Of a stretch of DNA of 64,000 nt, positions 1 through 64,000 are shown one piece after another. This DNA is from Roseovarius atlanticus (GTDB taxonomy: Bacteria > Pseudomonadota > Alphaproteobacteria > Rhodobacterales > Rhodobacteraceae). The DNA lies in contig NZ_LAXJ01000008.1 of assembly GCF_001441615.1 (NCBI RefSeq), positions 62,001-126,000 on the forward strand, in the 5' to 3' direction. The position numbers were made by a program, and so were the translations under genes. The notes under the pieces are model-generated. The model was given only the letters and a program-made list of their open reading frames with translations, was not told where the DNA came from and did not search any database. Position 1 is the first letter of the stretch; each line of letters starts with the position of its first letter.

Positions 1-2
1 TC

Positions 3-557
3 GGCGCCGCAATCCTGCTGGCCGGTGGCGCGGCACACCAGAAGGGCGCGTTTTCCAACGTGGGACGCAGCTCGACCGGGTTGAGCCAGGATGAGCGCAT
101 TGCCCGCGCCGCCGAGCGCAACGCCAAGCGCACGCAGATCGCGGCGGGCCGCGTTTCGGCCTCGGCGTCGCGGATGCGCAAGAAGCTTTACAGCGGGCTG
201 GAGCGGCTGGGACCGGAAGCGCGGGATCGCGTGATCTCGCTGCGGCTGAAGGCCGTGGACGCGCAGGAAGCGGCCGAACGCTATGCCCGCGGGGCGGCCA
301 AGTCGGCTGTGGACACGCATAACGCACAACCGCTGGTGACCGGGCTGGTCGCCGCCGGTGTCGGTGGGCTGTTGGGCGCGATGCTGCCCAGCACGCGGCG
401 CGAGGCCGAACTTTTGGGTGCGCGTCGGGATGCGTTTCTGCGCGCCGCCGAAGAACGCCTGTCGGCGGAAATCTCTGAACTGGAAACCAGAGGCAAGGCT
501 GCGGTCAACGAAGCGGTCCGTGCTGGCACCGAACAGTTTCACTCCAAAGCCGGCTAA
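3..557 (+). CDS. C-terminal part of a membrane-associated protein (DUF3618/DUF883-like), 5' end outside window
   Basis: The reading frame is open from the left edge, so the gene starts upstream. A GTG at 60 exists but no ribosome binding site supports it. The visible 184 residues contain a short Ala/Leu/Gly segment at the edge, a charged helical stretch rich in Arg, Ala and Glu, a glycine-rich hydrophobic segment (VTGLVAAGVGGLLGAML) and another charged helix. Such glycine-zipper segments are typical of ElaB/YqjD/DUF883 and DUF3618 stress-associated membrane proteins. The family assignment is inferred from composition only. It lies 19 nt before the AI-2E family gene on the same strand. Confidence 0.55.
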   Translation, partial: GAAILLAGGAAHQKGAFSNVGRSSTGLSQDERIARAAERNAKRTQIAAGRVSASASRMRKKLYSGLERLGPEARDRVISLRLKAVDAQEAAERYARGAAKSAVDTHNAQPLVTGLVAAGVGGLLGAMLPSTRREAELLGARRDAFLRAAEERLSAEISELETRGKAAVNEAVRAGTEQFHSKAG

Positions 558-576
558 ATAAAGGTAAAGACCCAAG

Positions 577-1578
577 GTGGTAGATCACGCCCCGTCGAAG
601 CTGGTAAGGGCCTGCCTTATCACCTTGACATTCATCGCAGTCGTCGCCGCGGCAAAAGAGGCCCAGAACCTCTTTGCTCCGGCGACGTTCGCCCTTGTCT
701 TGGGCGTCGTTTTGTCGCCGGTGGTCAGCCGGCTGGACTCTCTTGGTGTGCCCAGATCCGTCAGTGCGGCTTTCGCGCTGATTTTCGGGGCCGTGGTCAT
801 CTTTCTGCTGATCGTGGCGCTGGGGCCGTTGCTGTCGGCGCTGATCGACCAGGTGCCGCGCATTCAGCAGCAGTTTCGCGGCTGGATGAACGAGCTGACG
901 TTCATGTTGCGCAGCATCGGCGGCATCAATTTCGATGTGGAGCGCACCATTTCCCAAGGCGGCGAGAACGCCGTCGAAGAGGCGATCCCGTCGGTGGCCG
1001 AGGCGCTGTGGCTGGCGCCGAACCTGTTTGGGCAATTGCTGATCTTCGCGGGGACATTGTTCTTTTTCCTGATGACGCGCGACGATATCTACGGCGCCAT
1101 CCCACAGTATCGGGTGGCGCTGAAGCAGGCGGATCGCGCGGTGTCGCATTATTTCGTGACCATCACGCTGATCAACTTGGGGCTTGGCGTCTCGCTGTTC
1201 TGCGTGCTGGTGCTGATCGGGCTGCCCAGCCCGATGTTGTGGGGGGCGGCGGCGTTCATAGCCAACTTCGTTCTCTATCTCGGTCCGCTGACAATCGTGT
1301 TCTCGCTGTTGCTGGCCGGGCTTTTGGCGTTCAACTCGGCCTATGCGCTGGTCGCGCCGGTGTCTTTCCTGATGCTGAACGCGATCGAGGCGCAATTCGT
1401 GACGCCTGCGCTGGTCGGCAAGCGGCTGAAGGTCAATCCGCTGGTCGTCTTTCTTTCCATCGTATTTGGACTGTGGCTTTGGGGACCGCTTGGGGGTATC
1501 GTCGCCCTGCCGGTGGTCGTCTGGGCCTATGCTCTCGTTTCGGCTCAATCCAAGCGCGGGACCGCCTCTGAATACTAG
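577..1578 (+). CDS. AI-2E family transporter (UPF0118-type permease)
   Basis: This 333-residue integral membrane protein has N-terminal hydrophobic helices (about residues 10-90), a soluble amphipathic middle (about 95-170) and a cluster of C-terminal helices. That is the AI-2E exporter/PerM layout. The C-terminal region includes the family's typical NAIEAQFVTPALVGKRLKVNPLVV stretch (part quoted: EAQFVTPALVGKRLKVNP). Translation probably starts at the GTG at 577, and usual family length supports it. Family members export quorum signals or exchange ions; the substrate cannot be read from sequence. It may be transcribed with the preceding partial gene. Confidence 0.85.
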   Translation: MVDHAPSKLVRACLITLTFIAVVAAAKEAQNLFAPATFALVLGVVLSPVVSRLDSLGVPRSVSAAFALIFGAVVIFLLIVALGPLLSALIDQVPRIQQQFRGWMNELTFMLRSIGGINFDVERTISQGGENAVEEAIPSVAEALWLAPNLFGQLLIFAGTLFFFLMTRDDIYGAIPQYRVALKQADRAVSHYFVTITLINLGLGVSLFCVLVLIGLPSPMLWGAAAFIANFVLYLGPLTIVFSLLLAGLLAFNSAYALVAPVSFLMLNAIEAQFVTPALVGKRLKVNPLVVFLSIVFGLWLWGPLGGIVALPVVVWAYALVSAQSKRGTASEY

Positions 1579-1592
1579 ATGGATCAGGTTGC

Positions 1593-2567
1593 ATGACATG
1601 GCAGGATGCTGACACACATCTGTTCGCGCCATTACCGGTAGAGACCAATGCCAAGGGCGCCGTGCGGCGCACCGGGATCGAGGTGGAGTTCTCGGGCCTG
1701 TGCGAGCGCCGTGCGGCGTCGATCCTGCAAGAGCAGTTCGGCGGAGACCTGGATGATGCGGATCCGCACCTGTTGTTCGTGCGGGACAGTGCGCTGGGCG
1801 ATCTGGAGATCGAGCTGGACACGACCCTTGGCAAGAAAAAGAGCGGCGGGCTGGCCGGGGTGCAAGTCAAAGATCTGTTGCGCGGGCTGGTGCCGGTCGA
1901 GATCGTGACAGAACCGCTGACACCCGAGAAGGTGGCGCAGTTCGACAAGGCGATCCCGGCGCTGCGCGAGGCCGGGGCAAGCGGGTCGCGCAACGGGGTG
2001 TTCCTGGGATTCGGCGTGCATCTGAATGTCGAGGTGGTCGCGCCCGCCGATCCGCACACGTTGCGCACGGTGCGGGCCTTTGGTTTGCTGGATCCGGTCT
2101 TGCGGGCCGAGAACGGCATCGACATGACGCGCCGCGTGCTGCCGTTCGTCAACGCGTGGCCGCGGGCGCTGGTCGATGAGCTGGTCGCGGAGAAACCGGA
2201 CCGGCTGGAACTGCTGCTGGACCTGATGGATCCGCATGTGCGCACGCGCAATCACGCTCTGGATCTGCTGCCGCTGATGAAACACGCGCTGCCGCGGTTG
2301 TTCGAGGCGAGTTATCCCGACGAGCACAGCACCAAGGCGCGCCCGGCGTTTCACTTTCGCCTGCCCGACAGCCGGATCAACGAGACAGGCTGGTCGTTGC
2401 AGGAGCCGTGGGAGATGTGGCGGCTGGTCGAGGAAGTGGCCGCGAGCGCGCAGTTGGAGGCGCTGGAGGAGGCGTGGCAGGATCATGCGCGCTCGGGCGG
2501 GGTGCTGCGCCGGGAAAGCGCGTGGGTGAGGATCGCGAGCGACATCCTGGGCAGTGACAGGCGATGA
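1593..2567 (+). CDS. Putative amidoligase family protein
   Basis: The 324-residue protein matches the amidoligase family of glutamine-synthetase-like ATP-dependent ligases. The N-terminus has the strand RRTGIEVEFSGL, whose Glu residues are typical metal ligands of the fold. An acidic RDSALGDLEIELD segment follows near residues 65-80, and a GVHLNVEV strand lies further on. The family is known to form amide bonds between carboxylates and amines. Its gene overlaps the next one, a class I glutamine amidotransferase, by four bases (ATGA). This is the coupled pairing described for amidoligase operons. The substrate, whether peptide, polyamine or wall component, is unknown. Confidence 0.8.
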   Translation: MTWQDADTHLFAPLPVETNAKGAVRRTGIEVEFSGLCERRAASILQEQFGGDLDDADPHLLFVRDSALGDLEIELDTTLGKKKSGGLAGVQVKDLLRGLVPVEIVTEPLTPEKVAQFDKAIPALREAGASGSRNGVFLGFGVHLNVEVVAPADPHTLRTVRAFGLLDPVLRAENGIDMTRRVLPFVNAWPRALVDELVAEKPDRLELLLDLMDPHVRTRNHALDLLPLMKHALPRLFEASYPDEHSTKARPAFHFRLPDSRINETGWSLQEPWEMWRLVEEVAASAQLEALEEAWQDHARSGGVLRRESAWVRIASDILGSDRR

Positions 2568-3274
2568 GCCGGCCGGTGATCGCGGTGACCACCTCGCAGC
2601 GGTCGGGGTGGCGGATTTTTCCGCTGGTGCGGTTCAACCTGTGGCTGGCCGGGGCACGAGCCGTGCGCTGGGGCGTGGGGCGGCCGGCGGACCTGGGTGC
2701 GGTGGACGGGCTGATCATCGGGGGCGGCGACGATGTGGGGCCGGAGCTGTACGGTGGTGTGCTGGGCGTGTCTGCCACGCTGGACCGGGCGCGGGACGAC
2801 CTGGAGCGGGGATTGGCCACCGAGGCGTTGGAGCTTGGCGTTCCGGTTCTGGGGATCTGCCGTGGCGCGCAGATGATGAACGTGGCCTTTGGCGGTACGC
2901 TGGACCAGAACGCTTGGCAGACCTTCGGCAAGGCCGAGAAGATCAAGACCATCCTGCCCAAACGCGATGTCGAGGTGGTGGCGGACACGCATTTGGCACG
3001 GATTTGCGGGCCCGCGCCGATGCGGGTGAACGCGCTGCACACCCAGGCGGTGCAGGCGCTGGGCGCGGGGCTGCGGGTGGCGGCGCGGGACACGCACGGG
3101 ATGATCCAGGCCATCGAGCGCCGGGCCGATCCGTTTGCGGTGGGGGTGCAGTGGCATCCCGAGCACCTGTTCTATGCGCGGCGCCAGCGGCTGTTGTTCA
3201 GCGCACTGGTCGCGGCGGCGGGGGCCTATCGCGACGCGCGGGCGCAGGTGGACGCAGCGTTGGAGAACGCATGA
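2564..3274 (+). CDS. Class I glutamine amidotransferase-like / gamma-glutamyl hydrolase (peptidase C26 type)
   Basis: The 236-residue protein has the class I amidotransferase fold with a visible catalytic triad. The nucleophile Cys lies in the elbow GVPVLGICRGAQMMN (about residue 107), and the His/Glu pair lies in GVQWHPEHLF (about residue 200). An early GGGDDVGPELYGG loop is typical of PuuD-like gamma-glutamyl-GABA hydrolases. It starts inside the end of the amidoligase gene, so the two are translationally coupled. It may hydrolyse or edit the gamma-glutamyl or amide bonds made by the partner, or supply ammonia to it. A strong hairpin terminator follows immediately. Confidence 0.85.
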   Translation: MSRPVIAVTTSQRSGWRIFPLVRFNLWLAGARAVRWGVGRPADLGAVDGLIIGGGDDVGPELYGGVLGVSATLDRARDDLERGLATEALELGVPVLGICRGAQMMNVAFGGTLDQNAWQTFGKAEKIKTILPKRDVEVVADTHLARICGPAPMRVNALHTQAVQALGAGLRVAARDTHGMIQAIERRADPFAVGVQWHPEHLFYARRQRLLFSALVAAAGAYRDARAQVDAALENA

Positions 3275-3275
3275 A

Positions 3276-3300
3276 AAAGGGCGCCGCGAGGGCGCCCTTT
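3276..3300. terminator. Bidirectional intrinsic terminator between the amidotransferase gene and csbD
   Basis: A perfect 10-bp inverted repeat (AAAGGGCGCC / GGCGCCCTTT) with a 5-nt loop begins two bases after the stop codon of the plus-strand gene. A-runs and T-runs flank it, so it can stop transcription from both convergent sides. Confidence 0.85.
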
Positions 3301-3319
3301 GACGTGTATGAGGACCGGT

Positions 3320-3517
3320 TTAGAAGCCGGCGAGGATGTTGTCGACGTCGCGGCGGACTTCGTCCTTGTCCTTGCCGACCTTGGCTTGCAGCTTGCCGAT
3401 CATCTGCTCGCGCTCGCCGCGCGCTTCTTCGATGTCGTCGTCGCTGAGGTCGCCATAGATCTCGCGCAGTTTGCCTTTGATCTGGGTCCAGTTGCCTTCG
3501 ATGCGATCTTGGTCCAT
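3320..3517 (-). CDS. CsbD family stress protein
   Basis: This 65-residue hydrophilic protein starts MDQDRIEGNWTQIKGKLRE, the hallmark of the CsbD family (small, abundant, stress-induced proteins of unknown mechanism). The start at 3517 is preferred over an ATG 18 bases upstream because an AGGAGA ribosome binding site sits just before it. An EcfG-type promoter lies about 80 bases upstream. The gene therefore appears to belong to the general stress regulon whose regulators follow in the window. Confidence 0.92.
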   Translation of the reverse strand: MDQDRIEGNWTQIKGKLREIYGDLSDDDIEEARGEREQMIGKLQAKVGKDKDEVRRDVDNILAGF

Positions 3518-3594
3518 CTCGATTTCTCCTAGCATATCAGGGATTTAAGCCGTCCCGACAGTGGGGCGGCCGGTTGTCTCATCTGTACAAGATA

Positions 3595-3620
3595 AACGCG
3601 GAGGAGCGGCCGGGAGTTCC
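3595..3620 (-). promoter_or_regulatory. EcfG-type promoter of csbD
   Basis: On the minus strand GGAAC (3620-3616) is followed after 17 nt by CGTTTATC (CGTT at 3598-3595). This matches the alphaproteobacterial EcfG consensus of GGAAC and CGTT with a 16-17 nt spacer. It lies between the end of the phospholipase D gene and csbD. Confidence 0.8.
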
Positions 3621-3635
3621 GGCGTGCGCAGCGGA

Positions 3636-5129
3636 TCAGACGATGTTTTCCGTCACGCCGGGCAGGTTGAGCCAAGTATCGCGCAATTGCGCGCTGTCAT
3701 GATGCACGAGGAAGCCGTGGCGGTTCTCGGGGTTCATGACGCTGTTCTCGGCAATCTTTTTGAACCACCAGGAAAACATGGTGTCATGCGCCCGCGCCTC
3801 GGGCGGCAGGTCGTCGAACCACCAGTGCGACATCAGCCGTTCGCGCAAGGTGGCGATGCGTGCGGGGTCGGTGATGCGCACGGCGGCCTCTGTATCCCAA
3901 TAGAGCGAGCGGCCGTTGAGGTTGGCCGAACCGACCAGGGCAAAGCTGTCGTCCTGCACGAGGACCTTGTTGTGCACGTGGATGAGCGGCGAGCCAGAGA
4001 GCGTCTGGATCGTGTCGCGCGCGGCGAAGCGGGGTTGCACAGGCGTGGCGACGACGACGCGGTCGCCGAAGCTGTCGCGCACCATTTCGATCGCGTCGTG
4101 CTGGAGCGACATGCCGAAGCGGGCGTCGATGCCGACCTCGCTGGAGTACGCGACCTCGTCGGGCAGACCGGGCAGGATGATGATGGCGTGCAGATCGGGG
4201 CGGCGACGCCCCTCTTTGGCCAGACGCTTGGCGAGGCCGCGGGCGCGCAGATACTGCGTCTCGATATAGACCATGTCCTTGGCCCGCTTGAAGGCGCGGA
4301 TGTGATCCTCTTCGATCTCGTGCAGGAGCGTCTTGGGCGAGACGTAGGGCAGCTGAGTGGGGCGCGGCGCGGAGAGCGTGCGGCGGATGTGCTTCATCGG
4401 CGCGGGCTTGCGGCAGGCCTCGATGCTGGTGAGGAAGGTCTTGATGTGGTGCGCCGCCTCCTTCGCCTCGGGGCCGTTGCGGATGAGCAGTTGCACGTCC
4501 GACCAGGTATGCGCGGCGATGCGGTCATGCTGGGGCGTGTCGTAGCGCCGCTCGTTCAGGTCGAGCCCGCCGATATAGAGCACTTCGTCGTCGATTACGG
4601 CGATTTTCTGGTGGTGCGAGGTGGTGTGCAGTTCCGGCAGCGTGCCGTCGTCAAGCCGCACCGCTTCGCGCAGTTTCTGGTCGTCGTTGAGCGCCATCAG
4701 CCGCTTGGACCTTCGGCGCAGCACGGCGGGGAGGAAGGCCAGCCAGGGCAGGCGGCCGGCCTTGGCCGGGTGCAGGTCGGCGCGGATGCGCAGGTTGTGA
4801 ATGGGACAGTCGGAGATTTCGGCCAGTGCCGCCGCCTGCCGCACGGTGCGCCATGTCAGGCGGTGCAATTCGGTGGCGAAGACGGGATCGAAATCGCTGA
4901 CGGTCAGATCGATCGTGACGCCGCGGCAGAGCAGATGCTCGAAAAGATCGAACCAGGTATCGCCGATTTCGCGGGCCTCTGGGCTGCGCAGCTGGGTCGT
5001 GAGGTCGAAGATGCGGAACGAGGCCACGATATGGGACCTGGCCGCAAGAACGGCGCGCTCGAAGACCGGCCACGCCTCGGACGCGGTGATCATGACCTGG
5101 AAGTCTGGATCGTCCTGAGCGTGCGTCAC
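3636..5129 (-). CDS. Phospholipase D-like phosphodiesterase with two HKD motifs
   Basis: The 497-residue protein has both catalytic HxKxxxxD motifs of the PLD superfamily: His173/Lys175/Asp180 in SHHQKIAVID, and His386/Lys388/Asp393 in IHVHNKVLVQDD followed by GSANLNGRS. There is no signal peptide or clear membrane segment, so it is likely cytoplasmic or peripheral. Family members hydrolyse phospholipids or act as cardiolipin synthase-like transferases. Its start codon overlaps the histidine kinase stop by four bases. It is therefore probably co-transcribed with the stress-response kinase and sigma factor and may remodel membrane lipids under stress (inference). Confidence 0.9.
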   Translation of the reverse strand: MTHAQDDPDFQVMITASEAWPVFERAVLAARSHIVASFRIFDLTTQLRSPEAREIGDTWFDLFEHLLCRGVTIDLTVSDFDPVFATELHRLTWRTVRQAAALAEISDCPIHNLRIRADLHPAKAGRLPWLAFLPAVLRRRSKRLMALNDDQKLREAVRLDDGTLPELHTTSHHQKIAVIDDEVLYIGGLDLNERRYDTPQHDRIAAHTWSDVQLLIRNGPEAKEAAHHIKTFLTSIEACRKPAPMKHIRRTLSAPRPTQLPYVSPKTLLHEIEEDHIRAFKRAKDMVYIETQYLRARGLAKRLAKEGRRRPDLHAIIILPGLPDEVAYSSEVGIDARFGMSLQHDAIEMVRDSFGDRVVVATPVQPRFAARDTIQTLSGSPLIHVHNKVLVQDDSFALVGSANLNGRSLYWDTEAAVRITDPARIATLRERLMSHWWFDDLPPEARAHDTMFSWWFKKIAENSVMNPENRHGFLVHHDSAQLRDTWLNLPGVTENIV

Positions 5130-6826
5130 GAGGGGGCCTCGAAATCCTTTCGTTCGAAGACGACATGCAGAGCGTAATGGGTATCGTCGTCGGTCACTTG
5201 CTGTTCGCCTTCAAGCTGGCTGACGAAGGCCTGCATCAGCTTGGTGCCCAGACCGCTGACGGTTTCGACATCGGGGATCGGCTGGGGCCTGACGGGGCCC
5301 TTGGAGTTGGTGACGCTAAGCCGGTAGCGGCCGTCGTCCTGTTCCTTCAGCGTCACCTTGACCGACGGTTTTTCACCCTGATCCGCACCGGCATATTTCA
5401 GCGCGTTGGTCAGCGCCTCGGCCAGCAGCATCGAGAGTGGCACGGCCTGATCGGGGTAGAGCGGCAGGGTGTCGATGTCACGCTCGATTTCGATGCCGGG
5501 CACCGTCATCATGGTGGAGATGTCGGTGACCACCGCCTCGAGCAGCTCGTTGGCCTCGATCGTCAGAAGGTCGGGCGTGGTGTACAGCGTGCGGTGCAGC
5601 ATGGCGAGGCCGTTGACGCGCCGTTGCAGGCTGGCCAGCATGAACTTGGCCTCGGGCGTCTTGGCGCTGCGCAGTTGCATGTTCATGATCGAGGCGATCA
5701 TTTGCAGGTTGTTCTTGACGCGGTGGTGCACCTCTTTCAGCAGCACTTCCTTGTCCTTGAGATCCTTGTCCTGCCGCGCCTCGGATTCGGCGATGATGAT
5801 GGCCATGCGGTTGAAGGCGCGTTCGGCCTCGGCAAATTCCTCGGGCGGGTTTTGCAGGCGCAGGGGGAAGCCGTCGCGCTGACCCAGGGCGAAGCGGCGC
5901 ATGGCCGAGCGCAGGTCGCGGACATGGCGGATCACGACGCGGCGCAGTTCGTACCAGGCGAAGGCCAGGCCGGCGGCCCAGATCGCCAGGGGAAAGAGCA
6001 GGTTGAGCACGTAGTAGGATAACGCCCCGCCGCCCCAGGCAGAGGCGCGGGCGGGCCAGCTTGCGATGACGCTGACCTGATCCTGAAAGATGCTGGCCAC
6101 GGCATAGATGCGTTCCTCGCCCAGCCCGTTGACGCCAGTGAAGGTGGTGCCCACTTGGCGGTTGAGATCCTGGGGGGCGATGAGCCGTGGCAGGATATCT
6201 TCGGCGTTTTCGCGGCCGCCGCTGGCCGAAACGACCTGGCCGTCGCGGGTGAAGGTGACGAAGCGCAGTTCGTGATCAAAGCGGCGGGAGGTGAGCGGCT
6301 GGTAGGTCATGCGCAGCGGAACCGAGAGCGACACGACGCCCGCAAGGCTGCGGTCGATGTAGACCGGGTGGTTGACGACCAGAACAGGCTGTTGCGTGAC
6401 CGAGCCGAGGGCCGCGACATAGACGCTGGGGCCGTCGGCGTTGAGCGCGCGCTGGAGACGCTCCAGCTTGCTGAAATCCCGTACCTCGTCGCTGTCCGAG
6501 CTGCATTCCATCATGCCCGACATCTTGGTGTATCCGGCAAAGGCGATATGCGCGTTGCTTTCCGCGAACTCGCGCATGACCTCGCGGCAGGCGGGCGCGT
6601 CATCGAGGATGGACAGCGCCGCGAGCCCTTCGGCCGAGCCCAGCGTTTGCTGGATCAGCTCGCGTTCGTCCCGTGCGGCGGAGGTGGTTTCGAAGAAGAG
6701 CGCGTTGAGGCGCAGGTTCTCGGTTTCGTCCAGGACCTGATCGGTCTGGTAGACCGCGATGACGCCCAAGGGAAAAAGCGCCAGAGCCATAAGCGCAAAA
6801 AGACGAAACGACAGTCGGTTGACCAT
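5126..6826 (-). CDS. Sensor histidine kinase of the HisKA_2 type, probable PhyR kinase
   Basis: Membrane helices near the N-terminus (IFALMALALFPLGVI region) and around position 290 of the long form flank a roughly 240-residue periplasmic sensor domain. A HAMP-like linker follows, then a HisKA_2 dimerisation domain with the phospho-accepting His in LLKEVHHRVKNNLQ, and an HATPase domain (EALTNALKYA, GLGTKLM). Such kinases phosphorylate PhyR in the general stress response. I chose the ATG at 6826; a TTG at 6868, overlapping ecfG, would add 14 residues. Neither has a good ribosome binding site. Linkage to ecfG, nepR and phyR supports the role; the stimulus is unknown. Confidence 0.88.
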   Translation of the reverse strand: MVNRLSFRLFALMALALFPLGVIAVYQTDQVLDETENLRLNALFFETTSAARDERELIQQTLGSAEGLAALSILDDAPACREVMREFAESNAHIAFAGYTKMSGMMECSSDSDEVRDFSKLERLQRALNADGPSVYVAALGSVTQQPVLVVNHPVYIDRSLAGVVSLSVPLRMTYQPLTSRRFDHELRFVTFTRDGQVVSASGGRENAEDILPRLIAPQDLNRQVGTTFTGVNGLGEERIYAVASIFQDQVSVIASWPARASAWGGGALSYYVLNLLFPLAIWAAGLAFAWYELRRVVIRHVRDLRSAMRRFALGQRDGFPLRLQNPPEEFAEAERAFNRMAIIIAESEARQDKDLKDKEVLLKEVHHRVKNNLQMIASIMNMQLRSAKTPEAKFMLASLQRRVNGLAMLHRTLYTTPDLLTIEANELLEAVVTDISTMMTVPGIEIERDIDTLPLYPDQAVPLSMLLAEALTNALKYAGADQGEKPSVKVTLKEQDDGRYRLSVTNSKGPVRPQPIPDVETVSGLGTKLMQAFVSQLEGEQQVTDDDTHYALHVVFERKDFEAPS

Positions 6827-6860
6827 CGTTCCGTATGCGTCGAGCAGGGCTTTGGACTTC

Positions 6861-7409
6861 TTAGGCAACGCTTTTGTTCGCCGATACGATGCCCGCGGTG
6901 ACCGCGTCTGTCGTTTCGAGTACCTGATCCTCGTCCAGATGCATCAGTTCGACCAGCCGCGCACGTGCACGGTTGACGCGGCTTTTGATCGTGCCGACGG
7001 CAACCCCGCATGTTTCAGCGGCTTCCTCGTAGGAGAAGCCACCGGCACCGACGAGAACCAGCGCCTCGCGCTGCTCGTCGGGCAGCTTGTCGAAGGCCAC
7101 GTGGAAATCGCGCATTTGCAAACGGCCATCGTGATCGGGCTTTTTGGCCAGCGATGCGGCCAGTTCGCCATCGGTGTCGGACACCTCGCGGCGCGCCTTG
7201 CGGTGATGCGAATAGTAGGTGTTGCGCAGGATCGTGAACAACCAGGCGCGCATATTCGTGCCGGGCTGGAACTTGTCGATATTGGTCCAGGCCTTGACGA
7301 GCGCGTCCTGCACCATGTCATCGGCCAGCGCGGAATTGCGGGTGAGACTCATGGCGAAGGCCCGCATCGGGCCCAGGTGTTCAACCAGTTCGTCGCGAGG
7401 ATCGCTCAT
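6861..7409 (-). CDS. ecfG: General stress response ECF sigma factor EcfG
   Basis: The 182-residue protein has sigma-70 region 2 (ADDMVQDALVKAWTNIDKF, then NMRAWLFTILRNTYYSHHRK) and region 4 (LPDEQREALVLVGAGGFSYEEAAE, then GTIKSRVNRARARL). These match EcfG (ECF15 group) sigma factors, which direct RNA polymerase to GGAAC/CGTT promoters. The start overlaps nepR by four bases, so sigma and anti-sigma are translationally coupled. In the known pathway NepR holds EcfG inactive until phosphorylated PhyR captures NepR. The EcfG-type promoter upstream of nepR implies positive autoregulation. Confidence 0.95.
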   Translation of the reverse strand: MSDPRDELVEHLGPMRAFAMSLTRNSALADDMVQDALVKAWTNIDKFQPGTNMRAWLFTILRNTYYSHHRKARREVSDTDGELAASLAKKPDHDGRLQMRDFHVAFDKLPDEQREALVLVGAGGFSYEEAAETCGVAVGTIKSRVNRARARLVELMHLDEDQVLETTDAVTAGIVSANKSVA

Positions 7410-7582
7410 GTATTGTCGTCCGATTCCGAATTGGCACCATCGGCGGTGCCACTGGTTTTGAGTTGTTCCAGAAGGTCAGTGAAACGCGAGGGAAGCGGTT
7501 CGCTGGCCACATCTTCAAACGCACGCTTCAGATTTTCATCAATTGTATTTTCCACACTTGAAGTCCGTTTTGCTCGGGTCAT
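7406..7582 (-). CDS. nepR: Anti-sigma factor NepR
   Basis: This small acidic protein (58 residues from 7582, or 65 from an alternative ATG at 7603) carries the NepR core helix ENTIDENLKRAFEDV followed by PLPSRFTDLLEQLK. These are the two helices known to bind EcfG and PhyR. A weak AGAGA just upstream favours 7582; the start at 7603 has no visible ribosome binding site and would lie only about 15 nt from the predicted transcript start. It is the first gene of the nepR-ecfG-kinase-phospholipase run and shares a divergent promoter region with phyR. Confidence 0.9.
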   Translation of the reverse strand: MTRAKRTSSVENTIDENLKRAFEDVASEPLPSRFTDLLEQLKTSGTADGANSESDDNT

Positions 7583-7618
7583 TATTGTCTCTGTGTTTGA
7601 CATCTGTGCACTGTGTCT

Positions 7619-7650
7619 GGAACCAAACGCGTCCAAACGTGTTGGGTTCC
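7619..7650. promoter_or_regulatory. Overlapping divergent EcfG-type promoters for nepR-ecfG and phyR
   Basis: One 32-bp quasi-palindrome carries a promoter on each strand. On the minus strand GGAAC (7650-7646), 16 nt and CGTT (7629-7626) point to nepR. On the plus strand GGAAC (7619-7623), 16 nt and TGTT (7640-7643) point to phyR. Each -35 box lies next to the other promoter's -10 box. EcfG should therefore activate its own operon and its anti-anti-sigma factor from a shared site. Confidence 0.85.
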
Positions 7651-7681
7651 AAGATAGTAGAAAAAAACCGGAAGTAATCAA

Positions 7682-8491
7682 ATGACCGAAAACAAGTCCG
7701 ATGATCTTAGCGAGAAAATCGGTGCAAATTTGCCTTATCTTCGCCGGTACGCGCGCGCCTTGACAGGGTCGCAGGAGCGCGGCGACCAATACGCCATGGC
7801 GACGCTCGAGGCCGTTTTGAGTGACCGCGACGTGTTCGACACCTCGATTTCCCCGAAGACGGCACTCTTCAAGGTGTTTCAGCCTATCTGGGCGTCGTCG
7901 GGTGCGGTGTTCTCGGACGACGACACCGGATTGCAGGCGAAAGCCCAGGCGCATCTGGCCAAACTGACGACGAACACGCGCGAGGCGTTGCTGTTGCACA
8001 CGATCGAGGAATTCAGTTTTTCCGAAGTCGGTATAATCATGGATGTCAGCGAAGACGAGGCGCGGTCGCTGGTCGATATCGCCTACGACGAAATGTCGAG
8101 CGTGTTGTCGGGACGGGTGATGATCATCGAGGATGAAGCGATCATCGCGATGGACCTGGAAGGTATCGTGAGCGACATGGGCCACCGGGTGACGGGCATC
8201 GCGCGCACGGAAAGCGATGCGCTGAAGCTGTTCAACGACGAAACGCCGGATCTTATTCTGTCGGACATCCAGTTGGCCGACGGGTCGAGCGGCATCGATG
8301 CGGTCAACCGGATCATGGAAAATGCGCCGGAGATCCCGGTGATCTTTATCACCGCCTTCCCCGAGCGTCTGCTGACGGGCGAGGGGCCGGAGCCGGCCTT
8401 CCTGATCCCCAAACCGTACCAGTCGGACCAAGTGCGTTCGGCTGTCAGTCAGGCCATGTTCTTTTCGTCGACCGAGACGCTGAAAGCCTGA
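7682..8491 (+). CDS. phyR: General stress response regulator PhyR (sigma-like plus receiver domains)
   Basis: The 269-residue protein has the PhyR architecture. A degenerate sigma-factor-like domain occupies residues 1-140 (region-4-like EALLLHTIEEFSFSEVGIIM). A response-regulator receiver domain follows from residue 145, with acidic pocket VMIIEDE, phosphorylation site Asp195 in LILSDIQL, and the conserved Lys in FLIPKPYQ. After phosphorylation the sigma-like domain mimics EcfG and sequesters NepR. A GGAAG ribosome binding site precedes the ATG. It is divergent from nepR-ecfG and ends in a strong terminator. Confidence 0.96.
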   Translation: MTENKSDDLSEKIGANLPYLRRYARALTGSQERGDQYAMATLEAVLSDRDVFDTSISPKTALFKVFQPIWASSGAVFSDDDTGLQAKAQAHLAKLTTNTREALLLHTIEEFSFSEVGIIMDVSEDEARSLVDIAYDEMSSVLSGRVMIIEDEAIIAMDLEGIVSDMGHRVTGIARTESDALKLFNDETPDLILSDIQLADGSSGIDAVNRIMENAPEIPVIFITAFPERLLTGEGPEPAFLIPKPYQSDQVRSAVSQAMFFSSTETLKA

Positions 8492-8515
8492 GGCGTTTTG
8501 CCGACGATCGCGTTC

Positions 8516-8549
8516 AACGCCCCCCGTGCCGGAGCATGGGGGCGTTTTC
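8516..8549 (+). terminator. Intrinsic terminator of phyR
   Basis: A 9-bp GC-rich stem (AACGCCCCC / GGGGGCGTT) with a 13-nt partly self-pairing loop is followed by TTTTC, 25 bases after the phyR stop codon. Confidence 0.8.
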
Positions 8550-8587
8550 TATTGGATAGGTGCTGCGCGGTCTGCTTGACGCAGAAA

Positions 8588-8612
8588 GGGGCTGACGATG
8601 TCAGTCAGCCCC
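8588..8612 (-). terminator. Intrinsic terminator of the DUF1328 gene
   Basis: Read on the minus strand, a perfect 9-bp stem (GGGGCTGAC / GTCAGCCCC) with a 7-nt loop is followed by TTTC. It lies 34 bases beyond the stop codon of the DUF1328 gene. Confidence 0.75.
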
Positions 8613-8646
8613 GTGCGGAATGTGCGGTGCCGGTTCGGTTGGCGGG

Positions 8647-8817
8647 TCAGGGAGTGCGGCCGTTCAGGGCGCGGGCGACCATCGCCACAACGAACAGCAC
8701 CAGGAAGATGACGAACAGCACCTGTGCGATTCCGGCAGAGGCCGATGCGATGCCGCCAAATCCGAAGATGCCGGCGATCAAGGCAACAACCAGGAAAATA
8801 AGGGCCCATTGAAGCAT
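8647..8817 (-). CDS. DUF1328 family small membrane protein (YtjA-like)
   Basis: This 56-residue protein consists of two hydrophobic helices around a glycine-rich turn ([17 protein letters not shown]). It matches the DUF1328/YtjA family of small inner-membrane proteins often induced by stress. The ATG at 8817 has an AAGGA ribosome binding site 8-9 bases upstream. An EcfG-type promoter about 40 bases upstream places it in the general stress regulon. Function is not known for the family. Confidence 0.9.
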
Positions 8818-8854
8818 TTGCTTGATCCTTTGTTCATGTCGTTTCTGCGACATA

Positions 8855-8879
8855 AACAGCCAAGCGACAGGCGGGTTCC
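8855..8879 (-). promoter_or_regulatory. EcfG-type promoter of the DUF1328 gene
   Basis: On the minus strand GGAAC (8879-8875) is followed by a 16-nt spacer and TGTTTATG (TGTT at 8858-8855). The -10 has T in place of C at the first position, exactly as in the phyR promoter. Confidence 0.7.
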
Positions 8880-8887
8880 CAAGAATT

Positions 8888-9286
8888 TCAGGCGGCAGGC
8901 GAAGTTTGGCTGGCGGTGTGGACGCAGGCAGACGTGCCGTCGTTGCCCCGGATCGCGCCTTCCAGATCGGAGTCGGTGAAGGGGCGCGACAGCACCCGCA
9001 GGCCGGGCGATCCCGGGATCGCACCGTTGTCGTCGACCAGCACGATATGGGTGTGCCCGGCGGCCAGCGCCGACAGCAGCGTACCGCGCCGTTCGGTATC
9101 GGGCAGGCCGATGAAGGCGAAAGAGAAGTGGTTTTCGGACAAAAGCACTTGTGCGCGCTCGGTATCGCTCTCGACGATCACCTCTCCGAGCGAACGCGAT
9201 TTGGCGAAGTCCGCAAGATCTGCAGCTTCGAAAATTTTGCGCGAAGAAACCAGAACAAGGTCCTCGCGCGGCGCAACATTTTGCAT
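8888..9286 (-). CDS. Degenerate receiver-domain protein
   Basis: The 132-residue protein looks like a lone response-regulator receiver domain with a damaged active site. Alternating strands and helices are visible ([56 protein letters not shown]). The position expected to hold the phosphorylated Asp reads FAFIGLP, with Gly instead. There is no output domain. It sits between the DUF1328 stress gene and a divergent Crp/Fnr regulator. It may bind a partner without phosphorylation. The family assignment comes from pattern alone and could be wrong. Confidence 0.6.
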
Positions 9287-9361
9287 TTACTACCCCCTCG
9301 GTATGGGTCAATCATTGCATAGAATCATGACGCCGACATTAAACTGCGACATATACCGAAA

Positions 9362-10090
9362 ATGGCGATCGACTGCGGGACTTGCCCGCTAAGGGAACTG
9401 GAACTTTTCGCGCCGATCAAGGCCGAAGAACTTGAGTTCATGAAGAGCTTCAAGACCGGGGAACTGCGCGCCGAGCAGGGCACCGAGATCCTGGCCGAAG
9501 GCGCGTCTTCGACACAGCTTTACACCGCGCTGAGCGGCATGGGCATCCGTTACAAGACGATGCCGGACGGGCGGCGGCAGGTGGTGGGCTTTGTCCTGCC
9601 GGGCGATTTCGTCGGGTTGCAAAGCGGCGTGATGGGCGAAATGCAGCATTCGGTCGAGGCGACCACGGCGATGAAGCTGTGTGTGTTCAATCGCTCGGAT
9701 TTCTGGCGGTTGTTCGAGTCGCAACCCCAACGGGCCTTTGACCTGACACACTTGGCGGCACGCGAAGAGCAGTTGCTGGGCGAGGCGCTGGTGACGGTGG
9801 GACAGATGAACGGTATCGCCCGCGTGGCCTGGGCGCTTTACCGTTTCTATCAGCGCCTGAAGGCGCTGGAGCTGATCGAAAATGGTCGCGTGCCGCTGCC
9901 CTATCGCCAGCAGGACCTAGCGGATGCGGTCGGCCTGTCGCTGGTGCATACAAACAAGACGCTGACGCGCCTGCGAGAGGCCGGGGTGGCCACCTGGCAG
10001 GACGATGCGCTGGTCGTTCACAAAGAAGTTGAGCTTGCCCGGCTGGGCAACGTGGAACCAGGATCGATATCGGCGCGTCCTCTTATCTGA
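9362..10090 (+). CDS. Crp/Fnr family transcriptional regulator
   Basis: The 242-residue protein has an N-terminal cyclic-nucleotide-binding-type beta-roll (about residues 15-125, with GFVLPGDFVGLQSG), a dimerisation helix and a C-terminal winged helix-turn-helix (LPYRQQDLADAVGLSLVHTNKTLTRLRE). Two cysteines at positions 5 and 8 (CGTC) and one at 107 recall Fnr. That is short of the four ligands of a classical iron-sulfur cluster, so redox sensing is uncertain. Its position among EcfG-controlled genes suggests a stress-related regulator. Confidence 0.88.
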   Translation: MAIDCGTCPLRELELFAPIKAEELEFMKSFKTGELRAEQGTEILAEGASSTQLYTALSGMGIRYKTMPDGRRQVVGFVLPGDFVGLQSGVMGEMQHSVEATTAMKLCVFNRSDFWRLFESQPQRAFDLTHLAAREEQLLGEALVTVGQMNGIARVAWALYRFYQRLKALELIENGRVPLPYRQQDLADAVGLSLVHTNKTLTRLREAGVATWQDDALVVHKEVELARLGNVEPGSISARPLI

Positions 10091-10109
10091 GTGATGGAGG
10101 ATATCGCCC

Positions 10110-11084
10110 GTGGCAGAGCGGCTGGTTTATTACCCCGACAGCAACCCCGGCATTCGCCGGGAAAAGCGTGGACGGGGATTTTCGTACATCAATGTCGACG
10201 GCACGCTGATCGACTGTCCGAAGAAGCGGCGCGAATTGCAGGCGCTGGCGGTGCCGCCGGCCTATACGGATGTGTGGATGGCACCCATGGGGAATGCGCA
10301 TCTGCTGGCCACCGGGCGTGACGCGCGGACGCGCAAGCAGTACAGGTATCACCCCGACTGGTCGGCGCAGCGGTCGCAGACCAAGTTCGAGGGGCTTGGT
10401 GCGTTCGGCCAGAGCCTGCCGCGGCTGCGGCGATGGATCGATCATCATCTTTCGGGCGAAGTGGGCAGCGAAGATACCGCGGTGGCGGCGGCGCTGGCGT
10501 TGATCGACCGCGCGGCGCTGCGGCCCGGATCACGGGCCTATGCCGAGGAAAACCGGACCTACGGGGCGACCACGCTGAAGCGGCGGCACCTGAGCATCGA
10601 GGGCGACGCGATTTCGCTGGCCTTCAAGGGCAAGGGTGGCAAGCCGGTGGAAAAGACCCTGCGCGGCAGGAAACTGGCCAAGGTCATGGAGGCCTGCCAG
10701 GACCTGCCGGGGCCGACGCTGGTGTCGTGGCTGGACGAAGAGGGCACGGCGCGGGGCGTGTCGTCGGACCAGCTGAACGCAAAGCTGAACGAATTGTGCG
10801 AGACCGAGGCCACGGCGAAGACTCTGCGCACCTGGCACGGGACGCTGGCGGCCTTCGCGGTGGCGGCGGGCTCGGACGAGATCAGCATCAAGGCGCTGGC
10901 CGAGGCCGCGGCGGAGCGGTTGCACAACACGCCGGCCATCGCTCGAAAGAGCTATATCCACCCCGAGGTTCTGGAGCTTGCGCGGTTGGAGGCGGGAACC
11001 CATGGCGCGAAACTGCCGAAGATCGGCACGCCGGCGGATGGATTCCGGCGGGGCGAAGAGGCGCTGATAAAATTTATCTCCTGA
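10110..11084 (+). CDS. DNA topoisomerase IB (poxvirus/bacterial type)
   Basis: The 324-residue protein matches bacterial type IB topoisomerases, which relax supercoils by forming a 3'-phosphotyrosyl intermediate. Visible marks are the N-terminal GRGFSYINVDGT / PPAYTDVWMAP region, the basic RDARTRKQYRYHPDW stretch, the core AYAEENRTYGATTLKRRHL, and the nucleophile region NTPAIARKSYIHPEV with the catalytic Tyr. Translation starts at GTG 10110 with GGAGG about ten bases upstream. It lies 19 nt after the Crp-like gene. Such genes are frequent in alphaproteobacterial stress loci. Confidence 0.93.
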   Translation: MAERLVYYPDSNPGIRREKRGRGFSYINVDGTLIDCPKKRRELQALAVPPAYTDVWMAPMGNAHLLATGRDARTRKQYRYHPDWSAQRSQTKFEGLGAFGQSLPRLRRWIDHHLSGEVGSEDTAVAAALALIDRAALRPGSRAYAEENRTYGATTLKRRHLSIEGDAISLAFKGKGGKPVEKTLRGRKLAKVMEACQDLPGPTLVSWLDEEGTARGVSSDQLNAKLNELCETEATAKTLRTWHGTLAAFAVAAGSDEISIKALAEAAAERLHNTPAIARKSYIHPEVLELARLEAGTHGAKLPKIGTPADGFRRGEEALIKFIS

Positions 11085-11099
11085 CGGCGACATTTTTTT

Positions 11100-11124
11100 G
11101 GAACCCGCGACGACGGGGGGCGTT
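11100..11124 (+). promoter_or_regulatory. EcfG-type promoter of the 67-residue membrane protein gene
   Basis: GGAAC (11100-11104), a 16-nt spacer and CGTTTATC (CGTT at 11121-11124) match the EcfG consensus exactly. The next start codon is 31 bases downstream. Confidence 0.88.
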
Positions 11125-11155
11125 TATCGAATGAAACAAGTGACAAGGAGACAGC

Positions 11156-11359
11156 ATGTCCGCACCCGAAACAAATTTGGAACGTCAAAAGAAACGCCAC
11201 ATCGGTCCCCTTGGCGGGATGCTGCTGGTTGTAGCTTTCGCGGCGATCCTTTTCGGCGTGTTCTACATTCTGGCCACAGACGGTGAGGAAACCGGCAATG
11301 GCGTGCAGGCGCCTGCAGCAAGCACAGAGACATCTGCCGGTTCCGACACCAGCAACTAG
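11156..11359 (+). CDS. Small single-pass membrane protein of the stress island
   Basis: This 67-residue protein has a basic N-terminus (LERQKKRHIGP), one transmembrane helix (about residues 20-40, GGMLLVVAFAAILFGVFYIL) and an acidic Ser/Thr/Ala tail. An AAGGAGA ribosome binding site precedes the ATG. A perfect EcfG-type promoter lies directly upstream. I do not recognise a named family; the charge pattern predicts the tail outside the cytoplasm. Confidence 0.8.
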   Translation: MSAPETNLERQKKRHIGPLGGMLLVVAFAAILFGVFYILATDGEETGNGVQAPAASTETSAGSDTSN

Positions 11360-11362
11360 GCG

Positions 11363-11512
11363 ATGCAGACAGGAACTGCGGCAGACATATTCGTGCCCGC
11401 GCTGTTTATCGCCGCGAACGTGGCAATCCTTTGCTTCGCGGTTTACGTGAAGCGGCAAGATCATAGGCGTGACCGCTCGACCATCGAGCCGGACGCCGCG
11501 AGAAAGCGCTGA
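11363..11512 (+). CDS. Putative 49-residue membrane microprotein
   Basis: An ATG three bases after the previous stop opens a 49-codon frame. It encodes one hydrophobic helix (residues 9-29, IFVPALFIAANVAILCFAVY) and a strongly basic tail (KRQDHRRDRS). There is no convincing separate ribosome binding site, so it would rely on coupling to the upstream gene. It ends before a clear terminator, consistent with a two-gene EcfG-driven transcript. No homologous family is recognised and the call rests on position and composition. Confidence 0.5.
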   Translation: MQTGTAADIFVPALFIAANVAILCFAVYVKRQDHRRDRSTIEPDAARKR

Positions 11513-11556
11513 CGGCATCCCCCGTCCCCTGTCAGCGCGGCGCGTAACGCGCGCCC

Positions 11557-11596
11557 AGCACCGCAGCCCGTCCCAGGCTGCGGTGCTTAACTTTTT
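11557..11596 (+). terminator. Intrinsic terminator after the small membrane protein pair
   Basis: A perfect 12-bp stem (AGCACCGCAGCC / GGCTGCGGTGCT) with a 7-nt loop is followed by TAACTTTTT. The next EcfG-type promoter begins two bases later. Confidence 0.85.
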
Positions 11597-11597
11597 G

Positions 11598-11622
11598 GGA
11601 ACCGTCAGAGATTTCAGGCGTT
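11598..11622 (+). promoter_or_regulatory. EcfG-type promoter of the 97-residue secreted protein gene
   Basis: GGAAC (11598-11602), a 16-nt spacer and CGTTTA (CGTT at 11619-11622) match the EcfG consensus exactly. It sits immediately behind the preceding terminator, 33 bases before the start codon. Confidence 0.88.
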
Positions 11623-11654
11623 TACAGGGTGAACCTGATGAAAGGGGAGTAACG

Positions 11655-11948
11655 ATGAAACGCTTTGCACTTGTCCTTCTGATCGCCGCGGCACCGGTGG
11701 CCGCGACCGCCGCACCCTTGGCCGAAGACCTGAAAAATTACGTGGTCGCGGTGGACATGGATGCTTTGGACACCGAGGCTCGTTCCGAGCTTCGGACCAT
11801 CATCGAAGACCCAAACAAAAGCCACGGAAACAAAGTGCTGAGCGTACATACCGTGTTGGACCGGAACGATGCCCTGCGCGACGTTGACATCCATGGTGGT
11901 CCGCTGGACGAAGGCGAGGCGAAGATCGGTCTTGCATCGTACAACTGA
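11655..11948 (+). CDS. Small exported protein of unknown function
   Basis: This 97-residue protein begins with a signal peptide (MKRFALVLLIAAAPVAATAAP). A hydrophilic, acidic mature part of about 75 residues follows, without cysteine. A GGGGAGT ribosome binding site supports the ATG at 11655; the frame extends upstream but without initiation signals. It has its own EcfG-type promoter and terminator, so it is a single-gene stress-induced unit. I recognise no family. Confidence 0.8.
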   Translation: MKRFALVLLIAAAPVAATAAPLAEDLKNYVVAVDMDALDTEARSELRTIIEDPNKSHGNKVLSVHTVLDRNDALRDVDIHGGPLDEGEAKIGLASYN

Positions 11949-11977
11949 CGCCGGCTCCAAAGGCTGTGAATATTCAG

Positions 11978-12011
11978 ATGCGCGTGCCCATCCCTGGACA
12001 CGCGCATTTTT
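11978..12011 (+). terminator. Intrinsic terminator after the exported protein gene
   Basis: A 9-bp stem (ATGCGCGTG / CACGCGCAT) with a 12-nt loop is followed by a run of five T, 30 bases beyond the stop codon. It separates this gene from the convergent FNT gene. Confidence 0.8.
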
Positions 12012-12024
12012 GTTTGTGCCCGCG

Positions 12025-12858
12025 TCAGCGTGGCTCGTCGACCTCGGGCATGACCTGAGCGTAGGTCAGGACGGTAAAGATCATCGTTCCGCCGACGACA
12101 TTGCCCAGAAGGACGGGGAGGAAGAACCCTGTGACGGCCGGGGCGGCCGAGAGCTGGCCCTGGACCATGAGGTAGGCCATCTCGACCGAACCGGCGATCA
12201 CGTGGGTGAAATCGCCCAAGGCGATCAGCCAGGTGAAAAGCACGATCAACCCGATCTCGTTGCGCTTGGACGAGGGCAGCATCCAGACAATCGCCGCGAT
12301 CAGGACACCGGCGGGAATGCCGCGCATGAAGCCCTCGAGCGGCGGAAAGCTGGTGGCGTGTTCGCTGAGTTCGGTGAAGGCAGCGGTGACGTCATCCGAC
12401 AGGACGCCCCCATAGGCAAAGAAAGCGGCAACGATGAAGGCGCCGATGATGTTGGCCACCAACACCGCGCTCCACAGCCGGGCGGTGCGGCCTATGGTAC
12501 GGGTGCAGGGGTCGATCATCACGGGGACAACGGTTGTGATGGTGTTTTCGGTGAAGAGTTGCAGGCGCGCCATGATGACCAGCACGAAGCCCAGCGAATA
12601 GCCGAAATTCTCGACGATATAGGCCCAGTCCGCGTCGGGCAGGTGGGCGCGCAGCAACGCCTCGGTCAGGACCGAGAACGAGATCAGGAGGCCGGCGGCG
12701 ATGCCCGAGAACCACAGCGCGGTCATCGGACGCTCCAGCTCTTCCTCTCCGTTGCGGCGGATGGACTCGAAAATCAGGCGTGGTGACAGGGCTGCGGCCT
12801 CTTCGACGGCCTCTTTTTCTTTTTCCTGCTTGATCAGTTCGTTATCGGTCTTCGACAT
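12025..12858 (-). CDS. Formate/nitrite transporter (FNT) family channel
   Basis: The 277-residue protein has a charged N-terminal extension (about 45 residues) followed by six hydrophobic helices of the FNT fold, including QLFTENTITTVVPVM and a late GDFTHVIAGSVEMAYLM segment. The FNT family forms pentameric channels for small monovalent anions. The long N-terminus resembles the YfdC branch more than FocA. No EcfG box is visible in its own leader. The gene sits inside the stress island, and its substrate cannot be predicted. Confidence 0.88.
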   Translation of the reverse strand: MSKTDNELIKQEKEKEAVEEAAALSPRLIFESIRRNGEEELERPMTALWFSGIAAGLLISFSVLTEALLRAHLPDADWAYIVENFGYSLGFVLVIMARLQLFTENTITTVVPVMIDPCTRTIGRTARLWSAVLVANIIGAFIVAAFFAYGGVLSDDVTAAFTELSEHATSFPPLEGFMRGIPAGVLIAAIVWMLPSSKRNEIGLIVLFTWLIALGDFTHVIAGSVEMAYLMVQGQLSAAPAVTGFFLPVLLGNVVGGTMIFTVLTYAQVMPEVDEPR

Positions 12859-12917
12859 TACCTACTCCGGCTCCTCGGCACGTGGCCTGCACTTATCGCG
12901 GTTACACCGCGTTTGCG

Positions 12918-12942
12918 GGAACAAATAGGGCGGCGCGACGTT
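12918..12942 (+). promoter_or_regulatory. EcfG-type promoter of the DUF7218/DUF2945 gene pair
   Basis: GGAAC (12918-12922), a 16-nt spacer and CGTTTTATCCC (CGTT at 12939-12942) match the EcfG consensus exactly. It is 30 bases upstream of the ATG at 12973. Confidence 0.88.
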
Positions 12943-12972
12943 TTATCCCCAGCATAATTCGGAGAGACCGTC

Positions 12973-13236
12973 ATGGCTGAGTCGAACGAGTCGTCCATCA
13001 AGGACGAAGACACATACGAGGCGCTGCGCGACAAGGGCTACAGCAAATCCAAGGCCGCGCGGATCGCCAATGCGCAGGCGAATGACAACATGGCGCCCTC
13101 GAAGAAGGGCGGCAAGGCGCCGCCCTATGAGCAATGGTCGAAGGCCGAGCTGTATGACCAGGCGCAGAATGTCGGGATCGAAGGCCGGTCGGACATGACC
13201 AAGGATGAGTTGATCGACGCCCTGAGGCGCGACTGA
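12973..13236 (+). CDS. Small Rho_N/SAP-like protein (DUF7218-type)
   Basis: This 87-residue, highly charged protein has two short helical parts. The N-terminal one contains DTYEALRDKGYSKSKAARIA; the C-terminal one (about residues 52-86, ELYDQAQNVGIEGRSDMTKD) resembles the Rho termination factor N-terminal or SAP fold seen in small stress proteins. A GGAGAG motif precedes the start. It has a perfect EcfG-type promoter and ends one base before the next gene. Nucleic-acid binding is possible but unproven. Confidence 0.82.
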   Translation: MAESNESSIKDEDTYEALRDKGYSKSKAARIANAQANDNMAPSKKGGKAPPYEQWSKAELYDQAQNVGIEGRSDMTKDELIDALRRD

Positions 13237-13237
13237 G

Positions 13238-13450
13238 ATGGCGATCTCGAAGGGTGACACGGTCGAGTGGGACTGGGGCAACGGCACCGGTCAGGGTGAG
13301 GTCAAGAAGATCTACACCCTAAAGACCACGGTCAAGATCAAAGGATCGGAGATTACGCGGGACGCCGACGACGACTGCCCGGCGTACCTGATCGAACAGG
13401 AAGACGGCGACGAGGTGCTGAAAAGCGCCAGCGAAGTGCGCAAAGCCTGA
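13238..13450 (+). CDS. DUF2945 family protein (hypervirulence-associated Tudor-like)
   Basis: This 70-residue protein is a compact beta-rich module with the DUF2945 signature: GDTVEWDWGNGTGQGEV near the N-terminus, a central Lys-rich strand and AYLIEQEDGDEVLKSASEV near the end. The family occurs in stress and plasmid loci; its function is undetermined. It follows the previous gene by one base and must share its EcfG-type promoter. Confidence 0.88.
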   Translation: MAISKGDTVEWDWGNGTGQGEVKKIYTLKTTVKIKGSEITRDADDDCPAYLIEQEDGDEVLKSASEVRKA

Positions 13451-13498
13451 AACAAACGAGAGACTGACGCGTTAGACACGCAGTAAAGGAGAATAAAA

Positions 13499-13693
13499 AT
13501 GTTGGAAGTTGGTGGCCTTGGAGGCCTTATCGTTCTGGTCCTGGATATCTGGGCCTTGGTGAATATCATCGGGTCCAGCGCCTCGACCGGTAAGAAGGTG
13601 CTGTGGAGTTTGCTGGTGATCATCCTGCCGATTATCGGCTTCATCATCTGGCTGATCGCAGGACCGCGCAGTGCGACGGCAAGAAACGTATAA
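13499..13693 (+). CDS. PLDc_N-type small membrane protein
   Basis: This 64-residue protein has two hydrophobic helices separated by a short polar loop (SSASTGKKVLW). The second holds the IIGFIIWLIAGPRS signature of the phospholipase D/cardiolipin synthase N-terminal (PLDc_N) module, here without a catalytic domain. An AAAGGAG ribosome binding site lies 6-7 bases before the ATG. It follows the DUF2945 gene by 48 nt and ends in a strong hairpin, so it probably belongs to the same stress transcript. Confidence 0.82.
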   Translation: MLEVGGLGGLIVLVLDIWALVNIIGSSASTGKKVLWSLLVIILPIIGFIIWLIAGPRSATARNV

Positions 13694-13716
13694 GCCGTAG
13701 CCGCATGAAGATTTTC

Positions 13717-13744
13717 GGGGCGCACCCAGGACTGGGTGCGCCCC
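13717..13744 (+). terminator. Intrinsic terminator at the end of the stress island
   Basis: A 13-bp inverted repeat (GGGGCGCACCCAG / CTGGGTGCGCCCC) with a two-base centre is followed by ATTTGCGTTTT. It closes the run of three small plus-strand genes. Confidence 0.8.
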
Positions 13745-14085
13745 ATTTGCGTTTTGCGGGGTGGCGTGGCCGAGGATACGTCAATTCCTGATCGATTCAT
13801 TTGGGTATTGAGATTTGCCGCGATTCATGGGACATGCATCGCAAAGCGTTCCCAGCCGGGTCTGACCCGCGGCAAGGCCGACGCGAACATGGCACCGGCG
13901 CCGAGGGCCGGGGGATGGAGCGAAACGCGCTTGGCGGTTGCGGCACGGTCGTGGTGCTATTTTCCCCGAAACCTGGCTAATGTCGTGACCGCGAGGCGCC
14001 GGCCTTGCGAAGAATTGATTTGAACCATGCCTGCGGTCCGGTCAGCACGGACAGTAAGCGGCGCATGTGAAAAGGGAGACGCGAG
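13745..14085. other. Gene-free stretch before the TonB operon
   Basis: About 340 nt separate the stress island from the TonB operon. The open frames here lack codon bias and ribosome binding sites, and I see no RNA gene or strong repeat. It presumably holds the promoter of the operon starting at 14086. Confidence 0.4.
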
Positions 14086-14520
14086 ATGAAATGGATCGTG
14101 ACCGTTCTGGCGGCGGTGACCGTGGGGTTGGCCGGGGCGCAGGCCGCGTCGGCGCAGGAAGAAGAGTTGGGCGAGGCCGTGCTGATCGAGCTGAACGCGA
14201 CCAAGGCCAATGAGGGCGGCTGCACGCTGACCTTTTTGGTGATCAACGGACACCCGAGCCAGATCGACAAGGCGGTCTATGAAACCGTCCTGTTTGACAC
14301 CGGCGGCCAGGTGGACCGTCTGACCCTATTCGATTTCGGAACCTTGCCGCCGGGCCGCCCGCGGGTGCGCCAATTCACCGTGCCGGGCATGGCCTGTGAC
14401 GGGCTGGGCCAGGTATTGGTCAATGGGGCGCATACTTGCGAGGCGGCGGAGCTGCCGGAAAGTGCTTGCGAGACCGACCTTAAACTGGACACGCGCACGG
14501 ATATCGAGGTGACGGGATGA
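14086..14520 (+). CDS. Periplasmic protein leading the TonB/ExbBD operon
   Basis: The 144-residue protein has a signal peptide (MKWIVTVLAAVTVGLAGAQAASA) and a mature part of about 120 residues with several cysteines (GGCTLTFLV, GMACDGLG, HTCEAAELPESACETD) that could form disulfides. I recognise no named family. Its stop overlaps the ExbB start by four bases, so it is firmly part of the TonB-type operon. A periplasmic accessory role for the energy-transduction complex is likely (inference). Confidence 0.75.
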   Translation: MKWIVTVLAAVTVGLAGAQAASAQEEELGEAVLIELNATKANEGGCTLTFLVINGHPSQIDKAVYETVLFDTGGQVDRLTLFDFGTLPPGRPRVRQFTVPGMACDGLGQVLVNGAHTCEAAELPESACETDLKLDTRTDIEVTG

Positions 14521-15170
14521 ACGCGATATTGCAAAGCCTGGGCCAGATCGCCGAACTGGGCGGCCCGGTCGTTCTGATCCTGCTGGCGGTGTCGGTGATC
14601 ACGCTGGCGACGATCCTTTACAAGCTGTGGCAATTCTCGGCGGCCGGTGTCGGGCGGCACAAGGCGCTGAAGGACGCGGTCGCGGCCTGGGACGCGGGCG
14701 ACCTTGCGGCGGCGCTGGCGGCGTTGAAGCAGTCGAAAAGCTATCTGGCGCCGGTGATCGAGATGGCGTTCTCGGCCCGGCCCGAGGACGCAAAGCGGCT
14801 GGAGGCGGAGGCGGAATCGCGTTTTGCCCGGCTGGAAGGCGGGTTTCGCCTGCTGGACAGCGTGGCGCAGCTGGCACCGCTTCTGGGTCTCTTTGGCACG
14901 GTGCTGGGCATGATCGAGGCGTTCCAGTCCTTGCAGGAGGCCGGATCGCAGGTCGATCCGTCGCTTCTGGCGGGCGGCATCTGGGTGGCGCTGCTGACGA
15001 CCGCCGTGGGGCTGGCCGTGGCGATGCCGACCTCGATGGTGCTGAGCTGGTTCGAGGGTCGAATGGACGGCGAACGGGTGACGGCGGAGCGTGCGATTTC
15101 CACGGTCCTGCATCCGCAGGGCCGGGCCGGACATGCCGCCGAATTCGAGGCGGAGCCGAGCCGTGCGTAA
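14517..15170 (+). CDS. MotA/TolQ/ExbB proton channel family protein
   Basis: The 217-residue protein has an N-terminal membrane helix (PVVLILLAVSVITLATILY), a cytoplasmic loop and two later helices. The later part includes LLDSVAQLAPLLGLFGTVLGMIEAF and VALLTTAVGLAVAMPTSMVL, the classic ExbB/TolQ signature. With ExbD it converts proton motive force into motion of TonB. It overlaps the preceding gene by four bases and the following exbD-like gene by eight. Confidence 0.93.
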   Translation: MNAILQSLGQIAELGGPVVLILLAVSVITLATILYKLWQFSAAGVGRHKALKDAVAAWDAGDLAAALAALKQSKSYLAPVIEMAFSARPEDAKRLEAEAESRFARLEGGFRLLDSVAQLAPLLGLFGTVLGMIEAFQSLQEAGSQVDPSLLAGGIWVALLTTAVGLAVAMPTSMVLSWFEGRMDGERVTAERAISTVLHPQGRAGHAAEFEAEPSRA

Positions 15171-15543
15171 GACCTCGCGGCGCAGGCGCTTGTCGATGAC
15201 GTCGCTGATCGACGTGATCTTCCTGTTGCTCTTGTTCTTCATGCTCTCCTCGACCTTCTCGCGCTTTGCCGAGGTCGAGCTGGCGGCGGCGGGCGCGGGC
15301 GGCAATGGCAGCAGCGACGCCAAGATCAGCTTTCTGCGCCTGAGCGACGAGGGGCTGAGCCTGAACGGGCGCGAGGTGGAACTGGACGGTCTGAGCGCCG
15401 CTTTCGCGGAGATGCCAGCCAGCGACGAGGCGCGGCCGGTGGTGGTGAGCCTGCGCGACGGTGTCACGTCGCAGCGCCTGACCGATCTGCTGGTCGTGTT
15501 GCGCGGCATCGAGCGGGTCAGCATCAGCGTGCTGGGGTCCTGA
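15163..15543 (+). CDS. ExbD/TolR family biopolymer transport protein (first copy)
   Basis: The protein of 126 residues starts at GTG 15163, within the end of the ExbB gene. The longer frame upstream is out of step with the operon and has no start signals. It has a basic cytoplasmic N-terminus, one membrane helix with the essential Asp (MTSLIDVIFLLLLFFMLSS) and a periplasmic domain of about 85 residues. It pairs with ExbB in the proton channel. A second ExbD gene follows one base later. Confidence 0.92.
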   Translation: MRKTSRRRRLSMTSLIDVIFLLLLFFMLSSTFSRFAEVELAAAGAGGNGSSDAKISFLRLSDEGLSLNGREVELDGLSAAFAEMPASDEARPVVVSLRDGVTSQRLTDLLVVLRGIERVSISVLGS

Positions 15544-15544
15544 G

Positions 15545-15931
15545 ATGCGCAAGGCCAGGATATCCTCGCGCCGGGAGCCGACCATTGCGCTGATCAACAT
15601 CGTCTTCCTGATGCTGGTGTTCTTCATGGTGGCGGGCACGCTGTCGCAACCTTTGGACAAGGAGCTGAGCCTGGTGCGGACGGCGGACCTGGACGGCCGG
15701 TCGCCGCCCGACACGCTGGTGGTGCATCCCGACGGGCGGATGAGTTTCCGCGGCGAGGATATCGCGTCGGCAGAGGATTTCCTGGCGCGGCGCAGCGAGG
15801 AAGAGCGCGAGGTGGTGCGCGTGGTGCCGGACCAGGCGCTGCCCGCGCAAACGCTGGTGAACCTGGCGCGGGATCTGCGCGGGGCCGGGGCGCAGCGGGT
15901 GCTGATCGTCACGCAGCGGGGGCTGGAATGA
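15545..15931 (+). CDS. ExbD/TolR family biopolymer transport protein (second copy)
   Basis: The 128-residue protein has the same plan as the preceding ExbD, but the helix reads PTIALINIVFLMLVFFMVAG. Asn stands where the first copy has the proton-carrying Asp (LIDV versus LINI). Two unequal ExbD subunits with one channel protein are known in several alphaproteobacterial Ton systems. Its stop overlaps the TonB start by four bases. Confidence 0.92.
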   Translation: MRKARISSRREPTIALINIVFLMLVFFMVAGTLSQPLDKELSLVRTADLDGRSPPDTLVVHPDGRMSFRGEDIASAEDFLARRSEEEREVVRVVPDQALPAQTLVNLARDLRGAGAQRVLIVTQRGLE

Positions 15932-16920
15932 TTGCGTCGTCGCGGTTAGTGAAAACTGTTGCCGCGGCGGCGGCGCTGGTGCTGCATGGCACGGTCGTGG
16001 CCGCGGTGTTTCACGGTGAGGCGATCGAGATCGAGGGCGATGCGGGCGGCGTTGAGGCCAGCATCGGCAACAGCTTTGCCGATATGGCCGCGGGGGTGGT
16101 GACGCCGGATGCCAGCGACGAGGTCGTCGAGGAGACGCCCCCGGAAGAGGTCTCGGCGCAGGACACGCCCGAGGAAGCCGTACAGGAGCGGCCCGAGGAC
16201 ACATTGTCTGAAGTCGAGCCGCAGGAAGCCGCCGAACCTGTCGAGCAGGCCGAGACCGCGCCGGTGACGCCCACCGAAACGCCGGCCGAAAATGTGCCTG
16301 ACCCGGTCGAGCAGGCAGAGATCACGCCCAACGTGCCACTGGTCCCGGTGACCCCGTCCGAGACCGTGCCGGAGGAAAGCGTGCAGGCGGCGGAGCCGCA
16401 GCCGTCCGAGATGCTGGAGCCGGTGGACGAGGCGCCGACGGCGGTGACACGTTCGTTGCGGCCCAAGCCGCGCAGCGCGGAGTTCGAAGACGCGCACAAG
16501 CCCGAACCGCCCAAGCCGCAACGCACGACGCAGTCGCAGCCGAAGGCGCAGCCCAAGGGCAACGCGCAGCAGAACGCGCGGGCGGGCAGTGCCACGGGGT
16601 CTCAGGCGCAGACCAGATCGGCGGCGCAAGGTTCGGGCCAATCGCAGGCCGCCGGCAATGCAGCGGCCAGCAACTATCCCGGGCAGGTGATGCGCAAGAT
16701 CTCTCGCGTGCCGCGCCCACGGGTGGGCAGCCGGGGGACAGCCGTGGTGGCGTTTCGCATCGGCGGGAATGGCGGGTTGGCCGGCGTGTCGATCGCGCGC
16801 AGTTCCGGCTCGTCGGCTCTGGACCGGGCGGCGGTGCGAATGATCCAGCGGGCTGCCCCGTTCCCGCCGCCGCCCGCCGGGGCGCGCACCAGTTTCTCGA
16901 TCAACATCAAGGGCAGTTGA
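15928..16920 (+). CDS. TonB family energy transducer
   Basis: The 330-residue protein has an N-terminal membrane anchor (about residues 8-30). A long Glu/Pro/Val-rich periplasmic spacer (about 45-170) follows, then a Gln/Ser/Ala linker. The C-terminal TonB domain (about 245-330) contains YPGQVMRKISRVPRPR, then VVAFRIGGNGGLAGVSIARSSG and a final SINIKGS strand. It should deliver energy from ExbB/ExbD to outer-membrane receptors. No TonB-dependent receptor is encoded in the window, so the cargo is unknown. Confidence 0.92.
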   Translation: MIASSRLVKTVAAAAALVLHGTVVAAVFHGEAIEIEGDAGGVEASIGNSFADMAAGVVTPDASDEVVEETPPEEVSAQDTPEEAVQERPEDTLSEVEPQEAAEPVEQAETAPVTPTETPAENVPDPVEQAEITPNVPLVPVTPSETVPEESVQAAEPQPSEMLEPVDEAPTAVTRSLRPKPRSAEFEDAHKPEPPKPQRTTQSQPKAQPKGNAQQNARAGSATGSQAQTRSAAQGSGQSQAAGNAAASNYPGQVMRKISRVPRPRVGSRGTAVVAFRIGGNGGLAGVSIARSSGSSALDRAAVRMIQRAAPFPPPPAGARTSFSINIKGS

Positions 16921-16926
16921 CCGGGC

Positions 16927-18042
16927 TTACCGGATGATCCGGTGATTGCGCTGGCCCCAGTCGGTATAGAGATCGGCGATGATGGTGCCGAACTGGGCCT
17001 CGGCCTGTTCAAGGGACGTCGCCGTGTCGCGCGGGCCGCCGAAGATCACCGCCGGATCGCCGATGGAGATACCGTCGAGGCCGGTCACGTCGGCCACGGT
17101 GGTGTTCATCGAGATACGGCCCAGGATGGGGGATTCGTGTCCGCCGATCAGGGCGGTGCCGCAGTTGTGCCCGGCGCGGCGGATGCCGTTGGCATAGCCG
17201 ATGGACAGGCAGGCCAGGCGGCGGGGACTGTCCAGAACGAACGTACGGTCATAGCCCACGGTGGCGCCTGCCGGGTAGTCGCCGATGCTGACGACGCGGG
17301 TCTTGAGGGTCATCGTGGTCTGAAAACGCCAGTCAGGCTTGAGGATGCCATAGAGCAGGGCCCCACAGCGGTACATGTCGGTTTCGACGGGTTCATCGGA
17401 GACGAGGGTCAAAGAGCTGCCCGCATGTATCAGAAGGTTTTCGCGGATCAGTGGACCCTGGTTCAGAACCCAGTCGGCGTGCTGTTGGAACCGTGTAGCG
17501 CTGGCGCGCAGCTGGTCGGGAACATTGCTGGGAAAATGCGTGCAGATGGCGGTGATGCTGTCGCCCAGACGGTCGAGGATGGCGCGGCAGGCGGCGCGGC
17601 CGTCTTCGGTCTCGATTTCCAGCCCGTCGCGGGACATGCCCATGGCATTGAGCGGCAGGTGAGCGCGGACAGGCGCGCCGGACGCTTTGAGCGTGGCGAG
17701 GTTGTCGGCGGCCTCGACCGTGCCGACCTGTTCCTCGACCCGGTCGGGCAGGGCGGCGCGGGTCTCAATCGGCGTAGCGGCGCGCAGGCGGATGAGCTGG
17801 CCGCCATAGCCGGCGGCGCGCACGGCGCGGGCTTCGGCGTTCGAGGTGATGGCAATACAGTCGATGCCGTGGGCGCGGACGAGCGGGACGACGGTGGCGA
17901 TGCCGTGGCCATAGGCGTCGGCCTTGAGCACGGCGCAGAAGCGGCGGCCCTTGGGGACGAGGCCGAGCGCGATGCGGATGTTGGCGTCGATCCGGTCGCG
18001 ATGCACTTCGCACCAGGCGTCGGGGATCGCGGGGTCTGTCAT
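16927..18042 (-). CDS. Alanine/broad-specificity amino acid racemase
   Basis: This 371-residue fold-type III PLP enzyme has its PLP lysine at 40 (VLKADAYGHG) and the second catalytic tyrosine at about 264 (TVGYDRTF). The segment HLPLNAMGMSRDGLE replaces the usual Alr pattern and resembles broad-specificity racemases (Bsr). Unlike periplasmic Bsr proteins it has no signal peptide. It is the last gene of the 11-gene catabolic operon and overlaps the amidohydrolase by four bases. A role in converting the imported amino acid's stereochemistry is more likely than wall D-alanine supply (inference). Confidence 0.85.
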   Translation of the reverse strand: MTDPAIPDAWCEVHRDRIDANIRIALGLVPKGRRFCAVLKADAYGHGIATVVPLVRAHGIDCIAITSNAEARAVRAAGYGGQLIRLRAATPIETRAALPDRVEEQVGTVEAADNLATLKASGAPVRAHLPLNAMGMSRDGLEIETEDGRAACRAILDRLGDSITAICTHFPSNVPDQLRASATRFQQHADWVLNQGPLIRENLLIHAGSSLTLVSDEPVETDMYRCGALLYGILKPDWRFQTTMTLKTRVVSIGDYPAGATVGYDRTFVLDSPRRLACLSIGYANGIRRAGHNCGTALIGGHESPILGRISMNTTVADVTGLDGISIGDPAVIFGGPRDTATSLEQAEAQFGTIIADLYTDWGQRNHRIIR

Positions 18043-19196
18043 GTGTCGGGCAGGCCCAGGATGCGGTCGACGATGCCGGTGAACTGGTCGATCACCACGG
18101 GCAGGAGCGCGTCGGGGAAATCGTAATCCGGGTTGTGCAGCTGGGGCATGTCGGTGCCCGCGCCGACATAGAGCATCGTGGCCTTGGCGCCGTCGTCGCC
18201 GATACGCCCGAAATCCTCGGACCAGCGCATGGGCGTTGGCATCTCGTTGACCGCGTGCCCGAGGTCATGGGCCACATGGCGGGCGATGTCGGTGGCGTCG
18301 GCGTCGTTGACCACGCCGCGAAAGACGTCATGCCAGTGGATGTCGGTGACAAGATCGCCCTGCGCCTCGGCGACTTTGTGCAACGCGGTGTCCAGAAGCG
18401 CGTCCATGCCGTCATTGGTCATGGTGCGCAGGGTGACGCGCAGCTCGCCGTCGGCGGGGGCGATGCCAAAGGCAGGTTCGCCCAGGTTGGCATGGGTGAG
18501 GGTGGCGAGGGTGAAATCGGCGTCGGCAATGGTGCCATGGCTGAGCGCGGGCAGGGCGGTCATCAGGGCCGCCATGGCAGGGCCGGGCGACAGGCCGTCC
18601 TCGGGGGCGGCGGCGTGAGAGCTTTTGCCGGTCAGCAGGATCTGCATCCCGCGCGAGGCGCAGTTGGCGGGGCCGGAGCGCAGGCCGATCTCGCCCAGGG
18701 GGCGGCCCGGCACGTTGTGATAGGCGAAGGCGTAGTCGGGGCGGATCTGGGGCCATTGCGGGTCTTCGATGACGGCCTGTGCGCCCGCGCCGGTTTCCTC
18801 GGCCGGTTGGAAGAGCAGGATGACGCGACCCTTGGCAGGCCGGCTGGCAAGGCGCATGGCGACGCCCAGTATCGAGCACATGTGACCGTCATGGCCGCAA
18901 AGGTGACCCTTGCCGTCGATCTGCGAGGCATGGGGGATGTCGTTGATCTCGCGGATGGGCAGACCGTCGAGTTCGCAGCGCAATAGGACGGTGGGGCCGG
19001 GCGCGCGCCCGGTGAATTCGGCGGCGACGCCGTGGCCGCCGAGGCCTTGCCAGATGCGGTCGGCCCCGAGGGAGGTGAGTTCGCGGGTGATACGCTGGGC
19101 GGTCTCGACCTCGGCACCCGAGACCTCGGGCTGGCGGTGCAGGTCGTGGCGCAGGGCCGTGAGGTAGGCGATCTGGTTGGAGGGGAGCGTGATCAT
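18039..19196 (-). CDS. M20D family amidohydrolase (hippurate hydrolase-like)
   Basis: The 385-residue metallo-amidohydrolase carries the M20D metal-site motifs GKGHLCGHDGHM (Cys and His ligands) and LLFQPAEETGAGA (general base Glu). Its dimerisation domain lies in the middle third. Family members cleave N-acyl amino acids. The start at 19196 has a GAGG ribosome binding site; a longer frame to 19403 overlaps the thiolase and is unlikely. Its place between thiolase and racemase suggests it removes an acyl group from a substrate or intermediate of the pathway. Confidence 0.9.
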   Translation of the reverse strand: MITLPSNQIAYLTALRHDLHRQPEVSGAEVETAQRITRELTSLGADRIWQGLGGHGVAAEFTGRAPGPTVLLRCELDGLPIREINDIPHASQIDGKGHLCGHDGHMCSILGVAMRLASRPAKGRVILLFQPAEETGAGAQAVIEDPQWPQIRPDYAFAYHNVPGRPLGEIGLRSGPANCASRGMQILLTGKSSHAAAPEDGLSPGPAMAALMTALPALSHGTIADADFTLATLTHANLGEPAFGIAPADGELRVTLRTMTNDGMDALLDTALHKVAEAQGDLVTDIHWHDVFRGVVNDADATDIARHVAHDLGHAVNEMPTPMRWSEDFGRIGDDGAKATMLYVGAGTDMPQLHNPDYDFPDALLPVVIDQFTGIVDRILGLPDT

Positions 19197-19203
19197 GAAA
19201 GCC

Positions 19204-20379
19204 TCAGAAGATTTCCAGGAGGCCTGCGGCGCCCTGGCCCCCGCCGACGCACATGGAGACGACGCCCCACTTGGCGCCGCGGCGGCGGCCTTCGAGCAGG
19301 ATATGCCCGGCCATGCGGGCGCCGGACATGCCGTAGGGATGGCCGATGGATATGGCGCCGCCGTTGACGTTAAGCTTGTCATCCTGGATACCCAGCGTGT
19401 CACGGCAATGGAGGAGTTGCGCGGCGAAAGCCTCGTTGATTTCCCAGAGATCGATGTCGTCTTCGGTCAGGCCCGCGCGGTCGAGCAGGCGGGGTATGGC
19501 GTGGACGGGGCCGATGCCCATCTCCTGCGGCGCGACACCGGCAACGGCGAAGCCGCGCAGTGCACCGAGAGGGGTGAGATTGCGGCGGGTGGCCTCTGTT
19601 TCGGACATCACGACGAGGGCGGCGGCGCCGTCGGAAAGCTGGCTGGCATTGCCGGCAGTTACGGTTTTGTCCGGGCCACGCACGGGCTGGAGGGTGGCAA
19701 GCCCCTCGGCGGTGGTGCCGGGGCGGTTGCATTCGTCCTGTTCCAAGCGGACGGGTTCTTCGTGGGTTTCTTTCGTCGCCTTGTCGGTGACGAGTTTGGT
19801 GGTTTCGACGGGAATGATCTCGTCGGCGAAGACGCCCGCGTCCTGCGCCTGCGTGGTGCGCTGCTGGCTTTGCAGGGCGTAGGCGTCCTGTGCGTCGCGG
19901 GTGACGCCGTAGCGGGCGGCGACGACCTCTGCCGTATCGAGCATGGCCATGTAATAGCTGTCGGGCACGGCGGGGTCGCGGTAGCGGTGGGCGTTCCAGT
20001 GGTCGTTCTGGACGAGGGAAATGCTGTCGAGGCCACCGGCGAGGGCGATGTCCACGCCCTCGGCCCGGACCATGTGCGAGGCGATGGCGAGCGCGTTGAG
20101 GCCGGAGGCGCATTGGCGGTCGATGGTGCCCCCCGCGACGCTGTCGGGCAAGTGGGCCGCCTGCGCGATATGGCGGGCGACATTTACACCTGACGTGCCT
20201 TGGGTGAGGGCGGAGCCGAAGATGGCCTCCTCGACCTCGGCCCCCTCAAGCCCAGCGCGTTCGAGGGCGGCGCGGACGGCGGGCGCGGAGAGGCTGGGGG
20301 CCGTGAGGTTGTTGAAAGCGCCGCGATAGGCCTTGCCGATGGGCGTGCGGGCGGTCGAGACGATGACGGCGTCGCGCAT
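19204..20379 (-). CDS. Acetyl-CoA C-acyltransferase (thiolase)
   Basis: The 391-residue thiolase has the nucleophilic Cys90 in [13 protein letters not shown], the catalytic His in [12 protein letters not shown] and the C-terminal Cys in [12 protein letters not shown]. Catabolic thiolases split a 3-oxoacyl-CoA into acetyl-CoA and a shortened acyl-CoA. With both CoA-transferase subunits and an aminotransferase in the same operon, its substrate is probably the 3-oxoacyl-CoA derived from a beta-amino acid. Gaps to neighbours are only three and seven bases. Confidence 0.93.
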
Positions 20380-20382
20380 GGA

Positions 20383-21675
20383 TCAGGCCTCCTCGGTGCC
20401 GCACCAGTCGGCGATGAAGAGTGCGGTGGTCTGGGTGACGCGGCGGAGGCTTTCGAGGTCGACCCGTTCGTTGAAGCCGTGGATCGCCTCGGCCCGGGGG
20501 CCGTAGACCAGCGCGGGCGTGTCGGCGTAAAGGCCGAAGAAGCGTGCGTCGGTGGTGGCGGTGATGGGCTCGCGGGTGAGGGGGGTGCCGGTGACGGTTT
20601 GGTGGGCGGTTTCAAGCTTGGTGACGGCGTTGGTGGCGGTCTGCGAGCTGTCGCGGGAGAGCGCGTAGCCTTCGGCGTGAAAGCCGTGGTAGACGATCTC
20701 GGGCAAAGAGTTGCGCAGGAAGGCGTTTTGCTGGGCGGCGTCGCGGATGACCTGCTCGATTTCCTGTTTGGCGGCGTCTAGGGATTGGCCGGGGAAGAGG
20801 CCCATGCGCACGTCGAAGACGGCCCAGGCGGGGACGGAACTGGTCCAGTCGCCGCCCTGGAACTTGCCGATGTTGAGGTTGAGCGCGTGGTCCATGTGGG
20901 CGTATTCGGGCGGGCGGTTCCGTTTCGCGTTCCAGCGATGCTCCATGTCGTGCAGGGCTTTGATCAGAGGAAAGGCCGCCTCGATGGCGTTGGCGCCGGT
21001 GCCGGCATAGGCGACATGGGTTGGCAGGCCCTTGAGGTGGACCTGGAACCACAGGACGCCGAGCTGGGCGCTGACCAGTTGTTCGGCGAAAGGTTCGGGG
21101 ATGAAGGCGGCGTCGGCTTTGTAGCCGCGGGCGAGGCAGGCGAGGGCGCCGTTGCCGGTGCATTCCTCTTCGACGACCGATTGGAAGTGGACGTCAGCCG
21201 CGGGGGCGAGACCGCAGGCGGTGAGCGCATCGAGCGCGAAGAGGTTGGAGGTGAGGCCTGCCTTCATGTCGCCGCCGCCGCGGCCGTAGAGCCAGCCGTC
21301 TTTTACGTGCGGTTCGAAAGGCGGGCTATCCCACATGTCGAGCGGGCCGGCGGGGACCACGTCGATATGGCCGTTGAGGATGAGGGACCGGCCCTTGGCG
21401 GTTTTGGAGCGGTGGGTGGCGACTACGTTCACGGCGTCCTCGTAGGGGCCGAGGACGGGGGAGAAGCCGGGCAGGTGCTGGATGTCGGTGAGGTCGATCT
21501 GCCAGCGGTCGATGTCGTAGCCGCGGGTCTTGAGTTCGGTCGCCATGAAGTTCTGCGCCGACTGTTCGTTGCCGCGGGTCGAGGGGTGGGAGGTCAGTTC
21601 GGTCAGGAACGCGACCTGCCGGTCGAAGGCGGCGTCGACGGCGGCGCAGAGGCGGGTTTTGAGATCTTCGGTCAT
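20383..21675 (-). CDS. ArgE/DapE family deacylase (M20 peptidase)
   Basis: The 430-residue enzyme has the M20 di-metal motifs LILNGHIDVVPAG, YGRGGGDMKAG and SVVEEECTGNGA, with a dimerisation insert in the middle. The ArgE/DapE family removes N-acetyl or N-succinyl groups from amino acids. It is longer than typical ArgE (about 380) and fits the large deacylase branch of about 430 residues. It is one of two hydrolases of this clan in the operon, which suggests two different N-acyl substrates. Confidence 0.9.
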   Translation of the reverse strand: MTEDLKTRLCAAVDAAFDRQVAFLTELTSHPSTRGNEQSAQNFMATELKTRGYDIDRWQIDLTDIQHLPGFSPVLGPYEDAVNVVATHRSKTAKGRSLILNGHIDVVPAGPLDMWDSPPFEPHVKDGWLYGRGGGDMKAGLTSNLFALDALTACGLAPAADVHFQSVVEEECTGNGALACLARGYKADAAFIPEPFAEQLVSAQLGVLWFQVHLKGLPTHVAYAGTGANAIEAAFPLIKALHDMEHRWNAKRNRPPEYAHMDHALNLNIGKFQGGDWTSSVPAWAVFDVRMGLFPGQSLDAAKQEIEQVIRDAAQQNAFLRNSLPEIVYHGFHAEGYALSRDSSQTATNAVTKLETAHQTVTGTPLTREPITATTDARFFGLYADTPALVYGPRAEAIHGFNERVDLESLRRVTQTTALFIADWCGTEEA

Positions 21676-21681
21676 GGGAGC

Positions 21682-22314
21682 TCAGAAGGTCGGAATTGGT
21701 GCGTCGGGGATCGTGAGGGGGGCGTCTGTGGCCTTTGTCACGTCCTCGATACTGGTGCCTGCGGCGTGTTCGACAAGGGCAAAGCCGGTGGGGGTGACGT
21801 CGATCACGGCGAGGTCGGTGAAGATGCGGGCGACGCAGGCGCTGGCCGAGAGGGGCAGGGTGCAGGTTTGCTTCAGCTTTGGGTTCCCGGCGCGGTCGGT
21901 GTGGGTGGTCAGCACGGCGACGCGGCGGGCCTTTTGCGCCAGTTCGATACCGCCGCCCGCGCCGGGGCTGAACTTGCCGGGGATCTTCCAGTTGGCGAGG
22001 TCGCCGGTCTGGCTGACCTCGAAGGCGCCGAGCATGGTGAGGTCCAGCCGGCCGGAGCGGACCACGGCAAAGCTGGTGGCGCTGTCGAAGAAGGCCGAGC
22101 CGGGGACGGGCGTGACATAGGCGCCGCCCGCGTCGATCAGGTTGCGGTCGGCGCGCTCGGGCGTGAGGGCGGGGCCGATGCCGGTCATGCCGTTTTCGGT
22201 GTGCAGGCAGACGGGGAAATCGGCAGGCAGGTGGTTCACCACCTTGGTCGGCAGGCCGATCCCGAGGTTGACGACCATGCCCGGTGCAATCTCGCGCGCG
22301 GCGCGGGCGACCAT
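21682..22314 (-). CDS. 3-oxoacid CoA-transferase, subunit B
   Basis: The 210-residue subunit carries the catalytic Glu in LHTENGMTGIGP and the early VVNLGIGLPTKVVNHL signature. I chose the ATG at 22314, preceded by AGGG; a TTG at 22335 overlapping subunit A is an alternative. Together with subunit A it transfers CoA, usually from succinyl-CoA, to a 3-oxo acid. The long frame reaching 22545 lies inside subunit A and is not coding. Confidence 0.9.
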   Translation of the reverse strand: MVARAAREIAPGMVVNLGIGLPTKVVNHLPADFPVCLHTENGMTGIGPALTPERADRNLIDAGGAYVTPVPGSAFFDSATSFAVVRSGRLDLTMLGAFEVSQTGDLANWKIPGKFSPGAGGGIELAQKARRVAVLTTHTDRAGNPKLKQTCTLPLSASACVARIFTDLAVIDVTPTGFALVEHAAGTSIEDVTKATDAPLTIPDAPIPTF

Positions 22315-22321
22315 GCGATCC

Positions 22322-23014
22322 CTAGCGTCGGACAACGGCGTAATCCTCTGATATTTCGGGCAGTTCCGTGACGTGATCGACGAAGACGCCGGGGGTGTGG
22401 ACGGTGTTGGAGTCGAGGTCGCCCAACGGCACGACGCGCTCGGCCTCGGCAATGACCAGGGGTGCTGCCATGGCCATGAGCGGGTTGAAGTTCTGTGCCG
22501 TGGCGACATAGGCGAGGTTGCCGAAGGGGTCGGCGGTGTCGGCATGGATGAGGGCCACGTCGGCGCGCAGGGCGGGCTCGACGAGGTAGGGCGTGCCGTT
22601 CATCTCGACCACCTGTTTGCCGCGGGCGAGCTCCGTGTCGATGCCGATATCGCTGAGGATCGCGCCAATGCCAGCGCCGCCTGCGCGAATGCGTTCGGCG
22701 AGGATGCCCTGGGCGTTGAATTCGACCTCGATCGCGCCGGAATTCATCAGGCCGATGGCGTGGCTGTTGAGGCCCAGATGCGTGGTGATGAGGCGCTTGA
22801 CCTGCCCCGATTGCAGCAGGTGATCGATGCCCATGCCGGGCTCGTTGGCGTCGTTCTTGATCAGCGTGAGGTCGCGGGCGCCGTGGGCCACCAGCGCCCG
22901 GATCAGGGTCATGGGCGTGCCGGGGACGCCGAAGCCGCCGACCATGACGGTGGCGCCGTCCTTGATCTGGGCAATGGCGTCTTCGATGCTGCAGCGCTTG
23001 TCGGGGAGTCTCAT
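22322..23014 (-). CDS. 3-oxoacid CoA-transferase, subunit A
   Basis: The 230-residue subunit has the alpha-subunit signature VMVGGFGVPGTPMTLIRAL and the later AGGAGIGAILSDIG and FGNLAYVATAQNFNP segments. It supplies the CoA-binding half of the enzyme. Its start overlaps the end of the aminotransferase gene by four bases, linking transamination to CoA activation of the resulting keto acid. The family includes acetoacetate and 3-oxoadipate CoA-transferases. Confidence 0.92.
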   Translation of the reverse strand: MRLPDKRCSIEDAIAQIKDGATVMVGGFGVPGTPMTLIRALVAHGARDLTLIKNDANEPGMGIDHLLQSGQVKRLITTHLGLNSHAIGLMNSGAIEVEFNAQGILAERIRAGGAGIGAILSDIGIDTELARGKQVVEMNGTPYLVEPALRADVALIHADTADPFGNLAYVATAQNFNPLMAMAAPLVIAEAERVVPLGDLDSNTVHTPGVFVDHVTELPEISEDYAVVRR

Positions 23015-24363
23015 GCTGCGGACTCCACCGGCAGGCCGATCTCTGACGCAAAGGCGTCGAGGGCGTCGCGGAGGATGGCCATCATTTCGGCGATTTGGTG
23101 CTCGGTGATGATGAGGGGCGGGGCGACGAGGAAATGGTCGCCCTTGGTGCCGCCCCGGGTGCGGCGGGAGTAGATGATGAGGCCGCGTTCGTAGGCCAGT
23201 TCGACGAGGCGGTCGTGGGCGTTGAGCGCGGGGTCGAGCGGTTCCATCGTGGTGCGGTCGGAGGCAAACTCGAACGCGGTCAGGAGGCCCTTGCCACGCA
23301 CGTCGCCGATGAACGGGTAGCGGTCCATCAGAGCGCGCAGTTCGGACATCAGCACGTCGCCCATGCGGGCGGCGTTGCCGATGAGGTCGTGCGCCTCCAT
23401 TTCCTCAAGCACCGCGAGACCGGCGGCGCAGGCCAGCGGGTTGCCGGCATAGGTGAAGCCGTGGGCGAAGCCGCCGGCGTCCAGTACCGGATCGACAAGG
23501 CGGCGGCCGGCGACCATTGCGCCCAGCGGCGCATAGCCCGCGCCGAAGCCCTTGGACATGGAGACGATATCGGGGGTGATGCCCCAGTGTTCGGCGGCGA
23601 GGAAGCGGCCGGTGCGGCCCGCGCCGGTCATGACCTCGTCATAGATCAGCAGCACGCCGAACTCGTCGCAGATCTCGCGGATGCGGCCATAATAGCTGTC
23701 AGGCGCGACGAGCGCGCCGGTGGAGGCGCCGCCGACAGGTTCCATGATGAAGGCCAGCACGGTGTCGGGGCCCTCGGCCAGGATCTTGTCGCGCAGGAGG
23801 TCTGCGTATTTGAGGCCGCGCGCCTCTTCCGTCAGGTTGTCGCGGTCGAGATAGGTGGTGGGGGCGGCGACCTTGGGCATTTCGCTCATCATCGGGGCGA
23901 AGGGGTCGCGCAGGGGGGCGTAGCCGGTGAGGTCGAGCGCGCCGAAGGTGCAGCCGTGGTAGGAGGGAAAGCGCGAGATGACCTTGTAGCGGGCATTATG
24001 GCCCTGGGTCAGGGCGTATTGGCGGGCGAGTTTCACGGCGCTTTCCACCGCCTCCGACCCGCCGGAGACGAAGAACACGCGGTCGAGGCCGTCGGGCGTC
24101 ATGGCGACGGTTTTCGCCGCCAGATCCTCGGACGGATGGGTGCGGAAATGCAGGCGGTAGCCGAATGTGGCCTTGTCCATCTGCGCCTTCATCTTTGCCA
24201 ACACCCGGGGGTTGGAGTGTCCGATATTGGACACCATCGCGCCTGACGAGCCGTCGATGTAGCGTTTGCCCGACTCGTCGATCAGGTAGATGCCTTCGCC
24301 GTGGTCGAGGAAGGGTCGCGGGTTGCGCGACTGGTAGAAGAGGTAAGAGGGCGTGTCGGTCAC
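23011..24363 (-). CDS. Class III PLP-dependent aminotransferase
   Basis: The 450-residue enzyme shows class III hallmarks: the cofactor-phosphate loop [18 protein letters not shown], the YHGCTFGAL segment, [14 protein letters not shown] with the ring-nitrogen Asp, and the PLP lysine in [19 protein letters not shown]. The class includes omega-amino acid and beta-amino acid transaminases. Followed by CoA-transferase and thiolase genes, the most economical reading is conversion of a 3-amino acid to a 3-oxo acid (inference). It overlaps the ABC ATPase gene by four bases. Confidence 0.9.
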
Positions 24364-25130
24364 TTGGCGCCTGCGAGGTGTTTGCGAAGAAATTCGCGGG
24401 TGCGTTCCTTGGTGGGGTTTTTGAAGACGACGCTGGGCGGGCCTTCCTCGACCACCACGCCCTTGTCCATGAAGAGCACGCGGTCGCAGACCGACGCCGC
24501 GAAATCCATCTCGTGGGTGACGATGATCATGGTCATGTGTTCCTCGGCCAGCTTCTTCATGACTTGGTTCACCTCGTCCACCAGTTCGGGGTCGAGGGCG
24601 GAGGTGGCCTCGTCGAAGAGCATCAGCTTGGGCTTCATGGCGAGGGCGCGGGCGATGGCGACGCGCTGTTTCTGGCCGCCGGAAAGCTGCGAGGGATAAT
24701 AGTCGATCCGTTCCAGCATCCCGACCTTGTCGAGCTGTTCCTCGGCCAGCTTGTCGGCGTCAGCTTTGCTGAGACCCTTGAGCAGCTTGGGCGCCATGGT
24801 GACATTGTCGCGGGCGGTCATGTGCGGAAAGAGATTGAAGTGCTGGAACACCATGCCGATGTCCTGGCGCATCTGGTTGATGTGCTTTTCGTACTGGCGA
24901 TACGGCAGGTTCTTGTTCACCTGCACGCCGTCCAGCCAGATCTCGCCCCCCGTCAGCGCGTCGAGGTCGTTGATGGCGCGCAAAAGCGTGGACTTGCCCG
25001 AGCCGGAGGGGCCGATGATCGCCACGATCTGGCCGCGCGCGACGTTGAGGCTGATGTCCTTGAGCACCTCAAGCTTGCCGAAGGATTTCTGGGCGTGCTT
25101 GATTTCGACGAAATGTTCGGTGTCGGTCAT
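24360..25130 (-). CDS. Polar amino acid ABC transporter, ATP-binding protein
   Basis: The 256-residue ATPase has Walker A (GPSGSGKST), Q-loop ([18 protein letters not shown]), signature (LSGGQKQR) and Walker B ([15 protein letters not shown]) with the H-loop (IIVTHEM). That is the GlnQ/HisP type of amino acid importer. The ATG at 25130 has an AGGAGA ribosome binding site; the frame extends upstream into the permease gene without use. It powers the two adjacent permeases. Confidence 0.94.
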
Positions 25131-25147
25131 GGTCTGTCTCCTGACGA

Positions 25148-25804
25148 TCAGCGCGAGATTGCGATGCGGCGCTCGATGCGGCGCTGCACCCATTCCATGC
25201 AGAGGTTAATGACGTAATAGAAGGCGGCGGCGACGAGGTAGAACTCGAACGGCCTGTAGGTGGCTCCGATCACGCGCTGGGCCGAAAGGGTCAGCTCGCT
25301 GACGCCGATCACCGAGACCAGCGCGCTGTCCTTCAGAAGCGCGATCATGTTGTTGCCGATGGGCGGGATCACGTCGCGCACGGCCTGCGGAATGACCACC
25401 TTGCGCAGCGCCTGGCCACGGCTGAGGCCGACGGTGCGGGCGGCCTCCATCTGGCCCTTGTCGACGGACAGGATGGCGGTCTGGATCAGTTCCGAATTGT
25501 AGACCGCGAAGTGCAGGCCAAGCCCGATAATGCCGGCGACGAAGGCGGGCAGGTCGATGCCGATCTGCACGAGGCCGAAATAGATCAGGAAGAGCTGCAG
25601 TAGAAGCGGCGTGCCCATGAAGACCCATTCGATCAGGCGGAAGGGCTGGCGAATGATCCACGGTGCGTAAAGCGCGATAACGGCGAAAATGATCCCGCCG
25701 AAGAAGCTGACCAGCGCGGCGGCGACGGCGATGAAGATCGTCCACAGACAGCCCAGCAGGATCACGTCGAGATGTTCCGGAACAACTGTAAAGTCGAGGC
25801 CCAT
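25148..25804 (-). CDS. Polar amino acid ABC transporter permease (HisM type)
   Basis: The 218-residue membrane protein has five hydrophobic helices. It carries the EAA loop ([29 protein letters not shown]) that contacts the ATPase (quoted part: [18 protein letters not shown]). It is the second of two permeases that form a heterodimeric channel. It lies 17 bases upstream of the ATPase gene. Confidence 0.93.
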
Positions 25805-25822
25805 TCTGGTTTTCCTTTCCGG

Positions 25823-26470
25823 TCAGTTGATCTGGACGCGGCGGTCCAGCCAGGCGACGGCCCGGCCGGTGGCGTAGATGATGATCATGTAGAGAATGCC
25901 CGCGAGCAGGAACATCTCGAACGGCTTGTAGGTGGAGCCGATGTAGCGCTGCGCGGTGTAGGTGAGTTCCACAACCGAAATGGCCGCGACCAGCGCCGTG
26001 GACTTGATCAGCATGTTGAGGTTGACGCCCAGGGGCCGGACCATCAGGCGCGCGGCCTGAGGCAGGATGGCGTTGTAGAACGCTTGCCACCGGCTGAGGC
26101 CCAGGGTGCGGGCCGCCTCGCGCTGGCCCTTGGGGATCGAGATGATCGCGCCGCGGATGGTTTCGGTCATGTAGGCGCCGACATTGACGCCGAGGCCGAT
26201 CACGCCCGCCTCGAACGCGTCGAGCTGGATGCCGACCTGGGGGCCGCCGAAATAGAGGATGAAGAGCTGGATGAGCGCAGGCGTGCCGCGAAAGACGCTG
26301 ACATAGGCGGCGCCGAGGAAGCGGAATACAGCCAGGCGCGACAGCCGCATGGCGGCACCGAGCGCGCCGCAGGTCAGGCCGAGCAGGGCCGTCAGGACCG
26401 ACAGCTGGATCGTCACCCAGGCGGCTTGCAGGAAGAAGGGATAGACCCTTTGCATCAACTCTATGTCCAT
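25823..26470 (-). CDS. Polar amino acid ABC transporter permease (HisQ type)
   Basis: The 215-residue membrane protein has a start region MDIELMQRVYPFFLQAAWVT, several hydrophobic helices and the EAA loop EAARTLGLSRWQAFYNAIL. It pairs with the following permease, 18 bases downstream. It is separated from the binding-protein gene by 184 nt containing a strong hairpin. Confidence 0.93.
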   Translation of the reverse strand: MDIELMQRVYPFFLQAAWVTIQLSVLTALLGLTCGALGAAMRLSRLAVFRFLGAAYVSVFRGTPALIQLFILYFGGPQVGIQLDAFEAGVIGLGVNVGAYMTETIRGAIISIPKGQREAARTLGLSRWQAFYNAILPQAARLMVRPLGVNLNMLIKSTALVAAISVVELTYTAQRYIGSTYKPFEMFLLAGILYMIIIYATGRAVAWLDRRVQIN

Positions 26471-26615
26471 GGCGTGTCCTTCTGGAAGGGCGCGGGGCCG
26501 GGGCGAGCGCGAGGCTCTTGTCCGGCAAAACCGGGTACGTGCTTGGACGGATTCCGGGCACGGCGCGATGCGCGCGGTCCGTCAGCCGGTCCGATCGGAG
26601 TCAGGGTGCCGGAAG

Positions 26616-26644
26616 GCCCCGCCAACCTGGGATGGCGGCGGGGC
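26616..26644 (-). terminator. Hairpin between binding-protein and permease genes (attenuator or mRNA stabiliser)
   Basis: A perfect 8-bp GC stem (GCCCCGCC / GGCGGGGC) with a 13-nt loop lies ten bases after the stop of the binding-protein gene, with no T-run. Such hairpins commonly reduce read-through and protect the 3' end, so the binding protein is made in excess of the permeases. Confidence 0.6.
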
Positions 26645-26654
26645 TAGAGAGGGT

Positions 26655-27431
26655 TTAGCGGATGTCCGCGCCGACCCACTTTTCAGCCAGTTCGAGGTAG
26701 GTGCCGTCTTCCATCATGGAGTCGAGCGCCTCCTGCATGGCGGCGGCCAGTTCGGGGCTGCCTTCGCGGATGGCGATGCCCGCGCCGAAGGGATCGGTCG
26801 TGGGATCGGCGAACATCTCGTATTCCTGGCCCTTCTCGCCCATGGCGAGGATGGCGGCGATGGAATCGTTCACGATGGCGTCGACGCGGCCGTTCTCAAG
26901 CTCCAAGAGCAGTTCGGGCAGGCCCTTGTAAGTGCTGACGTTGTAGCCACGCTCGCGCGCCCAGTCCTCGTGCGTCTCGCCCAGGGTGAGGCCGACCTTC
27001 TTGCCTTCGAGATCCTCGAGGCTGGTGATGCCCGAGCCGGGCTGTGTGAAGATGGCGCGCTTGTCGGAATAGTAGGGCCCGACGAAATCCACGACCTCGT
27101 CCCGTTCCTCGGTGATGGTCATGGAGCCGACGATGGCGTCGTACTTGTTGGACAGAAGCCCGCCGATGATTCCGTCCCAAGCGGTGGTGACGATCTCGGC
27201 CTCCAGCCCCATGCGCTTGGCGATCTCGGTGCCGATGGCGGGGTCGAAGCCCACCACCTCGTTCTGGTCGTTGACGAAGTTGAACGGCGGGTAGGCGCCG
27301 GACATCGCGATGCGGATGACACCCTTTTCCTTAAGGGTTTCAAGTTCTTCCGCGGCAGCGGGCGCGAGGCCCGCCACGGCAAGGCCCATCGCCACGACAA
27401 CGGATTTCAGAACGGTTCGGCGGAATGTCAT
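26655..27431 (-). CDS. Polar amino acid ABC transporter substrate-binding protein
   Basis: The 258-residue family 3 periplasmic binding protein has a signal peptide (MTFRRTVLKSVVVAMGLAVA) cut near AAAEEL. Typical segments are VIRIAMSGAYPPFNFVNDQNE, VGFDPAIGTEIAKRMGLEAE and a DAIVGSMTITEERDEVVDF stretch. The start at 27431 has GGAGA five bases upstream; ATGs further upstream are less likely. It is the first gene of the catabolic operon. The ligand, probably an amino acid or derivative, cannot be named. Confidence 0.93.
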   Translation of the reverse strand: MTFRRTVLKSVVVAMGLAVAGLAPAAAEELETLKEKGVIRIAMSGAYPPFNFVNDQNEVVGFDPAIGTEIAKRMGLEAEIVTTAWDGIIGGLLSNKYDAIVGSMTITEERDEVVDFVGPYYSDKRAIFTQPGSGITSLEDLEGKKVGLTLGETHEDWARERGYNVSTYKGLPELLLELENGRVDAIVNDSIAAILAMGEKGQEYEMFADPTTDPFGAGIAIREGSPELAAAMQEALDSMMEDGTYLELAEKWVGADIR

Positions 27432-27539
27432 ATGTCTCTCCATGTTGGTTTTAAGTGGCGGGTCTTGCGCCCACACATCATCGGCAGCGTGCGCCGCACC
27501 TGCAAAAGCCTTGCATGGGGAGGGTTATCGCGCAAATAA

Positions 27540-27559
27540 ATAATAAGCATTCTAATTAT
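27540..27559. promoter_or_regulatory. Candidate LysR operator in the divergent promoter region
   Basis: The AT-rich near-palindrome ATAATAAG-CATT-CTAATTAT (one mismatch) lies between the divergent LysR and binding-protein genes, 11 bases before the LysR start. It is the only clear dyad in the 139-nt gap and is of the kind bound by LysR dimers. Confidence 0.55.
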
Positions 27560-27570
27560 AGGTGAAATCT

Positions 27571-28533
27571 ATGAGCCTTCCGCAGCGCCCCCGTTTTCCC
27601 TGGAATCTGGACTGGAACCTGTTGCGCACCTTCATGGTGGTGGTCGAGCAGCGCGGCATCTCGAAGGCCGCGACCCATCTGGGGCTGAAACAGCCCACGG
27701 TGTCGGCGGCGCTGAAGCGGCTGGAGCAGACGATCGGCAAGACGCTGGTGATCCGCAAGCCCAACGAGTTCACCATCACCCGGGCGGGGCAGGTGCTGTA
27801 CACCGAATGCGCGACGATCTTCGGCACGGTGTCGCAGATCCCCGCGATCCTGGACGAGGACAATGCCGAGCTGCGCGGCCACCTTTCCATCGCGATCACC
27901 AGTTCGGTCATCTCGGAGCATTTCGACAGCATCCTGAACCGGTTTGCTCGGGCGCATCCCAGCGTGACCTATTCCTTCACGGTCTATGAAAGCGACGAGG
28001 TAGAGACGATGATCAAGCTCAACCGGGCCAGTTTCGGGATCTGCCTGTTGTCGAGCCAGCCCAAGAGCCTGACCACGCGGGTGCTCTATCGCGAGTATTT
28101 CGGGCTGTATTGCGGGGCGCGGCATCCGCTGTTCAAAGCGCAGGAGATCCGGCCCGAGGACCTGGAGGGCGAGCCTTTCGTGGCGTTCCAGACCGAAGCC
28201 GAAGGCGGGCCGCTGGAAGTGATCTCGAAGTTGCGGGCCCGGCTGAACCTGTCGCGCAACTGGCGCGGCGTGTCGTCCAGCCTGAACGAGATAAGGCGGA
28301 TGATCATGGCGAATGTCGGGATCGGGGCGCTGCCGCTGCACGTGGCAGCCCAGGATGTGGCGGCGGGACATATCCGCCAGCTGCCGCCCTATGACGCCCT
28401 GCCGATGGTCGATATCTACCTGCTGAGCAACCCGGCCCGCCGCCAATCCGAGGCCGAGGCGAAATTCCTTGAGGCGGTCGAAAGCGATTTGTCGCGCGTC
28501 GGTCTGGAGGAGCGGACCTATGGCGGAGGGTGA
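27571..28533 (+). CDS. LysR family transcriptional regulator of the catabolic operon
   Basis: The 320-residue protein has an N-terminal winged helix-turn-helix (NLLRTFMVVVEQRGISKAAT, then HLGLKQPTVSAALKRLE) and a C-terminal effector-binding domain of about 220 residues. The ATG at 27571 has AGGTGA five bases upstream and is preferred to the in-frame GTG at 27562. It is transcribed away from the 11-gene catabolic operon with a shared upstream region. That is the usual arrangement for LysR control of a catabolic pathway by its substrate or an intermediate. Confidence 0.92.
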   Translation: MSLPQRPRFPWNLDWNLLRTFMVVVEQRGISKAATHLGLKQPTVSAALKRLEQTIGKTLVIRKPNEFTITRAGQVLYTECATIFGTVSQIPAILDEDNAELRGHLSIAITSSVISEHFDSILNRFARAHPSVTYSFTVYESDEVETMIKLNRASFGICLLSSQPKSLTTRVLYREYFGLYCGARHPLFKAQEIRPEDLEGEPFVAFQTEAEGGPLEVISKLRARLNLSRNWRGVSSSLNEIRRMIMANVGIGALPLHVAAQDVAAGHIRQLPPYDALPMVDIYLLSNPARRQSEAEAKFLEAVESDLSRVGLEERTYGGG

Positions 28534-28794
28534 CATGGCCGGTCACGACATTGGACGGCACGGCAATATTGCGTGGCGATGCGCGTGCTCTCTTGGCGAT
28601 CACGAGGCGTGGCATCATCAAGCCGTCTAAGGCCTATACTTTCCGCATAAAGGTACTCAGCCATCATACAGGGACGTCACGTGCCGGCGAAGACGCAGGG
28701 CGGGTTTTCAGCGACGTCCCATTGTCAGTTGAGACCAATGTCTCGACCCGCATCGCCGCGCTGATCAAGATCCGTCAAAATCTTTGGAGATAAA

Positions 28795-28868
28795 TGGAGG
28801 CGAGTACCGGAATCGAACCGGTGTACACGGATTTGCAATCCGCTGCGTCACCACTCCGCCAACTCGCC
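28795..28868 (-). tRNA. tRNA-Cys (GCA)
   Basis: Read on the minus strand, a full cloverleaf is visible. The acceptor stem is GGCGAGT / ACTCGCC, the anticodon loop contains TTGCAAA with anticodon GCA, and the T-arm is CCGGTTCGATTCCGG. The discriminator is T followed by an encoded CCA. It is 74 nt with CCA, and no variable-arm extension is present. Confidence 0.96.
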
Positions 28869-29170
28869 GTCCGTGGTGGGCCGTTCGGCCTGAGATGCTT
28901 GCTTAAAGTTTCGCTGCGGCGATGTCCAGACCTCGTGTGCGGAGATCGGAGCCCGATCAGTTTGGAAACCGATCTTTCACCGGCAGAGCGAGGAATTGCA
29001 CGACGGCGACGTGGCGACCGGCCGGGTGAGCAGCTTCCAAATGACGGAAAAATGGACCGTTCGGATACACTTGCCGAGGCAATCTGTACCGCTCGGTTTA
29101 TGGCCATTGTGAGGGGCGGGGGTTTGTGGCAAAACCCAAGGCAGGATTCTACAGCGAGAGGGATGACCGA
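28869..29170. other. Gene-free stretch between tRNA-Cys and the methyltransferase gene
   Basis: About 300 nt without a supported gene. It should hold the tRNA-Cys promoter on the minus strand and the promoter of the methyltransferase/TolC pair on the plus strand. An open frame crossing the tRNA here has no coding support. Confidence 0.4.
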
Positions 29171-29824
29171 ATGACCGACTTCGCCGTGCGCCGGACCATG
29201 ATGGTCGACACCCAGGTGCGCCCCTCCGATGTCACCAAGTTTCCGATCATCGACGCCATGCTGTCGGTCGCGCGCGAGGCTTTCGTACCGCGCCACCTGC
29301 GCGAGGCGGCCTATGTCGGAGAGAATGTCGACCTTGGCGGCGGACGTGTGGTGCTGGAGCCCAGAACACTGGCCAAGATGCTGGACGCGCTGGATATTCG
29401 GGCTGACGAGCTGGTGCTCGACCTGGGCTGCGGGCTGGGATACTCGTCGGCGGTCGCCGCCCGGATGGCCGAGGCCGTGGTCGCCGTCGAAGAGAATGAG
29501 GACATGGCTGAAGAGGCCCGCGGCATCCTGTCAGAGCAAGGTGCGGACAATGTCATCGTGCACGAAGGCCCGCTGGCCGAGGGCGCGGCGGAGCACGGCC
29601 CCTATGACGTGGTGATGCTGCAGGGCGCGGTCGAGCATCTGCCCGAGGCGATCACCGACCAGATCAAGGAAGGCGGACGCATCGCCTGCCTGTTCGCCGA
29701 GGGAGGGCTGGGCGCGATGCGTGTGGGGTACAAGATTGATGGCGAGATGAGCTGGAGATTCGCATTCAACGCGGGTGCGCCGGTTCTGGCCGGCTTCGAG
29801 CGGCACGCGGCGTTTACCCTATGA
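29171..29824 (+). CDS. Protein-L-isoaspartate O-methyltransferase family protein
   Basis: The 217-residue SAM-dependent methyltransferase has motif I in [18 protein letters not shown]. The upstream stretch ([15 protein letters not shown], then [14 protein letters not shown]) is typical of the Pcm family, with [13 protein letters not shown] further on. Family enzymes repair isoaspartyl residues. The alphaproteobacterial branch next to tolC is divergent, so true Pcm activity is not certain. The ATG at 29171 is preferred to 29126 for alignment of the family N-terminus. Its stop overlaps the TolC gene start. Confidence 0.85.
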
Positions 29825-31284
29825 TGGTACAGGAGCAAGCCGGACGCAAACCGGCACGCACAGCGGCGGCCACGCGGTTTACCGGGCTGAAGCATTGGGT
29901 GGCGGCGGGCCTTGTAGCGCTCGCGGGCATGACCGCGCTGCCGGGGGCCGCGAAGTCCGAGACGTTGGGTCAAACGCTGGCCTGGGCTTACGAGTACAGC
30001 GGCCTGCTGGAGCAGAACCGCGCGCTGTTGCGGGCGGCGGACGAGGATGTGGCGCAGGCGGTGGCCGGGCTGAGGCCGATCATCAACTGGACGGCCGACA
30101 TCACGCGGGATTTCGGCAAGGCGCGCGCCAATAACCTGATCAACACCAACCGCGATGTCACGTTCAGCACCGGTGTCACGCTGGAGCTGTTGCTGTTCGA
30201 TTTCGGCCAGACGCGGTTCCAGATCGACGCCGCCAAGGAAACGGTGCTGGCCACGCGCGAAGCTCTGCGCAGCATCGAGCAGCAGGTGTTGTTGCGGGCG
30301 GTGGCTGCCTTTTACGACGTGCAGCGCAACCGGCAATTCGTGTCGTTGCGCCAGAACAACCTGCGCCTGTTGCGCCAGGAATTGCGCGCCGCCCGGGACC
30401 GTTTCGAAGTGGGCGAAGTCACCCGGACCGATGTAGCCCAGGCCGAGGCGCGTGTGGCCAGCACCCAGGGGGAGCTTGCGCAGGCGCAAGGCAACCTGGC
30501 GCAGGCGATCGAGGAATACATCGCCGTGGTGGGCCGAGAGCCCGGGACCCTGCAATCTCCGCGCCAGCTGCCGAATCTGTCCGGCGGGATCGAAACCTCG
30601 AAGAACATCGCGGTGCGCAACCATCCCGACATCCTGGAGGCACAGCGCAGGGTGGCCGCGGCCGATCTGACGATCCTGGCCGCGGATGCCGCGATGAAAC
30701 CCAGGTTCACCGCCCAGGGCACGCTTGGGATCAGCGAAGAACTGGACACCAGCGATTATGGCCGGTCGGGCAGTTTCGGGCTGAACATGCGCGCGCCGAT
30801 CTATCAGGGCGGTTTGCTGAGCTCGGCCAAGCGCCAGGCGCAGGCACAGCGCGACGCGGCGCGGGGCAACCTTCACGTGGTGCGTCGTGCGGTCGTGCAG
30901 GACGTCGGCAACGCGTTTGCCATCCTGCAATCGGCGCGGGTGGTGCGCGAGGCCAGCCAAGAGCAGGTGCGGGCCGCGCAGGTGGCGTTTCGCGGCGTGC
31001 GCGAAGAGGCGACGCTGGGCGCGCGCACGACGCTGGACGTGCTGAACGCCGAGCAGGAATTGCTGGACGCGCGGAGTACTCTGATTTCCGCGGATGTCGA
31101 CGTGGCGATTGCGGCCTACCAGGTGCTTTCAGCCATCGGGCAGCTGACGGCGAAGGACTTGAACCTGAACGTCCAGACCTACGACCCGGCGGCCTATTAC
31201 AACCTGGTCAAGGATGCGCCGGTGCCGCTGAGTCGGCAGGGGCAGCAGCTGGACCGGGTTCTGAAATCGCTCGGGCGTCAGTGA
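29821..31284 (+). CDS. tolC: TolC family outer membrane efflux/secretion protein
   Basis: The 487-residue protein has an N-terminal export region (residues 1-46) and two homologous halves of long coiled helices. Typical TolC patterns appear in each: [20 protein letters not shown] in the first, and [21 protein letters not shown] and [20 protein letters not shown] in the second. TolC forms the outer membrane duct for type I secretion and efflux. It could serve the RTX and low-complexity secreted proteins near the right end. It overlaps the methyltransferase gene by four bases. Confidence 0.93.
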
Positions 31285-31401
31285 CGACGCGGGCAAGCCG
31301 GGACAGGAACGGCAAAAGCGCCTAAAAGGCGGCGTTCTAAAATGTTGTGCGAATTTGCGGCAGCCGCTACACTGGAGCGCAGGCAAGAATGGTAGTTGAG
31401 C

Positions 31402-32637
31402 ATGTCTGATCCCGTCTCGAATGCGGAAATAGAGGACGTTCTGTCGTCTATTCGCCGGCTTGTGTCGGTCGAAAAATCCGCCGCATCCCGGGACACGGGA
31501 CCAAATCGTGCCGGCGCGGGCGCGCCGAAGGTCGATCCTGCACCGTCCGATGATGTCACGCCGGAGGCCGCGACGCCTGCGGGGGATGCGCGGCTGGTTC
31601 TGACGCAGTCGTTCCGGGTCGAGCCGGGCGCGCCGAACGACGATGCGGCCAGGTTCGAGCACGATGCAGATCATGACGACGAGCCGCTGCCGGAGGAAGA
31701 ACCGGAACACCTGACGCTTGAGCAGTGGCAGATCCCGTCCGACGCGCCTGCCGAAGAAGTCGAGACCGGGCAGGCGGAAGACAGCGCCGCGCTGCACGAG
31801 GACGATGACGCGGAACCATTCGAGATGTCGGGCGAGTCGCCTGACGCCGACCCGCACACTGATGACGCACATCTGAAGGAATGGTTGACGGCCGAAGACG
31901 ATCCTGGCGCAGAGACCGATCCCGACGAGGGAGCGGACGCGGCGCACCACGGTCTGTCCGAAGCTGCGGACGAACAGGACGACGATTTCGAGAACGAGAC
32001 CTTTGCCGAAGACGATGATGTTGCGTTCGAATACGCGACATCTGCCGAGGACGGCGAGGGCAGCGCGGACGACACGCCGGAGCGTGAGGTCGTGACGTCG
32101 GAACTGGAGGCGCGGATTGCGGAGGTCGAGGCCGCCGTTGCCGCGCGTGACGACCAGTGGGAGCCTGACGGCGCGTCGGAAGACGCCTATGCGGGCGGAC
32201 AGACCGAACCGCTTCCGTGGGAAGATCACCTGGAACCGGCGGAGCCGGTCTTTGCGTCGCGCACGGCCAGGGGCGATACATCGCACGACGCCGAACCGGA
32301 CGCCCAGCAAAGCAGTGAAGACGCGGCCGCGTTGGACTCGGATCAGGCATCACAGCAGGCCGAGGCAACCCGACAGAGCGTGGAGCGTGAGGATCCTGCG
32401 ACGCACGCACAGGCGAATGGGCCCTCTGCGGCCCGGGCGGGTGCCGAAAGCGAGGACACGTCCTGGTACCGCGAGGATGCCGACGCGGTTCTGGACGAGG
32501 ACGCGTTGCGCGACCTGGTGAGCGAGATCGTGCGGCAGGAATTGCAAGGCACTCTGGGCGAACGGATCACGCGCAACGTCCGCAAGCTGGTCCGCCGCGA
32601 AATTCATCGCGCGATGATGGGGCAGAACCTGGAATAA
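31402..32637 (+). CDS. PopZ-like acidic protein (DUF2497-like ends, long disordered middle)
   Basis: The 411-residue protein starts at ATG 31402 (a TTG six bases upstream is less likely). The N-terminal helix NAEIEDVLSSIRRLVSVEK matches the DUF2497/PopZ opening helix. The C-terminal 45 residues (LRDLVSEIVRQELQGTLGER, then VRKLVRREIHRAM) resemble the PopZ oligomerisation helices. Between them lie about 330 residues very rich in Asp, Glu, Ala and Ser, predicted disordered. PopZ forms a polar hub anchoring the chromosome origin. The architecture is shared, but the middle is much longer than in Caulobacter. Homology is inferred by pattern. Confidence 0.7.
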   Translation: MSDPVSNAEIEDVLSSIRRLVSVEKSAASRDTGPNRAGAGAPKVDPAPSDDVTPEAATPAGDARLVLTQSFRVEPGAPNDDAARFEHDADHDDEPLPEEEPEHLTLEQWQIPSDAPAEEVETGQAEDSAALHEDDDAEPFEMSGESPDADPHTDDAHLKEWLTAEDDPGAETDPDEGADAAHHGLSEAADEQDDDFENETFAEDDDVAFEYATSAEDGEGSADDTPEREVVTSELEARIAEVEAAVAARDDQWEPDGASEDAYAGGQTEPLPWEDHLEPAEPVFASRTARGDTSHDAEPDAQQSSEDAAALDSDQASQQAEATRQSVEREDPATHAQANGPSAARAGAESEDTSWYREDADAVLDEDALRDLVSEIVRQELQGTLGERITRNVRKLVRREIHRAMMGQNLE

Positions 32638-32965
32638 CGCCTGCGCGGCTCTGCCCTGGCGGACGACTGTCGGTGGTCAGAGCGATGTTTCATTGATTGG
32701 CCGGCGGCGTGAGCAGATGCGTCGAACGCCATGTCCGAAGGTTGCCTGACACCGGCGACAAAGGCCGCGAGAAAGCTGCCCGCCACGAAACGTCTGCGCC
32801 TAGGCCTGCGGTGATGATCGTGACCCGGTCTTTTGACGGTATTGTTCAGCACAGTGCGTGGCCGGTCCAAAACAACCGACAGGCTGCGGATCAGGGCGGA
32901 TGTTGCGACGTCCACGGTTTGTCACCCGAAGGCCGCAAAACGTCGCCCCGGCAGAAAGGGAAGAC
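32638..32965. other. Gene-free stretch
   Basis: About 330 nt between the PopZ-like gene and the next membrane protein. No supported open frame, RNA gene or strong hairpin was found. The frame running into 32966 from upstream lacks start signals. Confidence 0.4.
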
Positions 32966-33541
32966 ATGAACACGCCGGCCCACGTGATTTTCGCCGCTGC
33001 GGCCTTTGCCCGCCCGCATGACCGGCGACGCACGATTGCCGCGGTGGCCGGCGGTCTGGCGCCGGATGTGTCGCTGTATTTCATGGTTGCGGTGGCGCTT
33101 TACCTGCTGCGGCTTGATGCGGGATATGTCTTTGGCACGCTGTATTTCTCGGACGCTTGGCAGCAGGTGTTTCGCATCGACAATTCGTTTCTTGTCTGGG
33201 GCGCGGTGTTCGGGCTGGCGTGGTGGCGGGGCGCGCGGAACGGCATGGTCTTCGCCGCCTCGGGGCTGATGCACCTGGCGCTGGACCTGCCCTTGCACCA
33301 CGATGACGGACGGCCGCATTTCTGGCCGCTCACCGACTGGGTGTTTCAAAGCCCGATCAGTTACTGGGACCGCGCGTACCATGCCGGGGTGGTCGGGCCG
33401 ATCGAGATGGGCCTGTCGGCGCTGCTGTGCGGGGTGCTGATGTGGCGGTTTCCCAGCGTGCGGTCGCGGCTGGTGATCGCGGGGCTGGCGGGGTTGGAAC
33501 TGTTCCCGCTGTTCATCTGGGCCTTTGTGTTCGCCACCTGA
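32966..33541 (+). CDS. Membrane protein of the YdjM/metal-dependent hydrolase-like type
   Basis: The 191-residue protein starts at an ATG with a GGGAAG ribosome binding site. It has about four to five hydrophobic helices and the conserved blocks MNTPAHVIFAAAAFARP, AVAGGLAPDVSLYFMVA, LHLALDLPLHHDDGRPHFWP and ISYWDRAYH. Clustered His/Asp residues at the membrane face recall YdjM-type predicted metal hydrolases. Relatives in this order are sometimes labelled CobQ without basis. Function unknown. Confidence 0.75.
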   Translation: MNTPAHVIFAAAAFARPHDRRRTIAAVAGGLAPDVSLYFMVAVALYLLRLDAGYVFGTLYFSDAWQQVFRIDNSFLVWGAVFGLAWWRGARNGMVFAASGLMHLALDLPLHHDDGRPHFWPLTDWVFQSPISYWDRAYHAGVVGPIEMGLSALLCGVLMWRFPSVRSRLVIAGLAGLELFPLFIWAFVFAT

Positions 33542-33555
33542 GCGCGCAAAGAAAA

Positions 33556-33578
33556 AGCCCTGCCGTCAGGGCAGGGCT
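33556..33578. terminator. Bidirectional intrinsic terminator
   Basis: A 9-bp stem (AGCCCTGCC / GGCAGGGCT) with a 5-nt loop is flanked by AAAAA upstream and ATTTCAATTT downstream. It lies between convergent genes ending at 33541 and 33604. Confidence 0.8.
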
Positions 33579-33603
33579 ATTTCAATTTCGGAAGAGACGC
33601 GTG

Positions 33604-33927
33604 TCAGGCAGCTTCGGCCTGCGCGGCGGCGGCATTGCGACGCTCGCTTTCCTCACGCGACAGGGCGACAGAGGTGCGCACACCCTTGCCCACGAATTCC
33701 ATAAGACCCGTAACGACACGTTCGTTCGGGTCGATCCCGGCGCAGGACAGGACCTCGCGACCGTCGCGCGAGCGCGCCCAGCGAGCAATCTGCTCCGGCC
33801 CATTGCCATATTTCTTGTCATCGGCAATGGCGTCGTCCAGTGCAGCCAGTACGACGGCTGCGAAGAGTTTGCGGGCACGGTTGCCTTGTTCAGCGTTGAA
33901 AGCCGTACCGTCAACGAAATCTTTCAT
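33604..33927 (-). CDS. Conserved small protein of unknown function next to efp
   Basis: The 107-residue soluble protein has an N-terminal helical part (EQGNRARKLFAAVVLAALDDAIADDKKYG, part quoted: RARKLFAAVVLAALDDAI). A middle RWARSRDGREVLSCAGID follows, then a C-terminal helix ending in an Ala/Glu-rich tail. I recognise the type from Roseobacter genomes but know no function (possibly the family labelled DUF6280). It is divergent from efp. Confidence 0.75.
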   Translation of the reverse strand: MKDFVDGTAFNAEQGNRARKLFAAVVLAALDDAIADDKKYGNGPEQIARWARSRDGREVLSCAGIDPNERVVTGLMEFVGKGVRTSVALSREESERRNAAAAQAEAA

Positions 33928-34145
33928 GTTTCGTCCTTGTTTTTATTGCTCTTGTGTTTCAGGCGTGCCGCCGGTTATGACGGCTTTTCATCGATTCGGA
34001 TAGTCCCCAATCGCATATCACCCTTGCATCTTGCGCATGGCTTGCTGCATTTGCAGCACGATATATGGTCGTCTTGCACGCCATCGCTTCGCTAGATATA
34101 GGTTTGGCCGAACACTGATCAACCTCTTGCCATGGTTTCGCCACA

Positions 34146-34709
34146 ATGCCCAAAATCAACGGAAACGAAATTCGTCCCGGTAATGTCCTCGAGCACAATG
34201 ACGGCCTTTGGAGTGCCGTCAAAGTGGATCATGTGAAGCCGGGCAAAGGCGGCGCATTCGCCCAGGTGGAGTTGCGCAACCTTCGTAACGGATCAAAGCT
34301 TAACGAGCGGTTTAGAAGCGCCGACAAAGTCGAGCGCGTCCGGCTGGAGCAGAAGGATCAGCAGTTCCTGTACGAGACGGACGGGATGCTTGTCTTCATG
34401 GATTCAGAGACTTACGAGCAGATCGAACTGCCGGCCGACCTGTTGGGCGAGCGCCGTCCCTTCCTTCAGGACGGCATGACGATCACCGTCGAATTTTATG
34501 AAAGCGAGGCGCTGAACGCGACCTTGCCGCAGAAAGTGAATTGCCGCGTGGTCGAGACCGAGCCGGTGGTCAAGGGCCAGACGGCCGCCAACAGCTTCAA
34601 GCCGGCGATTCTGGACAACGGCGTGAAGGTCATGGTGCCGCCCTTCGTCGGCCCCGACGAGGAAATCGTCGTCAACACCGAGACGATGGAATACGCCGAA
34701 CGCGCCTGA
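34146..34709 (+). CDS. efp: Elongation factor P
   Basis: This 187-residue protein is full length for EF-P. The N-terminal KOW-like domain holds the tip loop [10 protein letters not shown] with Lys34, the residue modified in many bacteria. Two OB domains follow ([40 protein letters not shown]). EF-P rescues ribosomes stalled at polyproline. No EpmA/EpmB-type modification enzyme is visible in the window. Confidence 0.97.
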
Positions 34710-34754
34710 CCCACGGGCGGGTGCCGCGCGCGCCGGCTGCGTCGAGACGTCGCG

Positions 34755-35486
34755 TCACTCTGGCAGGGTGACGGTCGCCGATGCGGCCTGCATCGCGCCT
34801 TTCGCACGATCAAAGCGCAAATAAGCGATACCGCGGTCGCCGGCTTGGGTGAAGAGCGTGCCCACGGTCTTGCCGTCGGCGGTGATCGGCGTGCCGACCG
34901 GGGCGCTGCCCTCGACCGCGACAGGCGCGAGACCCTTGCGCAGTTCGGTCTTGTGCTTCATCCGCGCGGTCACTTCCTGCCCGACATAACACCCCTTGCG
35001 GAAATCGACGCCGTTCAGACGCTCGAACCCGGCTTCGAGGATGAACGTGTCAGGCGTCAGCTCGACATTCGTGCGGGGAATGCAGTGGGTCACGCGGATG
35101 GCCTCGAAATCGGAGCCGTCATCGCCGGCCTCGGCGCCGTAAAGCCGCCAGCCCAAGGCGGGGTGGCGCGGATCGGCAAAGGCGCCCTCGGGGCGGTCGC
35201 CGGTGCCGCGCCAGACGGCCAGGTCGGTCTGCGCGATCTGAACATCGGCGCGCAGCTTGTACATGTTGAGCCGTTGAAGCAGCCCGTCGGCCAGGCTTTC
35301 GTCGACATCGAGCAGGATCGAACCGTCCCATGGTACCAGCAGGAAATCGGCGAGGTACTTGCCCTGCGGTGTCAGCATGGCGGCATAGACCAGCCCGTGG
35401 TCCAGTTTGGCGATATCGTTGGTGACCAGCCCCTGAAGAAAGGAGCGGGAATCGGCGCCGGTGATCTGGAATATCTTGCGGGTCAT
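34755..35486 (-). CDS. ygfZ: Folate-dependent YgfZ/GcvT-like protein
   Basis: The 243-residue protein has the YgfZ hallmark KGCYVGQE (about residues 164-171), whose Cys is essential. It also has a GcvT-like folate-binding fold with FLQGLVTNDIAKL near the N-terminus. YgfZ supports assembly or repair of iron-sulfur enzymes such as MiaB. The ATG at 35486 gives the family's usual start MTRKIFQITG; the frame reaching 35957 is spurious. Confidence 0.93.
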   Translation of the reverse strand: MTRKIFQITGADSRSFLQGLVTNDIAKLDHGLVYAAMLTPQGKYLADFLLVPWDGSILLDVDESLADGLLQRLNMYKLRADVQIAQTDLAVWRGTGDRPEGAFADPRHPALGWRLYGAEAGDDGSDFEAIRVTHCIPRTNVELTPDTFILEAGFERLNGVDFRKGCYVGQEVTARMKHKTELRKGLAPVAVEGSAPVGTPITADGKTVGTLFTQAGDRGIAYLRFDRAKGAMQAASATVTLPE

Positions 35487-35553
35487 CGGGGGCCTCGTCT
35501 TTGTCATGGGCGTCATATAAGAAACCGGCGATGAAATGACAGGGTTTGCAGCG

Positions 35554-36228
35554 ATGCGGGCGAAACTTTCCGTGGTGATGCCGACACTGAACGCCGAGGC
35601 CGGGCTGGCGCGGGCGCTGCCCGCACTGGCCGAGGGGCTGGAGGCAGGGTTGATCCGCGAGCTGGTGATCTCGGACGGTGGATCGGACGACGCGACGGCG
35701 CGGATTGCCGAGGCCGCGGGCGCGGTGCTGGTCACCGGGGCGGCGTCGCGCGGGGGGCAGTTACGGCGCGGCGTGGGCGTGGCGCGGGGCGAGTGGCTGT
35801 TGGTGGTGCACGCGGACACGGCGTTGCCGCAGGGATGGCCAGAGGTGGTGAAGGCGCATATCGCAAGTGGGCAGGGTGCGGCGGCGTTCCGGCTGTCCTT
35901 CGACGCCAGGGGGCTGGCGCCGGTCATCGTAGCGGGTTGGGCCAACCTGCGCAGCAAGGTCTTTGGCTTGCCCTATGGCGATCAGGGGCTTTTGCTGTCG
36001 CGATCCGACTACGATGCCGCCGGGGGCTATCCGGACATTCCGCTGATGGAGGATGTGGCGCTTGCGCGGGCGTTGGGGAGGCGGGTCGCGCTTTTACCGG
36101 CGACAGTGACGACCAGCGCGGAACGCTACAGGCGCGACGGCTGGCTGCGCCGGGGCGGGCGGAACCTGTGGCTGCTGTTGCGCTACCTTGGCGGGGTCCG
36201 GCCCGAGGAGCTGGCACGGCGATACTGA
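35554..36228 (+). CDS. Family 2 glycosyltransferase (TIGR04283 type)
   Basis: The protein of about 224 residues opens with LSVVMPTLNAEAGLARALPA and the nucleotide-sugar site VISDGGSDDAT. Next come ARGEWLLVVHADTALPQGW (DxD-like HAD) and GDQGLLLSRSDYDAAGGYPD, matching the rSAM/selenodomain-associated GT2 branch. The ATG at 35554 fits the family start; 35536 would add six residues. The sugar and acceptor are unknown. Its stop is six bases from that of the convergent phosphatase gene. Confidence 0.9.
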   Translation: MRAKLSVVMPTLNAEAGLARALPALAEGLEAGLIRELVISDGGSDDATARIAEAAGAVLVTGAASRGGQLRRGVGVARGEWLLVVHADTALPQGWPEVVKAHIASGQGAAAFRLSFDARGLAPVIVAGWANLRSKVFGLPYGDQGLLLSRSDYDAAGGYPDIPLMEDVALARALGRRVALLPATVTTSAERYRRDGWLRRGGRNLWLLLRYLGGVRPEELARRY

Positions 36229-36234
36229 ACGCGC

Positions 36235-36918
36235 TCAGAACCAGGGTTTGTTCTTTGCCTCGTAATCGGCTTGCAGGGCCAAGTGATCGTACTCGGTCTT
36301 CAGCCAATCCTCGAACGAGATGGGCGCCTGGGCATTGCGGGCCTCGTAGACGTCGAAGATATGGTCGAGCGTGCCGGTCTTGGAGCGCCGGACATGCAGG
36401 TAACGCAGGCCAAGCTGGCGGCGGGCCACGTCGAGCGGCGCGCCTTCGATCACCAGAAGGTAGATGGCCGAGGCGAGCCCGGCACGGTCGGCACCCGATT
36501 TGCAGTGCATGACGAATGGCTTTTCCAGCGTGCGGAATGTGTCGATCAGCTTCAAAAGGTCCTCGGCGGGCGGCGCGTGGCGGGCCTGAAGGCTGATGCT
36601 GACGAGGTTCAGGCCAAGGGTGCGGCACGTCTCGACCTCGGTGTGGTAATGCGCCGAGGGGTAATCGCCGCGCAGGTTCAGCACCGTGTTGATGCCGTTT
36701 TCCTTCATCTTGGCGAAGCGTTTGAGCGTGGGGTGGTTGGATCGGTAGACGCCCGGCGCGACCTGAAAGAAGTTGGTCCAGACGCCGCGCAGGATCTCGT
36801 GGTCAAACCACAGGTTGTAGATTCGCGCCCGGCGGCGGTTTTCCGGCGTCGACAGGTCCGTGTTGTAGGAGGCGCGTAAGGCGCGCTCCCAATCGGTGAT
36901 CCGCTTGATGAACTTCAT
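36235..36918 (-). CDS. Dual-specificity/tyrosine protein phosphatase-like enzyme
   Basis: The 227-residue protein contains the cysteine phosphatase P-loop HCKSGADRAG (Cys139, Arg145, CX5R) and upstream elements GVYRSNHPTLKRFAKMKENG and NTVLNLRGDYPS. Bacterial relatives act on phosphotyrosine, lipid A-related phosphates or phosphoinositides. The ATG at 36918 has a GAAGGG ribosome binding site. No partner in the neighbourhood indicates the substrate. Confidence 0.88.
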   Translation of the reverse strand: MKFIKRITDWERALRASYNTDLSTPENRRRARIYNLWFDHEILRGVWTNFFQVAPGVYRSNHPTLKRFAKMKENGINTVLNLRGDYPSAHYHTEVETCRTLGLNLVSISLQARHAPPAEDLLKLIDTFRTLEKPFVMHCKSGADRAGLASAIYLLVIEGAPLDVARRQLGLRYLHVRRSKTGTLDHIFDVYEARNAQAPISFEDWLKTEYDHLALQADYEAKNKPWF

Positions 36919-37045
36919 GAAGGCCCTTCGCCGTCTGCCGTGACGCCCCCATGTAGGGGCAGGCCGCGCCCATGGCAAGCAAGGGCGATTGACGGCGCTG
37001 GCGATGCGGCTAAGTTGCACGCAATTCTTGAGATGGAGACGCGTG

Positions 37046-38242
37046 ATGAGTGGTGCCGGCGGACGCCCTTACTTGGCCATTCCCGGCCCTTCGGTCATGC
37101 CCGACCGGGTACTGCGGGCGATGAACCGTGCCTCGCCCAATATCTATGCGGGCGAGTTGGTGGACATGATGCCGAAGCTGGTGGCGGACCTGTGCGGCGT
37201 GGCGCGCACCAAGGGACATGCGGCGATCTATATCGGCAACGGCCACGCGGCGTGGGAGGCGAGCCTGGCCAACACGGTGCAGCCCGGGGAAAAGGTGCTG
37301 GTGCTGGCCACGGGGCGGTTCGGGCATGGCTGGGCCGAGGTGGCCGAGGCACGCGGGATCGAGGTGCAGATGCTGGATTTCGGGCGGCAGGCGCCGGTCG
37401 ATGCACAGGCCGTCGAGGACGCGCTGCGGGCGGACAAAGCGCATGAAATCAAGGCGGTGCTGGTCACCCACGTGGACACCTCCTCGTCGGTTCTGAACGA
37501 TGTGGCCGGGGTGCGCGCCACGATGGACGCGGCGGGGCATCCCGCGCTGCTGGCGGCCGATTGCATCGCTTCGCTGGCCTGTGACCGGTTCGAGATGGAC
37601 GCGTGGGGTGTCGACGTGATGGTCGCGGGCAGCCAGAAGGGGCTGATGACACCGCCGGGGCTGGGGTTCGTTTTTTTCAACGACAAGGCCACGGATGTGC
37701 GCCGGACGGTTCCGCGCGTCAGCCGGTATTGGGATTGGGTGCCGCGCACCGAGCCGGAGCTTTTCTACCAGTATTTCGGCGGCACGGCGCCGACGCATCA
37801 CCTTTACGGTCTGCGCGAAGCCCTTGATATGCTTGCCGAAGAGGGGATCGAGGCGGTCTGGGCCCGGCACGAGCGGCTGGCCCGCGCGGTCTGGGCCGCG
37901 TGCGAGACGTGGGGCGCAAAGGGGCCGCTGCGGCTGAATATCGCGGACGCGGCACAGCGCAGCCGGGCAGTGACCTCTCTGGCGATCGGCAAGCCCTTGG
38001 GCGAAGAGCTGCGCCAGTGGGTCGAGGCGCATATGGGCGTCACGCTGGGCATCGGGCTGGGGATGCAGACCGAGGACGATCCGCGCAGCACGGGATATTT
38101 CCGGATCGGGCACATGGGCCACCTGAACGGTCACGCGCTGTTGGGCGTGCTGGGGGCGGTGGAGGCGGGGCTGAGTGCGCTGAATATCGCGCATGGCGAT
38201 GGTGCGGTGCAGGCAGCGGCGCAGGTTCTGGCTGCGCCTTAG
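37046..38242 (+). CDS. Class V aminotransferase (serine-glyoxylate/alanine-glyoxylate type)
   Basis: The 398-residue PLP enzyme has the opening YLAIPGPSVMPDRVLRAMN, the Asp-containing LLAADCIASLACDRFEMD and the PLP lysine in DVMVAGSQKGLMTPPGLGFV. This matches serine-glyoxylate aminotransferase-like proteins. The ATG at 37046 has a GGAGA ribosome binding site; the frame from 36989 is longer than the family. It stands alone, so a serine-cycle role is not implied. Confidence 0.87.
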   Translation: MSGAGGRPYLAIPGPSVMPDRVLRAMNRASPNIYAGELVDMMPKLVADLCGVARTKGHAAIYIGNGHAAWEASLANTVQPGEKVLVLATGRFGHGWAEVAEARGIEVQMLDFGRQAPVDAQAVEDALRADKAHEIKAVLVTHVDTSSSVLNDVAGVRATMDAAGHPALLAADCIASLACDRFEMDAWGVDVMVAGSQKGLMTPPGLGFVFFNDKATDVRRTVPRVSRYWDWVPRTEPELFYQYFGGTAPTHHLYGLREALDMLAEEGIEAVWARHERLARAVWAACETWGAKGPLRLNIADAAQRSRAVTSLAIGKPLGEELRQWVEAHMGVTLGIGLGMQTEDDPRSTGYFRIGHMGHLNGHALLGVLGAVEAGLSALNIAHGDGAVQAAAQVLAAP

Positions 38243-38418
38243 GCGTTGGAACGACGGAATCGCGTGATCAGCAGATTCAGCCCGTAGCCCACCGCCATCA
38301 CCACCGGCAGGCCGAACATGATCCACAAGGCCATGAAAATCCAAAGCAAATTGACCAGCCCCATTATCAATGCGGCATTGGTGTAATTCGGTGCTTCGGG
38401 CATCTGGCGGCGTTGCAT
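38239..38418 (-). CDS. Small membrane protein (59 residues) upstream of hisC-like gene
   Basis: This 59-codon frame encodes a short polar N-terminus (MQRRQMPEAPNYTNAAL), a hydrophobic stretch of about 35 residues (GLVNLLWIFMALWIMFGLPV) and a basic tail (ITRFRRSNA). Its stop codon interlocks with that of the convergent aminotransferase. It lies on the same strand as the hisC-like gene, 42 bases after it. The coding call rests on a clean hydrophobic pattern and its conserved-looking placement. Confidence 0.65.
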   Translation of the reverse strand: MQRRQMPEAPNYTNAALIMGLVNLLWIFMALWIMFGLPVVMAVGYGLNLLITRFRRSNA

Positions 38419-38460
38419 GACACCGATAGTAATACGCCCAAGGGGTCTGTCAGCTAATTT

Positions 38461-39567
38461 CTATGCCCGCGCGGCGGCAAGCGCCTGGGGGAGCGCAGAT
38501 TCAAGCAGATCGAGGTCTTGCGGGCGGCCGCAGCTGATGCGGATGCAGCGGTTCAGAGGGGCAACGCCTGGCATACGCACGAAAAGGTCGCGTGCGATCA
38601 GTTCGTTCAGGACGGCGCGGGCAAAATCGCCGTCCCGGCCGCAATCGACAGCGACGAAATTGGCCGCGGACGGCAGGCTGTGCAGGCCATTGGCGGCGGC
38701 GATTTGGGCAATGCGGTCGCGGGCCTCGGCCATGCGATGGATCGTTTGTTGAAGCCAGTCTTCGTCCTGAAGGGCGGCCAGGGCACCGGCCTGGGCCACG
38801 CGGTTGACGCCGAAATGGTTGCGGATCTTGTCGAAGCTCTGGATCAGGTCGGGCGCACCCATTGCATAGGCGATGCGGGCGCCCGCAATGCCGTAAGCCT
38901 TTGAAAAGGTGCGCATTCGGATGACGCGCGGGTCGTCTATGGGTATCTCCGGCGCGGTGCCGTCGGGGGCGAATTCGATATAGGCCTCGTCCAGCATCAA
39001 AAGGCAGCCGTGGGGCAGATCGTCAAGCGCGGCGCGGATTTTTGACCCGTCGTGCCAGGTGCCCATCGGGTTGTCGGGGTTGGCGAGGTAGACGAGTTTC
39101 GCGCCAACCTCTTTCGCTTTGGTTAAGAGCGCGGCCGGATCCTCGTGGTCGTCCTTGTACGGCACCTTGTGCAGCTCTCCGCCGAACCCCGCCACGTGGT
39201 AGTTGAAGGTGGGATAGGCACCGTCAGAGGTGACGACGGAATCGCCGGGCTCGATCAGCAGGCGGACGAGATACCCCAGAAGGCCGTCAATCCCTTCGCC
39301 CACAACGATATTTTCAGCGTCCACATTGTGATGTACGGCCAGGGCGTGGCGCAGATCGTGGCTGGTGGCGTCGCTGTATTTCCAGATGTCGCCTACCGCC
39401 TCCTGCATCGCCGAGATGGCCTTGGGCGAAGGGCCGAAGACGTTCTCGTTGGCGCCGAGGCGGGCGGCAAAAGCCTTGCCAGTTTCGCGCTCGCGGACCT
39501 CGGGGCCGACGAAGGGCACGGAGGCGGGCAGGGCGCGGACGATATCGGTATAGCGTGGGCCGGTCAT
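38461..39567 (-). CDS. HisC-like PLP-dependent aminotransferase
   Basis: The 368-residue class I/II aminotransferase has ARLGANENVFGPSPKAI, VVGEGIDGLLGYLVRLL, YLANPDNPMGTW and the PLP lysine segment RTFSKAYGIAGAR, typical of histidinol-phosphate aminotransferase and relatives. It may serve histidine synthesis or act on aromatic amino acids; no other his gene is nearby. The ATG at 39567 matches the family start, with 39585 as an alternative. Confidence 0.88.
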   Translation of the reverse strand: MTGPRYTDIVRALPASVPFVGPEVRERETGKAFAARLGANENVFGPSPKAISAMQEAVGDIWKYSDATSHDLRHALAVHHNVDAENIVVGEGIDGLLGYLVRLLIEPGDSVVTSDGAYPTFNYHVAGFGGELHKVPYKDDHEDPAALLTKAKEVGAKLVYLANPDNPMGTWHDGSKIRAALDDLPHGCLLMLDEAYIEFAPDGTAPEIPIDDPRVIRMRTFSKAYGIAGARIAYAMGAPDLIQSFDKIRNHFGVNRVAQAGALAALQDEDWLQQTIHRMAEARDRIAQIAAANGLHSLPSAANFVAVDCGRDGDFARAVLNELIARDLFVRMPGVAPLNRCIRISCGRPQDLDLLESALPQALAAARA

Positions 39568-39763
39568 GCGGAGAGGTAACGTCAAAGCCGGACCGGGTGC
39601 AAGGCGAAGGGTGTAATGGTTACCGGTGAAACCGCGTGTCGGTATCGCGTCGGTATTCCAGTGGCACGGCGTCGGTGTCGGGCGTCAATGCCTGGAAAGG
39701 TTAACGCCACGCCCGGGGTGGACGTGGCGTCATGAGTATTTTTGGAACAATGAAAGTGCGGGG

Positions 39764-42700
39764 TCAGCCCAGTTCGGCCAGACGGTCGAGGGCGGCGCGC
39801 AGCTTGCTCTCTTCCTCTTCCCGGGCGGCGAGGTTCTCGCGGGCTTCCTCGACCACCTCTTCGGGGGCGCTTTCGACGAACTTGGGGTTGTTCAGTCGGC
39901 CGCGCAGGCCGCCCAGTTCCTTTTCCAGCTTACCCAGGGTTTTTTCCAACCGGGCCTTTTCCTCGGCCACGTCGATGACGTCGGCCAGCGGCAGGCCGAA
40001 GCTGGCGCCCTCGGCGGGGATGGTGATGCAACCCTTGGGGAAGCTTTCGACCACTTCGAGGTTCTCGATCCGGGCAAGGCGCTTGATCATGGTGGCATTG
40101 TTGTCCCAAGCAAGACGCGCGGATTTGGAGAACTCGGTGACGAGGAGTGGCGTGTAGAGACCGACGGGCACATGCACCTGCGCGCGCGCGGAGCGGACGG
40201 AGTCGATCAGGGCGATGACCCAGTTCATCTCGGCGTCCGCCTCTGCGTCGATCAACTCGTCGCCGTAGGTGGGCCAGTCGGCGTGGATCAGCATCCCGTC
40301 GCGGCTGGCAAGCGTGCCCCAGAGCTCTTCGGTGATGAAGGGCATGATGGGGTGAAGCAGGATCAGGCACTGGTCGATGACCCAGGCCATGGTGTCCTGC
40401 GTTTCCGTTTTCACGTCGCCTTCGCCGTCGAGCAGAAGCGGCTTGGAGAACTCCACGTACCAGTCGCAGACCGTGCCCCAGACAAAGGCGTAGAGCGTAT
40501 TGGCGGCATCGTTGAAGCGGTATTGCGAAAGTGCCGTATCGACGAGCGCCTTGGTCTTCGCGGTTTCGCCGAGAATCCAACGGTTTACGGTCTGCTTTGG
40601 TTGCGGAATCACGCCGGCGCTGCCGACCGCCTCGTTCATTTCGGCGAAACGGGCGGCGTTCCAGAGCTTGGTGCCGAAATTCCTATATCCTGCAATGCGT
40701 TGCGGCGACAACTTCAGGTCACGGCCCATGGCGGCCATGGCCGTGAGCGTAAAGCGGACGGCATCCGCGCCGTAGTCGTCGATCAGTTCCAGCGGGTCGA
40801 GCACGTTGCCGAGCGACTTGGACATCTTCTTGCCCTTCTCGTCGCGCACCAGCGCGTGGACATAGACATCCGAGAACGGCTTTTCGCCGACGACGGCATA
40901 TTGCATCATCATCATCCGGGCGACCCAGAAGAAGATGATGTCAAAGCCGGTAACCAAGACGCTGGTGGGAAAGTATTTTTCCAGCTCGGGGGTCTTTTCG
41001 GGCCAGCCCAGCGTGCCGATGGGCCAGAGACCGGACGAGAACCAGGTGTCGAGCACGTCGGGATCGCGCCAGACCGGGTAGACAAGATGTGTGGGATCCT
41101 GGCTGGCGGTGTAGTCGGCAAGGCTGGAGGCGAGCTTGTGCAGGGCATCCTCGCGGTCCTTGGCCTCGACCACGGTCATGGATTGCAGGGGCGTGGGCAG
41201 GTCGGTGAGCTGTGCCGCGAAGGCTTGTGCGGTAGCCTCGAAGTCATGGCCGCATTCCATCAGCGGCGCGAAGTGGCTTTCGTTGAGAACGTCAAGCATT
41301 TCAACAAGATCGAGCGCGCCGTCGCCTTCGTCATCGCGGAACTCGGGCGCGCTGAGGTCGAAGCCGTACCAGACCGGAATCTGGTGCCCCCACCACAGCT
41401 GGCGCGAGATGCACCAGGGCTCGATATTCTCCAGCCAGTTGAAATAGACCTTGCGGTCCTGCTCGGGCAGGATGGTGACCTCGCCTGACTTGACCGCCTC
41501 AATGGCGGGGCCGACGATCTTGTCGGTGGCCACGAACCATTGATCGGTCAGCATCGGTTCGATCACGACCTTCGAGCGGTCGCCGAAGGGCTGCATGATG
41601 GGTTTCGATTCAACGAGTGGGAGGTAGGCCGGGGTTGACCCCGGCTCGGCGCCGTCCTCGGGGGCCGGGGTGAACCCCGGCCTACTATTGTCCTCGTGTT
41701 GGACGGGGACCATGACCGCCAAACCCTCGTCGGTGATCTGCTGGACGACCTTCTCGCGCGCCTCGAACCGGTCGAGCCCCCGCAGGTCGTCGGGAACAAG
41801 GTTGATCGTGTCGGCCTCGGTCTCGGTCAGCGTGCGCTCGCCCTTGGCCACGGCCATGGCGATCTCGGCCATCTTGGCGTATGGCGCGCCGTCGTTGCGC
41901 ATCGCACCGCGCGTGTCCATGAGGCGATACATGGGGATGCCGCCGCGCTGCGCCACGGCGTAGTCGTTGAAGTCATGCGCGCCGGTGATCTTGACCGCGC
42001 CCGAGCCGAAATTCGGGTCTGGGTAGTCGTCGGTGATGATCGGAATGAGGCGACGGTGTTCTTTTGGGCCGACGGGAATTTCGCAGAGTTTTCCAACGAT
42101 TGGCGCGTACCTTTCATCCGACGGATGAACCGCGACCGCGCCGTCGCCCAGCATGGTCTCGGGACGCGTGGTGGCGATAGAGATATAGTCGCGCTCTTCC
42201 TCCAGCACGACATTTCCATCCTCGTCCCGCTCGACATAGGTGTAGGTTGCACCTCCCGCCAGCGGGTACTTGAAGTGCCACATGTGGCCTGCCGTCTCGA
42301 TGTTCTCGACCTCGAGATCGGAAATGGCGGTCTCGAAATGCGGGTCCCAGTTGACCAGGCGCTTGCCGCGATAGATCAGGCCTTTCTCAAACATGTCCAC
42401 GAAGACCTTGATGACGGCGTCGTGGAAATTGCCCTCTTCGCCCTCGGGGGCGGAGGGTGCGCCGGACATGGTGAAGGCCTCGCGCGACCAGTCGCAGGAG
42501 GCGCCGAGGCGCTTGAGCTGGCCGATGATTGTGCCGCGCGACTTGATCTTTTGCTGCCAGACGCGTTTTTCGAACTCTTCGCGGCCCATCTCAACGCGCG
42601 TGGGCTCGCCATTCGCGGCCATGTCGCGTTCGGTCACCATTTGCGTGGCGATGCCGGCGTGGTCGGTGCCGGGCTGCCAGAGCGTGTCGAAGCCGCGCAT

Positions 42701-42913
42701 CCGGTGCCAGCGGATCAGGATATCCTGCAACGTGTTGTTGAACGCATGGCCCATATGCAGGCTGCCCGTCACGTTGGGCGGCGGGATCATGATGGAATAG
42801 GGCTGGGCGCCGGGCTTGGCGTTGGCGCCGGCCTTGAAGGCGCCACTGTCTTCCCAGGCGGACGAGAGGCGCGGTTCGGCCTCGGCTGCGTTGAAGGTCT
42901 TTTCCATCGCCAT
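39764..42913 (-). CDS. valS: Valyl-tRNA synthetase with an in-frame palindromic insertion
   Basis: The 1049-residue class I synthetase has HIGH motif [19 protein letters not shown] motif [14 protein letters not shown], the editing domain ([21 protein letters not shown]) and a C-terminal coiled coil. The start at 42913 ([13 protein letters not shown]) is preferred to 42961. About 20 residues at roughly 410-430 ([20 protein letters not shown]) are low in complexity and are encoded exactly by a large inverted repeat. The element keeps the frame, so the enzyme should still be functional. Confidence 0.96.
41624..41685. repeat. Palindromic repeat element inserted in frame within valS
   Basis: Two 22-nt arms, 41624-41645 and 41664-41685, are reverse complements with one mismatch. 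Each is itself a mini-palindrome (CCGGGGTTNACCCCGG). The 62-nt unit resembles extragenic REP-like elements, yet it lies inside an essential gene, as do Rickettsia palindromic elements. Confidence 0.8.
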
Positions 42914-43151
42914 GATGCGGGTCCCGTGCTTGGAAAATGTAGTCTTGGCCGGAATACCCAAATGGCAGGGCGAGGGAAAGACGCGGGCGTTATTTTCTTG
43001 GGGCGCGGCGCGGCGCGGTGCAGCGGAACAATTTAAAGGTAAACAAAAAAATCAAAATAAACCTTAGCGGGAATCGCGGACTTACGTAAGGTAAGCCCAT
43101 TGGGTGCGAGTGACCGACAGGTTTATTTCAAGCAAACGAAGGGTTTTTCAG

Positions 43152-44762
43152 ATGATGATATCGAGATTCACCGGACGGGCCGCCATTCTGGCCGGCGTTG
43201 CGGGACTGGCGGCGCTGCCGGTTCAGGCGCAGGACGGGCCGAACGGGCTGCAAAAGTTCATGCTGTATCGCAGTTTCGTGCAGGATGCGGACACCTGCGC
43301 GGTGGAGGTGACGGACGGCACGGCCGCAATCGCCGGGATCAACGCGGTGTCGGGGGCGGCGACCTGTCCGGATGCCTTTGCCTGGGCGCAGCTGGTCAAC
43401 GCGGTGGCCGCGGAATTTTGGACCTGGGGGATCGACCAGACGATCTGGCCCGAGAGCCCGCTGCCACTGTGCAGCGCGGAGGTGACCAGCAATTGCTGTG
43501 ATCCCGACGCGGCGCCGGTGCAAGGCGATCAGCCGACGCAGTGCCCGGTTTTCAGGGCGGATTACGACCCCATCAGTCCGCTGCCCGCGACGCCCAACGG
43601 CAAGCCGGCACAGGGGGTGATCAATCACCGGGGCCTTGTGCCCGCCGACGAGATCGACCCCGGGCGACTCTTGCGGGATCTGGAGCTGGAGCTGGTGTTC
43701 CGCAACAAGTCGATGACCGACTACATCTATCGAAACGACCTTTATTCCCGCGAGGGGCTGGGCGCACGCAACCGGGCGCAGAACGCGGCGATCAAGGCGG
43801 GTGACATCGCGGGCGCACATGCACTGGAGGTGCGATTCCCGATCGACGCGGTGATGGTGAAGGTGGATTTCCTGCATCAGGATATACTGATGGACCAGGG
43901 GCTTATCCAGGATATCGACGGCAGCGACGTGCCCAACAACCCCGATTATCCTTATCTGACCGTCTATCTGGACGGCGATGGCGGGGAGGAGCAGGTGCCG
44001 GGCTATTACTACATGCTGGCGATGACGAACGCGTCGAAGGACCTGCCAACGTGGCACTGGTACGCGGTGGAGCATGTCGCCAACCAAGGGCGTTGTGACT
44101 ATATCGGGTGCAATGACAGTTTCGGCTATGCCGTGAACCCGACGGCGCAGGAGGGCGCGAATTTCGGCACCGGATTCATCCCGCCGAAGATCGAGCTGAA
44201 CGACGACAAGGTGACGGGGAATGACCCTCTGTTCGTCAGTGGCGAGGTTTATGACCCTGCCGAGACGGGCGAGGAAAGCACGGCCGAGTTGCAGGCGCTG
44301 TTCCAGGAGATGGGCATCGCCACCGCGGCCACAGATCCGGACCCGCGGGTGATCAGCGCCGAGGATCCGGCGTGGGCGAATTACCGTCTGAAGGGCACCC
44401 AGACCACGTTCACCACGGCCACGGGCATCCCCACGGGCATGGGTGCCACGATCACCGAGGGCGGGTTCGTCAACTCGGCCAGCTGCACGACCTGTCATTC
44501 GCAGGCGGCGGCGGACGCGGACGGCACTTCGACCCTCGCCGGGGTGGGATCGGGCTGGCGGCCCAACCTGATGGGCTATCAGCAGGTCGAGATGGGCGCA
44601 CCCAATCCCAGTTGGTTTTATGGCGTGGGCGGGCCCACGGTCACGGCGACGCAGATCGATTTCATCTGGGGCATCCTGAATGCCGCCTGCCAGGACCCGG
44701 CGGGCAGCCACGGGACCTGCACCAGCTATCCTGACGCGCCGACGATCGTATCGGCGGACTAG
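43152..44762 (+). CDS. Large periplasmic c-type cytochrome-like protein
   Basis: The 536-residue protein has a signal peptide (ISRFTGRAAILAGVAGLAAL) and one CxxCH haem motif (SCTTCHSQ, bases 44484-44498). The upstream stretch NYRLKGTQTTFTTATGIPTG recurs before lone haem motifs in uncharacterised cytochrome-like proteins. The N-terminal 400 residues contain paired cysteines (NCCDPDAAP, GRCDYIGCND) and a YYYMLAMTNASKDLPTWHWYA segment; no known catalytic domain is recognised. ATG 43152 has AAGGG upstream. An extracytoplasmic redox role is likely. Confidence 0.72.
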   Translation: MMISRFTGRAAILAGVAGLAALPVQAQDGPNGLQKFMLYRSFVQDADTCAVEVTDGTAAIAGINAVSGAATCPDAFAWAQLVNAVAAEFWTWGIDQTIWPESPLPLCSAEVTSNCCDPDAAPVQGDQPTQCPVFRADYDPISPLPATPNGKPAQGVINHRGLVPADEIDPGRLLRDLELELVFRNKSMTDYIYRNDLYSREGLGARNRAQNAAIKAGDIAGAHALEVRFPIDAVMVKVDFLHQDILMDQGLIQDIDGSDVPNNPDYPYLTVYLDGDGGEEQVPGYYYMLAMTNASKDLPTWHWYAVEHVANQGRCDYIGCNDSFGYAVNPTAQEGANFGTGFIPPKIELNDDKVTGNDPLFVSGEVYDPAETGEESTAELQALFQEMGIATAATDPDPRVISAEDPAWANYRLKGTQTTFTTATGIPTGMGATITEGGFVNSASCTTCHSQAAADADGTSTLAGVGSGWRPNLMGYQQVEMGAPNPSWFYGVGGPTVTATQIDFIWGILNAACQDPAGSHGTCTSYPDAPTIVSAD

Positions 44763-44773
44763 CCCGCCAAGGT

Positions 44774-44796
44774 CGCGCCCCGGGTGACGGGGCGCG
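44774..44796. terminator. Hairpin terminator between convergent genes
   Basis: A perfect 9-bp stem (CGCGCCCCG / CGGGGCGCG) with a 5-nt loop lies 11 bases after the cytochrome gene stop, followed by GCGGTTT. It separates it from the convergent HD-domain gene. Confidence 0.65.
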
Positions 44797-44802
44797 GCGG
44801 TT

Positions 44803-45423
44803 TCAGCCGCGTTCGGCGGCTATGCCCGGATTGACCAGCGGTTCGCGCGCGCCTGGGCGGATGACATCCGGGTCATAGGGCGTGCGGGCGAAGACCTCTT
44901 CGACCATGGGCGCGAAGAACTCCAATGGCAGGGTGTCATAGCCTGGGTCGAACGAGGCCTGGTCCCAGCGTTCGCAGAATTCGGCGCAGTCTTCGAAATA
45001 GGCGTGGCCGGCGTGGCGGTCGCGCTTGTTCGGGTCGGCCCCGTCGAGGTGGTGGCCGTAGTAGAGCATCTGGAAATCGCCGTGGGTCGCGACGCACCAG
45101 GTGACCTGTTCGCGCACGAAGGGTTTCAGGATCGTGGCCGCGTATTCGTCGTGATTGTAGGGCGCGTAGATGTCGCCGATATCGTGCAGGAGCGCGCCCA
45201 CGACCCAGTCGGTATCCGCGCCGTCGCACCAGGCGCGGGTGGCCGATTGCAGGGAATGCCCGAGACGCGTGATCTGGTAGCCCGAGAGGCCTTCGTCCAG
45301 CTCGACCAGCGCCTTTAGCAGGCGTTTGGCGGTGTGTTTCGTGTGGTCGATTTCGTGGGCGGTCAGGAATTCGTAATCTTCCTTCGTGCCGTCCTTCATC
45401 TGGGTGAAGCTGACCTTGTCCAT
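44803..45423 (-). CDS. HD-domain metal-dependent protein
   Basis: The 206-residue protein has the HD motif VVGALLHDIGDIYAPYNHDE, with further His residues in AHEIDHTKH and CVATHGDFQMLYYGHHLDG that can complete a di-metal site. It resembles PhnZ-like HD oxygenases and HD phosphohydrolases; sequence alone does not decide between them. The ATG at 45423 is taken because the longer frame overlaps the start of the inositol phosphatase gene. It is divergent from that gene. Confidence 0.85.
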   Translation of the reverse strand: MDKVSFTQMKDGTKEDYEFLTAHEIDHTKHTAKRLLKALVELDEGLSGYQITRLGHSLQSATRAWCDGADTDWVVGALLHDIGDIYAPYNHDEYAATILKPFVREQVTWCVATHGDFQMLYYGHHLDGADPNKRDRHAGHAYFEDCAEFCERWDQASFDPGYDTLPLEFFAPMVEEVFARTPYDPDVIRPGAREPLVNPGIAAERG

Positions 45424-45574
45424 GGCGCCGACTCCTATTGCGGGTTTCGGAGCCAGCCTAGGGGCAGGGCGGCCGGGTGGAAAGGGGGCGTCGCCGTGCG
45501 GGCGTTTGCGGCCTCTTGCGGTGCGCGACCGGCGCGCGTATACGCGCGGCCTGACCCCAAAGGAGCCCCGTGAC

Positions 45575-46363
45575 ATGCCTGGCAGTGCCAATCTCAACAT
45601 CATGCTGAAAGCCGCGCGCAAGGCGGGGCGGTCGCTGGTCAAGGATTTCCGCGAGGTCGAGAACCTTCAGGTCAGCATGAAGGGCGCGGGCGATTTCGTC
45701 AGCCGCGCCGACATCGCGGCCGAGGCGATCCTGAAGGAAGAGCTGATGGGCGCGCGGCCCACCTATGGTTGGCTGGCCGAGGAAGGCGGCGGCGAAGAAG
45801 GCAAGGACCCGACGCGGCGCTGGATCGTCGATCCGCTGGACGGGACGACGAATTTCCTGCACGGGCTGCCGCATTGGTGCGTCTCGATCGCGCTGGAGCA
45901 CAAGGGGCAGGTCGTGGCGGGCGTGATTTTCGACGCCGCGAAAGACGAGATGTTCCTGGCCGAGAAGGGTGAGGGCGCGTTCATCAACGAAAAGCGCCTG
46001 CGGGTGTCGGGGCGCAGCAAGATGATCGAGTCGATCTTTGCCACCGGCGTGCCCTTCGGTGGGCGCGGCGACCTGCCGGCGACGTTGCAGGACCTGGCGC
46101 GGCTGATGCCGACCTGCGCGGGCGTGCGGCGATGGGGGTCTGCGGCGCTGGACATGGCCTATGTGGCGGCGGGCCGCTACGAGGGGTTCTGGGAGCGCAA
46201 GCTGAACGCCTGGGATATCGCGGCGGGTGTGATCATCGTGAAAGAGGCCGGCGGGTTCGTCGAGTCGCTGACACCGGGCGCCGAGTTGCTGGAGCGGGGC
46301 GACGTGGTGTGCGCCAACGAGGCGATTTTCGACAAGTTCGCGGGGATCATCCGGAACACCTGA
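45575..46363 (+). CDS. suhB: Inositol monophosphatase family protein (SuhB-like)
   Basis: The 262-residue phosphatase has all three metal-site motifs: GWLAEEGGGEEG, RWIVDPLDGTTNFLHG and LNAWDIAAGVIIVKEAGG. It hydrolyses inositol-1-phosphate and related monoesters; in many bacteria SuhB also joins rRNA antitermination complexes. An AAAGGAG ribosome binding site lies 8 bases before the ATG at 45575; the frame from 45386 is spurious. Confidence 0.94.
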   Translation: MPGSANLNIMLKAARKAGRSLVKDFREVENLQVSMKGAGDFVSRADIAAEAILKEELMGARPTYGWLAEEGGGEEGKDPTRRWIVDPLDGTTNFLHGLPHWCVSIALEHKGQVVAGVIFDAAKDEMFLAEKGEGAFINEKRLRVSGRSKMIESIFATGVPFGGRGDLPATLQDLARLMPTCAGVRRWGSAALDMAYVAAGRYEGFWERKLNAWDIAAGVIIVKEAGGFVESLTPGAELLERGDVVCANEAIFDKFAGIIRNT

Positions 46364-46369
46364 GGCCGG

Positions 46370-46744
46370 TCAGCCCGGTTTCGCATCGGAGGGGTGGTTG
46401 ACGCCGTCGTTCCATGGGATCGGCTCGTGTTCGGCGGGGTTCTGGCCGTCGATGCAGCCCAGGTTCACGCCGTATTCATTGGGGTCCGAGCGGCGCTGGT
46501 GGTGGGTATAAATCCCGCAGGTCTTGCAGAAATAGTGTTGTGCCGTGCCGGTGCCCCAGGTGTAGAGCGTCAGGTTGTCGGCGCCATCGGTGATGGTCAG
46601 GCGTTCGAGCGGGACGCTGATATTGGGGGCCGCGCGGCGGCGGCAGAAGGAACAGGTGCAGCGCATCGCGCCCTCGATGGGGCCGTCGATATCGACCGTG
46701 AAGCGCACGGCGCCGCAATGGCAGCTGGCATTGTGCAGGGTCAT
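46370..46744 (-). CDS. GFA family protein (glutathione-dependent formaldehyde-activating-like)
   Basis: The 124-residue protein has the zinc-binding cysteines of the GFA/CENP-V fold: ASCHCGAVRF, RCTCSFCRRR and YFCKTCGIYTHHQ. Members bind glutathione-linked aldehydes or are of unknown function. The start overlaps the rhomboid gene stop by four bases; the frame running to 47233 lies within the rhomboid gene and is not coding. Confidence 0.92.
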   Translation of the reverse strand: MTLHNASCHCGAVRFTVDIDGPIEGAMRCTCSFCRRRAAPNISVPLERLTITDGADNLTLYTWGTGTAQHYFCKTCGIYTHHQRRSDPNEYGVNLGCIDGQNPAEHEPIPWNDGVNHPSDAKPG

Positions 46745-47487
46745 TTGCGCGTGACCTTGGGGATATTCGTGCGGCTGAGCTTGTATTTCGCCTCGGGGTG
46801 GGGCGGATGGCCCTCGGTGCGGTCCCAATAGGCGGGGCCGCCCCGGCGCAAAAAGAGCGGCAGCGTGAGGGCGAGCCCGGCGACGAAGCCGCCGGCATGG
46901 GCCCAGTAGGCCACGCCGCCATCGTCGGCGCTGCTGCCCGCGCCGCCGAATAGCTGGAAGATGAACCACAGGCCCAGCATGATCCAGGCCGGGACCGAGA
47001 TGATGCGGATGATGAACACCAGGAAGATGAAGATGTCGATCTTGGCCTTGGGAAAGAGGAGCAGGTAGCCGCCCATCACACCCGCGATGGCCCCCGAGGC
47101 GCCGACCGTGGGCACCTGGCTGAGCGGGGCCGAGACAAGCTGTGCCCCGCTGGCGGCAAGCCCGCAGGCGAGGTAGAAGAGGAGGTAGCCGATATGGCCG
47201 AACTCCTCTTCCATGTTGTCGCCGAAGATCCACAGGAAAAGCATGTTGCCCGCGAGGTGCATCCAGCCGCCATGCAGGAAGGTGGAGGTGATGAGCGTGC
47301 TGTAGGTGCCTTCGGCGGTGACCAATGCCGGGACCATGGCCCAGTCGTAATAGAACGCCATCAGTGCACGCGGATCGCTCGAGAGCCCCGGAAAGTAGCT
47401 GAGGAAGATGCCGATATTGAGCGCCATCAGCCCGTAGGTGACGAATGGGGTGCGCCCCGAGGGGTTATGGTCGCGGATCGGGATCAT
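46741..47487 (-). CDS. Rhomboid family intramembrane serine protease
   Basis: The 248-residue membrane protein has six or more helices with the rhomboid marks GGWMHLAGNMLFLWIFGDN, the catalytic Ser in PTVGASGAIAGVMGGY and the catalytic His in YWAHAGGFVAGLAL. It cleaves membrane-spanning substrates, which are unknown. The ATG at 47487 (MIPIRDHNPSGRTPF) fits the family; the longer frame is not needed. Confidence 0.94.
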   Translation of the reverse strand: MIPIRDHNPSGRTPFVTYGLMALNIGIFLSYFPGLSSDPRALMAFYYDWAMVPALVTAEGTYSTLITSTFLHGGWMHLAGNMLFLWIFGDNMEEEFGHIGYLLFYLACGLAASGAQLVSAPLSQVPTVGASGAIAGVMGGYLLLFPKAKIDIFIFLVFIIRIISVPAWIMLGLWFIFQLFGGAGSSADDGGVAYWAHAGGFVAGLALTLPLFLRRGGPAYWDRTEGHPPHPEAKYKLSRTNIPKVTRK

Positions 47488-47545
47488 GGGCGCAAAGTGG
47501 CCGCGCGCCGCGAGACAGTCAAGCGGGCGCGTGAGGTGGGGCGGG

Positions 47546-47612
47546 CAGAATTTGCGCAAATTCTGTTTTGGAAAATGCGTATTTTCCAGGCCATTTTCTG
47601 CGCAGAAAATGG
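47546..47612. repeat. Three tandem palindromes
   Basis: Three dyads stand in a row: a perfect 20-bp palindrome (CAGAATTTGCGCAAATTCTG, 47546-47565), a 7-bp stem with 4-nt loop (GGAAAAT / ATTTTCC, 47570-47587) and a perfect 22-bp palindrome (47591-47612, core TTTCTGCGCAGAAA). They lie between the 3' end of putA and the rhomboid start. They could form hairpins on either strand; a weak AT-rich terminator role for putA is possible. Confidence 0.75.
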
Positions 47613-47683
47613 GCGGGATGGCGGGTGGTGGTGTGCCGCCCCCCGGACCGCGCCTGCTGGCGGCCCGGGAGGAGCTGTCCGTG

Positions 47684-50600
47684 TCAGGCGACGCCGCCCA
47701 GCAGGGCCGCGTTGCCGCCCGCCGCCGTCGTATCCACGCAGACGTGGCGTTCGCCCATGACGTGGCCGGTATCGGGCAGGCCGGTGATCAGCGGCAGGAT
47801 CGGGCCTTTGCGCTGGCTGAGGGCCTTGGCATAGGCGCGGGCCGTGTCGGCATCGCCCCACCAGAGCGCGCCCGAGAAGCCAGAAAGCGTGGTGAGGGCG
47901 TCCGGCTCGACTTGGCCGGTGGTGCGCAGGGCGCGGCCACCCAGAGCCTCGACCGCCTTGGCCTGCGCCTCGGCCATGTCCGTGGTCGGACCAAGGCAGA
48001 GCAGCGGCGGGCGGGCATGGGCCGTCAGGCGGTTCGACTCGCCGGTGGGGCCGGGCAGCACGAGGGCCTCGACCGGCTGGGGCGTGTGGTTTTTGGCGGT
48101 CTTGTCGAGCGCCGATTGGACCGCCTTGGCGTCCATCGTGCTGTCCCAGGTGGCATCCGTCTGCTCGGCGGGGCGGGACGTGTAGCGGGCGAGGTAGTTG
48201 GGGCCGCCCGCCTTGGGGCCGGTTCCGGAAAGCCCTTCGCCGCCAAAGGGTTGGGAGCCGACGATGGCGCCGATCTGGTTGCGGTTGACGTAGATGTTGC
48301 CCGCGTGCACCGCCTCGGTCACGTGCTGGACGCGGTCGTCGATGCGGGTCATCAGGCCGAAGGTCAGGCCATAGCCGGTGCCGTTGATGGCGTCGATCAC
48401 GCGGTCGAGGTCGCGCGACTTGAAGGTGGCCATGTGCAGGACGGGGCCGAAGATCTCGCGCTGCATGTCCTCGATGCCGTTCACCTTGATTAGCGTGGGC
48501 GCGATGAAGCAGCCGGAGTTGGGCGAGGGGATCTCGTGGATCAGGCGACCGTCGGCGCGGGCCTTTTCGATGTGATCGGCGATGCCTTGCCGCGCCTCTT
48601 CGTCGATGACCGGGCCCACGTCGGTGGACAGAGACCACGGTTTGCCCATGGAAAGCGCGTCCATCGCGCCGGTGAGCATTTCCGTAAAGCCCTCGGCTAC
48701 GTCCTCTTGCACGTAGAGGCAGCGCAAGGCCGAGCAGCGCTGGCCCGCCGATTGAAAGGCGGATTCGACGATGGCCTGCACGGCCTGTTCGGGCAGCGCG
48801 GTGGAATCGACGATCATGGCGTTGAGCCCGCCGGTTTCGGCGATGAGCGGCGCGCCGGGGGCGAGGTTCTCGGCCATGGTGGCGCGGATCTTGTGCGCGG
48901 TCTCAGTGGAGCCGGTGAAGGCCACGCCGCCGACGCGGGCGTCGGAGGTGAGCGCGGCGCCCACGTCGCCCGCGCCGGGCAGGAGTTGCAGGGCGGTTTT
49001 CGGCACGCCGGCCTTGTGCATCAGCGAGATGGCGTAATGGGCGATCAGGGGTGTTTGCTCTGCCGGTTTGGCGAGCACGGCGTTGCCGGCGGCGAGGGCC
49101 GCGCTGATCTGGCCGGTGAAGATGGCCAGCGGAAAGTTCCACGGGCTGATGCAGGTGAAGATGCCCACGGGCGGGTCCTGCGGCGCGTTGGCGGCGTAGT
49201 AGCGCAGGAAATCCACCGCCTCGCGCAGTTCGGCCACGGCGTCCATCGGGGTCTTGCCGGCCTCGCGTGCGAGGATGGCGAATATCTCGCCGAAGTTTTC
49301 CTCGTAGAGGTCGGCGGCGGCGTTGAGGATGCGCGCGCGCTCCTCGATCGAGGCGTCCCAAGGCGCGGTGGCGGACAGGGCGGTTTCGATGTCCTTCTTG
49401 CTGGCCGTGGCCACGGTGCCGGGGCTGTCGGACGGGTCGGCCGGGTTCGACACCGCTTCGGCCTCTTCGGGGGCGGCTGTGCCCGCGATCAGCGGTGCGG
49501 CTTCCCACGTAGCGTTGGCGAAGGGGCCGCGCGCGGCCTCGATCACGTCGAGCGTCGGCTGGTGCTTGAGGTCGAAGCCCTTGGAATTGGGGCGTTCGGG
49601 CAGGAAGAGTTCCGGCCCGGTGGGCAGTTGCGGGCGGTCGTCCTTATACGCCTCGAACGGGTCGCGGGCGACGGTTTCGGGGGCGACATCCTCGTCCACG
49701 ATCTGGTTGACGAAGCTGGAGTTGGCGCCGTTTTCCAGAAGGCGGCGCACCAGATAGGCCAAGAGGTCGCGGTGGGCGCCGACGGGGGCGTAGATGCGGC
49801 AGTTGGTGCCGTGCTCTTTCATGACGATGTTGTGCAGCGCCTCGCCCATGCCGTGCAGGCGCTGGAACTCGAAGGTCTCGGTGCCCTTGTCCATCTCGCG
49901 CGCCATGTCGAGGATGGCGGCCACGGTGTGCGCGTTATGCGTGGCGAATTGCGGGTAGATGTGATCGGTCATCGACAGGAGCTTGCGCGCGTTGGCGATG
50001 TAGGAAATGTCGGTCGCGGGTTTCGAGGTGAAGACCGGGAAGCCGTCGATGCCTTCGACCTGGGCCTGCTTGATCTCGGTGTCCCAGTAGGCGCCTTTCA
50101 CCAGGCGGACCATGATGCGGCGATTCAGCTTTTGCGCGAGATCGTGCAGGTAGTCGAGCACGTGGGAAGCGCGCTGGCCATAGGCCTGCACCACGACGCC
50201 GAAGCCGTCCCATCCGGCCAGGGAGGGCTCGGAGAGCGTGGCCTCGATCACCTCGAGCGAGAGCGACAGGCGGTCGGCCTCTTCGGCGTCGATGTTGAGG
50301 CCCATGCGGGCGGATTTCGCGAGTATGGCGAGCGAGCGCAGGCGGGGCATGAGCACGTCCATGACCTGATGCTGCTGCGCGACCTCGTAGCGGGGGTGGA
50401 GCGCGGAGAGCTTGACCGAGATACCGGGGTTCTTGCGGATGTCCTTGTGCGTGCAGGCGTTGGAAATGGCGCTGATCGCGCGGGAATAGGCCAGGTGATA
50501 GCGGATGGCATCGGCATCGGTGCGCGCGGCCTCGCCCAGCATGTCGTAGGAGTAGGTGTAGCCCTTCTTTTCCATTTTCGCGGCGCGGTCCATGGCGGCG

Positions 50601-51130
50601 TCGATGGTCTCCCCCAGCACGAATTGCCGGCCCATCTCGCGCATGGCGCGGCCGACGGCGGTGCGGATGACAGGCTCGCCCAGGCGGCGGATGGCGCCGC
50701 GCAGGTGGCCGACGGGGCCGGGGTTTTCGTCCTTCAGCACCTTGCCGGTCAGCATCAAGGCCCAGGTGGAGGCGTTGACCAGCGGCGAGGTGGAGTGGCC
50801 CATGTGCTTGCCCCAGTCCGAGGGCGCGATCTTGTCCTCGATCAGCGCGTCGATCGTGTCGGCGTCGGGGACGCGCAGCAGCGCCTCGGCCAGGCACATG
50901 AGCGCGATGCCCTCGTCGGTGGAGAGGCCGTATTCGGCCAGGAAAACCTCCATCAGCCCGGGGTCCGACTGGTTGCGGATGCGGCGCACCAGGTCGGCGC
51001 CGGATTTCGAGATGCGCACGCGGTCCTCTTCCGTGAGGCCCGCCACCTCGGTCAGGCGGGCGACGGTTTCGGCCTCTTCGGCATAGGTGGTCTGGTCGAT
51101 CACACGGCGCAGGTCGGAATCGTAGGGCAT
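47684..51130 (-). CDS. putA: Bifunctional proline dehydrogenase / L-glutamate gamma-semialdehyde dehydrogenase
   Basis: The 1148-residue protein joins an FAD proline dehydrogenase barrel (about 130-450, with RIMVRLVKGAYWDTEIKQAQ) to an aldehyde dehydrogenase (about 500-980). The latter has the catalytic Glu in LIAETGGLNAMIVD and Cys in QSAGQRCSALRCLYV. A C-terminal extension of about 150 residues follows. It oxidises proline to glutamate using the membrane quinone pool and NAD. No ribbon-helix-helix DNA-binding domain is seen at the N-terminus. Regulation is therefore probably by the divergent Lrp-type gene. Confidence 0.97.
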   Translation of the reverse strand: MPYDSDLRRVIDQTTYAEEAETVARLTEVAGLTEEDRVRISKSGADLVRRIRNQSDPGLMEVFLAEYGLSTDEGIALMCLAEALLRVPDADTIDALIEDKIAPSDWGKHMGHSTSPLVNASTWALMLTGKVLKDENPGPVGHLRGAIRRLGEPVIRTAVGRAMREMGRQFVLGETIDAAMDRAAKMEKKGYTYSYDMLGEAARTDADAIRYHLAYSRAISAISNACTHKDIRKNPGISVKLSALHPRYEVAQQHQVMDVLMPRLRSLAILAKSARMGLNIDAEEADRLSLSLEVIEATLSEPSLAGWDGFGVVVQAYGQRASHVLDYLHDLAQKLNRRIMVRLVKGAYWDTEIKQAQVEGIDGFPVFTSKPATDISYIANARKLLSMTDHIYPQFATHNAHTVAAILDMAREMDKGTETFEFQRLHGMGEALHNIVMKEHGTNCRIYAPVGAHRDLLAYLVRRLLENGANSSFVNQIVDEDVAPETVARDPFEAYKDDRPQLPTGPELFLPERPNSKGFDLKHQPTLDVIEAARGPFANATWEAAPLIAGTAAPEEAEAVSNPADPSDSPGTVATASKKDIETALSATAPWDASIEERARILNAAADLYEENFGEIFAILAREAGKTPMDAVAELREAVDFLRYYAANAPQDPPVGIFTCISPWNFPLAIFTGQISAALAAGNAVLAKPAEQTPLIAHYAISLMHKAGVPKTALQLLPGAGDVGAALTSDARVGGVAFTGSTETAHKIRATMAENLAPGAPLIAETGGLNAMIVDSTALPEQAVQAIVESAFQSAGQRCSALRCLYVQEDVAEGFTEMLTGAMDALSMGKPWSLSTDVGPVIDEEARQGIADHIEKARADGRLIHEIPSPNSGCFIAPTLIKVNGIEDMQREIFGPVLHMATFKSRDLDRVIDAINGTGYGLTFGLMTRIDDRVQHVTEAVHAGNIYVNRNQIGAIVGSQPFGGEGLSGTGPKAGGPNYLARYTSRPAEQTDATWDSTMDAKAVQSALDKTAKNHTPQPVEALVLPGPTGESNRLTAHARPPLLCLGPTTDMAEAQAKAVEALGGRALRTTGQVEPDALTTLSGFSGALWWGDADTARAYAKALSQRKGPILPLITGLPDTGHVMGERHVCVDTTAAGGNAALLGGVA

Positions 51131-51253
51131 TGCGGTCCTCTTGCTGGGGGATGGCGGTTTGGACTAGTGTACCACTGTATATATGATCTGATTTCCCGAT
51201 TGGTGTCATTTCGCGGGATAATGAGACGGTAATTCGGCGGGGAGACAAGTCAA

Positions 51254-51724
51254 ATGGATGCAAGCGAGCTGGATCAGTTCGACAAGGCGATTCTGCGCGT
51301 GCTGGTGGCCGAAGGCCGGATCAGCATCACCGAGCTGGCCGGGCGGATCGGCCTGTCGAAATCACCCACACAGGCCAGGCTGCGCAAGCTGGAACGCGAG
51401 GGCGTGATTTCGGGCTACCGGGCGCTGGTGGATCCGATCCGGCTGGGGCTGGACCATGTGAGTTTCGTCGAGGTCAGCCTGACCGATACGCGGGAAAGCG
51501 CGCTGGCGGAGTTCAACGCGGCGGTGAAGCGAATCCCGGAGATCGAGCAGGTGCACCTGATTGCCGGGAATTTCGATTACCTGATGAAGATCCGCACGCA
51601 GGACATGCAGGATTACCGCCGGGTGCTGGCCGAGCAGATCAGCACCTTGCCGCATGTGTCGAAGACCTCGACCTATGTGGCGATGGAGGCGGTGAAGGAG
51701 AACGCGCTGTCCGAGGTGTTCTGA
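51254..51724 (+). CDS. putR: Lrp/AsnC family regulator, probable PutR
   Basis: The 156-residue protein has an N-terminal helix-turn-helix (ISITELAGRIGLSKSPTQAR) and a C-terminal RAM effector domain (IEQVHLIAGNFDYLMKIRTQ). It matches PutR-type activators that respond to proline. It is divergent from putA with a 123-nt shared upstream region, the standard arrangement in Alphaproteobacteria. A GGGGAG ribosome binding site precedes the start. Confidence 0.93.
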   Translation: MDASELDQFDKAILRVLVAEGRISITELAGRIGLSKSPTQARLRKLEREGVISGYRALVDPIRLGLDHVSFVEVSLTDTRESALAEFNAAVKRIPEIEQVHLIAGNFDYLMKIRTQDMQDYRRVLAEQISTLPHVSKTSTYVAMEAVKENALSEVF

Positions 51725-51772
51725 GCGGGGCGCATTTGCCCGTTGATTTCGGCGGCTCGCGGCGCATCATTG

Positions 51773-52324
51773 ATGTCCATGAGACATTTGCTGATTGCCT
51801 GCGTGCTGGCCGGCCCGGCCTGGGCCGGGACCTGCCCTGACGCGCCCGACCACGCCGAGGCATTGTCGCGCCTGATCGAGGCGGCGCAGGCCGCGCCGGA
51901 TGAGGCGGCGGGGCGGGCGCTGTCGGACGAGATGTGGGCGCTGTGGGCCGAGGCGCCGGACGCCAAGGCGCAAAGATTGCTGGACGACGCGATGGCGCGG
52001 CGCGAGTCGTATGATTACGATGCGGCGATGGCGGCGGCGGAAGCCTTGGTGGCGTATTGCCCGGACTATGCTGAAGGGTACAATCAGCGGGCGTTCATCC
52101 ATTTCCTGAGAGAGGAGTTCGAGGCGGCGCTGCCCGATCTGGAGCGGACGCTGGAGTTGCAGCCGCAGCACGTGGCGGCGCGGACAGGGCAGGCGCTGAC
52201 CCTGCACGCGCTGGGACGCAACGGAGAAGCGGCGCTGGCGCTGCGCGCGGCGCTAGCGCTGAACCCGTGGCTGGGCGAGCGGCACCTCTTGCCGGTGCTG
52301 GAGCAGAGCGAAGAGGAGTTGTGA
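51773..52324 (+). CDS. Exported tetratricopeptide-repeat protein
   Basis: The protein of about 183 residues has a short signal peptide ([17 protein letters not shown]) and helical repeats typical of TPR. The best pair is [20 protein letters not shown] and [20 protein letters not shown]. Start codons at 51773 and 51779 are both possible and neither has a strong ribosome binding site. Role unknown; it is followed by tRNA-Leu. Confidence 0.8.
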
Positions 52325-52357
52325 TCGCGAAACCGTCGCGCTACGACGGGGGCCTGT

Positions 52358-52443
52358 GCCCGCGTGGTGGAATGGTAGACACAGGGGACTTAAAATCCCC
52401 AGGCCGAAAGGCCGTGCCGGTTCGAGTCCGGCCGCGGGTACCA
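52358..52443 (+). tRNA. tRNA-Leu (UAA)
   Basis: This class II tRNA has acceptor GCCCGCG / CGCGGGT and anticodon stem GGGGA / TCCCC around loop CTTAAAA with anticodon TAA. It also has a long variable arm (AGGCCGAAAGGCCGT), T-arm CCGGTTCGAGTCCGG, discriminator A and an encoded CCA. It is 86 nt with CCA. Confidence 0.96.
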
Positions 52444-52452
52444 CAGGCCGGG

Positions 52453-52500
52453 GCCAAAAGCTTTGAGAAAGCTTTTGGCAAATCTTTTCAGAAAAGATTT
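52453..52500. repeat. Two tandem hairpins between tRNA-Leu and metG
   Basis: A perfect 12-bp stem (GCCAAAAGCTTT / AAAGCTTTTGGC, loop GAG) is followed without a gap by a perfect 9-bp stem (AAATCTTTT / AAAAGATTT, loop CAG). They lie just beyond tRNA-Leu and the convergent metG stop. They may terminate both, and they resemble the tandem palindromes near 47.6 kb in style. Confidence 0.75.
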
Positions 52501-52511
52501 GAGCGCCGGCG

Positions 52512-54224
52512 TCAGGTGCGGGTGCCGGAGAAGCGTGCGGCCCACTCCTCGCGCTGGTCGTCGGTGATCTTGGCGAAGAGAACCTCCGGGACGGTGAAGG
52601 CGTGGCCGGGTTTTAGGCTTTCAAGCGCCTCGCCTACGTCGTCGGGCCAGTGGCAATCGTCGGTCTGCATGGCCTGCAGCATCGCAGCGGAGGCGTCGGG
52701 GATGAAGGGCGCGGAGATCACCGCGTAGAGCCGGATGAGGTTGAGCGCGAGGCGGATCTGCATCGCGGCGCGTTCAGGGTCTTCCTTGAAGGTCGACCAT
52801 GGGGCGGCGGTTTGTAGATATTCGTTGCCCGCGACCCAGATGGCGCGCAGTTCGGTCGCTGATTTGCGTACCTCGATGGCTTCCATGTGGGTCTCGTACG
52901 CACGGATGCGGGTGGTGAGCGTGTCGATCAGCACGGTCTCGTCGGGGCCGTAGCTGCCCGCCTCGGGGACCTCTTCGCTGAATTTGGAACGGCAGAACTT
53001 GGTCACGCGGCTGACGAAATTGCCGAGCACGTCGGCGAGATCCTTGTTGACGCTGGCTTGGAAGTTTTCCCAGGTGAATTCGGCGTCCGAACTTTCGGGC
53101 GCGTGGCTGAGCAGCCACCAGCGCCAATAGTCAGCCGGCAAGATTTCGAGCGCCTGGTCCATGAACACGCCGCGCCCGCGCGAGGTGCTGAACTGGCCGC
53201 CATCGTAGTTGAGGTAATTGAACGACTTGATGTAATCGACCAGCTTCCACGGCTCGCCCGACCCGAGGATCGTGACCGGGAAGCTGAGCGTGTGGAAGGG
53301 CACGTTGTCCTTGCCCATGAACTGGGTATAGCGGACATCCTCGGCGCCCTTGTCGGTGCGCCACCAGCGTTCCCAGTCGTCGCCCTTGCCCGCCTCGACC
53401 CATTCGGCGCCGCAGGCGATGTATTCGATGGGGGCGTCGAACCAGACATAGAAAACCTTGCCTTCCATGCCGGGCCAAGGGTCGTCCCCGCGCTGCACCG
53501 GTACGCCCCAGTCAAGATCGCGGGTGATGCCGCGATCCTGCAGGCCGTCGCCGTCATTGAGCCATTTCTTGGCAATGGAGGTGGTCAGCACCGGCCAGCC
53601 CTCTCGCGTGTCGATCCAGTCTTCCAGCCGTTCCTTCATCTGGCTCTGGCGCAGGTAGAGGTGCTTGGTCTCGCGCATCTCGAGGTCGGTCGAGCCGGAA
53701 ATGGTCGAGCGCGGATCGATCAGGTCGACGGGGTCGAGCTGCTTGGTGCAGTTATCGCACTGGTCGCCGCGGGCGCTGTCGAAACCGCAATTGGGGCAGG
53801 TGCCCTCGATATAGCGGTCGGGCAGGAAGCGGCCATCGGCGTTGGAATAGACCTGTTTTTCAGTCACTTCCTCGATCAGGCCGGCGTCATAGAGCTTGCC
53901 GGCGAAATGCTGGGTGAGCTTGCGGTTCTGTTCGGACGAGGAGCGGCCGAAATGGTCGAACGACAGGCGAAAACCCTGGCCCAGCTTGTCCTGCACTTCC
54001 CACATTTCCGCGCAATACTCGGCCACGGGTTTGCCGGCCTTGGCGGCTGCGAGTTCCGCGGGCGTGCCGTGTTCGTCGGTGGCGCAGAGGAACAGCACCT
54101 CGTGCCCCCGGCCGCGCAGGTAGCGGGCATAGAGGTCGGCGGGCAACTGGGAGCCCACGAGATTGCCGAGATGCTTGATCCCGTTGATGTAGGGAATGGC
54201 GGAGGTGATCAGGTGGCGGGCCAT
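52512..54224 (-). CDS. metG: Methionyl-tRNA synthetase
   Basis: The 570-residue class I synthetase has the HIGH-type HLGN (residues 18-21) after [13 protein letters not shown] four-cysteine zinc knuckle lies at Cys143, 146, 156 and 159, and the KMSKS-equivalent reads FSTSRGRGV. An anticodon-binding helical domain ends the protein; the C-terminal EMAP-like dimerisation domain is absent, as in many alphaproteobacteria. It converges on tRNA-Leu. Confidence 0.97.
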
Positions 54225-54294
54225 TGCGAGACGTCCTTGAGCTTTGGGCGTTCGTGTAACGCAATGGCGCGGCCTGTGCCAGAGGCGGTTGGCG

Positions 54295-55533
54295 TCAGGG
54301 GTCGGTGCGCTTGTCGTGTTCGCGGGCGGTGCGGGTGAGCCGCCCGATCAGGAAGGACGTGCGCGGCGACCAGACATAGCGGGTGCGAGCGCCCGCACTG
54401 GGCCGGATGAGCATTCGCACGAAGCTGAAGGCGATGAGCACGGCATGGGCCGCGGCGATCATCACGAACATCGCTTGCGGGCCGTAGCGTTCGATCAGGG
54501 CGGAGGCCACGTAGGGCGCGGCGATGGCGCCCAACGCGTAGAAAAACATCAGGGCGGCAGAGAGTTCCACCCGCTGTTCAGAGGTGGCGTAGTCGTTGGC
54601 GTGGGCGGCGGCGACGGAATAGATCGGAAAGGCGGTAAAGCCGAAGAAGAAGGCAGCGATCATGGCGCCGTTGGGCGAGGTGGTTCCGGCCAGGGCGGTG
54701 ACGATGCAGCACAGGATGGCGGCGAGCGAGAGGCCGATCATGACGTGGCGGCGGTCGAATTTGTCGGCGAGCCAGCCCGCCGGGTATTGCGCCAGCGCCC
54801 CGCCGAGGACGAAGGCGGCGAGAAACCACGCGATCTGGTCGAGCGCGAGGCCGACCTGCTGGCCATATAGGGGGCCCACCATGCGGAATGTGGCGCTGGA
54901 GAGCGCGGCGACGATCACGGCGGCGGCGGCGAGGGGCGAGCATTGGACCGCCAGCATGGGGCGCAGGCGGGGGGCCTTGGGGGTTTCGGGCTGGCGCACG
55001 GTGGTCAGCGTCAGCGGCAGCAGCGAGGCGCAGCAAATGATGGCCAGCAGGTTGTAGGAGACATATGACGCCGGTTCCAAGACGGAGATCAGCATTTGCG
55101 CGACGAGCGACGCGCCCATGTCCGCCACGCGGTAGATGCCCATGGTGCGCCCGCGCGTCTCGTTCGTGACCTTGGCTTGCAGCCAGGCCTCGACCACCGT
55201 GTAGCAGCCCGCGACGCAGAGCCCCGAGGCCACGCGCATCAGCGCCCAGGCGATGGGGTCTATGATGATCATGTGCATCAGAAGGCCGATGGCCCCGGCG
55301 GCGGTGAAGGCGGCGAAAGCGCGGGAATGGCCGACCGAGCCCATCAGACGCGGGGCGAACCAGCAGCCGATGAAGAAGCCGAAGAAATGCGCCGAGCCGA
55401 GAAAGCCGATTTCCTGGGTGGAGAAGTCGAGCGTGATGCCCGACAGCGCATCGAGCGGGGCCACGCCGCCGGTCGACAACTGCAACAGGATGACCGACAG
55501 GAAGAGGGCCGCGAAGGAAATGATCATGCGCAT
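54295..55533 (-). CDS. Major facilitator superfamily transporter
   Basis: The 412-residue protein has twelve hydrophobic segments. The MFS cytoplasmic motif appears in [17 protein letters not shown] and a related one in [15 protein letters not shown]. It resembles the YcaD/UMF-type MFS subgroup, whose substrates are mostly unknown. A basic C-terminal tail ends the protein. It is 70 bases downstream of the metG start on the same strand, probably with its own promoter. Confidence 0.9.
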
Positions 55534-55701
55534 GGGCGCAGATTGGCATGGCGCGGCGCGGATGTCCTGCCGCGTTTTCGACAGAACGGTGTCGTTTTCG
55601 GCGCGGCTGCCTGCTGGATGGGCGGTTTGCCGAGGGCCGCGCCAAGGGCTGGGGGAAGGGTGCCCGAACGCAGTCCTTGAACCGTCGCGTGCCGCCGCTG
55701 G

Positions 55702-57138
55702 TCAGAACAGGAAGTCGTTCGCGTCCAGATCGGCGAGGCTGACATTGCACAGCAGGATGGATGTGCCGTCTCCGGTGTCGATCAGAACATCGCCGCCCGC
55801 CTGGGTCGCGGCGCCCGAGGACGCCGATCCAAGGTTCAGATCGGCGATGTCGGTGATCGCGGAGACCGCGGTCAGGTCGATCCGCTCGAAATCGTTGAGC
55901 GCGTCGAAATCCGCAATCGTGTCGGTGCCATGGCCGTCGGCAAAAACGAACGTGTCGGCGTTGAAATCGCCGAACATCAGGTCGTTGCCGGCCCCGCCAT
56001 CGACGCGGTCAAATCCGGCGCCGGCGCCGATCCGGTCATCGCCGCCACCGGCCTCGATCACATCGTTGCCGATCTGACCATAGAAGGTCGTTGCGTCGGC
56101 GCCGCCCTGAAGCGTGTCGTCGCCCGCGCCGCCGAACTGGCCGCCGAAACCGTCGAAATCCTGAAGCAGGTCGTCGCCGTCGCCGCCGAAAAGCCGGTCG
56201 AACCCCGCGCCTCCGATCAGCGTGTCGGCGCCGTCGCCGCCGAAGAGGTTATCGGCCTGTGCCCCACCATAGATCAGGTCGTTGCCGGCATTGCCCAACA
56301 AATTGTCAAAGCCAAGCTCGCCATGGATTTCGTCGTCGCCGTCGCCGCCCTCGACGCCGTCAACGGTGGCCCCAAAGTTGCTGCCCGCGCGGATCAGGTC
56401 GTTGCCGTCGCCGCCGAACAACCGGTCGGGTCCGTCGCCGCCAAGCAGGGTGTCATCGTTCAGCCCGCCATAGAGGATGTCGAAGCCGTCGCCACCCTCG
56501 AGGTGGTCGTCGCCGAAGCCGCCCCAAAGTTGGTCGGCGTTGGCACCGCCGATCAACGTATCGGCGCCGGAGCCGCCGTGGATCGTATCGAAGCCGGCGC
56601 CGCCTTCGAGGCTGTCATTGCCGCTTTCGCCGTCGAGGTCGTCGTTGCCCGCGCCGCCGCGCAGAGTGTCGTTGTCCGTGCCGCCGTGCAGGGTATCGTT
56701 GCCGCCGAACCCGTCGATCAGGTCGTTGCCGCCGTGGCCGGACACGGCATCACGGTCCTCGGTCAGGGTGAAGGTGTCGTCGCCCGACAGCAAGACGGTG
56801 AAGGCCTCCAGATCGCTGCGGCCTTCGAGGCGGCGCAGATCGTCTTCGGTGAAGCCGGGGGCGAAATCCAGCTGCACAAGCCGATTGTTCGCGCCGTCGA
56901 TGATCGACACGGAATAGACCGGATCGCCAGAGTAGGAATTGGAAGCCGTGAACGCCCCTTCGAAGAGCAGGATGGCAGCGTCGCGGCTTTGGTTGAAACT
57001 GGTGTTGCCGGCCACGTAAGTCGGCCCCGACGCGTCGCGGGCGAGAAGGCCCATGTACCAGAAGTTCTGGTCGCTGAGACTGAGAAGATCGACCCCGAGC
57101 GTGGAGCCGGGGCGGGGAAAACCTGTGACGTCGACCAT
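55702..57138 (-). CDS. RTX calcium-binding protein, probable type I secretion substrate
   Basis: The 478-residue acidic protein has an N-terminal domain of about 120 residues with no recognised family. Some fifteen Gly/Asp-rich nonapeptide repeats follow (GGNDLIDGFGGNDTLHGG; GGSGADTLIGGANADQLWGG), forming a calcium-binding parallel beta-roll. Its last residues (LADLDANDFLF) have the acidic-hydrophobic ending of type I secretion signals. The ATG at 57138 is the likely start. No ABC exporter is in the window; TolC at 29.8 kb could be the outer membrane part. Confidence 0.88.
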   Translation of the reverse strand: MVDVTGFPRPGSTLGVDLLSLSDQNFWYMGLLARDASGPTYVAGNTSFNQSRDAAILLFEGAFTASNSYSGDPVYSVSIIDGANNRLVQLDFAPGFTEDDLRRLEGRSDLEAFTVLLSGDDTFTLTEDRDAVSGHGGNDLIDGFGGNDTLHGGTDNDTLRGGAGNDDLDGESGNDSLEGGAGFDTIHGGSGADTLIGGANADQLWGGFGDDHLEGGDGFDILYGGLNDDTLLGGDGPDRLFGGDGNDLIRAGSNFGATVDGVEGGDGDDEIHGELGFDNLLGNAGNDLIYGGAQADNLFGGDGADTLIGGAGFDRLFGGDGDDLLQDFDGFGGQFGGAGDDTLQGGADATTFYGQIGNDVIEAGGGDDRIGAGAGFDRVDGGAGNDLMFGDFNADTFVFADGHGTDTIADFDALNDFERIDLTAVSAITDIADLNLGSASSGAATQAGGDVLIDTGDGTSILLCNVSLADLDANDFLF

Positions 57139-57354
57139 TGCAAGCACCGTATATTCACAATTTCGAGCGCGATACGGGGTACGCCCGAGAAGTGCAACCT
57201 TGGAGAAACGAAATGGGTGTTCTGCCTGCGGGCATGACGGGCCTCGTGCGAAGGGTTTGGCGGTGGGTGTGCGGAGGCTATTGCGTCCAGGGGCGAAACC
57301 CACTTAAGCAACGCAAGACGCGCCGCGCGCGCAGCGCCAACCGATGGAGACACG

Positions 57355-58611
57355 ATGATCCACGACACCCCGGGCCTGATCGAGGCCGTTCGCGACCGCT
57401 TTGCCCATGTGGACCGCTGCCCGTTCCAGGGCGAGCGGATTTTCTTTGAAAACGCGGGCGGGGCGCTGACGCTGAAAAAGGTGGTGGAGACGTCGGGGTT
57501 CTATGCCGCGATCCCGGACAATCCTGGCCGTGCGAACCCGGCGGGGCAGGGCATCCAGGACGTGATCGACCGGGCCAAGGCGGATCTGGCGGTGTTCATG
57601 AATGCCTCGACGGGGCAGTTCTTTGCCGGGGAAAGCGGGACCGAGCTGCTGTTTCGGATGATCCGCACGGCCTGCGTGAACGCGCCCGAGGGGGCCAAGG
57701 TGATCGGGTCGTCGATCGAGCACCCCGCCTCGCGCAGCGCCGCGCGGCGCTGGGCCGAGGTGGCGGGGCTTCGTTATGTCGAGGTGCCGCATGACGACGC
57801 GACGGGCATGGTGACGGCAGAGGCCTATGCCGAACGCATGACGCCCGACGTCGCGGTGGCCACGATCGTCCATGCGTCGCCGGTTACAGGGATGGGGATG
57901 GAGGTGGCGGCGATTTCGGCTGCGATAAGGGCGGTGGCGCCGGAGGCGGTGATCATCGTCGACGGGATACAGCACGCGGCGCACGGGCAGCTGGACCTCG
58001 ACAGCTACGGCGTCGATGGCTATTCGATTTCACCCTACAAGGTGTTTTCGCGCCACGGCTTCGGGATCGGGTGGATTTCGGACCGGCTGAGCCGGATGCC
58101 GCATGAGAGGCTGATCGGGTCGCCCGAGGACGCGTGGGAGATGGGTACGCGCGATGCGGGGTCCTATGCCACCGTGTCGGACGTGGTGGCCTATTTCGAC
58201 TGGCTGGGCGGCGAGGTGTCGGACGAGACCGACCGCCGCCGCCGGATCGAGGCGGCGGGGCGGGCCATTCGCGCCTACGAGACGCATCTGACGGACGCGA
58301 TGATCAACGGCACCGGCAACCTGCCCGGGCTGCGCGACATGGATCACGTGAGCATCCTGGGCGGGGCCGACAACCCGGCGCGCGAGGGGCTGGTTTCGGT
58401 GGTGGTCTCGGGCGTGCCGTCGGCCGAGGTGGTCGAGCGGCTGAACGCGCAAGGCATCCGCACGCATATCCGCAAGGACGACCATTACAGCGGAAACGTT
58501 CTGAAACCGCTGGGGCTGAGCGATTGCATCCGCATCTCGATGTGCCACTACAATACCGAGGCCGAGGTGACGCGGCTGCTGACGGCGCTGCGCGAGATGG
58601 GCGAGGGCTAA
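57355..58611 (+). CDS. Class V PLP enzyme (cysteine desulfurase-like)
   Basis: The 418-residue protein has ERIFFENAGGALTLKKVVE at the start, SGTELLFRMIRTA, HASPVTGMGMEVAAI, the cofactor Asp in VIIVDGIQHAAHGQLDLD and the PLP lysine in YSISPYKVFSRHGFGIGW. This is the NifS/CsdA fold. No obvious catalytic cysteine loop of IscS type is seen, so desulfurase, lyase or kynureninase-like activity are all possible. GGAGA precedes the ATG. Its stop codon interlocks with that of the convergent gene. Confidence 0.87.
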   Translation: MIHDTPGLIEAVRDRFAHVDRCPFQGERIFFENAGGALTLKKVVETSGFYAAIPDNPGRANPAGQGIQDVIDRAKADLAVFMNASTGQFFAGESGTELLFRMIRTACVNAPEGAKVIGSSIEHPASRSAARRWAEVAGLRYVEVPHDDATGMVTAEAYAERMTPDVAVATIVHASPVTGMGMEVAAISAAIRAVAPEAVIIVDGIQHAAHGQLDLDSYGVDGYSISPYKVFSRHGFGIGWISDRLSRMPHERLIGSPEDAWEMGTRDAGSYATVSDVVAYFDWLGGEVSDETDRRRRIEAAGRAIRAYETHLTDAMINGTGNLPGLRDMDHVSILGGADNPAREGLVSVVVSGVPSAEVVERLNAQGIRTHIRKDDHYSGNVLKPLGLSDCIRISMCHYNTEAEVTRLLTALREMGEG

Positions 58612-59129
58612 AGCGGGTAGCCGAAGGTCGCGACGGTCTGCCAGATGTCGAGGTTGAGTTGCCGCAGGCGCGCGATCGAGGCGTCGATCCGCGCGACCTC
58701 CTGTGCGTCCGCGACTTCCTGCTTGCCAACGAGGATGCGGTCCTTGCGGTCGGCGATGCGCATCATGATCGTGTTGAGCGGCCCGCCATCGGGGCTGAAG
58801 GAATAGATGCAGTGGTTGAACTTGTTGCGCAAGGTGGCCTCCTTGCGGAACCGCGCGGTCAGCGACAGCACCGCGTCGCGCTGGTCGGCCGGTGTATGGG
58901 CGAGCTTGGCCAGCCGGTCGACAAGATCGAGCCGGGCGCTGGTGGTGTTGAGGGTCAGGAAGATGACCATCGCCACGTCCTTGTCGGTGTCGGCCAGCCC
59001 GGCGATCAGGTGGATCAACAGGCTCTCGGTGTTTGTCCAGTTGAAATTGAGCTGACCGACCCGCAGGAACATGTCGCGCAGCGCCTCTTCATGCGCGGGC
59101 TGCGCCGGTTCAGAGCCTTGACGTGGCAT
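58608..59129 (-). CDS. Conserved helical protein of unknown function, coupled to a LuxR-type regulator
   Basis: The 173-residue soluble protein is mainly helical with an acidic N-terminus. It contains the stretch QLNFNWTNTESLLIHLIAGL and later KFNHCIYSFSPDGGPL. I recognise no named domain. Its start lies 20 bases inside the end of the LuxR-type gene, so the two are probably translated together. Convergent stops overlap by four bases with the class V PLP gene. Confidence 0.75.
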   Translation of the reverse strand: MPRQGSEPAQPAHEEALRDMFLRVGQLNFNWTNTESLLIHLIAGLADTDKDVAMVIFLTLNTTSARLDLVDRLAKLAHTPADQRDAVLSLTARFRKEATLRNKFNHCIYSFSPDGGPLNTIMMRIADRKDRILVGKQEVADAQEVARIDASIARLRQLNLDIWQTVATFGYPL

Positions 59130-59868
59130 AGAGCATCGCCGCCTCGGTGCGGTTGTGGACGCCCAGCTTGGAGATGATGTGGTGAATGTGCAGCTTGACG
59201 GTGTTTTCCGACAAGCCCAGCTGGGCCGCGATCACCTTGTTCTGGCGCCCGCGCGCGACGTGTTCGAGCACCTCGATCTCGCGGACTGTCAGCCGATCCA
59301 GCGCGGAAGCGGCCACGCGGTTGCCGGGCTTTGCCGGCGTCATGTCTTCGCGGCCTCCGGCGTGGTTGGGTGGGTCGGTCGCCGTCAGCGTCGCCGACGT
59401 CAGCAGTTCGGGCGTCACGTAGGAGTGCCCCGAAAGGCAAAGCTTGAGCATCGAGATCCACGAGTCGAAGTTCAAGTGTACCGGAAAGAAGCTGGAGACG
59501 ACAGTGGGATAGAGCGGGCTGGTGATCAGCGACCTGCTTTTGTCCGGGTCGCCGTAGGCGCAGGCGATCTTTGCGCTGGATTGATTGCAGACCCAGGTCG
59601 CCAGATGTTCATCCAGCTTTTTCGCCGCACATTGATCGAGAATGACGAGGCAGAGACGGTCGCGCCAGGACGGCAGCATCTCGACAAGCTGGTCCACGGA
59701 GTCGAAACGTTTCACGACGGTCCTGTCGATCTCGGCTTCGGTGACCCGACAGAGCCTTTCGGAAAAGCTCTGATTGGCGGAAACCAATGCGATTACAGAA
59801 TGTGTTTTGCGTTCCAATTTTAAGAACTCTTTCGCGCGTACTTCGCGCGGCTCAGAAAAGTGCTGCAT
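59110..59868 (-). CDS. LuxR family transcriptional regulator with degenerate receiver-like N-terminus
   Basis: The 252-residue protein has a C-terminal LuxR helix-turn-helix (about 190-250, LTVREIEVLEHVARGRQNKV, then LSENTVKLHIHHIISKLGVH). Its N-terminal domain of about 150 residues folds like a receiver (RLCLVILDQCA) without a clear phosphorylation pocket. A GGGGGGAG ribosome binding site precedes the ATG. It is divergent from the low-complexity protein gene across a 674-nt AT-rich region, which suggests it controls that gene. Confidence 0.9.
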   Translation of the reverse strand: MQHFSEPREVRAKEFLKLERKTHSVIALVSANQSFSERLCRVTEAEIDRTVVKRFDSVDQLVEMLPSWRDRLCLVILDQCAAKKLDEHLATWVCNQSSAKIACAYGDPDKSRSLITSPLYPTVVSSFFPVHLNFDSWISMLKLCLSGHSYVTPELLTSATLTATDPPNHAGGREDMTPAKPGNRVAASALDRLTVREIEVLEHVARGRQNKVIAAQLGLSENTVKLHIHHIISKLGVHNRTEAAMLYATSRL

Positions 59869-60542
59869 GACAATGCTCCCCCCAAGAAGTCGTCACATTA
59901 CGCACTGTTAGATCAAAATAATTTATCAAACAGTCAAAATGAAATTCAAAAGATGACGCATCATACCACCACTGAAGTGTTGGCACAAATTTTCCTGTAA
60001 ATCGGGTTCCGGCATATATCATTCGGTCTGTTTTCTGCCAAAAGTCTAGATCTTTCGGATTAAATCGCAGGTTGAAGAACTACTTCGATTGTCGTGCGTG
60101 CATTGGACTGAATAGCCGGAACGGGTCAGTCGGCTTCATCTCAAGAATTTGAAATAAAAAGATAAAATATAGACGCCATCCGGTTTACTCAAGATTAACG
60201 GGTGTTTTTGACGTCCGATTCGCGCGCATCTTCGGTCAGGCACGACATCGTGCTGTAAGGATCGGGGATCCAACTCTAGTCAACGGACAATGGTGCACAA
60301 GGCGCCCGCGTATGCGGGACCGCATCTGTCCCGTGCGTCATGACCGCGACCGGAGACCGCCCCCGAAGAAAGGACAGGGTGAGGACCGGAACTTTTTATA
60401 TCGCAGTAAACGGGACGTCCAAGACCGAGATTTCGTTGCGGGTTCCCGAAAATTTCAAACCAAAGACAAACCAATCGCATCCGTCTGCATGTCACTTGGT
60501 ATAGAGCGGTGACCATCGGATGCTCCATTCGGAGAAAGTCCA
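59869..60542. other. Long AT-rich intergenic region between the LuxR-type gene and the low-complexity gene
   Basis: This is the longest gene-free stretch in the window and is visibly richer in A and T than its surroundings, especially 59880-60240. No supported open frame was found. It probably carries divergent promoters and binding sites for the LuxR-type regulator. I see no exact EcfG-type promoter, and no large perfect dyad was noticed. Confidence 0.5.
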
Positions 60543-62126
60543 ATGAGTAAGAAAAACCAATACCTTTTCGGTCTTCAGGGCCAAGGCCAGCTTCAGGGCC
60601 AGGGTCAAGGCCAAGCTCAGGCGCAAGGCCAGGGCCAGGGCCAGGGTCAGGATCAGCACCAGTCAAGCCATAATGAGAACGTGAACCTCAGTGGCAACGG
60701 CAACCTGAACGGCAATGGCAACGGCAATGCCAATGGCAACCTGAACGGCAACGGCAATGCCAACGGCAACCACAACGGTAATGGCAACGCCAACGGGAAC
60801 GCCAACGGCAACGTGAACGGCAATGCCAACGGCAACGTCAACGCCAACGGCAACTACAATCACAATGATGCCACCAACACCGCGACGAACACGGCCACGA
60901 ACACAGCGACCAATGTCAGCACGACAGACGTCAATGTGAACGTGGATGTCGGGCTGGAAGGCCTGCCGTCAGACGATGATTTTGCTGATTTCGACCTGTC
61001 AGGTGGCAGCTCGACCGGTGATATCATGATGGCGACCAAGGGCGGTAGCGTTCATGCTGTTTATGGCGCCGGCAATGACATCGTTCTGAAAGACGTGCTG
61101 GAAGACGCGCTGAACGGCGCCGGCAACGACGCCGGGACCGTTCTGGCGCAATCGGCGTCGCTGACGGACAATGACACCGTTCACAACGCGCAGGTCCAGA
61201 ACAGCGGCAATTTCCAGCAGCAGGGCAGCGCGACAGGCGGGACGGCGACTGCCGATGAAGGCATCGAATCCCAGCCGACGGGGGGCACTGGCGGGTCCGG
61301 TGCGCTTTCGGCCGGCGGATGGGGCGGTGACGCCGCATCGCTTGGCGGGATCGCGGCAGCCGCGGGCGGCCAAGGCGGCCATGGCGGCATCGCGGCCTCC
61401 GGCGGTGGTGACGGCGCGGCCGGCCTTGGCGGTGGACTGGGTTCCATCGGCGTGGGCGTCGGTGTCGGCGGCGAGACCGGTAACGGCGGTGCTGGCGGTG
61501 ACGGCGGCAACGCGGCCTCTGGCGCGATCGGCGTGAATGACGCCGATGGCGGTGGTGCGGCTGGCCTTGGCGGCGGACTGGGCCTGGGTGGCCTTGGGCT
61601 GGTACCGGTCGGCCTGGGAGCCGGGATCGGCCTGGGGGCCGGCGGTGACGGCGGCGACGGCGGCAATGCCGGGTCCGGCGCGATCGGTGCCTCCGACGCG
61701 GATGGCGGCAACAGCGGCGGCGCGAACGCGCTGGGTGCCGGCATGAGCACCGGCCTGGGCCTTGGCCTGGGTGCCGGCGGCGACGGCGGCATGGCTGCGG
61801 CGCGCGCAGGTGGCGGCGGTGACGGCATGGGTGGCCAGGCCATGGGTGGTGCCGCAGGTGCCATCGGCGGCTATGGCGGCTCGGCCGGCAACGCCAACAA
61901 CGGCGACGGCGGCATGGCCGGACATGGCGGCCTCTGGGGCTCGAACAATGGCGATGACGGCTTTGTCAACGGCTTGAGCGAAGCCCAAGCGTCGGCGGTT
62001 GTCGATACCTCGGCGTTCAACCAGAGCATCGTTCAGGGTGCCAACATCCTGGGCAACACGGTCGACATGACCGTGGTCGGCGGCTCGCTGACCTCGACGC
62101 TGGTGGGCGAAGACGACACCGTCTGA
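60543..62126 (+). CDS. Low-complexity Gln/Gly, Asn/Gly and Gly-rich protein, putative exported matrix protein
   Basis: The 527-residue protein has a GGAGAAAG ribosome binding site. It runs through a short polar start, a Gln-Gly block (residues 10-40), an Asn-Gly block (44-107), a Thr-Asn-Ala block (109-124), a VNVNVDV segment, a mixed region and a long Gly-rich part (about 225-470). The non-repetitive C-terminus ends FNQSIVQGANILGNTVDMTV and GEDDTV. There is no cysteine or signal peptide. Composition suggests a disordered or amyloid-like polymer, with the acidic C-terminus a possible type I secretion signal. No known family is recognised. Confidence 0.75.
   Translation: MSKKNQYLFGLQGQGQLQGQGQGQAQAQGQGQGQGQDQHQSSHNENVNLSGNGNLNGNGNGNANGNLNGNGNANGNHNGNGNANGNANGNVNGNANGNVNANGNYNHNDATNTATNTATNTATNVSTTDVNVNVDVGLEGLPSDDDFADFDLSGGSSTGDIMMATKGGSVHAVYGAGNDIVLKDVLEDALNGAGNDAGTVLAQSASLTDNDTVHNAQVQNSGNFQQQGSATGGTATADEGIESQPTGGTGGSGALSAGGWGGDAASLGGIAAAAGGQGGHGGIAASGGGDGAAGLGGGLGSIGVGVGVGGETGNGGAGGDGGNAASGAIGVNDADGGGAAGLGGGLGLGGLGLVPVGLGAGIGLGAGGDGGDGGNAGSGAIGASDADGGNSGGANALGAGMSTGLGLGLGAGGDGGMAAARAGGGGDGMGGQAMGGAAGAIGGYGGSAGNANNGDGGMAGHGGLWGSNNGDDGFVNGLSEAQASAVVDTSAFNQSIVQGANILGNTVDMTVVGGSLTSTLVGEDDTV
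60577..60925 (+). repeat. Coding tandem hexanucleotide-type repeats (Gln-Gly, Asn-Gly, Thr-Asn-Ala blocks)
   Basis: Three successive imperfect tandem arrays encode the low-complexity blocks: units like GGCCAGGGTCAA near 60580-60655, AACGGCAATGGC near 60690-60860, and ACCAACACCGCG near 60873-60915. Synonymous variation among units indicates that the arrays are not very recent. Confidence 0.75.
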
Positions 62127-62151
62127 GGCCCCGGCCTTGCATTGAAAACGG

Positions 62152-62175
62152 CCTGCGCGGTGCGCATCGCGCAGG
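62152..62175 (+). terminator. Hairpin between the low-complexity gene and the repeat-protein gene
   Basis: An 8-bp stem (CCTGCGCG / CGCGCAGG) with an 8-nt loop is followed by TCATATTTT, 26 bases after the stop codon. It may be a partial terminator allowing limited read-through to the next gene at 62236. Confidence 0.6.
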
Positions 62176-62235
62176 TCATATTTTAAACCAGAAAAGTAGG
62201 TCTGGTCTTCGATCTCTGACGAGTAGGAAGAACAA

Positions 62236-64000
62236 ATGGCCTTTGATTTTACAACCGAAGCGATTGCCCATTTTATAGGGTCTTTCAACCAGATTATCGA
62301 ACAGGCCCGCCTGCGCACGGATCACGATCCGTTCGAGAACGCCGGACCGGCCTATGGTCCTGGAAACGGCCTGAATACGATCACCATCACGCTGTCGGCC
62401 CCGATGCAGCCGGTGGCTGTCGATGCCGGTATATCCTATCGTATTCAGCTGCTGCCGCTGCCCGAGCAATTCACGCCGGTGTCAGTTTACATGCAGACCG
62501 GGGTCGAAGCTGGCCTGCCCTATGTGGCGGGGGCGAGCGTCGTGGCGCCGCAATGGGTGCCGGGGGTGGCCCTCGGGGGGGCGCCGCAGCCTTACGTCGC
62601 GCCACCGCCGCCACCGCCGTCTTATGCAACGGTGGTCTATCAGCACAATCTGCTGGCCGATTCCGACCGGCTTTTGGGCGCGGATGCCGTGGTGGAACTG
62701 TCCGAGGAAGCGGCGGCCCTTGCGCTGGACTGGCTGGCGGGGGAGGGCGCCGCACTGGCCGGGCCGGATATTCCCGAGATTCCCGAAAGTGGCGCCGACA
62801 TCGCGGTGACGGGCCGCGAGGTGCACGAGAGCGTCAGCGCCTTTGTGCCGGGGGCGCCGAAGGAGGCCCAGGTGGCGACGCTGGTCGGAGAGGACGCCGC
62901 CGGGATCCACGTGGACGGAGAAGAGGGCGATGCGCTGCCCGATCTGACGGAGGTGCTGCCGGTTCTGCCCGAAGCGGAGGACGACACCGGACCGGCGCAT
63001 GACGTGATCACCGGCGGCAACACGGTGGTCAACGAAGGCTACATTTCGTTTTCGCTGGCAGAGGCGCCGGTGATCGCGGTGATGGGCGACAGCCTGTCGG
63101 TGGTCAGTATCAGCCAGACCAACGTGATCAGTGATCTTGATACGGTGAACGGAATGTTTCGGGGCGCGGGCGGCGCCGACAACATCGTCAGCAACGCCGC
63201 GTCATTCCTGACCGTCAGCACGGCGCCGGAAAGCGACGACACGGATGACGCGGCAGACGAGGAGGAGGACGCGCCGGTATTTCCGTGGATCGCATCGGTG
63301 ATGCGGATCGAGGGGGACGTGGTCAACTTCAACTACCTGCACCAGCAGAATCTGGTGACCGACGACGACATTGTGAGCACCGAACTGACCGCCTCGGAGA
63401 CCTTCATCCAAAGCGGCGGCAACCTGACGGTGAACGCCACAAGCCTGGTCGAGCTGAGCTATATCTACGATCTGATCGTGGTCGGTGGCGACATCGTGAA
63501 CGCCAGCATCGTCAACCAGATGAACGTGCTTTTGGACGACGATTTCATCACCTATCCCGAGGACGAGGCCTGGGACGTGACCGACAGCGGCAACGTGCTG
63601 TGGAACCAGGCCAGCATTCGTTCGATCGGCGCCGACACGTATCACGACATGTCGGACGGGTTCGCGGCGCTGGGCGACAGCCTTGCCGCCGGGTCGGACG
63701 CGGTGCCGGGCAGCATCCTGCGGCATGAGGCATTCGACGGGCAGGACGAGGTTCTGAGCGTGCTTTACATCGAGGGCGACCTGATAAGCCTTCAGGTCGT
63801 CGACCAGGTCAACATCCTGTCGGATGTCGATCAGGTGGACGTCAGCGCGCAGGGCGATGCGGCGGCAGCGATCACCGGGGCGAATGCGTTGATCAACATC
63901 GCGGCGATCTCGGAATTCGGTGTCGATTCCGAGATCCAGGTGGGCGGCGAGGTCTATTCCGACGCGCTGATGCACCAAGCCGGGCTGATCGTGCAAGAGG
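62236..64000 (+). CDS. Large acidic repeat protein, 3' end outside window
   Basis: The frame is open from ATG 62236 (AGGAAG ribosome binding site) to the right edge, at least 588 residues. There is no signal peptide; it starts MAFDFTTEAIAHFIGSFNQI and has a proline tract (YVAPPPPPPSY) near 125. A motif of the form Q-x-N-hydrophobic-x-x-D-x-D recurs at about residues 136 (QHNLLADSD), 294 (QTNVISDLD), 371 (QNLVTDDD), 428 (QMNVLLDDD) and 524 (QVNILSDVD). Each copy after the first follows a beta-strand such as GGDIVNASIVN. It suggests an extracellular beta-repeat protein acting with the preceding one. Confidence 0.75.
   Translation, partial: MAFDFTTEAIAHFIGSFNQIIEQARLRTDHDPFENAGPAYGPGNGLNTITITLSAPMQPVAVDAGISYRIQLLPLPEQFTPVSVYMQTGVEAGLPYVAGASVVAPQWVPGVALGGAPQPYVAPPPPPPSYATVVYQHNLLADSDRLLGADAVVELSEEAAALALDWLAGEGAALAGPDIPEIPESGADIAVTGREVHESVSAFVPGAPKEAQVATLVGEDAAGIHVDGEEGDALPDLTEVLPVLPEAEDDTGPAHDVITGGNTVVNEGYISFSLAEAPVIAVMGDSLSVVSISQTNVISDLDTVNGMFRGAGGADNIVSNAASFLTVSTAPESDDTDDAADEEEDAPVFPWIASVMRIEGDVVNFNYLHQQNLVTDDDIVSTELTASETFIQSGGNLTVNATSLVELSYIYDLIVVGGDIVNASIVNQMNVLLDDDFITYPEDEAWDVTDSGNVLWNQASIRSIGADTYHDMSDGFAALGDSLAAGSDAVPGSILRHEAFDGQDEVLSVLYIEGDLISLQVVDQVNILSDVDQVDVSAQGDAAAAITGANALINIAAISEFGVDSEIQVGGEVYSDALMHQAGLIVQE

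Follow-up and report, generated by a model that had tools for sequence, protein, structure and literature searches.

The window, a stretch of 64,000 nucleotides of the Roseovarius atlanticus genome analysed here as a whole, carries at its right-hand end a locus in which genes for a LuxR-type regulator and a partner protein lie divergent from genes for a low-complexity acidic protein (LOWC) and an acidic repeat protein (REP), and which extends beyond the window with genes for a type I exporter ATPase (ABC) and an HlyD protein (Table 1). A preliminary description, made from the window alone, had located the partner, the regulator, LOWC and the start of REP as we find them, with REP cut by the window edge, and its coupling of regulator and partner, diverging across a long AT-rich region, is borne out by a 20-base overlap of the two open reading frames and by the length and composition of the intergenic region.

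Table 1 Features of the locus, in window coordinates
Feature	Position	Strand	Basis
Partner protein, HEPN-like, 173 aa	58608..59129	-	Start inside LuxR gene
LuxR-type (NarL/FixJ-like) regulator, C-terminal GerE HTH, 252 aa	59110..59868	-	PF00196 and alignment
AT-rich intergenic region, LuxR to LOWC, 674 bp	59869..60542	.	AT 0.52 vs 0.34 for locus
Two-stem RNA element, LOWC leader	60474..60535	+	Model R1, covariation, outer-stem control, loop conservation
Outer stem	60477-60483 / 60517-60523	+	RNA element
Inner stem (outermost pair non-standard here)	60490-60495 / 60509-60514	+	RNA element
Loop	60496-60508	+	RNA element
GGAG	60531-60534	+	RNA element region
LOWC, low-complexity acidic Gly/Ala/Asn/Gln-rich protein, 527 aa	60543..62126	+	ORF, composition, dN/dS
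LOWC conserved C-terminal module, last 63 aa	61935..62123	+	Kept although body varies
REP, acidic repeat protein, 641 aa	62236..64000 (ends 64161, beyond window)	+	Genome sequence
ABC, PrtD type, 682 aa	64194-66242 (beyond window)	+	TIGR01842
HlyD, 448 aa	66268-67614 (beyond window)	+	TIGR01843
TolC-type outer membrane factor, unlinked	29821..31284	+	TIGR01844, PF02321

Conservation of the locus and its exporter

Sequence comparison established the gene content and order of the locus, the purifying selection on it and the identity of its exporter, as well as the repeats, the LOWC end and the RNA element described below. All six genes occurred in identical order and orientation in 42 of 47 distinct fetched loci, while the flanking genes differed among loci, the most widespread flanking family being found in 7 of 42. 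The LuxR-LOWC intergenic region had a median length of 661.5 bp (range 287-2561; 46 rows, one a duplicate). Comparison of three close relatives gave dN/dS values of 0.05-0.22 for all six genes, which appear to be under purifying selection, and because this includes LOWC (0.13-0.22), LOWC is a real gene. The LOWC-REP pair, for which the preliminary description had proposed a survey of other genomes, proved conserved. A single sample of 295 genomes from the host's family contained REP in 26 and the partner in 28, with both in 26; one of the two partner-only genomes had its match at a contig end, and the other gave a 26.8-bit partial match. No description of the cassette came up in searches of open-access literature.

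The ABC protein is a PrtD-type permease/ATPase (TIGR01842, 701.8 bits; cut-off 510.15), and the adjoining gene encodes an HlyD-type adaptor (TIGR01843, 382.2 bits; cut-off 208.65). Type I ABC and HlyD genes had been anticipated to the right of the window, and both were present here and in 45 of 47 distinct loci, the remaining two ending at a record or contig edge. A candidate third exporter component is the unlinked TolC-type protein, the only one of three TIGR01844 matches in the genome to exceed the cut-off (305.2 bits against 225.15, at C72:91956-93185; PF02321, 165.8 bits), and in 4 of 42 loci the cassette was flanked by an outer membrane efflux gene. The C-terminal tail of REP, D-x-M-Q-T-x-L-A, is mostly conserved (DPMGGLLA in REP of the window's genome). 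We infer that both LOWC and REP are substrates of the ABC/HlyD exporter.

The repeat protein and the low-complexity protein

The Q-x-N-x-x-x-D-x-D motif previously noticed as recurring in REP is present in five copies (residues 136, 294, 370, 428, and 524), against a mean of 0.0075 in shuffled sequences, none of 2000 reaching five. REP comprises five related units (aa 246-316, 317-383, 384-440, 441-540, and 541-596) and is predicted to be mostly beta structure. No credible family match was obtained for REP, and no adhesin, RTX, or Ig-like domain; neither was the match to an unrelated known family that the preliminary description had named as telling against its reading. Sequence searches for solved relatives returned unrelated rows only (E >= 0.024), and structural likeness to FapC and CsgA was below significance.

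LOWC (527 residues: G 152, A 70, N 61, D 35, Q 28, a single Arg and no Cys) had been described as made of Gln-Gly, Asn-Gly, Thr-Asn-Ala, and Gly-rich blocks. Composition and the TNTA word (3 observed, 0.02 expected) agree with this, but QG and NG pairs are not in excess, 131 and 526 of 2000 shuffles, respectively, reaching the observed count, so the oddity of LOWC lies in its make-up and block arrangement and not in the pairs themselves. Its start contains no hydrophobic stretch (best 15-residue mean hydropathy -0.44), in keeping with the reported lack of a signal peptide as judged by hydropathy alone, and searches of Pfam, NCBIfam, and other profiles gave no credible family match. The protein varies widely between loci, its length being very variable, while the C-terminal 63 residues are conserved; this module was also recognised in L127, a divergent system whose regulators differ (28.3 bits, against at most 14.3 in 500 shuffles), and one genome (L054) carries LOWC in duplicate.

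The LOWC C-terminus does not echo the Q-x-N-x-x-x-D-x-D motif, as had been thought; it resembles, weakly, the other half of the REP repeat (G-x-N-x-x-x-N ... V-V-G-G). When the two profiles were compared with hhalign in local mode, none of 40 column shuffles reached the score of the LOWC end-REP match, although its absolute probability was 2-15%. For the earlier suggestion of a joint LOWC-REP assembly, support is indirect: the two genes are strictly paired, and the weak profile match beats all 40 shuffles at that absolute probability. An ordinary type I adhesin system, with REP alone as the surface adhesin, LOWC as a spacer or secretion aid, and no two-part polymer, is improbable in our view: the REP repeats are indeed the more folded ones, and in relatives there are biofilm proteins of low-complexity body that leave by type I secretion, as passages on BapA of Paracoccus denitrificans describe (PMC5588039), but LOWC precedes REP and is duplicated in one genome with the RNA element before each copy, its conserved end bears some resemblance to REP, and REP lacks matches to adhesin, RTX, or Ig-like domains.

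The RNA leader, the regulator, and the partner

Just upstream of LOWC is an RNA element whose two stems covary and whose loop is conserved; the copy in the window scores 39.6 bits against our model (R1). It was reached from a search of 44 intergenic regions for a shared LuxR-type DNA site, in which 5+5 palindromes were common to at most 3 regions (2-3 in shuffles) and the top 8-mer to 11 (7-10 in six shuffled sets), while the top gapped 4+4 word, present in 14 (9 in three shuffled sets), led to the element. Sites were first chosen by a loop word and by six-long complementary arms in which one mismatch was allowed, and nine were added by eye, so the paired share of the inner stem is inflated; less affected are the outer stem, which was not used in choosing, the conserved loop, and, in L054, the element before the second LOWC copy, which was not hand-picked. 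Four loop columns reached 2.0 bits, compared with 0.07-0.77 bits in the outer arms. On a model-fitted alignment, which includes two non-leader matches, only 58.1% of outer-stem cells were paired, and the count of further pair types was not above shuffles (194 of 500). The stability of the window's own leader is unremarkable (z -1.33; equalled in 22 of 200 shuffles). Rfam families offered no counterpart: three matches fell at 12.4-14.8 bits (gathering 35-55; E 4.5-7.2), two off the element and one on the opposite strand. In scans of the family and genus, model matches were tied almost only to the cassette operon, a measure of specificity and not of independent discovery, since all scanned genomes with matches except G218 had supplied training sequences. 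The G218 match (28.8 bits) falls within a same-strand ORF of 411 aa, in surroundings where no cassette gene was found, and was judged false.

It is very doubtful that this inverted repeat is instead a DNA operator for LuxR with no RNA structure. The repeat does sit between regulator and operon, and DNA palindromes likewise have complementary arms, by which the sites were first chosen; however, paired changes in the arms around a conserved spacer are the opposite of what an operator would be expected to show, G-T pairs outnumber A-C mismatches on the sense strand by 11 to 2, and the second, outer stem pairs better within loci than between loci.

The LuxR protein matched PF00196 (71 bits), with no match to the PF00072 receiver domain at E up to 1, its N-terminal half included. 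A candidate acceptor Asp is present in 9 of 12 aligned rows (window included) and is E, N, or Y in the other three, and two plasmid relatives carry a response regulator annotation. PADLOC assignments to CARF3/CasR (best E 9.6e-8) were rejected, the matches covering the HTH part.

Six partner residues (R101, N102, H106, E35, W31, and N33) are invariant across 41 rows, and with plasmid members added (46 rows), R101 and H106 remain invariant and N102 nearly so. The partner carries a HEPN-type R-x4-H motif with a polar residue after R, HEPN features including, in the part of PMC3710099 that concerns them, an R-x4-6-H motif and a polar residue following R. Its AlphaFold2 model (pLDDT 89.6) consists largely of helices, with a small amount of beta structure, and MtlR, the mannitol operon repressor of the HEPN superfamily, is among the nearest known systems. 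No credible family assignment was obtained; rows judged to be chance were those to flagellin (E 0.18 or worse), scattered Pfam families (most commonly PF13556, in 7 of 46 members, best E 0.00059), four NCBIfam models with one member each (best E 0.0003), and one PHROG of function not known (E 0.0069). HEPN RNases are common in toxin-antitoxin and defence systems, as described in that same part (PMC3710099), but that the LuxR-partner pair is such a unit hitchhiking in the cassette is most improbable, as partner and REP co-occur almost perfectly and the partner had no match in PADLOC or among 50,697 phage records. Neither the RNA leader nor the HEPN-like motif had featured in the preliminary description.

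Proposed function and known systems

The locus is most likely a six-gene cassette, patchily distributed in alphaproteobacteria, that exports two unusual proteins to form an extracellular coat or matrix. We assign a probability of about 0.6 to a self-contained type I secretion cassette whose LOWC and REP are exported and assembled at the surface as a coat, fibre, or biofilm matrix. In its favour stand the exporter genes and the TolC homologue, the intactness of the cassette, the co-occurrence of REP and partner, the module common to LOWC and REP, the RNA element, the HEPN-type motif, and the polysaccharide genes next to the cassette on two Sulfitobacter plasmids. As a flexible acidic chain of Gly, Asn, and Gln, LOWC would supply the bulk of the polymer, and REP would be the scaffold, anchor, or nucleator onto which the LOWC end may dock via the common half-repeat. 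Expression would be gated twice, by the divergent LuxR-type regulator, acting in the extended LuxR-LOWC spacer, and in the mRNA by the structured LOWC leader, which the HEPN-like partner plausibly binds; we infer these roles of regulator and leader-binding protein, as we do the assembly of LOWC with REP and the nature of what is built.

Somewhat unlikely is a secreted hydrogel or slime in which LOWC binds water or polysaccharide and forms no fibre, with REP tying it to exopolysaccharide. Such a role would suit the LOWC composition (Gly, Ala, Asn, Asp, Gln) and the polysaccharide genes (GalE, UDP-glucuronate decarboxylase, glycosyltransferase, and glycosyl hydrolase) that flank the cassette on two Sulfitobacter plasmids, but even the most widespread flanking family reaches 7 of 42 loci, so association with a polysaccharide is not a general feature. 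The hydrogel overlaps with the matrix form of the assembled LOWC-REP product.

The two-part LOWC-REP assembly could, more speculatively, be a new polymer class, in which a type I exporter serves a low-complexity chain and a repeat nucleator sharing a docking half-repeat, and translation of the chain is switched by a new cis-acting RNA via a HEPN-fold protein converted from RNase to riboregulator, or one that cuts the leader; we regard this as rather unlikely, and if true, it would represent curli-like logic from entirely different parts. Compact and scattered among alphaproteobacteria of sea, soil, and roots, the cassette could underlie surface attachment or matrix in some of its carriers; the structured RNA leader, new and with strong covariation and a candidate protein partner, leaves a regulatory mechanism open to direct testing.

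In the curli system (csgDEFG/csgBAC), a LuxR-type regulator is divergent from the structural genes across a long intergenic region, and a bulk protein is accompanied by a second protein. The cassette shares these features, whereas its exporter is of the ABC/HlyD kind. At E up to 1, Pfam curlin repeats matched neither REP nor LOWC, the six cassette genes include no CsgG-type channel and no known Fap-type gene, and the LuxR protein reached 45.4 bits against the CsgD model (cut-off 250), in its HTH part only.

The BapA/BapBCD system likewise pairs a secreted low-complexity protein with an adjacent type I exporter in an alphaproteobacterium: according to the passages on BapA in PMC5588039, this protein of 2,211 residues with 891 Asp-Ala repeats adjoins exporter genes and is needed for biofilm. 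BapA is, by the same passages, one Asp-Ala repeat protein and a predicted calcium binder, whereas the cassette is set apart from the system so described by its RNA leader, its LuxR-partner pair, and the presence of two candidate substrates; the term "LuxR" is absent from that text (PMC5588039). RTX proteins (PF00353) are acidic repeat proteins that pass through type I exporters, as proposed for REP and LOWC, in which the calcium-binding RTX nonapeptide repeats had no match at E up to 1. A neighbouring ORF (55702-57303) matches RTX repeats (PF00353).

Gene content and distribution of the cassette

The cassette lies at the right edge of the window, and was followed past that edge in the 4.58-Mb source genome. 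The gene for the acidic repeat protein with five related units (REP; 641 aa) is followed on the same strand by genes for a PrtD-type ABC exporter protein (682 aa; TIGR01842, 701.8 bits) and an HlyD adaptor (448 aa; TIGR01843, 382.2 bits), both above the curated cut-offs, and type I export genes are therefore present to the right of REP, where the preliminary description, which proposed a secreted product, had suggested looking for them. Three TIGR01844 matches were found in the source genome, only one of which scores above the cut-off and provides a candidate TolC (see table). Separately, an RTX-type protein of 533 aa, in which eleven stretches match HemolysinCabind, is encoded 1.3 kb from the cassette and is likely another type I substrate, outside the conserved cassette.

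Coordinates of features in the window and in compared loci
Feature	Location	Strand	Remark
Candidate TolC for type I secretion	window 29821-31284	+	TIGR01844 match
RTX-type protein	window 55702-57303	-
Tandem LOWC genes	L054 11279-12745 and 12927-14606	-	each with its own RNA element copy
Leader before second LOWC copy	L054 14578-14639		29.1 bits
Outer membrane efflux gene adjoining cassette	L062 4534-5907		PF02321
Outer membrane efflux gene adjoining cassette	L065 14333-15793		PF02321
Outer membrane efflux gene adjoining cassette	L089 3513-4964		PF02321
Outer membrane efflux gene adjoining cassette	L058 15159-16625		PF02321
Divergent system L127	G311:C3:245000-264999		low-complexity protein, REP-like protein, ABC, HlyD

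We compared 47 distinct loci (48 minus one duplicate, L073), six from plasmids and the rest from genomes including the window's own. The full set of six genes occurred in the order partner-LuxR-LOWC-REP-ABC-HlyD in 42 of these, with the partner (a HEPN-like protein of unassigned family) and the LuxR-type regulator antiparallel to the other four; the gene pair of REP and LOWC, the low-complexity Gly/Ala/Asn/Gln-rich acidic protein, thus recurs in other genomes. The exceptions were L035 and L092, cut at a record end and a contig end, respectively; L037, where LOWC was not found with the method used; and two distant loci, L039, with the partner at the opposite end of the operon, and L084, where no LuxR gene was found. 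Flanking genes were mostly unshared, the commonest family occurring in 7 of the 42 loci and the second, an outer membrane efflux gene consistent with the exporter, in four. Because the six genes are kept together and their flanks are not shared, the cassette, as judged from gene neighbourhoods, is these six genes.

REP is 83% identical to its homologue in a Roseovarius confluentis record and 84% identical to that in one genome of the window's own genus, values that suggest Roseovarius as the probable genus of the host. Matches to REP were found in 26/295 genomes sampled across the family, 19/84 of the genus, 2/385 of the class sample, and 32/72,556 plasmid records (Ensifer, Paracoccus, Sulfitobacter, Sinorhizobium, and others); the genus matches include one (G370; E 6.6e-4) without support from its neighbourhood and one (G311) that is the divergent system L127. 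The partner profile matched 28 of the 295 family-sample genomes, including all 26 with REP; the other two are G277, in which the partner adjoins a contig end, and G077, which matches weakly and in part. All ten partner matches among 398 phylum-sample genomes fell within the class. Regions were retrieved for eight of the ten, and REP, ABC, and HlyD occurred together in five of those regions. Two Sulfitobacter strains had REP and partner matches on two plasmid records each (NZ_CP081132/NZ_CP081133; NZ_CP084952/NZ_CP084953), and polysaccharide genes adjoin them in the two Sulfitobacter records read.

The low-complexity protein and the repeat units

In 46 distinct loci the called LOWC frame, in some cases with an over-long start, was 198 to 1632 aa long. 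The frames shared composition rather than sequence apart from the C-terminal ~60 residues, which are strongly conserved (W-G-S-x-N-G-D-D-G ... A-F-N-Q-x-I-V-x-G-A-N-V-L-G-N-x-V-D-M-T-V-V-G-G-S). There were three clear exceptions: the called frame of L035 has a different C-terminus, and those of L039 and L084 retain the conserved end only in part. LOWC dN/dS was 0.13-0.22. The 198-aa frame, from L039 (Sinorhizobium meliloti Ak57), has few repeats, and the length of the LOWC body therefore seems dispensable.

The LOWC end aligns with REP units 1, 3, 4, and 5, and in the alignments displayed, those of units 1, 3, and 5, the two share G-x-N-x-x-x-N. For each of the four units the score (15.4-19.7) was higher than in any of 40 column-shuffled controls, if barely so for unit 4 (15.4 vs 15.1 for the best control), with absolute probabilities of only 2-15%; the probability for unit 2 was 0.1%. 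The REP stretch preceding the units scores somewhat above the LOWC end against some units.

The RNA leader upstream of LOWC

Complementary arms were seen just upstream of LOWC in intergenic regions, in an element with an outer and an inner stem. Across 40 aligned leaders, 57 inner-stem cells were changed on both sides and 90% of cells were paired, a percentage inflated because picking favoured paired arms. Inner-stem covariation was 0.636 vs 0.317 in shuffles (0/500 as high) and at most 0.205 with one arm slid; for the count of pairs, 17 of 500 shuffles reached the observed value, and for the count of pair types 14 did. The outer stem, which played no role in the picking of sites, had a mean pairing score of 15.72 within its own locus vs 11.37 across loci (maximum 12.36, 200 trials), and the model-fitted alignment showed double changes in 14/14 pairs (156 cells; 0/500 shuffles). 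The loop has four invariant columns, and sequence information in the outer arms is low. On the sense strand there were 11 G-T pairs against 2 A-C mismatches (one-sided p 0.011, without correction for relatedness), an excess that points to the element acting as RNA with the sense of the LOWC strand.

A covariance model returned 41 leaders in 40/51 loci, 40 of them its training set and one, before the second LOWC copy of L054, outside it; two further matches scored 16.6 and 15.3 bits and do not represent leaders. The model found no leader in the other eleven loci (L037, L039, L040, L072, L084, L086, L105-L109), nor any match near LOWC in L129. A pattern search revealed similar hairpins in L106 and, inside the over-long starts of called LOWC frames, in L072 and L086; in L105 a candidate of 12.9 bits occupies the expected position. 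The leader is the only strong match in the window's genome (39.6 bits; next best 20.9). The family scan, run with stricter filters, matched 22/295 genomes, of which 21 are cassette carriers and all training genomes, and missed five REP carriers; the remaining match, in G218, was rejected as lying inside an unrelated frame. In the genus sample 15/84 genomes matched, every one of them a training genome and one of the 19 REP carriers. Nothing comparable to the element was found in Rfam.

Proposed function, precedent, and a divergent system

Most likely, the cassette serves regulated export and assembly of a coat, fibre, or matrix, a reading in which we infer every functional step. LuxR and the RNA leader would set the timing of expression, ABC, HlyD, and TolC would carry LOWC and REP out of the cell, and REP would form a beta scaffold to which LOWC, as the bulk, might be coupled via the shared half-repeat. 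Among described systems, the closest analogue found was Paracoccus denitrificans BapA, a biofilm protein of low complexity encoded next to a type I exporter (PMC5588039); low-complexity surface proteins secreted by the type I route are thus a known kind. In the open-access literature searched, we found no description of the two-protein design, the LuxR-partner pair, or the RNA leader.

In L127, a low-complexity gene is followed by one for a protein resembling REP (99.2 bits) and by ABC and HlyD genes. Its 678-aa low-complexity protein is rich in SGN/SDN motifs and differs from LOWC; a default search with the whole frame missed a LOWC-type end that tail-only scoring revealed (28.3 bits, against at most 14.3 in 500 shuffles). 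The partner was not found at this locus and a response regulator that has a genuine receiver domain (PF00072) lies near these genes, indicating that the LOWC-REP-exporter core can pair with other regulators, and L127 may define a second class of system. The sequence of a 613-aa protein nearby suggests a sensor kinase; a Pfam search with an E cut-off of 0.001 gave no match for it.
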